From Corynebacterium lipophiloflavum DSM 44291 (GTDB lineage: Bacteria; Actinomycetota; Actinomycetes; Mycobacteriales; Mycobacteriaceae): a stretch of DNA of 34,549 bases. Below the pieces are notes generated by a model that worked only from the letters and a program-made list of their open reading frames with translations, ran no database searches and was not told the origin of the DNA. Of the stretch, positions 1 through 34,549 are shown piece by piece (position 1 is the stretch's first letter; every line of letters starts with the position of its first letter). Made by a program: the position numbers and the translations under genes. The stretch is taken from assembly GCF_000159635.1 (NCBI RefSeq), contig NZ_GG667195.1:1-34549 (forward strand). Direction: 5' to 3'.

Positions 1-127
1 CGCTGCCTGTTTTATCGAAAGGGCAGATACACCACTCGCGTGGACTTGACCGGTTTGTGGCCAAAACCCGCAGGCAACGGCCAGAGAATTCACCGACAGC
101 CCCGCGCTGCAAATGTATGGTGGGGGC

Positions 128-793
128 ATGACCAAAGCACTTTTCGTTCTCACCGCAGCAGATCACTGGACGCTTAAAGACGCCTCGCAGCACCCCACCG
201 GCTTTTGGGCCGAGGAGTTCACCACCCCATACGGGGTTTTCCGCGACGCGGGCTGGGACCTCACGGTGGCAACCCCCGGTGGACGCAAACCCGTCGCCGA
301 CCCCGCCAGCCTCAATGATGAGCAGGAGGCGATTCTCGCCGAGCTGGCTCCGGTCATTGACAACCCGGCCGCACTTGAAGATGTCGACCCGGACAGCTTC
401 GACGTGGTGTTCTACCCGGGCGGGCACGGCCCGATGGAGGACTTGGCGGTCAGCGAGGCGTCGTCGCGCATCCTGGCGAGCAGGCTCGAGCAGGACCGGC
501 CCCTGGCGCTGTTGTGCCACGCGCCGGCGGCTATCGCGGCCACGGCTGACGCGAGCGGGAAATCGCCGTTTGCCGGCCGGAAGATGACCGGCTTCTCCAA
601 CGCAGAGGAGCGCGCCGGCGGCCTCGCAAGCAAGGCCACGTGGCTGCTCGAGGACAAGCTCGTCGAGCTCGGCGTGGATTACAGCGCGGCTGAACCGTTT
701 AGCCCCCACGTCGTCTCCGACGGCAACCTCCACACCGGGCAGAACCCGGCGTCGTCGAAAGAGCTGGCAGAAGCGATCCTCGAAAGCATCTAG
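128..793 (+). CDS. DJ-1/PfpI (Hsp31-like) type 1 glutamine amidotransferase-domain protein
   Basis: A 221-residue protein of the DJ-1/PfpI superfamily, a group of cysteine-dependent glyoxalase, deglycase or chaperone-like enzymes. The nucleophile elbow LLCHAPAA puts the Cys at residue 130 followed by His131. A GGHG motif lies near residues 98-101 and an acidic pair (FWAEEFTTPY) near 28-30, the usual triad layout of the Hsp31 branch. The ATG at 128 is preferred over an in-frame ATG at 113 because GGTGGGGG lies just upstream and the family begins at MTKALFVLT. It stands alone. Its stop codon shares a CTAG with the stop of a degraded minus-strand reading frame. The exact reaction (glyoxalase III or chaperone) cannot be decided from sequence. 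Confidence 0.88.
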   Translation: MTKALFVLTAADHWTLKDASQHPTGFWAEEFTTPYGVFRDAGWDLTVATPGGRKPVADPASLNDEQEAILAELAPVIDNPAALEDVDPDSFDVVFYPGGHGPMEDLAVSEASSRILASRLEQDRPLALLCHAPAAIAATADASGKSPFAGRKMTGFSNAEERAGGLASKATWLLEDKLVELGVDYSAAEPFSPHVVSDGNLHTGQNPASSKELAEAILESI

Positions 794-1033
794 CGCGCCT
801 CGAAGTATCCCGGCGCGTCTGTCGCCTCCGTGCGGCCGGCGCGCAGGTAGTCGGCGACGATACCGTCGACTACCTTGTTGCCGAACCTGCCTAATGCGTG
901 GACTGGATGCGAATGCGTCCGAGGGAAATCCGAGCTCCGGATGTGTCCCCGTAGCCCATGCTCGTGACGAAACACCAGCTCTGCGCGCCCGTAGTGTTGA
1001 CCGCGCAGGTCCCCGCGGAGCCCAACGCCCTAG
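790..1033 (-). pseudogene. Degraded C-terminal remnant of a minus-strand gene, possibly a secreted hydrolase
   Basis: In the 357-bp space between the PfpI-like gene and argS the minus strand reads protein-like for about 80 codons. It follows an in-frame TAG and ends ...VVDGIVADYLRAGR and a further short tail, stopping in the CTAG shared with the PfpI-like stop. That tight convergent ending is typical of real genes. A second frame over 890-1040 also reads smoothly and contains two Cys (TCAVNTTGAQSWCF), as expected if frameshifts split one former gene. No good start codon or ribosome site exists. The VVDxIVxDYL ending loosely recalls the C-terminus of tripeptidyl-aminopeptidase-like alpha/beta hydrolases, but this rests on memory of the family and is weak. 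The rest of 1034-1136 shows no gene. Confidence 0.35.
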
Positions 1034-1136
1034 GACATGCGGTTTAGTGGAGATAAGTAGCCGTTGCGTTTTTCAGATCCATAGGTCGCAGACGAAGCGG
1101 GACTGCACCCATGGCGATAATGTCGGGCACCTGAAT

Positions 1137-1142
1137 TAGACT
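1137..1142 (+). promoter_or_regulatory. argS -10 box of a probable leaderless promoter
   Basis: TAGACT fits the corynebacterial -10 pattern TAnAnT and ends 8 nt before the argS ATG. Transcription would then start at or within a couple of bases of the ATG. The intervening bases (gtttcccc) have no ribosome-binding site, which fits a leaderless mRNA. I see no clear -35 box. Confidence 0.55.
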
Positions 1143-1150
1143 GTTTCCCC

Positions 1151-2803
1151 ATGACGCCAGCTGACCTCGCAACCGCCATCAGGCAGGCCACCACGACCGT
1201 TCTCACCGACCACGACCTCGACGCGACTGTCGTGCCCGAAACCGTGACGGTGGAGCGTCCGCGCAACCCCGAGCACGGCGATTACGCCACCAACATCGCC
1301 CTGCAGGTGGCGAAACGGGCCGGCACCAACCCCCGCGAGCTCGCGGGCTGGCTTGTCGACGCCCTCGCCTCCGACCCGGCCATCGCCAGCGCCGACGTCG
1401 CAGGCCCCGGTTTTATCAACCTGCGCCTCGCGGCGGACGCCCAGGGCAAGCTCGTCGCCGACATCTTGGAGGCGGGCCAGAACTACGGCCGCTCCGACAT
1501 CTACGCCGGTGAGAAGGTCAACCTGGAGTTCGTTTCCGCGAACCCGACCGGGCCGATCCACCTGGGTGGCACCCGCTGGGCGGCGGTGGGTGATTCCCTC
1601 GGCCGCGTTCTTGAGGCCGCCGGTGCAGAGGTCACCCGCGAGTACTACTTCAACGACCACGGCGGCCAGATCGACCGCTTTGCCCGTTCGCTCGTCGCCG
1701 CGGCCAAGGGTGAGCCCACGCCGCAGGACGGGTACGGCGGTGCGTACATTTCCGAGATCGCCGCTGGGGTCGTCGACAAGCACGAAGGCGCGCTGGAGGG
1801 CACGGACGCGGAGGTCCAGGAAACCTTCCGCGCGGCGGGCGTGGATATGATGTTTGCCCACATCAAGCGCTCGTTGGCGGATTTCGGCGTCGAGTTCGAC
1901 GTGTACTTCCACGAAAACTCGCTGTTCGAATCCGGTGCCGTGGACAAGGCGGTGGCCACGCTCAAGGACAACGGAAACCTGTACGAAAGCGACGGTGCGT
2001 GGTGGCTGCGCTCGACCGACTTCGGCGACGACAAGGACCGCGTGGTGATCAAGTCCGACGGTGACGCCGCCTACATCGCCGGCGACATCGCCTACGTGGC
2101 CGACAAGTTCGATCGCGGCCACACGCTGGCCATTTACATGCTCGGCGCGGACCACCACGGCTACATCGCCCGGTTGCGCGCGGCGGCGCAGGCCCTCGGC
2201 TACGACGCGGACGCAGTGGAAGTACTCATCGGCCAGATGGTCAACCTCGTACGAAACGGCAAGCCTGTGAAAATGTCCAAGCGCGCCGGCACGATCATCA
2301 CCCTCGAAGACCTCGTCGACGCCATCGGAGTCGACGGCGCGCGTTACTCCCTGGCCCGCTCCTCGGTAGACCAGACGCTCGATATCGATCTGGACCTGTG
2401 GACGCGGCAGTCCTCTGACAACCCCGTCTACTACGTTCAGTACGGTCACGCGCGGCTGTGCTCGATCGCGCGCCGCGCCTCTGAGGCGGGCGTGAGCTTC
2501 GCCGACCCTGACCTGGGCCTTTTGGCGCATGAGAAGGAAGGCGATCTGATCCGCACCCTCGGCGAGTACCCGGCGGTGGTCAAAGCCGCGGCCGAGCTGC
2601 GCGAGCCGCACCGCGTGGCCCGCTACGTCGAGGAACTGGCGAGCTCGTTCCACAAGTTCTACGACGCCTGCCAGATCCTGCCGAAGGCCGGCGAGGATGC
2701 CGAGCCAATCCACGAAGCGCGCCTCGCACTCGCCATGGCCACACGCCAGGTCCTGGCCAACGCCCTTGACCTGCTCGGCGTCAGCGCACCGGAGAGGATG
2801 TAA
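1151..2803 (+). CDS. argS: Arginyl-tRNA synthetase
   Basis: Class I aminoacyl-tRNA synthetase that charges tRNA-Arg with arginine in the cytoplasm. At 550 residues it has the normal family length. The HIGH-type motif is HLGG at residues 137-140 (within [14 protein letters not shown]) and the KMSKS-type loop is KMSKR at 374-378. The C-terminal anticodon-binding helical domain ends in [16 protein letters not shown]. The stop codon TAA is followed at once by the lysA ATG (TAAATG), so the two genes are translationally coupled. An argS-lysA operon is classical in Corynebacterium glutamicum and its relatives, where arginine and lysine were reported to affect expression. The start has a -10 box 8 nt upstream and no ribosome site, so the transcript is probably leaderless. 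Confidence 0.97.
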
Positions 2804-4150
2804 ATGGCTTTCAACGACCTTCCCGCCCACGTGTGGCCGCGCTCTGCGGCGCGGCAGGAAGACGGCGTTGTCACCATCGCCGGGGTGCCGCTTCCCGAGA
2901 TCGCCGAGGAGTACGGAACGCCCGTGATGGTTGTCGACGAGGACGACTTCCGGTCCCGCTGCCGTGACATGGCGGCCGCGTTCGGCGCGCCAGAAAACGT
3001 CCACTACGCCTCCAAGGCGTTTTTGACCCGCATGATCGCGCGCTGGGTGGACGAGGAGGGCTTGGCCCTGGACGTCGCCTCCGAAAACGAGCTGCGCATC
3101 GCGCTGGCCGCCAACTTCCCGCCCGAGCGCATTACGGTGCACGGCAACAACAAGTCGGAATCCTTCCTCACCCTCTGCGCCGAGGCCGGGGTCGGCCACG
3201 TCGTGATCGACTCGCACCAGGAACTCGCCGAGCTCAACGACGTCTGCGGGCGGCTCGGCACAAACCAAGAGGTTTTCGTGCGTGTCAAGCCCGGTGTGGA
3301 CGCGCACACGCACGAGTTCGTCGCCACCAGCCACGAGGACCAGAAGTTCGGGTTGTCGCTGGCCTCGGGCTCCGCGCACAAGGCGGCTGTCGACGCTATC
3401 GCGGCGGCCAACCTCACTCTTTCGGGTCTGCACTGCCACGTCGGCTCCCAGGTTTTTGACGCGGAGGGCTTCAAACTCGCCGCCGAGCGCGTCCTGGGCC
3501 TGTACGCGACCATCTACCGCGAGAACGGCGTCGCGCTGGACTACCTCGACCTCGGTGGCGGTTACGGCATCGCCTACGTCGACAGCGAGCAGGCCCTCGA
3601 CGTCACCGGTGTCGCCCGCGACCTGCTCTCGAGCGTCGACCAGGTCGCCGCGGAGCTGGGCATTCCCGCCCCCACGGTGGTTGTCGAGCCCGGCCGCGCC
3701 ATCGCGGGGCCGTCGACGGTGACCGTGTACCGGGCGGGCACGATCAAAGAGGTGCACACCTCGCACACCACCACCCGGCGCTACATCGCCGTTGACGGCG
3801 GGATGAGCGACAACATCCGCCCCGCCTTGTACGACTCCGCCTACGACGGCAGGGTGGTCAACCGCTTTGTCGATGCGCCCGAGACCGAAACCCGCCTGGT
3901 GGGCTCGCACTGCGAGTCGGGCGACATCTTGATCGGCGACGCACTGTGGCCCGAGGACATCGCCACCGGTGACCTGATCGCGCTCGCCGCGACCGGCGCC
4001 TACTGCTACGCCATGAGCTCGAACTACAACGCCTTCGGCCGCCCGGCGGTGGTGGCGGTGCGCGCCGGCAACATCGCACCGATGCTCAAACGAGAGACCG
4101 TGGACGACCTGCTCGCGCGCGAGTACGAGGGATGGCCCTACGCGTTATAG
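2804..4150 (+). CDS. lysA: Diaminopimelate decarboxylase
   Basis: PLP-dependent alanine-racemase-fold decarboxylase that turns meso-diaminopimelate into lysine, the last step of lysine synthesis. It has 448 residues, normal for actinobacterial LysA. Lys71 in VHYASKAFL is the PLP Schiff-base lysine. Other landmarks are the HCHVGSQ motif, the glycine-rich LGGGYGIAY loop, the EPGRAI phosphate-binding motif and Cys370 in SHCESGDIL, which contributes to the partner subunit's active site in the dimer. It starts directly after the argS stop codon with no gap. Because meso-diaminopimelate is also a peptidoglycan building block, this step splits the precursor between protein and wall. Confidence 0.97.
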
Positions 4151-4165
4151 ACAAAGCGGTACACT
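4148..4165 (+). promoter_or_regulatory. hom promoter -10 box with overlapping McbR-like site
   Basis: TACACT at 4160-4165 fits TAnAnT and lies 45 nt before the hom ATG. TAGAC at 4148-4152, six bases, then GTACA at 4159-4163 matches 8 of 10 bases of the McbR operator TAGAC-N6-GTCTA known from C. glutamicum, where McbR represses hom and methionine genes. The first half-site begins in the lysA stop codon. The right half-site carries both mismatches, so this is a candidate only. Confidence 0.4.
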
Positions 4166-4210
4166 TGGGCCGCAGACCACTGCTACACGACGAAGGATTT
4201 TCGAAGGACT

Positions 4211-5563
4211 ATGACTGTATCGAGCGCTGAGAGCCGCAACGGAAACTACCCAGGCAAGGGCATCGGCGAGCCGGTTGGTGTCGCCATCTTGGGCAAGGGC
4301 ACCGTCGGCACCGAGGTGCTCCGACTCCTCGCTGAATTCTCCGACAACCTCGAGCACCGCATCGGCGGCCCGATCGAGGTGCGCGGTGTCGCGGTATCCA
4401 ACCTGGACAAGCACAAGGATGCTCCCGAGGTCGCCGGGATCTACCTCACCGACAACGCCCGCGAACTCATCGACCGCGACGACGTCGATGTCGTCGTGGA
4501 GCTCATCGGCGGCATCGACTACCCGCGCGAGCTCGTGCTCGAGGCCCTGAAAAACGGCAAGTCCGTCGTCACCGCCAACAAGGCCCTTGTCGCGGCGCAC
4601 GCCGACGAGCTTTCTGACGCCGCCAACGCCGCCGGTGTCGACCTCTATTACGAGGCGGCCGTCGCAGCCGCGATCCCGGTGGTGGGCATGCTGCGCCGCT
4701 CGCTGGCGGGAGACCAAGTCCAGCGCATCTCCGGCATCGTCAACGGCACGACGAACTTCATCCTCGACGCCATGGCCACCAGCGGGATGAGCTACGAGGA
4801 CGCGCTCGCCGAGGCAACCCGCCTGGGCTACGCGGAGGCCGACCCCACCGCGGACGTCGAAGGCCACGACGCCGCGTCCAAGGCCGCGATCTTGGCATCG
4901 ATGGGCTTCCACACCCGCGTGACCTACGACGACGTCTACTGCGAGGGGATCACGAAAATCACCGCCGAAGACATCGCGGCGGCCAAACAGTCGAACGAGA
5001 CGATCAAGCTGCTCGCGATCTGCGAGCGTCTGCTTGACGACGCCGGCAACACCGTCGGCGTCAACGCCCGCGTCCATCCGACGCTCGTGGCGAACGACCA
5101 CCCGCTGGCGAGCGTCGATAAGTCCTACAACGCGATCTTCGTCGAGGCGGAAGCCGCGGGCAGGCTGATGTTCTACGGCAACGGCGCCGGCGGCGCGCCC
5201 ACCGCCTCGGCCGTGCTCGGCGACCTTGTCGGCGCCGCGCGCAACAAAGTGCACGGAGGTCGCGCCCCAGCGGAGAACCCCTACGCCAACTACGAGGTCG
5301 TCGGCTTCGGCGAGGTGCACTCGCGCTACCACATCAACATGACGGTCAACGACCGCGTCGGCGTGCTCGCCGACCTCTCGCGCATGTTCGCCGAGGCCGG
5401 GATCTCACTGTCCGCCGTGCGTCAGGAGGAGTCCGACGACGGCGCGCACCTGATCGTGGTCACCCACTCCGCGCAGGAGAGCAAGCTCAGCGAAATTGTC
5501 GACGCCCTCACCAGCCACGCCGACGTCCAAGCCATCAACTCCGTCATCCGCCTCGACGCCTAA
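4211..5563 (+). CDS. hom: Homoserine dehydrogenase
   Basis: Reduces aspartate semialdehyde to homoserine with NAD(P)H, the entry to threonine, methionine and isoleucine. The 450-residue protein has an N-terminal dinucleotide fold ([15 protein letters not shown], about residues 26-40), the catalytic substrate domain with NGTTNFILD, and a C-terminal ACT domain (about 365-440, from [19 protein letters not shown]), the part linked to threonine feedback in C. glutamicum. The ATG at 4211 has GAAGGA a few bases upstream. It has its own promoter in the 60-bp gap after lysA and is followed 26 bp later by thrB, forming the usual hom-thrB operon. Confidence 0.97.
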
Positions 5564-5580
5564 ACAAGCGCCTAAACAAG
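5557..5580 (+). repeat. Perfect 12-bp tandem duplication across the hom stop codon
   Basis: The 12-mer CGCCTAAACAAG occurs at 5557-5568 and again at 5569-5580. Because 12 is a multiple of three, the second copy repeats the TAA in the same frame, giving hom tandem stop codons four codons apart. The last copy also brings AAG-rich sequence close to the thrB ATG at 5590. Confidence 0.9.
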
Positions 5581-5589
5581 AAAGTCCCC

Positions 5590-6519
5590 ATGCCCACCGC
5601 ACTTCCCACAGGCCTGAAGGCCACCGTCACCGTGCCCGGATCCTCCGCAAACCTCGGGCCAGGCTTTGACACGCTTGGCATCGCGCTGGGCATTTACGAC
5701 ACCGTCGAGGTGGAAACGATTCCCTCCGGCCTTGAGATCGAAATCTTCGGTGAAGGCGCCGACGACTTGCCGCGAGACTCCTCCCACCTGGTTATCAAGG
5801 CCATCCACTCCGGGCTGGAGGTGGCTGGGGTGGAGGTGCCCGGCCTGCGCGTGGTGTGCCACAACGAGATCCCGCAGTCGCGCGGGCTGGGGTCGTCGGC
5901 ATCGGCGGCTGTTGCGGGTGTGGTTGCCGCCAACACCCTCGCCGGCAGCCCGCTGGACGCCGCGGCATTAGTGCAGCTGTCCTCGGCGTTCGAGGGCCAC
6001 CCCGACAACGCCGCCGCCTCGGTCCTCGGCGGTGCCGTGGTGTCGTGGACCGACGTCCCCGTCGACGGCGTGACCGACACCACCTACCGGGCGGTAGGGG
6101 TCCAGGTGCACCCGTCGATACGCGCCACTGCCTTCGTTCCGGACTTCCACGCCTCCACGGACGCGGTGCGCCAAGTGCTGCCGAGCCACGTCACCCACAC
6201 CGACGCCCGTTTCAACGTCTCCCGCACCGCGGTGATGACGGTTGCAATCCAGCACCACCCCGAGCTTCTGTGGGAGGGATCACGCGACCGCCTCCACCAG
6301 CCGTACCGCGCCGATGTGCTGCCAGTGACCGCCGAATGGGTCAACCACCTGCGCAACCGCGGTTTCGCGGCGTACCTCTCCGGGGCGGGGCCCACGGCGA
6401 TGGTGCTGAGTACAGAGCCGGTGCCGGAGAAGATCCTTGATGGTGCGCGTCAGGCCGGCCTGCGCGTGGTGGACCTGGATATCGCGGGCCCGGTCAGCGC
6501 GACGCTGAGCCGGGTGTAG
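5590..6519 (+). CDS. thrB: Homoserine kinase
   Basis: GHMP-superfamily kinase that phosphorylates homoserine with ATP on the way to threonine. It has 309 residues, a normal length. The three GHMP motifs are visible: [12 protein letters not shown] (about 16-27), the phosphate-binding [14 protein letters not shown] (about 95-108) and the C-terminal [12 protein letters not shown]. The ATG at 5590 follows a weak AAGAAAG ribosome site. It is the second gene of hom-thrB. Downstream it meets the minus-strand acyl-CoA synthetase across a 95-bp gap filled by a palindromic repeat that could act as a two-way terminator. Confidence 0.97.
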
Positions 6520-6532
6520 CTACGCCCTTCGC

Positions 6533-6605
6533 CCTAAACCCGGACGCCAGGAACTTGCCCCGGGTTTAGGTGGAACCGGCCCATGTTGACCCGTCCGGGT
6601 TTAGG
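6533..6605. repeat. Palindromic intergenic repeat, copy A
   Basis: A 73-bp imperfect palindrome between the convergent thrB and acyl-CoA synthetase genes. The outer arms begin CCTAAACCCGGACG (6533) and end CGTCCGGGTTTAGG (6605). Read on the minus strand, 6605-6560 matches copy B at 33754-33799 in 40 of 46 bases. CCTAAACCC-type arms recur five times from 6533 to 6633 (6533, 6560-6570, 6592-6605, 6610-6619, 6619-6633). The last two lie inside the 3' end of the acyl-CoA synthetase gene and supply its stop codon and final residues NPDA. There is no run of T, so it is not a standard intrinsic terminator, but its position between gene ends fits a terminator or mRNA-stabilising role. Confidence 0.8.
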
Positions 6606-6614
6606 TGCACGGGT

Positions 6615-8342
6615 TTAGGCGTCCGGGTTTCGGTTACCCGGGCCGGGCAGCGCGATGATGTCGAATCGGTCGTTGGCCAGGTGCTTGCGCAGGTCCTTTT
6701 TGTCGAACTTGCCCACTGACGTCTTGTCGATGGTGCCCACGAATGTCCAGTACTCCGGGGCCATCCAGCGTGGCAGGGACTTCGACAGCTGCTTGCGCAG
6801 CCGCGCCGCGGTCTCGGCGGTGGGTGCGGCTTCTGACACGAGGACCGTGATGGCGAGGGGTCGCTCGCCCCACTGCGGGTCCGGGTAGCCGATCACGGCG
6901 CACTCGATGACCTCGTCGGCTTCCATGATGTGGTTTTCCACCTGTGCGGAGTAGATCCACTCACCTCCGGAGCGGATGACATCGCGGGCGCGGTCGTAGA
7001 GGGTCATGAAGCCGTCACTGGTCACAGTGCCCACATCACCCGTGCGCAGCCACCCGTCGGCGGTGAACGCTTCGCGTGCCTCGGTGACCTGCTCGCCGCG
7101 GAATTCGCCGGCGATCTCCCCGGCGTCCTGGGTGGGAGAGCGGTAGTAGGATGCGGCGACCATGTTGCCGCGCACTTGAATCTCACCCTGCGAGCGGTCG
7201 GTGGACGACATCACCTTGCCGTCGTTGACCACCCGGTATTGAAGCCACGGGGCGAAGCGGCCCTGGGAAATGCGGAAGGCGTAGCGCGCTTCACCGGATA
7301 CGCCCGACGGCGGGCGTGCCACAGTGCCCACCGTGGAGGTTTCCGTCATGCCCCAGACGTGGATGACGTCGACGCCGTAGCGTTCCTCCCACACCTTGAT
7401 CAGCGCGGGCGGCGCGGGGGAGCCGCCGACGAAGATCTCCGTCAGGCTCATGCGCTCCGGCGGGTTCGAGGAGTAGTGGATAATCAACTGGATCCACAAG
7501 GTGGGCACACCGTGCGCGACTCGCGGGTGCGTTGCCGCGATCAGCGCCGCCAGCGTCGGGGCGGACACGTCGGAATCGGGCAGCACCAGCGGCGTGCCCA
7601 CGAGGAACGCGGCGAACGGCACGCCCCAGCTCAACACGTGGTAGATGGGGATGCCGCACAAAAACGTCTCGCCGTGGGTGATCGCCATCGAATCGGTGGC
7701 GCGCAGCCCCATCGCCTCGAGCCAAATGGAACGGTGCGAATAGGCCACGCCCTTCGGCGCGCCTGTTGTCGCCGTGGAGTAGGCTAACGCGGCGGCGGTG
7801 TTTTCGGGCAGTTCCGGCCAGTCGTACACGGTGGAGCGGCCGTCGAGAAGCGACTCGTAGTTGTGCACATCGATGCCGTCGGGAAGCGCCGCGGCGAGCG
7901 AGGCCGGGAACTCGGCGCCGGTAAAACACACCGCCGTCACCAGCGGGCACAGCTCGAGCACGCGGCCGAGCTTGTCCGCGAGCCGCGGGTCGGCGACAAT
8001 GACCTGGGCCTCCGAGTGGTTGATCACGTACGCGATCTGATCCTCGACCAGCTGGACGTTCACAGGCGTGAACACGGCGCCTTTCGACGCCACCGCGAAC
8101 ATCACCTCGATGTGCTCCGCACAGTTGTACATCAACGTGGCCACGCGCTCGTCGCCGGTGATCCCGAGGTCGTCGTGAAGCGCGTGCGCGAAAGCGGCGG
8201 CGCGGGCGCCGATCTCCGCGAACGACGACTCCTCTGCCACCCCAGAACGCCACGTGGTAACGCGGGTGGTTGAGTGAATCGTCTGCCCGTAGGTGAGAAT
8301 GCGGGCGACGGAAAACGGCACCTCCTGCATGGTGGAAAGCAT
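6615..8342 (-). CDS. AMP-binding acyl-CoA synthetase (FadD/AlkK-like fatty acid-CoA ligase)
   Basis: Adenylate-forming enzyme of the ANL superfamily, 575 residues, expected to activate a fatty acid to acyl-AMP and then acyl-CoA. The ATP loop near residues 188-198 is YSTATTGAPKG, where most relatives have YTSGTTGxPKG. Later come the WGMTETS adenine motif, the hinge YDRARDVIRSGGEWI and the C-terminal GKFDKKDLR with the probable catalytic lysine. Flanking sequence (YSHRS after the loop, EFPE-like spacing) resembles the medium/long-chain AlkK group. The ATG at 8342 has TAGAGT 7 nt upstream, suggesting a leaderless transcript. A second ATG four codons in is possible. The stop codon lies within a repeat arm. 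Substrate chain length is not decidable. Confidence 0.9.
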   Translation of the reverse strand: MLSTMQEVPFSVARILTYGQTIHSTTRVTTWRSGVAEESSFAEIGARAAAFAHALHDDLGITGDERVATLMYNCAEHIEVMFAVASKGAVFTPVNVQLVEDQIAYVINHSEAQVIVADPRLADKLGRVLELCPLVTAVCFTGAEFPASLAAALPDGIDVHNYESLLDGRSTVYDWPELPENTAAALAYSTATTGAPKGVAYSHRSIWLEAMGLRATDSMAITHGETFLCGIPIYHVLSWGVPFAAFLVGTPLVLPDSDVSAPTLAALIAATHPRVAHGVPTLWIQLIIHYSSNPPERMSLTEIFVGGSPAPPALIKVWEERYGVDVIHVWGMTETSTVGTVARPPSGVSGEARYAFRISQGRFAPWLQYRVVNDGKVMSSTDRSQGEIQVRGNMVAASYYRSPTQDAGEIAGEFRGEQVTEAREAFTADGWLRTGDVGTVTSDGFMTLYDRARDVIRSGGEWIYSAQVENHIMEADEVIECAVIGYPDPQWGERPLAITVLVSEAAPTAETAARLRKQLSKSLPRWMAPEYWTFVGTIDKTSVGKFDKKDLRKHLANDRFDIIALPGPGNRNPDA

Positions 8343-8349
8343 GACTACT

Positions 8350-8355
8350 ACTCTA
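8350..8355 (-). promoter_or_regulatory. -10 box before the acyl-CoA synthetase gene
   Basis: On the minus strand TAGAGT fits TAnAnT and ends 7 nt before the ATG at 8342. No ribosome-binding site stands between them, consistent with a leaderless start. Confidence 0.45.
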
Positions 8356-8705
8356 GCGCGGCCGTAAACGGGGTTGAATGCCTCGCGTGAGTCGGCGATG
8401 GGTTACAATCAGCGTCAAGATCGCCGCGGCAACTGCGGGCACACTCGTTTCACTCGATTGACGGGTACACGGTCTTCCCCTCGTACACTTCGCCTTCTTC
8501 GCGTATGCGAGTACACCGTTTCGCGCTTTCACAGCCGACGTAGGGGCAACACGGGCTACACCATTTAACTCGCAGCCCGCGTCAGACAAGCACAGATCAA
8601 ACTGCACACGAAAGCTTCAGAGCCCGCGCCCACCGCGCGCAGGCCGGGCACGGTGGCTCGGTTACAGAGCACCAGTGCCATAAACGAAGCTACGAAAGGA
8701 CATTC
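8356..8705 (+). promoter_or_regulatory. Long rho upstream region: candidate promoter and leader
   Basis: This 350-bp stretch has no convincing gene. TTGACG (8458-8463) and TACACT (8484-8489) are 20 bp apart and could form the rho promoter, leaving a leader of about 210 nt. A second -10-like TACAAT sits at 8404-8409. GTACAC occurs three times (8465, 8483, 8510 regions). Near the end, CCACCG at 8630-8635 pairs with CGGTGG at 8651-8656, and the flanking GAGCC and GCTC could extend the stem. Long leaders with autoregulation are known for rho in other bacteria; that it occurs here is inference. A 64-codon TTG-start frame at 8374-8568 looks non-coding. Confidence 0.4.
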
Positions 8706-10670
8706 GTGACCGACACGGGTAATGCTGCACAAGGCGCTACACAGGGCAGGGACGACCAGGACCTGGCAACAATGAAGCTCCCCGAGCTGCGCAAGCTGGC
8801 GGCAGACAAGGGGCTACGGGGCATTTCCGCATTGCGCAAAGGTGACTTGATCCAGGCCATCACTACCGGTGAGGTTCCGAAGCGGGCTGCAGCGGCGGCG
8901 CCGGAGGAGACGAACGAACCGGCTGGCACGCGCCGCCGCGCTACTCGACGTGCTGGCGGTGCAGCTGAAACCGATAACGCGGGGGCGAACAATTCCGGCA
9001 CTGCCGGTGATGAGGCGGGCGCCGGGGACGAACGCCGCGGCCAGGACAATTCCTCCCAGGAGGAGCAGCGTTACGAATCGCGCTCCGCGGCGCGACGTGC
9101 GCGACGCAACCGCGCACGCAACTTCGGCGGCGACGGCTCCGGGGCGGGCGAGGGCTCCCACGACTACGACGAAGGTCGCAGCTCCAACGACGGCGACCGC
9201 GGAAATAACAACGGAAATAACAACCGCCATAACAACCGCGACGACAACAACGGCGATCACAACCATCGCGGGGACCGACACGACAACCGGGACAACCGGG
9301 ACAACCGCGATGATCGCGACAACCGGGATGATCGCCGCGAGAACGGCAACAACGATCGCAACCGGGACAACCAGTCCAACGACGACGGCAACCGCCGCGG
9401 GCGCCGCAACCGCCGCAACCGCAACCGCAACGGCCGCGACGACAACCGGGACAACCGGGACAACAACCGCAACAACAACCAGGACTTCAACCCGGAAGAT
9501 TTGCAAGAAGTCGCCGGCATCGTCGACATCGTTGACCACAACACCGCGTTTGTCCGCACCACCGGCTACCACGCCAGCCAGGCGGACGTGTTCATCCACA
9601 ACAAGCTGGTGAGGCAGAACGGCCTGCGCTCGGGCGACGCGGTGATTGGACAAGTCCGCGCCAACGGGCAGAGCCACTCCCACGGCAACGGCCGCAACCG
9701 CCAGCGCTACAACCAGCTGGTGCGCGTCGATTCGGTCAACGCCATGAGCCCGGAGGACGCGAAGCAGCGCAAAGAGTTCCACAAGCTCACTCCGCTGTAC
9801 CCGAACCAGCGCCTGCGTTTGGAGACGGAGCCGAACATCCTGACCACACGCGTGATTGACCTGGTGATGCCGCTGGGCAAGGGCCAGCGCGCGTTGATCG
9901 TCTCCCCGCCGAAGGCCGGCAAGACGACGATCATGCAGAACATCGCGAACGCGATCGCCACGAACAACCCCGAGTGCTACCTCATGGTCGTGCTTGTCGA
10001 CGAGCGCCCCGAGGAAGTCACCGACATGCAGCGCTCTGTCAAGGGCGAGGTCATTTCGTCGACCTTCGACCGGCCGCCGTCAGAGCACACGGCTGTCGCG
10101 GAGCTGGCCATCGAGCGCGCCAAGCGCCTCGTGGAGATGGGCCAGGACGTCGTTGTCCTGCTCGACTCCATCACCCGACTCGGTCGTGCGTACAACAACT
10201 CCTCGCCGGCCTCCGGGCGCATCCTGTCGGGCGGCGTGGATTCCAACGCGCTGTACCCGCCGAAGCGATTCCTCGGCGCCGCGCGCAACATCGAGGAGGG
10301 CGGCTCGCTGACGATCATCGCCACGGCGATGGTGGAGACGGGCTCCGCGGGCGACACCGTGATATTCGAGGAGTTCAAGGGCACGGGCAACGCCGAGCTG
10401 AAGCTGGATCGCAAGATCGCGGAGCGTCGTGTGTTCCCGGCGGTCGATGTCAACCCGTCGGGCACCCGCAAGGACGAGCTCCTGCTAGCCCCGGAGGAGG
10501 CGCGCATCATGCACAAGCTGCGCCGCATCCTCTCCGCGCTTGACCCGCAGCAGTCGATCGACATGCTGATCAAGCAGCTGAAGAAGACGAAGTCCAACGG
10601 CGAGTTCCTCATGGGTGTCGCGCAGTCGGCACCGATGGCGGCGGACCAGTCCGAGGAGGAGTACCTCTGA
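8706..10670 (+). CDS. rho: Transcription termination factor Rho
   Basis: Hexameric RNA helicase that ends transcription. The 654-residue chain is far longer than E. coli Rho (419). Parts in order: Rho N-terminal helical domain (about 20-55, [18 protein letters not shown]), a disordered insertion (about 60-260) that becomes almost pure Asn, Asp, Arg and Gly from 160 to 260, the RNA-binding fold (about 265-345), and the ATPase core with Walker A PPKAGKTT (401-408), Walker [11 protein letters not shown] (482-491) and the ring contacts LYPPKRF and [11 protein letters not shown] at 8706 is chosen because GAAAGGA precedes it and MTDTG leads into the domain. Its TGA overlaps the prfA ATG. Insertions at this site are known in actinobacterial Rho and bind RNA. 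Confidence 0.97.
9183..9485 (+). repeat. Low-complexity Asn/Asp/Arg coding repeats inside rho
   Basis: About 100 codons encode runs such as [16 protein letters not shown] and repeated DNRDNRD blocks. At DNA level the unit GACAACCGG (Asp-Asn-Arg) recurs in short tandem groups near 9283-9305 and 9440-9460. Such 9-bp units can expand or shrink by slippage without shifting the frame, so length should vary between strains. Confidence 0.85.
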
Positions 10671-11743
10671 TGGCTGGCGAAGTTTCAATCGTCGACGATT
10701 ACGTTTCCGAATACGAGGGCATCCAGGCCCAGATGGGCGACCCGGACGTCGCGGGTGATGCGGAGCAGTTCCGCAAGCTGTCGAAGCGCTACGCGGAGCT
10801 GCAGCCGATCATCAACGTCTATAACGAGTTGAGCGAAGCGCGGGAGAACTACGAGGCCGCGAAGGAAATGGCGAGCGAGGACAAGGAGTTCGCCGAGGAG
10901 GCCGTGCGCCTCGAGGGTGACATCGCTCGCCTTGAGGAGGAGCTCGCTGACCTGCTCGCACCTCGCGATGAGCATGACGGCGACGACATCATCATGGAGA
11001 TCAAGGCCGGTGCGGGCGGCGAGGAGGCCGCCCTGTTCGCCGGTGATTTGGCCCGCATGTACCAGAAGTACTGCGAGAAGAACGGGCTGAGCTGGGAAGT
11101 TTTGGATCTCGCCGAGTCCGATCTCGGCGGCGCGAAGGACATGACCGTGGCCGTGAAGTCCAAGACACCGTCGCGCGACGGAGCGTGGTCGAAGCTCAAG
11201 TTCGAGGGCGGGGTGCACCGCGTGCAGCGCGTCCCCGTGACCGAGTCGCAGGGCCGCATCCAGACCTCGGCCGCCGGCGTGTACGTCTTCCCGGAGGCCG
11301 AAGAAGTGGCCTCGGTCGACATCGACGAGAAGGATCTGCGTATCGACGTCTATCGCTCCTCAGGCAAGGGCGGCCAGGGCGTGAACACGACCGACTCGGC
11401 GGTGCGCATCACGCACCTGCCGACGAACATCGTGGTCACCTGCCAGAACGAGCGTTCCCAGATTCAAAACCGCGCCCGCGCGATGCAGGTTTTGCAGGCC
11501 CGCCTGGACCAGCTTGAGCGCGAGAAGGCGGACGCGGAGGCGGCCGAGGGGCGCGCCAGCCAGGTGCGCACGATGGATCGCTCCGAGCGCATCCGCACCT
11601 ACAACTGGCCGGAGAATCGCATCTCGGATCACCGGATCAACTACAAGGCCAACAACCTCGACTCCGTGCTCGACGGCAACATGGACGAGCTGATCTCCGC
11701 GTTGCAGAAGCACGAGCGCCAGGAGCGCCTTGAGGCAGAGTAG
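10670..11743 (+). CDS. prfA: Peptide chain release factor 1
   Basis: Class I release factor that reads UAA and UAG and triggers peptidyl-tRNA hydrolysis. It has 357 residues, normal for RF1. The codon-reading tripeptide is PVT at 189-191 (in [17 protein letters not shown]), the RF1 type rather than the SPF of RF2. The catalytic GGQ is at 234-236 in [17 protein letters not shown]. The ATG shares its A with the rho TGA stop (TGATG), so translation is coupled. The next gene encodes PrmC, the methyltransferase that modifies the GGQ glutamine, and overlaps this gene by 14 bp. Confidence 0.97.
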
Positions 11744-12581
11744 GACGCGCGAGCTCGTCGCTCGCGGTGCGCGGCTGCTGCAGGCCGCGAGGGTGGAAAC
11801 GCCCGAGGTCGATGCGCGCCTGCTGGCGGCCTGGCTTCTCGACGTCGCCCCGCTCGCGGTGAACCACACCGAGCCGCCCCCCGGCTTCGAGGAGAAATTT
11901 ACCCAGGCGCTCAGGCGCCGGGCCGCGTGCGAGCCGCTGCAGCACATCACCGGTTGCGCCCCGTTCGGCCCCCTGGAGCTCGCGGTTGGGCCCGGGGTGT
12001 TCATCCCGCGCCCGGAAACCGAAGTACTCGCGGACTGGGCGGTGCGCAAGCTCACCGGGGTCGCCTCGCCCGTCGTCGTCGATCTCGGCACCGGCTCCGG
12101 CGCGCTCGCGATCTACATCGCGCACGCGCTTGACGACGCCCGCGTCACGGCGGTCGAGGCGTCGGCGACGGCGCGTCGATACGCGCGCGGCAACGCCGAG
12201 CGGCTGGGAGTCGACGTGACCGTCATTGCCGGCGACATGACCGACCCGCAGCTTCTGGATCAGATGCGGGGCCAGGTTGACCTGGTGGTGTCGAACCCGC
12301 CCTACGTGCCACTCGGCCAGGACGTCGGCGCCGAGGTCCTTCACGACCCCGACGAGGCGGTGTTCTCCGGCGCCGACGGGATGGACGCGATCCGCGGCCT
12401 CGTGCCCGTCGCGGCGCGCCTGCTCGCCCCCGGCGGCGCGCTCGGCATCGAACACGACGACACGACCTCGCAGAAAGTCCAGGAAGTCGTCGCAGCTCAC
12501 GGTCAGTTCAGCGACGTGCAGGCGCGAGAAGACCTCACCGGTCGGGCCAGGTTCGTCACCGCGAGTAAAGTGAAGCGTTAA
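11730..12581 (+). CDS. prmC: Release factor glutamine N5-methyltransferase
   Basis: HemK/PrmC family enzyme that methylates the glutamine of the GGQ motif in release factors with S-adenosylmethionine. The 283 residues include an N-terminal helical domain, FIPRPETE (92-98), the SAM motif [10 protein letters not shown] (118-127) and the catalytic NPPY (189-192). The start is TTG at 11730, inside the end of prfA. It is supported by AGGAG at 11721-11725 at good spacing, and later starts would cut the helical domain. Overlap with prfA couples the enzyme to its substrate. Confidence 0.95.
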
Positions 12582-12606
12582 ACGCGACCATCCATGAAGG
12601 AGCAAC

Positions 12607-13266
12607 ATGGCAAGCCAGACCTACGACTGCCTCACCCCGGCGGGGCGCACCGACGGGATCAAGGCGGCGGTGGACGCAATCCGCGCGGGACAGTGCGTGG
12701 TCATGCCGACGGACACGGTCTACGGCATCGGCTGCGACGCCTTCAACAACGACGCCGTGGCCAAGCTGCTTGCCACCAAGCGCCGCGGGCCCGACATGCC
12801 GGTACCCGTCCTCGTCGGCTCGTGGTCCACGGTCCAGGGGTTGGTGCGCGAGTTCACCGACACCGCGCAGACGCTGGTGGAGGCGTTCTGGCCGGGCGGG
12901 CTGTCGATTGTCGTGCCTGAGGCCCCGTCTCTGCCGTGGAACCTCGGCGACACCCGTGGCACCGTCCTTTTGCGCATGCCGAACCAGCCGCTGGCGATTG
13001 AGCTGCTGCGCGAGGTTGGGCCGATGGGCGTTTCCTCCGCCAACCTCACCGGCAACGAGCCGCCCGTGACCACCTCGGCGGCGCGACAGCAGTTCGGCAA
13101 CGCCGTGCCCGTCTACCTCGACGGCGGGCGCTCGACGGTGGGGGAGCCGTCGACAATTATTGACATCTCCGGACCCAGCCCGGTGATCCTGCGCAACGGG
13201 GCGATCAGCGCCGAGCGCATTTGTGAAGTCTTAAACCTTGACCCGGAGAGTCTCCGGAGGAAGTAG
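12607..13266 (+). CDS. L-threonylcarbamoyladenylate synthase (Sua5/YrdC/YwlC family)
   Basis: Makes threonylcarbamoyl-AMP from threonine, bicarbonate and ATP, the first step of the t6A modification at position 37 of ANN-decoding tRNAs. The 219-residue protein has the YrdC core: PTDTVYGIG (about 34-42), the basic KRRGPDMPVPVLV segment (about 58-70) and VSSANLTGNEPP with the SxN signature. A short C-terminal tail follows, less than a full Sua5 domain, so this is closer to the short TsaC/YwlC form. The ATG follows GAAGGAG. It lies 25 bp after prmC and abuts the WecA-like gene, the usual prfA-prmC-ywlC-wecA order in actinobacteria. Confidence 0.93.
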   Translation: MASQTYDCLTPAGRTDGIKAAVDAIRAGQCVVMPTDTVYGIGCDAFNNDAVAKLLATKRRGPDMPVPVLVGSWSTVQGLVREFTDTAQTLVEAFWPGGLSIVVPEAPSLPWNLGDTRGTVLLRMPNQPLAIELLREVGPMGVSSANLTGNEPPVTTSAARQQFGNAVPVYLDGGRSTVGEPSTIIDISGPSPVILRNGAISAERICEVLNLDPESLRRK

Positions 13267-14409
13267 GTGGGCGGCGCCGGAGTGCCGCTGCGCGAGCTGG
13301 GTCTGGTCCTGCTCGTCGCCGCGGCGATCACGTACCTCGCGACGGGAGTCGTGCGCTCCGTTCTCGTGCGCACCGGCAGGATCGCTGAGATCCGCACCCG
13401 CGACGTGCACACCCAGCCCACGCCGTCGCTCGGCGGGCTGGCAATGTTTACCGGGTTCGTCTCCGCGGTGTTCCTCGCCCAGCAGCTCCCCGCGCTCACC
13501 CGTGGATTCGCCCCCGTCACTCCCGAGATGACAGCGGTGCTCGCCGGCGCGTTCGCCATTGTCGTGGTCGGGCTGATCGACGACCTCTACGAACTCGGCG
13601 CCGCAACCAAGTTCATCGGGCAGTGTTTCGCGGCGGTGCTGATGAGTTTCATGGGGCTGACCTTCACGGTCTTTTTTCTCCCATTCGGCTCCGGCACGAC
13701 AATCGTCCTCGATCAGGTGCAGGGGATGATGGTGGCCTCGCTGTTTACCGTCGTGATGGTCAATGCCGTGAACTTCGTCGACGGCATCGACGGCCTCGCC
13801 GCGGGCCTGGGATTGATTGCCGGCGGCGCGATCCTGCTGTACTCGCTAACCATCCTGCACGACCAGGGCGGCGCCGTGTCGGCATACCCGCCGGCGATCA
13901 TCTGCGCCGGCCTCGTCGGGATCTGCGCGGGCTTTTTGCCGCACAACTTCGAGCCCGCGCGCATCTTCATGGGGGATTCCGGCGCCATGCTCATCGGATT
14001 GCTGCTGGCGGCGGCCTCTATTTCCGCGTCGGGTAAGATCAACCTCTCGCTCTACGGCGCCGCCGACTTCATCGCGCTGATCAGCCCCGTGATGGTGGTC
14101 CTCGCCGCAGTGGCGCTTCCCGTCATTGACCTGGTCTGGGCCGTGGTCCGCCGCGTGGCCAAGGGGCAAAGCCCCACGACCGCCGACGCGGGCCACATCC
14201 ACCATCGGCTCTTGGCGCTCGGCCATACCCACCGCCGCACCGTTCTCGTGCTCTACGCCTGGGTCAGCGCCGTCGCGTTCGGTGCCGTGAGCTTTTCCAT
14301 CGCGCCCGCCGGGCTGGCGCTGGCGATGACCGTAGCGGCTGTCCTCGGTGCGGCCGCGATGACTGCGGTGCCGCTGATGCGTGGGCGCAGCAAGGCTGCG
14401 CAGGGCTAG
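13267..14409 (+). CDS. Polyprenyl-phosphate GlcNAc-1-phosphate transferase (WecA/TagO-like)
   Basis: Integral membrane enzyme of the MraY/WecA family, 380 residues with about ten hydrophobic segments. It should move GlcNAc-1-phosphate from UDP-GlcNAc to decaprenyl phosphate, which in mycolic-acid bacteria starts the linker that joins arabinogalactan to peptidoglycan. Visible family motifs are VHTQPTPSLGG (about 48-57), GLIDDLYELG with the Asp pair 105-106, NAVNFVDGIDGLAAG (about 166-180), FMGDSGAMLIG and the cytoplasmic HIHHRLL (310-316). The start is GTG at 13267, directly after the preceding TAG, with GGAGGAAG upstream. It ends 2 bp from a convergent gene. Confidence 0.92.
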   Translation: MGGAGVPLRELGLVLLVAAAITYLATGVVRSVLVRTGRIAEIRTRDVHTQPTPSLGGLAMFTGFVSAVFLAQQLPALTRGFAPVTPEMTAVLAGAFAIVVVGLIDDLYELGAATKFIGQCFAAVLMSFMGLTFTVFFLPFGSGTTIVLDQVQGMMVASLFTVVMVNAVNFVDGIDGLAAGLGLIAGGAILLYSLTILHDQGGAVSAYPPAIICAGLVGICAGFLPHNFEPARIFMGDSGAMLIGLLLAAASISASGKINLSLYGAADFIALISPVMVVLAAVALPVIDLVWAVVRRVAKGQSPTTADAGHIHHRLLALGHTHRRTVLVLYAWVSAVAFGAVSFSIAPAGLALAMTVAAVLGAAAMTAVPLMRGRSKAAQG

Positions 14410-14411
14410 CG

Positions 14412-15092
14412 TCAGGCGCCAAACACATCCTTCACCGGGGTGGACCCGTCATTGAACTGCACCGTTCGCGTGCCGGGCGAGCCTGCCGGCGGGTGTGCCA
14501 CGGCGGCCGCAATCGCGTGAGCGACGTTGGCGCGGCTCACCTCAGCCGCCTCTGCGGAGTCGGCGTCGATCAGGCCCGTGGCGGGGGCGTCGGTCAGCCT
14601 GGACGGGCGCAGGAGAGTAAAGCTCACACCGGAGGAGGCGAGGTGGGCGTCGGCTTCGGTTTTCGCCTGGGCGTAGGGATAGAAGCAGTGGTCCTCCGGC
14701 ACGCCGTGGTCTTCGCCGGCGCCAAAGTAGGAGACCATCACGAAATGGCCGACGCCCGCCTCGCGGGCAGCGTCGATTGCGCGAATCGCCGCATCCCTGT
14801 CCACCGCCCACGTCCGATGCGGGTCGCCGCCGCCAGCACCAGCGGCCCACACGAGCGTGCCGACGCCCCACTGACGCAGCAGCTGCGCCATTGAATCGGC
14901 GTCATTGTGCTCGACGTCGAAGATGACGGGCTGCGCCCCGGCTTTCTCGATGTCCGCGGCGTGCTGCGGGTTGCGGATCACCCCGGCGACTGTACATCCG
15001 TGCTCTGCGAGCTGCGGGATGGCTAAACGCGCAACTTTTCCGTGTGCGCCGATGACCGCCACGGTGGGTTCGTTAACTGTGTCGTTAGTCAT
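14412..15092 (-). CDS. NAD(P)-binding atypical SDR-family protein
   Basis: A 226-residue Rossmann-fold protein like YhfK/NmrA-type atypical short-chain dehydrogenases. The N-terminal AVIGAHGKVARLAIPQL (about 12-28) is the nucleotide-binding loop. Later come LVWAAGAGGGD, the helix around FVMVSYFGAG and SFTLLRPSRLTDAPATG, typical of these proteins. The classical YxxxK pair is present only loosely (FYPYAQAKTEAD), so enzyme activity is uncertain. The ATG at 15092 is preceded on the minus strand by GGGAGG. It is a single gene, divergent from atpI. The substrate is unknown. Confidence 0.85.
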   Translation of the reverse strand: MTNDTVNEPTVAVIGAHGKVARLAIPQLAEHGCTVAGVIRNPQHAADIEKAGAQPVIFDVEHNDADSMAQLLRQWGVGTLVWAAGAGGGDPHRTWAVDRDAAIRAIDAAREAGVGHFVMVSYFGAGEDHGVPEDHCFYPYAQAKTEADAHLASSGVSFTLLRPSRLTDAPATGLIDADSAEAAEVSRANVAHAIAAAVAHPPAGSPGTRTVQFNDGSTPVKDVFGA

Positions 15093-15163
15093 GTGTCCTC
15101 CCTATGGGAAGTTGTTCGCGGGTGTGTACGCATCCCACACTAACCACACCGCGCGGAGACGGG

Positions 15164-15194
15164 TTGCGGCATCCGGCCAGCCGGGCGGTAGGCT
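15164..15194 (+). promoter_or_regulatory. atpI promoter
   Basis: TTGCGG (15164-15169), a 19-bp spacer and TAGGCT (15189-15194) form a plausible promoter whose -10 ends 8 nt before the GTG at 15203. No ribosome site is present, so the transcript would be leaderless. Confidence 0.45.
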
Positions 15195-15202
15195 AATCGC
15201 CC

Positions 15203-15661
15203 GTGAGCACCAATTCTGAGCACTCCGATTCCCGCACCCTCGACGTTGCGGATGTCAGCGAAATCGATGACCCCCGCCGCCCGTTGACCCGGGCTCTGCG
15301 ACTCGGCGCGTGGGCCCTCGTTGCGCTGACCGTAGTTTCGCTCATGGCGTGGGGAGGTCTCTATGAACTGCAGGGAATCTGGGGCGCCCTCATGGGCGCG
15401 GCCGTGGGAGGCGGGTTCGTCTTGCTCACCGCGCTGTCCGTGCTTCTGACGTCCGGGACGTCGCCGGCCAACACGATGGCCGTCGTGCTCGGCGGCTGGC
15501 TGCTCAAGATGGTCGTTCTCGTGATCGTACTGCTGCTGATTCGCGACCTGACCTTCTACAACCACCTCGCGTTCGGCGTGACCACGATTGCCGCGCTAGT
15601 GATCGTTCTCGCTGCAGAGGCGTGGGGGGTCATCACCACCCGCGTCAGCTACGTCAGCTAG
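15203..15661 (+). CDS. atpI: AtpI-like membrane protein preceding the ATP synthase genes
   Basis: A 152-residue protein with a polar N-terminus of about 35 residues and four predicted membrane helices (roughly 37-57, 62-83, 92-113, 120-143). Position immediately before atpB and the four-helix layout identify it as the AtpI-type protein of ATP synthase operons, thought to help c-ring assembly or ion supply in other bacteria. Sequence conservation in the family is low, so the call relies mainly on context. The start is GTG at 15203, with a -10 box 8 nt upstream. A 279-bp gap with its own regulatory signals separates it from atpB. Confidence 0.75.
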   Translation: MSTNSEHSDSRTLDVADVSEIDDPRRPLTRALRLGAWALVALTVVSLMAWGGLYELQGIWGALMGAAVGGGFVLLTALSVLLTSGTSPANTMAVVLGGWLLKMVVLVIVLLLIRDLTFYNHLAFGVTTIAALVIVLAAEAWGVITTRVSYVS

Positions 15662-15687
15662 GGCGATCAGCCGGAATGTGCACCCCT

Positions 15688-15703
15688 TGTGATGTAAATA
15701 ACA
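15688..15703 (+). promoter_or_regulatory. GlxR (cAMP receptor protein)-like binding site before atpB
   Basis: TGTGATGTAAATAACA matches 11 of the 12 fixed bases of the corynebacterial GlxR consensus TGTGANNTANNTCACA; only position 13 differs. It lies 26 bp after the atpI stop and about 100 bp upstream of the candidate atpB promoter, a place suited to activation. GlxR is a known global regulator of carbon and respiratory genes in C. glutamicum. Confidence 0.6.
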
Positions 15704-15784
15704 GGGCGCGCTACGCTGCGTAAACGCCCCGCGCGCGCGGGTGCTGGGCACAGGTGTACCTTGCCGGGCAAACCCGCACCCCCG

Positions 15785-15833
15785 TTGACGGCCAAAAACT
15801 AGTTGACCTGTTAGGCTAACCGCTGGGTTTACT
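15785..15833 (+). promoter_or_regulatory. Candidate atpB operon promoter
   Basis: TTGACG at 15785-15790 and TAGGCT at 15812-15817 (21-bp spacer) or TTGACC at 15803-15808 and TTTACT at 15828-15833 (19-bp spacer) are the best promoter-like pairs in the 279-bp gap. Either gives a leader of roughly 100 nt or more. Between here and atpB the sequence holds CCGCGG boxes at both ends of a 35-bp stretch near 15895-15930, which may fold. Confidence 0.35.
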
Positions 15834-15940
15834 TGAGGTATCCGCGTGCGCACCTGTGCGTTGGCGGGGATTTAACTTCAAGGCTCCCCCTGTCCCGCGG
15901 TCGCTGATGTGCGACGGAGTCCGCCGCGGAGACAGTCTTC

Positions 15941-16822
15941 TTGAAGACGTCCATCGCACCGCATTTCAACCGTTATGCGGCCCGAGAACGGGAGAGAACG
16001 CTGAGCGTTACAACTTTGGCCGAGGGCTTTAAGGGGTCATTCCACGCGCCCTCACTTGGTCCAGAATTTTTCCCGGGGCAAACGTACGGCCACATCATTG
16101 GCGAAGACTTCGCCAATGGTTGGTTCGCACTGGATCGCATCATGATCGTCCGCCTCCTAGTGGCGGCAATCCTGGTGCTTCTCTTTGTTATTGCTTTCAG
16201 GAAGCCTCAGCTGGTTCCTAAAGGCTTGCAGAACGTCGCAGAGATGGGTGTGGACTTCGTCCGCATCAACATCGCTGAAGACACGCTAGGGAAGAAGGAT
16301 GGCAAGCGGTTCCTTCCGGTGCTGGCAACCATCTTTTTCACGATCTTGTTCATGAACGCGGCAACGATCATCCCGGGGCTCAACATTTCGCCAAACGCGC
16401 GTATCGGCATGCCGATCGTCCTGGCGGTTGTGGCCTACATCGCAATGATCTACGCAGGCGTGCAGCGCTACGGCGCGAAGTACTTCAAGCACTCGCTCGT
16501 GATCCCTAACTTGCCTCCACTGCTCCACCTCCTGGTGGTGCCAATCGAGTTCTTCTCGACGTTCGTTCTGCGTCCGGTCACACTGGCACTTCGTCTCATG
16601 GCGAACTTCCTGGCAGGCCACATCATCCTCGTCCTTTTGTACTCGGCTACCAACTTCTTCTTCTGGCAGCTGAACGCATGGACGGCCGTGAGTGGTCTGA
16701 CGCTAATCGCAGCCTTGCTGTTCACCCTGTACGAGTTGATTATCATCTTCCTGCAGGCGTACATCTTTGCTCTTTTGACCGCGGTGTACATCGAGCTGTC
16801 GCTGCACGCTGATTCGCACTAG
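15941..16822 (+). CDS. atpB: ATP synthase Fo subunit a
   Basis: Membrane subunit a, which forms the proton half-channels beside the c-ring. The 293-residue frame has about six hydrophobic helices. The essential arginine is Arg218 in TLALRLMANFLAGH, matching Arg210 of E. coli. The start is unclear. TTG at 15941 has GGAGA 8 nt upstream. An in-frame CTG at 16001 follows GGGAGAG at good spacing and would give MSVTTLAEGF, closer to the expected N-terminus. No ATG or GTG exists near the start. The preceding region carries a GlxR-like site and the gene leads the main atp operon. Confidence 0.95.
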   Translation: MKTSIAPHFNRYAARERERTLSVTTLAEGFKGSFHAPSLGPEFFPGQTYGHIIGEDFANGWFALDRIMIVRLLVAAILVLLFVIAFRKPQLVPKGLQNVAEMGVDFVRINIAEDTLGKKDGKRFLPVLATIFFTILFMNAATIIPGLNISPNARIGMPIVLAVVAYIAMIYAGVQRYGAKYFKHSLVIPNLPPLLHLLVVPIEFFSTFVLRPVTLALRLMANFLAGHIILVLLYSATNFFFWQLNAWTAVSGLTLIAALLFTLYELIIIFLQAYIFALLTAVYIELSLHADSH

Positions 16823-16854
16823 CAAAGCACGAACCTACAGGCCAAACTGAATAA

Positions 16855-17154
<300 letters not shown>

Positions 17155-17202
17155 AAGAACGCGTATTCACATCCCGTACACCTTTTAGATCAGGAGCAAC
17201 CT

Positions 17203-17769
17203 ATGACAAACGTCACCATCTATAACGTGGCTGCAGAAGGTGCTCTTCCGCTCGAGTCCGAGCCGTCCATCCTTCTGCCTCCCATGTACGACGTGGTTTG
17301 GTCGTTGGTCGTCTTCGTCGTTGTCTTCCTCGTCTTCTGGAAGTTTGTTCTTCCGAAGTTCCAGGAAGTCCTGGCGGAGCGTGAAGATCGAATCAAGGGC
17401 GGCATCGAGCGTGCTCAGGTCGCCCAGGCTGAAGCCAAGGCTGCCCTGGAGAAGAACAACGCAGAGCTCGCCGAGGCACGCGCCGAGGCCGCTGAGATCC
17501 GCGAAGCTGCCCGCGCAAAGGGCAAGGAGATTGAGGCGGAGGCTCGCGCCAACGCCGAAGCTGAATCCCGCCGCATTGTTGAGGCGGGGGAGAAGCAGCT
17601 GCAAGCTTCCCGTGAGCAGGTCATCTCCGAGTTGCGGAACGAAATGGGCCAGAACTCCATCACTCTCGCCGAGCGTTTGCTGGGCACCGAGCTGTCGGAG
17701 TCGACCCGCCGTTCCTCCACGATCGACGATTTCCTGTCCCAGCTCGACAACGTTTCCACGAGGAAGTAG
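17203..17769 (+). CDS. atpF: ATP synthase Fo subunit b
   Basis: Peripheral-stalk subunit of 188 residues. One membrane helix (about 28-48, [19 protein letters not shown]) is followed by a long charged coiled coil rich in Ala, Glu, Lys and Arg (about 50-150) and a C-terminal delta-contact region. The ATG at 17203 has AGGAGCAAC just upstream. The atpH start follows 5 bp after the stop. A 947-codon open frame on the opposite strand is a codon-bias shadow. Confidence 0.95.
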
Positions 17770-17774
17770 GCGAG

Positions 17775-18608
17775 ATGAAGGCAGCTAGTCGCGAAGCACA
17801 AGAGCAGGTACAGGGTCAGCTCGAAGAGTTGATCCGCAACTCCGACGACTCCGTCGCCGCCGCCGCTCAGATCGGCACCGAGCTGTTTCTCGTGGTAGAT
17901 CAGCTCGACCGCGAGCGCGCGCTGCGTGTCGCTGTTGCGGATCAGTCCCTCGACGCATCCCAGCGCGAAGGCATCATGAACGACGTGTTTGGAACCAAGG
18001 TTGCCGAGCCGACGAAGCAGGTGCTGGCCACAGCGGCCAAGAGCGAATGGTCCAACCCGCGCGAACTGCGCGAAGGGCTGGTCAATCTTGGGCGCCGCGC
18101 GCTGCTGATGGGTGCTAAGGAGCAGGGCCAGCTCGAACAGGTTGAAAACGAGCTGTTCGGTCTGTCCGTGCTTTTGGAAAACGAAAAGCAGCTGACCCAG
18201 TTGCTGTCTGACCGCACCGCAACCGCGGACAAGAAGCGCGGGCTGCTGGCTAGCGTGATTTACGGCAAGGTGACAATGTTCACCGAAGCCCTGGCCTTGC
18301 AGGTCATCGGGCGACCCAAGAGCAACCCGATTGACGATCTCGCAGGTGTGGCCACGCACGTGGCTCAGCTGCGCGGCAAGACGGCGGCTCGGGTCACTTC
18401 GGCTGAGGAGCTTTCTGACTCCCAGCGCGAGACACTCGCTGGCAAGCTTGAGCAGATTTATGGCCGTGAGATTGCCATCCACTCTGAGGTTGATCCCAGC
18501 CTCCTCGGCGGAATGGTGATCCGAGTCGGCGACGAGGTCATTGACGGCTCCACGCGCGGCAAGATCGCGCGTATGCGGGCAGATCTCGCCGCCACGACGG
18601 CTTACTAG
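17775..18608 (+). CDS. atpH: ATP synthase F1 subunit delta (long actinobacterial form)
   Basis: Subunit delta joins the peripheral stalk to the top of F1. At 277 residues it is about 100 longer than the E. coli protein (177). The C-terminal part (SAEELSDSQRETLAGKLEQIYGREIAIHSEVDPSLLGGMVIRVGDEVIDGS and following, about 213-277) is the typical delta end. The extra length lies upstream and resembles the enlarged delta of Corynebacterium. In Mycobacterium the gene is further fused to a second b-like segment, which is absent here. AGGAAG overlaps the end of atpF upstream of the ATG. Confidence 0.94.
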   Translation: MKAASREAQEQVQGQLEELIRNSDDSVAAAAQIGTELFLVVDQLDRERALRVAVADQSLDASQREGIMNDVFGTKVAEPTKQVLATAAKSEWSNPRELREGLVNLGRRALLMGAKEQGQLEQVENELFGLSVLLENEKQLTQLLSDRTATADKKRGLLASVIYGKVTMFTEALALQVIGRPKSNPIDDLAGVATHVAQLRGKTAARVTSAEELSDSQRETLAGKLEQIYGREIAIHSEVDPSLLGGMVIRVGDEVIDGSTRGKIARMRADLAATTAY

Positions 18609-18650
18609 AAAATACACATGCTGGAACAATCTACCGAGAGCAGGAAGAAC

Positions 18651-20285
18651 ATGGCGGAGCTGACGATCTCCTCCGATGAGATCCGTAGCGCGATAGCGAA
18701 CTACACCTCGAGCTACTCTGCGGAGGCCTCCCGTGAGGAGGTCGGCGTAGTTACTTCGGCGGCAGACGGTATTGCCCAGGTTTCTGGGCTGCCGGGTTGC
18801 ATGACGAATGAGCTGCTCGAGTTCCCAGGCGGAGTCATCGGTGTGGCACAGAACCTCGAGACCGACTCCATTGGTGTCGTGGTCTTGGGTAACTTTGAGA
18901 CGCTTACCGAAGGTGACGAAGTGAAAAGGACCGGAGAGGTCCTGTCCATCCCGGTCGGGGAAGATTTCCTTGGCCGCGTAATCAACCCGTTGGGCCAGCC
19001 GATCGACGGCCTCGGCCCGATCGAGGCCTCCGAGGAGCGCGCACTCGAGCTCCAGGCCGCAGGCGTGCTCGACCGCCAGCCGGTCGAGGAGCCGATGGCC
19101 ACCGGCATGAAGGCCATCGACGCGATGACCCCGATCGGCCGCGGTCAGCGCCAGCTCATCATTGGCGACCGCAAGACCGGCAAGACCGCGGTCTGCATTG
19201 ACACCATCTTGAACCAGAAGGCTTTCTGGGAGAGTGGTGACCCGTCGAAGCAGGTGCGCTGCATCTACGTCGCGATCGGCCAGAAGGGCTCGACCATCGC
19301 CGGCGTGCGCCGCACCCTCGAAGAGCACGGCGCGCTGGAGTACACCACGATCGTCGCCGCACCGGCGTCCGATTCCGCTGGCTTCAAGTGGCTGGCACCG
19401 TTCTCCGCCGCTGCGCTGGGTCAGCACTGGATGTACCAGGGCAAGCACGTCCTGGTGATCTACGATGACTTGACGAAGCAGGCCGAGGCGTACCGCGCGA
19501 TTTCGCTTCTGCTGCGCCGCCCGCCGGGCCGCGAGGCATACCCGGGCGACGTGTTCTACCTGCACTCCCGCCTGCTGGAGCGCGCCGCGAAGCTTAACGA
19601 CGAGCTCGGTGCCGGTTCTCTGACCGCTCTGCCGATCATTGAGACGAAGGCGAACGACGTCTCCGCGTTCATCCCGACCAACGTGATCTCGATTACCGAC
19701 GGCCAGGTCTTCCTCCAGTCCGACCTGTTCAACCAGGGTGTTCGCCCCGCTATCGACGTCGGCATTTCCGTGTCCCGCGTCGGTGGTGCCGCGCAGACCA
19801 AGGGCATGAAGAAGGTCGCCGGCTCGCTGCGTCTGGACCTCGCCGCATACCGCGACCTCGAGGCCTTCGCCGCCTTCGCCTCCGATCTGGATTCCGCCTC
19901 CAAGCGTCAGCTTGAGCGCGGTCAGCGGCTGGTCGAGCTGCTGAAGCAGCAGGAGAACGCTCCGCAGTCCGTGGAGTTCCAGATCATTTCGATCTGGCTC
20001 GCCAACGAGGGCGTCTTCGATGTCGTTCCCGTCGCTGACGTCCGCCGTTACGAGGCTGAGCTCCACGAGCACATTCGCGCAACCGCTCCGGAGGTCTACG
20101 AGCAGATCGCCGGTGGTGCAGCCCTCGATGACACCTCGAAGGAGACCCTCCTGCGCGCCAACGAGGACTTCGCCCGTGGCTTCCAGACCTCCGATGGCGA
20201 ACGCGTCGTGCGCGAGCCGGAGGCGGAGCCGCTTGAAGCCGGTGAGGTTAAGAAGCACCAGCTCAACGTCAACCGCTCCAAGTAG
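18651..20285 (+). CDS. atpA: ATP synthase F1 subunit alpha
   Basis: Non-catalytic nucleotide-binding subunit of F1, 544 residues from ATG 18651. This start has AGGAAG 5 nt upstream; an in-frame ATG at 18618 lacks one and would add 11 atypical residues. The N-terminal barrel leads into Walker A GDRKTGKT at 172-179, then [13 protein letters not shown]-like beta contacts and the alpha signature around [22 protein letters not shown]. The C-terminus, ending [17 protein letters not shown], runs about 30 residues past the E. coli end. In mycobacteria a similar tail lowers ATP hydrolysis. Confidence 0.97.
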
Positions 20286-20333
20286 TCAACCACTTGGATC
20301 ACTTCTACTTACAGGAAGGGAGGAGTAAACACC

Positions 20334-21308
20334 ATGGCAACACTTCGCGAATTGCGTGACCGCATTCGGTCCGTCAACTCAACGAAGAAGATCACCAAGG
20401 CCCAGGAACTGATCGCAACGTCGCAGATCACCAAGGCCCAGCAGCGCGTCGAAGCGGCCAAGCCGTACGCCGACGAGTTGCAACAGGTCATGGAGCGCCT
20501 CGCAGCCGCGAGCTCCCTCGACCACCCCATGCTCCATGAGCGTGAGAACGGTCGAGTCGCGGCGATCCTCGTGGTCACCTCCGACCGCGGAATGGCTGGC
20601 GGTTACAACCACAACGTGCTGAAGAAGGCGACCGAGCTCGAGCGCATGCTCGAGGATGCAGGCTACGAGGTCGTCCGTTTCGTTACCGGCGGCAAGGGCG
20701 TCACTCACTACAAGTTCCGTGACCAGGACATCGCTGGCGCCTGGACCGGTTGGTCCCAGCAGCCGTCGTGGGAGGCGACGCAGGATGTGCGCAGCCACCT
20801 CATCGACGGGTTCCTCGCCGGTTCCGAGGGCACGGTTGAATGGCGCGAGGGCGTCAACGCGGCGGAAGGCGAGCGGGTTCGCGGTTTCGACCAGGTCCAT
20901 GTCGTCTACACCGAGTTCGTCTCCATGCTCAGCCAGGAGGCGCGCGTGCACCAGATTCTGCCGATCGAGCCCGTGCTGGAAGAGTTCAAGTACGAGCAGG
21001 ACGGCATGCTGTCGAGCTCCGGCGAAGTCGGGCCCGACATGGAGTTCGAGCCCGATCCGGACACGTTGATGGACAAGCTGCTTCCGGCATACGTGTCGCG
21101 GACGCTCTACTCTATGTTCTTGGAGGCGTCCGCTTCGGAGTCTGCTTCTCGCCGCACGGCGATGAAGAACGCAACCGACAACGCAACGGAACTGGCCAAC
21201 AACCTGTCCCGTGAGGCTAACCAAGCCCGTCAGGCACAAATCACCCAGGAAATCACCGAGATTATCGGCGGCGCGGGTGCGCTGGCCGATAGTGGAGAAA
21301 GTGACTAA
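20334..21308 (+). CDS. atpG: ATP synthase F1 subunit gamma
   Basis: Central rotor shaft that couples the c-ring to the catalytic head. The 324 residues start MATLRELRDRIRSVNSTKKITKA, the standard N-terminal helix, and end with the matching C-terminal helix (NATDNATELANNLSREANQARQAQ). It is about 37 residues longer than E. coli gamma, with extra sequence in the middle, including a Trp-rich stretch AGAWTGWSQQPSWEA. GGGAGGAG precedes the ATG. Three bases separate the stop from the atpD ATG. Confidence 0.96.
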   Translation: MATLRELRDRIRSVNSTKKITKAQELIATSQITKAQQRVEAAKPYADELQQVMERLAAASSLDHPMLHERENGRVAAILVVTSDRGMAGGYNHNVLKKATELERMLEDAGYEVVRFVTGGKGVTHYKFRDQDIAGAWTGWSQQPSWEATQDVRSHLIDGFLAGSEGTVEWREGVNAAEGERVRGFDQVHVVYTEFVSMLSQEARVHQILPIEPVLEEFKYEQDGMLSSSGEVGPDMEFEPDPDTLMDKLLPAYVSRTLYSMFLEASASESASRRTAMKNATDNATELANNLSREANQARQAQITQEITEIIGGAGALADSGESD

Positions 21309-22820
<1,512 letters not shown>

Positions 22821-22830
22821 GAGGGCCGCC

Positions 22831-23202
22831 ATGGCAGACATCACCGTGCAACTGGTCTCGGTTGACCGCATGATCTGGACTGGTGAGGCCAGCATCGTCA
22901 CCGCGCAGACCACCGAGGGTGAGATCGGCATTCTGCCGGGCCACGAACCGATCCTCGGCCAGCTCAAGGACAATGGTGTTGTGACGATCAACCCGCTCGA
23001 TGGCGAGCGTATCGTCGCTGCCGTCCAGGGAGGCTTCCTCTCTGTGGTGGGTAACAAGGTCACCATCTTGGCTGACTGGGCAACTCTCGCGAGCGAGGTA
23101 GATTCCTCCGAAGCCGAGTCGAACGCGAGCCAGGACGACGACGAGCTGAGCAAGTGGCGCGGCCAGGCAGAGCTTGCCGCCGTGCGACGCGCAGGCCGTT
23201 AA
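22831..23202 (+). CDS. atpC: ATP synthase F1 subunit epsilon
   Basis: Small regulatory subunit at the base of the rotor, 123 residues. The N-terminal beta-sandwich is clear ([52 protein letters not shown]). The C-terminal helical part is short and acidic (about 88-123), shorter than in E. coli, as is common in actinobacteria. The ATG at 22831 follows AGGAGGG. It is the last gene of the operon, with an intrinsic terminator 30 bp downstream. Confidence 0.95.
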
Positions 23203-23231
23203 CTGTTCGTGCTTCGCCACGGCGAAGTCCG

Positions 23232-23271
23232 AAGGCAGCAGCTCCGTTACACGCGGGGTTGCTGCCTTTTT
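23232..23271 (+). terminator. Rho-independent terminator of the atp operon
   Basis: AAGGCAGCA at 23232-23240 pairs perfectly with TGCTGCCTT at 23260-23268 around a 19-nt loop, followed by a T run (23267-23271). It lies 29 bp after the atpC stop. Confidence 0.9.
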
Positions 23272-23295
23272 CATGTCAACGGCGTACACCTTTCG

Positions 23296-23329
23296 TACAA
23301 TTTCGCTCCATCCGTTTTGCGGATACAAT
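23296..23329 (+). promoter_or_regulatory. Candidate -10 boxes before the DUF2550 gene
   Basis: TACAAT occurs at 23296-23301 and 23324-23329, both fitting TAnAnT, in the gap after the atp terminator. The second would give a leader of about 45 nt to the ATG at 23379. No clear -35 box is seen. Confidence 0.35.
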
Positions 23330-23378
23330 GTCCAAAAATGGCTTTGAGTGCCTCGTCTTCACAGCTAGGAGCGGTTTT

Positions 23379-23846
23379 ATGGATCTAATCGGCGGCGTCG
23401 TTGCGGCAGCGGGGTTGGTCGTGCTGCTGGTGGCGCTGTGGCGGTTCGTTTCCTTGCGCAACATCGGCTCCCAGGGGTTGCTGCGCAACCTGCCGGCGGA
23501 TGGGGTCCACGGTTGGCGACATGGAGTATTTCGCTACAGCGATGAGTGTCTGCGGTTTTACAAGCTTCGCTCCCTGACGTTTAGCAGCGATGTCGCTTTG
23601 GATCGACGAATGACAGAGGTAGACGGTTTCCGAGAGCTGTCCGAGCTGGAACGCGAGATCATGCCCGATATCGATCGGGTACTGGTCCTTTCCACTCCGG
23701 GCGGCTCTTTTGAGTTTGCGAGCGATCGCAGGGCGAGGATGGCGCTGGTGTCGTGGTTGGAGTCCGCCCCTCACGTGCGCCAGATACGCCGCGCGCTGAA
23801 GACTCCCGCCGGGCGCCCGAGCGGCGGGCGCACGTTCAGGTCCTGA
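23379..23846 (+). CDS. DUF2550 family membrane-anchored protein
   Basis: A 155-residue protein with an N-terminal membrane helix (about 4-22, [19 protein letters not shown]) and a soluble domain inside the cell. The hallmark stretch [22 protein letters not shown] and the ending [13 protein letters not shown] are typical of the actinobacterial DUF2550 family, which is usually found just after the ATP synthase genes. Its function is unknown. The ATG at 23379 is chosen for AGGAG at 23367-23371 and because it places the helix at the N-terminus. It is followed by nucS after 38 bp. Confidence 0.88.
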
Positions 23847-23871
23847 CCGCGTTCCACCGCGCCAGCGCTTG

Positions 23872-23877
23872 TACTGT
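23872..23877 (+). promoter_or_regulatory. nucS -10-like box
   Basis: TACTGT ends 7 nt before the nucS ATG at 23885, with no ribosome site in between. It is a weaker match to TAnAnT but has the leaderless spacing. Confidence 0.35.
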
Positions 23878-23884
23878 AGATGCC

Positions 23885-24577
23885 ATGCGTCTCGTCATTG
23901 CTCAATGTTCCGTGGACTATGTTGGCCGCCTGGACGCCCATTTGCCGTCCGCGAAGCGCCTCATCATGGTCAAGGCGGACGGATCCGTCTCCGTCCACGC
24001 CGACGACCGCGCCTACAAGCCGCTGAACTGGATGACCCCGCCGTGCACTCTGACAGAGGAGCCGGTGATCGATATAGACGGCGAGGACACCGGCGAGCTG
24101 CTGTGGATCGTCGACAACGGCAAGGGCGAACAGCTTCGCATCAGCATTGAGGAGGTGCTCAGCGAAACGGTCGTGGAGCTCGGCCAGGACCCCGGGCTGG
24201 TCAAGGACGGGGTGGAATCCCACCTCCAGGAACTGCTCGCCGAGCACATTGACACCCTCGGCGCTAATTACCAGCTGATCCGACGCGAGTTTCCCACGGC
24301 CATTGGGCCGGTGGATATCCTCGCGCGCGATCCCAACGGGCACACCGTGGCCGTCGAAGTCAAGCGCCGCGGCGGGATCGACGGGGTTGAGCAGCTCACC
24401 CGGTACGTGGAGCTGCTCAACCGCGACGAGCTGCTCGCGCCGGTGCGTGGGGTGTTCGCGGCCCAGGAGATCAAGCCGCAGGCGCGCACGTTGGCGCAGG
24501 ACCGCGGTTTTCGCTGCCTGGTGCTCGATTACGACGAACTGCGTGGCATCGAGTCCACCGAGCTGCGTTTGTTCTAG
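23885..24577 (+). CDS. nucS: Mismatch-specific endonuclease NucS (EndoMS)
   Basis: Nuclease that replaces MutS/MutL in most actinobacteria by cutting both strands at G-T, G-G and T-T mismatches. The 230 residues comprise an N-terminal DNA-binding and dimerisation domain and a C-terminal PD-(D/E)XK nuclease. The catalytic set is Asp144 (GPVDILARD), Glu158 and Lys160 (VAVEVKRRG). The last residues LRLF are the clamp-binding tail. It starts at ATG 23885, likely leaderless, and is followed after 18 bp by a small zinc-ribbon gene. Confidence 0.95.
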
Positions 24578-24595
24578 GAGGCGGGAGAAGTTTTC

Positions 24596-24883
24596 ATGCC
24601 ACGGCGAAACCGGCGCCAGAACACCACTCCCGCCTACGTCTTGCCGCGCCACGGGTCCACGTTCATTGGGACGCAGCACGTCGAGGGGCCGCGCTGGAGC
24701 AACGGCGAGATCTATTGCGTGCGCCAGATCGGGTCACAGGCCGCGACGAAGTTTTACGTGTGCCCAGGCTGCAATCAGAACATCCCGCCGGGGGTCGCGC
24801 ACGTGGTGGCGTGGCCGCGGGATACCGGCCGCGGCGCCGACGAGAGGCGTCACTGGCACAGGCATTGCTGGGATCGTCGCTAA
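24596..24883 (+). CDS. Small Cys/His-rich zinc-ribbon-like protein
   Basis: A 95-residue basic protein of unknown role, of the type often labelled ATP/GTP-binding in actinobacteria, though no nucleotide loop is visible. Cys56 and Cys59 (VCPGCNQNI), His69 and a C-terminal HWHRHC (His86, His88, His90, Cys91) could bind one zinc, in a layout like HNH or treble-clef fingers, but without a clear nuclease core. GGGAGAAG precedes the ATG. It follows nucS by 18 bp, so it may be co-transcribed, which hints at a DNA- or RNA-linked role. That is inference. Confidence 0.75.
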   Translation: MPRRNRRQNTTPAYVLPRHGSTFIGTQHVEGPRWSNGEIYCVRQIGSQAATKFYVCPGCNQNIPPGVAHVVAWPRDTGRGADERRHWHRHCWDRR

Positions 24884-24893
24884 GCTGGGCGGC

Positions 24894-25202
24894 ATGATTG
24901 CTGCTTTCTCGGTCGCACCGACGACCACCGATAACCCCTCCGCGGAGATGGCTGGCGCCGTGGCCCGCGCCGTGCGCGTCGTGCGGGAGTCCGGGCTCCC
25001 GCACGAGACGACGGCGATGTTTACCACCATCGAAGGGGAGTGGGATGAGGTTATGGACGTGATCAAACGCGCAACGCAGGCGGTCGAGGCCGTCGCCCCG
25101 CGCGTATCACTGGTGATCAAGGCGGATATCCGCCCGGGCCACGACAACATGCTGGTAACGAAGATGCAATCGCTGAACAAGCACTTGGAGGAGAACTCAT
25201 GA
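24894..25202 (+). CDS. MTH1187/YkoF-type thiamine-binding protein
   Basis: A 102-residue protein of the thiamine-binding (PF01910-type) family: MIAAFSVAPTTTDNP leads a ferredoxin-like beta-alpha-beta fold, with HETTAMFTTIEGEWDEVMDVI typical of the family. These small cytosolic proteins bind thiamine or related compounds in some members; the role here is unproven. The ATG at 24894 has TAAGCT 7 nt upstream, overlapping the previous stop codon, and no strong ribosome site. Its stop overlaps the next ATG (ATGA). Confidence 0.82.
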   Translation: MIAAFSVAPTTTDNPSAEMAGAVARAVRVVRESGLPHETTAMFTTIEGEWDEVMDVIKRATQAVEAVAPRVSLVIKADIRPGHDNMLVTKMQSLNKHLEENS

Positions 25203-26068
25203 CCGGACCGCAGTACCAGGCTGGAGCCGTCGACCTAAGCGCGCTGGGTCAAAGCGCCGAAGCCGCATCAGGCGAAGGCAGAGGATTCGAGCCCGTGATC
25301 GATGCGACCGAGGCGAACATCGAGCAGGAGGTGCTGCGCGCGTCGGCGAAGATCCCGGTGATCGTGCATGTCGGCACGCAGCGCTCGCCCGATTCGGCCT
25401 CGCTGAAGGCCGCGTTCGAGGATCTCGCCCGCGGGCAGCGCGCGTTTCGCGTCGCGTACGTCGATGCCGACACGACCCCGGCCGTGGCTCAGATGTTCGG
25501 GGTTCGCGTGCTGCCCACGGTCATCGCGATCGCGGCTGGTCGGCCGGTGACGAGCTTCGAGGGCAACCAGCCGGTTGAGCAGCTCAAGCAGTGGGTTGAG
25601 GCGCTCGTGGCCAACGTCGGCAGCCAGCTCGAGGGTTTGAGGGATGAAGGCGGCGACCAGGACGAGCCGGCGCAGGACCCACGTCTCGACGCCGCGACTG
25701 AGGCGCTCAACCGCAACGACTTCGATGCCGCGACGCGGATATACGACGAGCTGCTTGCCGACGACCCCAAGAACGCCGACCTCAAGCAGGCGCGCGCCAC
25801 GATCGGGGTGCTGCGTCGACTCGCGGCGCAAGGCGGCGACCCGGTGGCGGACGCCGACGCGGATGCGGGGGACGTCGACAAGCAGCTTGCGGCGGCCGAT
25901 GCCGAGGTTGCCGAGGGCGCGCCCGAAAAGGCCTTTGCCCGGCTATTGCCGCTGGTCAAGGCCCACCCGGCGGCGAAGGATCGGTTGCTGGAGCTGTTCG
26001 GCCTGTTCGACGCGGGCGACCCGCGCGTGATCGAGGCGCGCACGAAGCTCGCCTCGGCGCTGTTCTGA
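25199..26068 (+). CDS. CnoX/YbbN-like thioredoxin-TPR protein without CXXC
   Basis: A 289-residue cytosolic protein with a thioredoxin fold (about 32-145) and C-terminal TPR-like helices (about 160-285), the layout of the co-chaperone CnoX/YbbN. The active-site CXXC is replaced by Ser63-Pro-Asp-Ser66, so no cysteine is left there, while the cis-Pro (VRVLPTV, Pro106) remains. It probably holds unfolded proteins rather than acting as a redox enzyme. It overlaps the thiamine-binding gene by 4 bp (ATGA). The stop lies 1 bp from the end of the convergent glgB. Confidence 0.88.
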   Translation: MTGPQYQAGAVDLSALGQSAEAASGEGRGFEPVIDATEANIEQEVLRASAKIPVIVHVGTQRSPDSASLKAAFEDLARGQRAFRVAYVDADTTPAVAQMFGVRVLPTVIAIAAGRPVTSFEGNQPVEQLKQWVEALVANVGSQLEGLRDEGGDQDEPAQDPRLDAATEALNRNDFDAATRIYDELLADDPKNADLKQARATIGVLRRLAAQGGDPVADADADAGDVDKQLAAADAEVAEGAPEKAFARLLPLVKAHPAAKDRLLELFGLFDAGDPRVIEARTKLASALF

Positions 26069-26069
26069 G

Positions 26070-28265
<2,196 letters not shown>

Positions 28266-28338
28266 AGTCGTCCTTGCGTGGTGGGAAATAATCGTTATGC
28301 GTTGTCCGACGCTACCGAATTTCGACCTCGGTAGCGGG

Positions 28339-30405
28339 TTACGGCCGGTAATCGTGGTCGGAGATGCTGCGGAACGCGAGCTGCTCGCGTTTCGACGCCT
28401 CAACGTCCGGTAGCCGGAAAATATGGGCCACGTTGGCCTGCGGGGTCAGCCGCACAAAGTTGTCGGTGCTCCACGTGTAGCGCTCTCCGCTGACGAGGTC
28501 GTCAACCTCGAAGCTCTCGCCGGGCGCAAGGCCGATGGCCTCGGCATCGATGTGGACCATGCCTTCCTGGGTGGCGAAGGGATCGAGGTTGACCACGACC
28601 AGAATCGCGTTTCCGCTGATCGCGTCGACCTTGGAATACGCCATGATCTGGTCGTTGTAGGCCTTGTGGAAGTGCAGCTGCCGCAGCTGCTGCAGCGCCG
28701 GGTTGTCGCGGCGCAGGCGGTTGAGCAGCGTCAGGTACGGCTCGAGCGACTCGCCGCGGGCGAGCGCGGCCGCGAAATCGCGCGGGCGCAGCTCGTACTT
28801 CTCCGAGTTGAGGTACTCCTCGGAACCGGCGGTGACGGGCTCGTGCTCGTAGAGCTCGAAGCCGGAGTACACGCCCCACAGCGGGCTCAGCGTCGCCGCC
28901 AGCGTGGCGCGGATCGCAAAGGCTGCCTGCCCACCGGTTTGCAGGGACTCGTGCAGGATGTCGGGGGTGTTGACGAACAGATTGGGGCGCGAGACGTCGG
29001 CGACGTCGATAAGCATCTGCGCGAAATCCTCGAGCTCCGCCTTCGAGGTCTTCCACGTGAAGTGGGTGTACGACTGAGAAAAACCGATCTTCGACAGGCC
29101 GAACATGCGCGGCGGGCGGGTAAACGCTTCAGCGAGGAAGATGACCTCGGGATGGGTTTCGCGCACTTCGGCGATGAGCCAGTGCCAGAAGTTCACCGGC
29201 TTGGTGTGCGGGTTATCCACGCGGAACGTGGTCACCCCGAGCTCCACCCAGTACATGATGACGCGGTAAATCTCCGCGTAGACGCCCTCCGGGTCGTTGT
29301 CGAAGTTGATCGGGTAGATGTCCTGGTATTTCTTCGGCGGGTTCTCGGCGTAGGCGATGGTGCCGTCGGCAAGCACCGTGAAAAACTCGGGGTGCTCGCT
29401 GGCCCAGGGGTGGTCGGGCGCGGCCTGCAGCGCAAAGTCGAGGGCGACCTCGAGGCCCAGCTCGCGGGCGTGATCCAACATGGCGAGGAACTCGGATTCG
29501 CCACCGAGCTCCGGGTGGAACGCGTCGTGGCCGCCGTCGGCGGAACCGACCGCCCACGGCGAGCCCACGTCACTTTCCTCAGGCGTCAGAGTGTTGTTGC
29601 GGCCTTTGCGGTTGACCTCGCCGATCGGGTGGATCGGGGGAAAGTAGACGGTGTCAAAACCCATCGCCGCCACGCGATCGAGCGCAGCCGAGGTGGTTTC
29701 CCACGTGCCGTGCACGGGCTTGCCCTCGGCGTCGACACCGCCCGTGGAGCGGGGGAAGAGCTCGTACCAGGAATTGACCAGCGCGGCGCGGCGCTCCACG
29801 TGAACATCGCAGATCGGCCCGCGGGTGACCTGCTCGCGCAGCGGGAACTCGTCGAGAATCTCGCGGACCTCGGCGCTGAGTCCCTCCTCGATGCGGGTCG
29901 CCAGGGGAAGGGTGTCGTCGGCAAGCGTCGTCGCGACGGCCTCGAGAACCTCCCGGTCGCCGTCCGGGGATTGGGCTGCGGCGCGGGTGAACAGGTCAAT
30001 GCCGTGGGCGATGTCGTTGGACAGCTCCGCGGTGGATTGCCCGGCGGCGAGCTTCTTGGACACGGCGTTGCGCCACGTCGACATCGGGTCGCTCCACGCG
30101 TCGACGCGGAAGCGCCACATACCCTGCACATCCGGCACGAACACGGCGTGGACGTAGTCGGGGCGGTAAACCTCCTGCTGCATGAGGATGGAATACTGCT
30201 TACCACTTGGCGACGTCAGCTCCAACGTGGCCGCGACCGCGTCGTGGCCCTCGCGCCACACCAGCGCCGAGACCGGGACAACCTCGCCAACCACCGCCTT
30301 CGACGGCAGGGTGCGCCCGGAGACCTGGGGGCGAACGTCGTCGATTCCGAAACGGCCGAAAGAAGTGATACTGCCAGTGTGGCCAGAGCGTCCGGTCATG
30401 GTCAT
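28339..30405 (-). CDS. glgE: Alpha-1,4-glucan:maltose-1-phosphate maltosyltransferase
   Basis: GH13 subfamily 3 enzyme that adds maltose from maltose 1-phosphate to the end of alpha-glucans, part of the GlgE pathway from trehalose or ADP-glucose. The 688 residues include the N-terminal domain (RTLPSKAVVGEVVPVSALVWREGHD), the barrel with nucleophile Asp397 (TFRVDNPHTKPVNFWHW), the acid in FLAEAFTRPP and substrate loops typical of GlgE. The ATG at 30405 has GAGGTAGG upstream; a second ATG two codons later is possible. It is first in the glgE-glgB operon. The promoter must lie in 30406-30530, where TACTGT on the minus strand is the only box I note. Confidence 0.96.
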   Translation of the reverse strand: MTMTGRSGHTGSITSFGRFGIDDVRPQVSGRTLPSKAVVGEVVPVSALVWREGHDAVAATLELTSPSGKQYSILMQQEVYRPDYVHAVFVPDVQGMWRFRVDAWSDPMSTWRNAVSKKLAAGQSTAELSNDIAHGIDLFTRAAAQSPDGDREVLEAVATTLADDTLPLATRIEEGLSAEVREILDEFPLREQVTRGPICDVHVERRAALVNSWYELFPRSTGGVDAEGKPVHGTWETTSAALDRVAAMGFDTVYFPPIHPIGEVNRKGRNNTLTPEESDVGSPWAVGSADGGHDAFHPELGGESEFLAMLDHARELGLEVALDFALQAAPDHPWASEHPEFFTVLADGTIAYAENPPKKYQDIYPINFDNDPEGVYAEIYRVIMYWVELGVTTFRVDNPHTKPVNFWHWLIAEVRETHPEVIFLAEAFTRPPRMFGLSKIGFSQSYTHFTWKTSKAELEDFAQMLIDVADVSRPNLFVNTPDILHESLQTGGQAAFAIRATLAATLSPLWGVYSGFELYEHEPVTAGSEEYLNSEKYELRPRDFAAALARGESLEPYLTLLNRLRRDNPALQQLRQLHFHKAYNDQIMAYSKVDAISGNAILVVVNLDPFATQEGMVHIDAEAIGLAPGESFEVDDLVSGERYTWSTDNFVRLTPQANVAHIFRLPDVEASKREQLAFRSISDHDYRP

Positions 30406-30936
30406 GCGGTTTACCTACCTCGAGACTTTGTGTGTGGCAATGGCTTTCACTTTTCAACAGTAGCCACTGCCACGGTGACGTGCCGGGCGAGAACGCGGTG
30501 CCACTCGAGGACGGGTTTTACATTGTGAATGCAGGCGTTGGGGCCGGGGTGCAGGGGGCTGAGGGTGTATTCAATGCCGCCTGCAGGCAGGGTTGCCGCT
30601 GTGAGCGTCTGCCGCGGGTGTGGCCCCGGGTGGGATGTCTCGGTGGAGGTGGTTGTGTTGGGGGTGACCTGGGGTTTTGCGGTGCGTAGTTGGTTGACTG
30701 TGACATTTCACCGCCTGGGATGTCACGGTGGACCGGATCGTGCCGGACCCGACCTGGGGTTTTGCCCCACATAGCGGGTTGGCTGTGACATTTCGCCGCC
30801 TGAAATGTCGCGGTCAACCAGCGACGAGAAATCCTCCGCAGATAAACACGACAAAAACGCCAAACCCCAACCGCTGTGCCGGCCCACGGGAAAAGATCAA
30901 TTCACTTGATAACGCGATGAGCCCTTTTAGTCCACA
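30406..30936. other. 531-bp intergenic region between glgE and the ABC gene
   Basis: No supportable gene. It holds the glgE upstream side, then GC-rich sequence at 30480-30620, a degenerate repeat copy near 30591-30650, and two 69-bp direct repeats (annotated separately). The last 115 bp lead to the ABC gene; TTGATA at 30906-30911 is a possible -35 box. Open frames of 80-99 codons here follow the repeats and lack ribosome sites. Confidence 0.7.
30666..30819 (+). repeat. Two 69-bp direct repeats, each with a hairpin
   Basis: Units 30666-30734 and 30751-30819 have equal length and match at 55 of 69 bases, both opening GACCTGGGGTTTTGC. Each contains an inverted repeat: GTGACAT/ATGTCAC in the first (loop 13) and GACATTTC/GAAATGTC in the second (loop 7). 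The 3' stem arm differs between units but pairing is kept in each. A degenerate third unit (18 of 23 bases in its last part) lies near 30591-30650. Spacing between unit starts is 85 bp. Confidence 0.85.
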
Positions 30937-31788
30937 ATGGAAAGCGTGACTGATCGTGCAATTGAACCGGAGACCGACCCCGACCTGCTCATCGACTTTC
31001 AGGGCGTGGAGTTCGCACGCGGCGGGGCCACGTTAGTAGGCCCCATCGACTGGCAGGTCGAGCTCGACGAGCGCTGGGTTGTCATCGGGCCCAACGGCGC
31101 GGGCAAGACTACATTGATCCGCATGGCGTCGGCCCAAGAATTCCCGTCAGCGGGTACGGCGTTTGTGGTCGGGGAGCAGCTCGGCCGCACCGACATGCGC
31201 GACCTGCGCGCCCAGATCGGCGTGACATCCTCGGCGGTGGCGCAGCGCGTTCCGGCGGAGGAGAAAGTCGGTGACCTCGTTGTTACCGCCGGCTACGCGA
31301 TTTTGGGCCGGTGGCGCGAAGAGTACGACGAGATGGACTACGACCAGGCGCTCGAGGTACTCGAGCAGGTCGGCGCGATGCATTTGATCGACCGCACCTG
31401 GGGCACGCTATCCGACGGCGAGCGCAAGCGGGTGCTGATCGCGCGCGCGATCATGACGAACCCGGAGCTGCTGATCATGGACGAGCCGGCCGCCGGGATG
31501 GACCTTGGCGGGCGCGAGGACCTCGTCGCCTACCTCGGCGATCTCGCGATGGACCCCGACGCGCCGGCGATTGTGATGATTACCCACCACGTCGAGGAAA
31601 TCCCGCCGGGCTTTACGCACGCCATGCTTCTCGACGAGGGGGAGGTCGTCGCGCAGGGCCTTATCGACGACGTGCTGACCTCCGAAAACGTCAGCCGGGC
31701 CTACCACCAGCCGATCGAGGTGACCTCGCGCGACGGTCGGTACACGGCGAGGCGCACCAGCCGCGGGGGAACGCATCGCGCCAAGTAG
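30937..31788 (+). CDS. Orphan ABC transporter-type ATPase (COG1119/ModF-like)
   Basis: A single ABC ATPase domain of 283 residues: Walker A GPNGAGKT (51-58), signature LSDGE (158-162), Walker B LLIMDEP (178-184) and the switch His217 (MITHHVEE). No membrane or binding-protein partner is encoded nearby, and the sequence resembles the soluble ModF-like group. The N-terminus is polar. ATG 30937 is used, though GTG at 30946 is possible. The next gene, for a Nudix hydrolase, starts 25 bp downstream and a methyltransferase follows, suggesting a cytosolic role for all three. Function is unknown. Confidence 0.85.
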   Translation: MESVTDRAIEPETDPDLLIDFQGVEFARGGATLVGPIDWQVELDERWVVIGPNGAGKTTLIRMASAQEFPSAGTAFVVGEQLGRTDMRDLRAQIGVTSSAVAQRVPAEEKVGDLVVTAGYAILGRWREEYDEMDYDQALEVLEQVGAMHLIDRTWGTLSDGERKRVLIARAIMTNPELLIMDEPAAGMDLGGREDLVAYLGDLAMDPDAPAIVMITHHVEEIPPGFTHAMLLDEGEVVAQGLIDDVLTSENVSRAYHQPIEVTSRDGRYTARRTSRGGTHRAK

Positions 31789-31797
31789 GATGCCGGG

Positions 31798-31808
31798 AAG
31801 GAGGTGAT
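31798..31808 (+). promoter_or_regulatory. Very strong ribosome-binding site of the Nudix gene
   Basis: AAGGAGGTGAT pairs fully with the 16S rRNA 3' end and decides the GTG start at 31814. An ATG inside it (31806) opens a 7-codon frame (MCCGQSQ) that ends past the GTG. Confidence 0.75.
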
Positions 31809-31813
31809 GTGCT

Positions 31814-32614
31814 GTGGTCAGAGTCAATGACGCGCGCCTCGCCAGCACGGTCATCCTGACACGTGACGGGGCTAGCGGCCTCGAGGTGTGGGTGTTCGAG
31901 CGCGTGATGTCCATGCCCAACTACCCGGGCATGACCGTGTTTCCCGGCGGTGGGGTGGACAGCCGCGACTTCCCGTCGCGAGCGGGGGCGGAAGACTTGT
32001 GGCAGGGCCGCTCCGCCGAGTCGCTGGGCCGTCAGCTGCAGGTCAGCGCTGAAACTGCGCACGCGCTGCTGTTTTCCGCCGTGCGGGAGTTGTTCGAGGA
32101 AACGGGCACGCTGTTGGCCGTCGACAAGCACGGTGCCTTGCCTGTCGACGCGCGCCCCTTCCACAGCCAGCGTCTGCGCCTGGAATCTCACGAGTTGTCG
32201 CTGACGGACGTTTTGCGCGACAACCAGTTTCGCGTTCCCGCAGACCTTGTCGCGCCGTACGCTCGCTGGGTCGGCCGTTCCGAGCGAGGTACGAAGTTCG
32301 ACACGTTCACGTGGCTGGCTCAGTTGCCCGAGGGCCAGGAACCAGATGGCGCGACCGAGGAAGCCGACGATGCGAACTGGTTTCCGCCGGGCCTGCTTCT
32401 CGACGGCTGGCGCGCCGGGCTCGTGCGCTTCGCCCCGTCGACGTGGGCGCAGATCCTCGACATGTCCAACTTTGACACCTCCCAGTCCCTGTGGGAGGCG
32501 GCGAAAGGCGCGGACATGACGCCGATTACCGACGACGCGATCAGCAACCCTCGGTACGCGGAATTTTTCACACTGCGCCCGGAAGACCGCATCGGGAGAC
32601 CCTTTGAGCTTTAA
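31814..32614 (+). CDS. Nudix hydrolase with an interrupted Nudix box (NUDT19-like)
   Basis: A 266-residue Nudix protein whose box is split: the front half FPGGGVD (43-49) and the back half AVRELFEETG (89-98) are separated by about 40 extra residues. The same kind of insertion occurs in the NUDT19 group of CoA diphosphatases, and the later FDTFTWLAQLPEG region also fits, so a CoA or acyl-CoA substrate is a reasonable guess. The start is GTG at 31814, preceded by AAGGAGGTGAT (31798-31808), a near-perfect match to the 16S 3' end. Its stop overlaps the next start by 11 bp. Confidence 0.85.
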   Translation: MVRVNDARLASTVILTRDGASGLEVWVFERVMSMPNYPGMTVFPGGGVDSRDFPSRAGAEDLWQGRSAESLGRQLQVSAETAHALLFSAVRELFEETGTLLAVDKHGALPVDARPFHSQRLRLESHELSLTDVLRDNQFRVPADLVAPYARWVGRSERGTKFDTFTWLAQLPEGQEPDGATEEADDANWFPPGLLLDGWRAGLVRFAPSTWAQILDMSNFDTSQSLWEAAKGADMTPITDDAISNPRYAEFFTLRPEDRIGRPFEL

Positions 32615-33758
32615 CCTGTCCGAGGTGGCTTTTCTCGCCGCCCACGCAGACGAGATCGATGAGGCCGCCGCCGAGGTCGCACTGACCAAGGCGTCGGTGT
32701 TCGGGGACCGTGCCCTGCTCGCATCGCGCTTCGACGACAACGCCCGCGCTGTGATGGAGCTGATCGGCGCACGCCGGTCGGCCGCCGGCAAGCTACCTGC
32801 GGGCTGGTTGACGGACCTCGACGCGGCCCAGCAGGCAACACCGGCGCCGGTGGCGCACGTGCGCGCGCAACGCATCGCGGACAGCGGGGCGCGTGTGGTC
32901 CACGATGTGACGTGCTCCGTGGGCACCGAGGCGTCAGCCTTCGCAGGGATGGACTGGCTCGGTTCGGACATCGATCCCGTGCGCCTGGCGATGGCGCGCT
33001 ATAACCTCGGTGCAGGTGCGTGGCTAGCGCGGGCGGACGCTCTGGCCCCCGTCGCCCGCGGCGCGGTCATCGTCGCCGACCCAGCCAGGCGCGCCGGGGG
33101 CCGCAGGATCACCGACCCCGCGCAGCTCGTGCCCCCGCTGCCGGAGTTGCTGGACGTCTACGAGGGGTGCGACATGGCGGTCAAGTGCGCGCCTGGTATC
33201 GACTACTCCGCCTGGGAGGGTCTGGTGAGCGTGGTTTCCGTCGACGGGGCCGTGAAAGAGGCGTGCCTGTACACGCCGGGGCTCGCGGGCGGGCACACGC
33301 GCGAGGCAGTTGTGTTGCGCGGCGATGGGTTCACTGAAACCGTGACGTCGGGTGAATCCGATGACGTGCCGGTGGGCGCGCCGGGAGCCTTCATCATCGA
33401 GCCGGACGGGGCAATCATCCGCGCCGGTCTGGTGCGGCACTGGGGTGCGCGCCACGGGTTGTGGATGCTCGATGAGCACATTGCGTTCCTGAGCGGGGAT
33501 CGTATCCCCGCTGGATACAGCGGTTTCCGGGTGCTCGACGCGGTGCCGGTGCGCCAGCTTAAGGCCGCTCTGTCCGGCTACGGCGCCGGCGGGGTGGAAA
33601 TCCTCGTGCGCGGGGTCGACGTCGACCCCGACCATTTGCGCGGCAGGCTCAAGCTCAAGGGCGGCCGGCAAATGGGGGTCGTGATTGCGCGCGTGGGCAC
33701 AGGCGCGGTGGCGTACGTGTGCGAGGCACGTCAGTGGGGGCAGCGGCCTTCCGCCTAA
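32604..33758 (+). CDS. THUMP-like class I SAM-dependent methyltransferase
   Basis: A 384-residue protein with a helical N-terminus (1-95), a Rossmann methyltransferase core with motif I DVTCSVGTE (101-109) and acidic SDIDPVRLAMAR (121-132), DPARR (159-163) where DNA and protein methyltransferases often have NPPY, and a C-terminal THUMP-like region (about 300-384). THUMP domains bind RNA, so a tRNA or rRNA target is likely but unproven. The TTG at 32604 has GGGAGA upstream and overlaps the Nudix gene, coupling translation. The stop codon TAA lies inside repeat copy B. Confidence 0.85.
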   Translation: MSFNLSEVAFLAAHADEIDEAAAEVALTKASVFGDRALLASRFDDNARAVMELIGARRSAAGKLPAGWLTDLDAAQQATPAPVAHVRAQRIADSGARVVHDVTCSVGTEASAFAGMDWLGSDIDPVRLAMARYNLGAGAWLARADALAPVARGAVIVADPARRAGGRRITDPAQLVPPLPELLDVYEGCDMAVKCAPGIDYSAWEGLVSVVSVDGAVKEACLYTPGLAGGHTREAVVLRGDGFTETVTSGESDDVPVGAPGAFIIEPDGAIIRAGLVRHWGARHGLWMLDEHIAFLSGDRIPAGYSGFRVLDAVPVRQLKAALSGYGAGGVEILVRGVDVDPDHLRGRLKLKGGRQMGVVIARVGTGAVAYVCEARQWGQRPSA

Positions 33759-33825
33759 ACCCAGACGGGTCAACATGGGGGTGTTCCACCGAAACTCGGC
33801 CTATGTTGATGCGTCTGAGTTTCGG
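33754..33825. repeat. Palindromic intergenic repeat, copy B
   Basis: A 72-bp imperfect palindrome: a 26-bp arm at 33754-33779 (starting CCTAAACCCAGACG) pairs with 33800-33825 at 21 of 26 positions around a 20-nt loop. Its first 46 bp match copy A (6605-6560, minus strand) at 40 positions. It fills most of the gap between the methyltransferase and the cysteine desulfurase genes and contains the methyltransferase stop codon. Confidence 0.85.
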
Positions 33826-33848
33826 GTGAAGCGTTACCGGAGCGTCGA

Positions 33849-33854
33849 TAAGCT
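33849..33854 (+). promoter_or_regulatory. -10-like box before the cysteine desulfurase gene
   Basis: TAAGCT ends 6 nt before the ATG at 33861, the spacing of a leaderless start; no ribosome site is visible. Confidence 0.4.
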
Positions 33855-33860
33855 AGGCCC

Positions 33861-34549
33861 ATGGCTTACTTTGACCACGCCGCAACCACGCCGATGCGCC
33901 AGTGCGCCATTGATGCCTGGGTTGAATACTCCGCCCAGCTCAACCCTGGTGGGCAGTACCGTTCGGGGCGCGAGGCGTCCGCGGTGCTGGCGCAGGCGCG
34001 CGAGGACATCGCCGAAGCGCTCGGCGCCGACCCCGTCGAGGTGATCTTCACCGGCTCGGGCACCGAGGCCAACAACATTGCGGTGCGCGGGCTCTTTCGC
34101 GCCTGCGCCAACGAGCGCATCGTCGCCAGCCCGATCGAGCACCCGGCGGTGCTGGAGACGGTCAAGTCCCTCGCCGGGACTGAAGGTGCCAAGGTGGAGT
34201 GGCTGCCAGTGAATACGGCGGGCGTTGTCAATGGCCTCGAAGCCCTCGACGCCCCGGCGGCGGTGGCGGCGCTGATGTGGGCGAACAACGAAACGGGTGC
34301 GATCCAGCCGGTGGCGCAGGCCGCGGCGCGCGCGGCGTCCGCGGGCACGCCGCTGCACGTCGATGCGGTCCAGGTCGTGGGGAAGCAGCCTGTGGACTTC
34401 CATGAGCTCGGCATGACAACGCTCGCCGCCAGCGCCCACAAGTTCGGCGGGCCGCGGGGTATGGGCATTCTGCTGGCCCGCCGCTCGCCGGCGCCCGCTG
34501 CCATGCTCACCGGCGGCGGTCAGGAGCGGGGGCTGCGCCCTGGCACGGT
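33861..34549 (+). CDS. Cysteine desulfurase (NifS/IscS-like), 3' end cut by the window
   Basis: PLP enzyme that takes sulfur from cysteine for tRNA thiolation or Fe-S clusters. The frame is open to the last base, giving 229 of the roughly 370-390 residues expected. YFDHAATTP opens the protein. PLP contacts are His94 (SPIEHPAVLE), Asp168 and Gln171 (HVDAVQ) and the Schiff-base Lys194 (SAHKFGGPRG). The catalytic cysteine loop lies beyond the window. In actinobacteria a gene of this kind often precedes the tRNA 2-thiouridylase gene mnmA; that cannot be checked here. Confidence 0.93.
   Translation, partial: MAYFDHAATTPMRQCAIDAWVEYSAQLNPGGQYRSGREASAVLAQAREDIAEALGADPVEVIFTGSGTEANNIAVRGLFRACANERIVASPIEHPAVLETVKSLAGTEGAKVEWLPVNTAGVVNGLEALDAPAAVAALMWANNETGAIQPVAQAAARAASAGTPLHVDAVQVVGKQPVDFHELGMTTLAASAHKFGGPRGMGILLARRSPAPAAMLTGGGQERGLRPGT

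Follow-up and report, generated by a model that had tools for sequence, protein, structure and literature searches.

MITEs are short non-coding palindromic repeats present in several to dozens of copies per genome, and at the ends of IS200/IS605 and other elements with subterminal hairpins, the hairpin is recognised by a nuclease. The REP/RAYT REPtrons and the TIRtrons are described as dispersed palindromes, located mostly between genes and close to their ends, where they can provide a stop codon; they occur as singletons, doublets and clusters, with each enzyme gene flanked by its own repeat type and different genes by different repeats (PMC3733652). REPs are given as 20-40 nt long, with a GTAG/CGTC tag at the foot of the hairpin (PMC3733652).

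The elements described here, designated R1, were encountered as two copies, A and B, in Corynebacterium lipophiloflavum DSM 44291 (genome G000). Like REPtrons, the R1 system is dispersed, intergenic and located near the 3' ends of genes, with an enzyme gene flanked by its own repeats. Unlike REPtrons, its enzyme is a DUF559 protein of the PD-(D/E)XK class rather than a HUH tyrosine transposase, and the elements, mostly 60-140 nt in length (about 87 nt in R1), repeat a motif inside each arm at a step of 14 or 19 nt. They share with MITEs their non-coding palindromic form, their copy numbers and terminal inverted repeats, which are formed by the U1 and U3 arms, but no target duplication was seen around the gene units of the R1 system; from IS200/IS605 they are set apart by nested palindromes and by the lack of a Y1 transposase in G000. 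Copies A and B are members of a dispersed multi-motif palindrome that probably forms one system with a DUF559 nuclease gene, located elsewhere in the genome between inverted copies.

Both copies lie in the window, the whole stretch of 34,549 nt that was analysed (Table 1). A first-pass annotation had proposed that they share sequence and an arm-loop-arm design and sit directly at gene ends, and all three proposals hold. Read directly, the reverse complement of 6560-6605 is identical to 33754-33799 at 40 of 46 bases, the core GACGGGTCAACATGGG is exact in both copies, and copy B is a palindrome with 26-nt outer arms and a loop of about 20 nt. Its arms at 33748-33779 and 33800-33831 are 78% complementary, with 20 nt between them, and a DNA search related copy A to copy B at 78%. 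With up to two mismatches allowed, the 16-mer GACGGGTCAACATGGG occurs only in copies A and B within the 2.39-Mb genome (the reversed pattern, as a control, gave 1). A covariance model supplied better bounds for both copies, and both fold into hairpins on each strand better than 198-200 of 200 dinucleotide shuffles, with z scores on the two strands of -4.8 and -4.4 for copy B and -3.3 and -3.1 for copy A.

Table 1. Features of the two R1 copies, in window coordinates
Feature	Position	Strand	Basis
Copy A, R1-type dispersed palindrome	6526..6612	-	covariance model match G000:C73, E 1.0e-24; among the model's own sequences
Copy A unit U1, outer left arm (element orientation)	6595..6610	-	pattern match, 2 mismatches
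Copy A unit U2, in loop	6560..6575	-	pattern match, 0 mismatches
Copy A unit U3, outer right arm, opposite orientation	6528..6543	+	pattern match, 2 mismatches
Copy A 14-nt-step motif array, extending past the 87-nt element	6585..6634	-	direct repeats, spacing 14, 14
Copy B, R1-type dispersed palindrome	33747..33832	+	covariance model match, E 7.2e-24; among the model's own sequences
Copy B unit U1	33749..33764	+	pattern match, 2 mismatches
Copy B unit U2, in loop	33784..33799	+	pattern match, 0 mismatches
Copy B unit U3	33815..33830	-	script scan and sequence
Copy B within-arm repeat at 14 nt: TAAAC 33756, TCAAC 33770	33756..33774	+	sequence

Two features are absent from that annotation. What it called the loop contains the outer motif a third time, which makes the element read U1>, 35 nt, U2>, about 32 nt, <U3. 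A typical element thus has three occurrences of the motif, whose sequence is close to TTCCRCCTAAACYCGG: U1 at the left, outward, U2 in the loop in the same direction, and U3 at the right, reversed. Additionally, two further motif copies follow beyond copy A in exact 14-nt steps (6599/6613/6627), and the step is openly displayed there by GTTGA at 6585, GTTTA at 6599, GTTTA at 6613 and GTTTC at 6627, read on the plus strand. Two ORFs converge on copy A, their ends 6 and 2 nt away from it: a GHMP-kinase gene, which we take to be homoserine-kinase-like, and an AMP-binding-enzyme gene. The ORF upstream of copy B (32604-33758, a THUMP-like-domain gene) takes its stop codon from the copy, namely the TAA within CCTAAACCC (33756-33758), and a class-V aminotransferase gene follows downstream. 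The divergence of the inner half, ascribed to copy A, is partly apt: this half varies among many copies, and the trait is not peculiar to A.

The suspicion of a dispersed family proved right, and copies A and B are not the only two in their genome: the element of about 87 nt occupies 8 places in G000 and 58 distinct places in 6 of 242 Corynebacterium genomes (8 in G000, 13 in G020, 14 in G126, 10 in G148, 8 in G168 and 5 in G064). The survey applied the covariance model to the 242 genomes at E <= 0.001 with stricter filters, and the places were counted by hand. The model was built from 14 copies, 8 from G000 and 6 from G020, which match by construction; a DNA search of the own genome found 5 places, which the model raises to 8. 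The consensus of 37 copies begins CnCTCCCCCTAAACCCGGAC and, by eye, extends for about 87 nt. Placed against mechanically called ORFs, these 37 copies are mostly between ORFs and near 3' ends, as the position of A and B had suggested, with 14 in tandem, 13 in convergent and 4 in divergent settings and 6 inside a called ORF.

Pairing is conserved among the further copies, as the earlier reading had anticipated. The outer arms U1 and U3 covary, with 38 cells of compensatory change compared with 22.8 in shuffles that ignore the relatedness of copies, none of 500 shuffles being as high. The U2-U3 pairing is weaker, its paired-cell share being reached by 8 of 500 shuffles and its covariation score by 31 of 500, so a bistable switch is not claimed. 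The alignment used for this comparison holds 37 of the 42 distinct places retrieved, out of 58; the five left out are two duplicates of other copies, one that carries an insertion, a truncated copy and a weak one. At one locus of G020 (L101, G020:1648668-1648753), U2 has been swapped for another sequence, while the distance from U1 to U3 is kept.

Several known classes were compared with these elements and rejected. No Rfam 15 family reached its gathering threshold at the window elements or in two sets of 20 loci, and CCTAAACCC does not seem to fit the attC motif of integrons. Neither an HUH gene (Y1_Tnp, PF01797) nor a RAYT was found in the own genome, with 5 of 14 control genomes positive. 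The comparison with REPs or MITEs made at first sight is thus apt for the dispersal and the look of the elements; strict REP membership is rejected, as there is no RAYT gene, no GTAG/CGTC tag and a length of 87 rather than 20-40 nt, while MITE status receives no support from target duplication. That the family did not appear to be a described one agrees with the Rfam result and with searches of open-access papers, which brought up none that describes it: among the papers listed, no title or opening of an abstract links DUF559 or Vsr-like nucleases with dispersed palindromes, although a subscription paper is possible, and none of those listed on REP-like elements of Actinobacteria or Corynebacterium describes an R1-type system.

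The main point, which the first-pass annotation could not see, is an enclosed DUF559 nuclease gene. Two R1 copies of opposite orientation lie about 1.07 kb apart in G000 (C76:231674 and 232741), and likewise in G020, G126, G148 and G168, enclosing in each of these 5 of the 6 R1 genomes a single gene of about 304 codons with a DUF559 domain (PD-(D/E)XK, Vsr-like). The G000 nuclease (L005) scores 25.1 bits against PF04480, above the cut-off of 20.6. Searching with the enclosed protein gave matches in 144 of 242 Corynebacterium genomes at 1e-10, of which the top five are exactly the enclosed genes of the five strong-R1 genomes, with 60-100% identity. The sixth, G064, has weak copies only and lacks a protein match at 1e-10, which is what orphan elements would be expected to show. 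In all five genomes the gene adjoins rnpB, the RNase P RNA gene, indicating that it moves rarely or never. A distant DUF559 lineage with its own palindromes (L233, G157:C1) is also located beside rnpB, like L005, L185, L186, L187 and L188; the shared neighbourhood may be a hot spot or an old common position. In G126, an inverted R1 pair also encloses another gene, which by appearance looks like two separate insertions.

A profile search of solved structures matched the C-terminal part of the nuclease to 3hrl, an endonuclease-like protein (E 9e-9). With the DUF559/Vsr-like nucleases (PF04480; PDB 3hrl) the enclosed protein thus shares the C-terminal domain and the acidic/lysine motif, and it differs from them by an extra N-terminal part of about 200 residues. 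Five pullulanase entries at E 0.13-0.32 were taken as chance matches. An NCBIfam search with the nuclease gave no match, and a search for viral relatives gave 29 pattern matches, none of which was confirmed. In tests of seven other homologs against PF04480, L268 and L199 scored above the cut-off and L216, L233 and L385 below it, while L282 and L408 gave no row. The residues E, D, E-x-D-G and K, to which the family assigns a presumed catalytic role, are kept in 30 of 31 enclosed homologs; because all 67 unenclosed homologs keep them too, one K excepted, they do not mark out enclosed genes. The exception among the enclosed proteins is that of G000, with G for the E of E-x-D-G (L005, G000:C76, ORF starting 1643, codons 237-246, IIGIDGKSKY), a position that is E in 97 of 98 homologs and in the G020 nuclease. 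The G000 enzyme may therefore be inactive, in which case the G000 copies are now just inherited.

The same arrangement recurs at other DUF559 homologs. The flank repeat score reached at least 50 in 25 of 98 Corynebacterium homologs (450-nt flanks) and in 25 of 40 homologs elsewhere in Actinomycetota, compared with 0 of 495 control ORFs. At a score of at least 34, the counts were 32 of 98, 32 of 40 and 14 of 495, and the higher control rate at this laxer threshold gives the threshold of 50 the lead. Mismatched flank pairs reached 50 in 2 of 1500 cases for the genus and 1 of 1500 elsewhere (3 of 3000 for both sets together), and 34 in 16 of 1500 and 21 of 1500, respectively. ORFs in repeat-rich 20-kb stretches reached 50 in 5 of 262 cases and 34 in 6 of 262; the five comprise 4 DUF559 genes and 1 DDE transposase gene. 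The latter, set in flanking repeats at L365:7504-9105 (G012) and absent from the matching G110 region, is an ordinary insertion sequence and served as a positive control.

The 100 genus homologs were hand-picked among the matches listed, mainly the best, and 98 were scorable at the 450-nt flank; the first 20 were viewed before the rest were chosen, and none was selected or dropped by its flanks. The control ORFs come from one neighbourhood (thrB) in 80 Corynebacterium genomes. Beyond the genus, 396 sampled Actinomycetota genomes were searched with a profile, and 112 of them contained homologs at 1e-12; the 40 that were scored head this list, with one at the end of a contig passed over in favour of the next. 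The downstream flank was started at the stop codon for these 40 and at the match end for control and genus scoring.

The matched flank stretches are mostly 60-140 nt long and palindromic, a few being just 27-43 nt, and their sequence differs between protein lineages, with types replaced wholesale. On the tree of the 98 Corynebacterium homologs, 67 of which have no matching flanking pair, the enclosed state requires 9 changes compared with 26.4 when shuffled, a clustering to which near-copies add. Dispersal was also seen wherever it was looked for: each of the 12 other Corynebacterium elements tested, out of about 32 enclosed genus homologs and in 14 genomes, recurs at sites remote from its gene, and G000, the negative control, gave 0 matches. 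Among the matches listed, further copies range from two (the L202 type in G130 and the L258 type in G176) to more than 40 (the L282 type in G109). The L282-type copies often form doublets or triplets spaced 165-206 nt apart, with clusters at 859041/859243/859449, 1280589/1280754 and 463148/463341, and resemble in this the BIME clusters of REPs.

Although their sequences differ, unrelated elements follow a common rule: a short arm motif is repeated at 14 nt in Corynebacterium and at 19 nt elsewhere. Each arm was compared with itself and the profiles of the upstream copies were pooled. In Corynebacterium (20 non-redundant elements, 4 of them R1), recurrence peaks at 14 nt with z 6.6 and 3.9 for the two arms, and in other Actinomycetota (29 elements) at 19 nt with z 7.7 and 6.7, while in the pooled profiles z stays at or below 2.5 for every other offset between 6 and 35. 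Without the R1 family, the 14-nt peak persists at z 5.8 and 4.8 (16 elements). For R1 itself, the left arm gives z 8.1 at 14, while the right arm peaks at 15 (z 7.6) with z 4.1 at 14, relatedness inflating both arms. As a control, 139 palindromes from Corynebacterium gave z -1.0 at 14 and 1.9 at 19, peaking only at 6, 12 and 18, a pattern that codons would give. Examples within single arms are CGAGCGGGCACG, found twice at 19 nt (L418), and AAGTGCAGACCT, found twice at 14 nt (L268). Taken one by one, 12 of the 20 Corynebacterium elements have their best offset at 14, and 14 of the 29 others have theirs at 19. An arm-by-arm direct-repeat test, taking the smaller p of the two arms, reached p<=0.05 in only 21 of 59 elements; single elements are less clear, so it is the pooled profile of the upstream copies that carries the spacing rule.

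A rival account of such hairpins is that they are terminators or mRNA-end structures whose association with a nuclease is incidental. Strong hairpins near stop codons would suit it, but neither element body in the window carries a T-run, the single weak terminator call (6610-6625, compared with 0.4 expected) falling at the extra units of copy A. Other observations speak against it too: the copies are homologous over about 87 nt, some lie upstream of genes, the pooled spacing is 14 or 19 nt, and none of the 495 control genes is flanked in a similar way. This leaves the account very little credence.

The copies have been gained or lost on the scale of species, as filled and read-through sites indicate. 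G000 and G020 both carry the 342-kb element, at a site that reads through in G168, G148, G173, G126 and G064; at the site of the 362-kb element of G148, an element is found in G148, G000, G020 and G126, while the sequence is uninterrupted in G168, G173 and G064. The flanks of 13 elements were searched, and the read-through was followed for 4 sites, where insertion junctions are unreadable because the spacers between species are too diverged. Target-site duplication was not evident, direct repeats of at least 5 nt surrounding 3 of 61 gene-plus-element units, compared with 1.4 by chance. Within about 96 kb of aligned blocks between G012 and G110 (about 91% identity), no element-sized insertion was found; the one indel of at least 40 nt is a 46-nt segment in G110 with a short hairpin, matched to no family. 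This insertion search covered the blocks only, and the breaks between them measure 1675, 325/1640, 235/1548 and 1714 nt. A comparison of G110 with G182 showed a single 54-nt indel and, within a tandem element, an assembly gap of N.

Such movement could be that of an insertion sequence, in which the gene and both palindromes constitute an autonomous transposon, the DUF559 protein is its transposase, and the solo palindromes are MITEs or relics. The location of the gene inside an inverted pair, the dispersed non-coding copies and the presence or absence of sites between species would all fit. This reading is nevertheless quite unlikely, given the lack of target duplications, the single site of the gene beside rnpB in all five R1 genomes and the lack of a recent solo insertion in the aligned blocks of close genomes; nor did a genome with the whole unit at two sites come up in passing. 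A selfish nuclease of the homing type, which cuts sites lacking the element so that repair from a filled site copies it in, would agree with mostly vertical inheritance accompanied by gains and losses between species, and a weak structural match of the nuclease to the mobile-intron protein 3r3p (E 0.09) points the same way. Homing is highly unlikely, however, because the copies occupy many unrelated sites in one genome instead of one homing site, and the shared motif sits in the element, not in its flanks.

A regulatory role deserves consideration, in which the DUF559/AbiEi-like protein binds DNA to control its own gene, with the dispersed palindromes as the sites of its regulon. AbiEi antitoxins bind repeats in their own promoter, and in one homolog from outside the genus the N-terminal half weakly matches AbiEi_1 (E 0.003, below the cut-off). 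One palindrome copy lies 57-362 nt upstream of the aligned start in the enclosed homologs, which follows from their selection; the pooled fixed motif spacing would suit a bound dimer, and the nuclease residues kept in unenclosed homologs mean that some other role of the family exists. The same residues would be needless for a pure regulator, though, and R1 copies are mostly found near 3' ends, with divergent settings the rarest. With a second copy behind the gene, and with sequence types swapped wholesale between lineages, a regulon of this kind is unlikely.

The simplest reading of the enclosed genes and their dispersed repeats is instead that each protein recognises the palindrome type associated with it and, by its action, spreads or maintains the copies. 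The N-terminal part of the nuclease would bind the repeated motif as a dimer or oligomer, and the two arms would be drawn together or extruded into a hairpin, with the strand form of the substrate also part of the proposal. The nuclease domain would then cut or nick at the element, and new intergenic copies, often behind stop codons, would arise by repair or copying of the cut DNA, while the two copies at the gene itself would keep the source next to the enzyme. In effect, the system would work like a REP/RAYT REPtron, for which a comparable mode of action has been proposed (PMC3733652), with an unrelated class of enzyme; besides the enzyme, the lack of the tag and the 14/19-nt rule set it apart. 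The vertical inheritance of the gene and of many copies makes it probable that activity is now low.

Beyond R1, it appears fairly probable that a phylum-wide class exists in Actinomycetota, in which DUF559 proteins recognise fast-diversifying nested palindromes through motifs at 14 or 19 nt and spread or maintain them. To a similar degree, such a class may be regarded as a non-homologous counterpart of REP/RAYT systems, with a candidate function for DUF559. Its enzyme shares no homology with that of the closest known systems; only if every pairing of a repeat with an enzyme were counted as one kind would it be a variant of that kind. The DUF559 family thereby gains a candidate substrate, which for enclosed members is written beside the gene and can therefore be tested protein by protein. 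If the reading is true, palindromes dispersed through bacterial genomes have at least two origins, involving enzymes unrelated to each other, and it would account for part of the hairpins scattered over actinobacterial genomes. The 14/19-nt rule and the swapping of motifs between lineages would also provide a natural series for the joint change of a nuclease and its DNA site.

Two minor observations may be added. The element types of L268 and L252 have similar inner parts and unlike outer arms (GGTCGTCGC...GACGACGCC compared with GGGCGTCGCC...GACGCCC), and their arms and core may be exchanged separately. In the window itself, positions 15890-16014 on the plus strand match the atpB RNA leader RF02916 with 115 bits.
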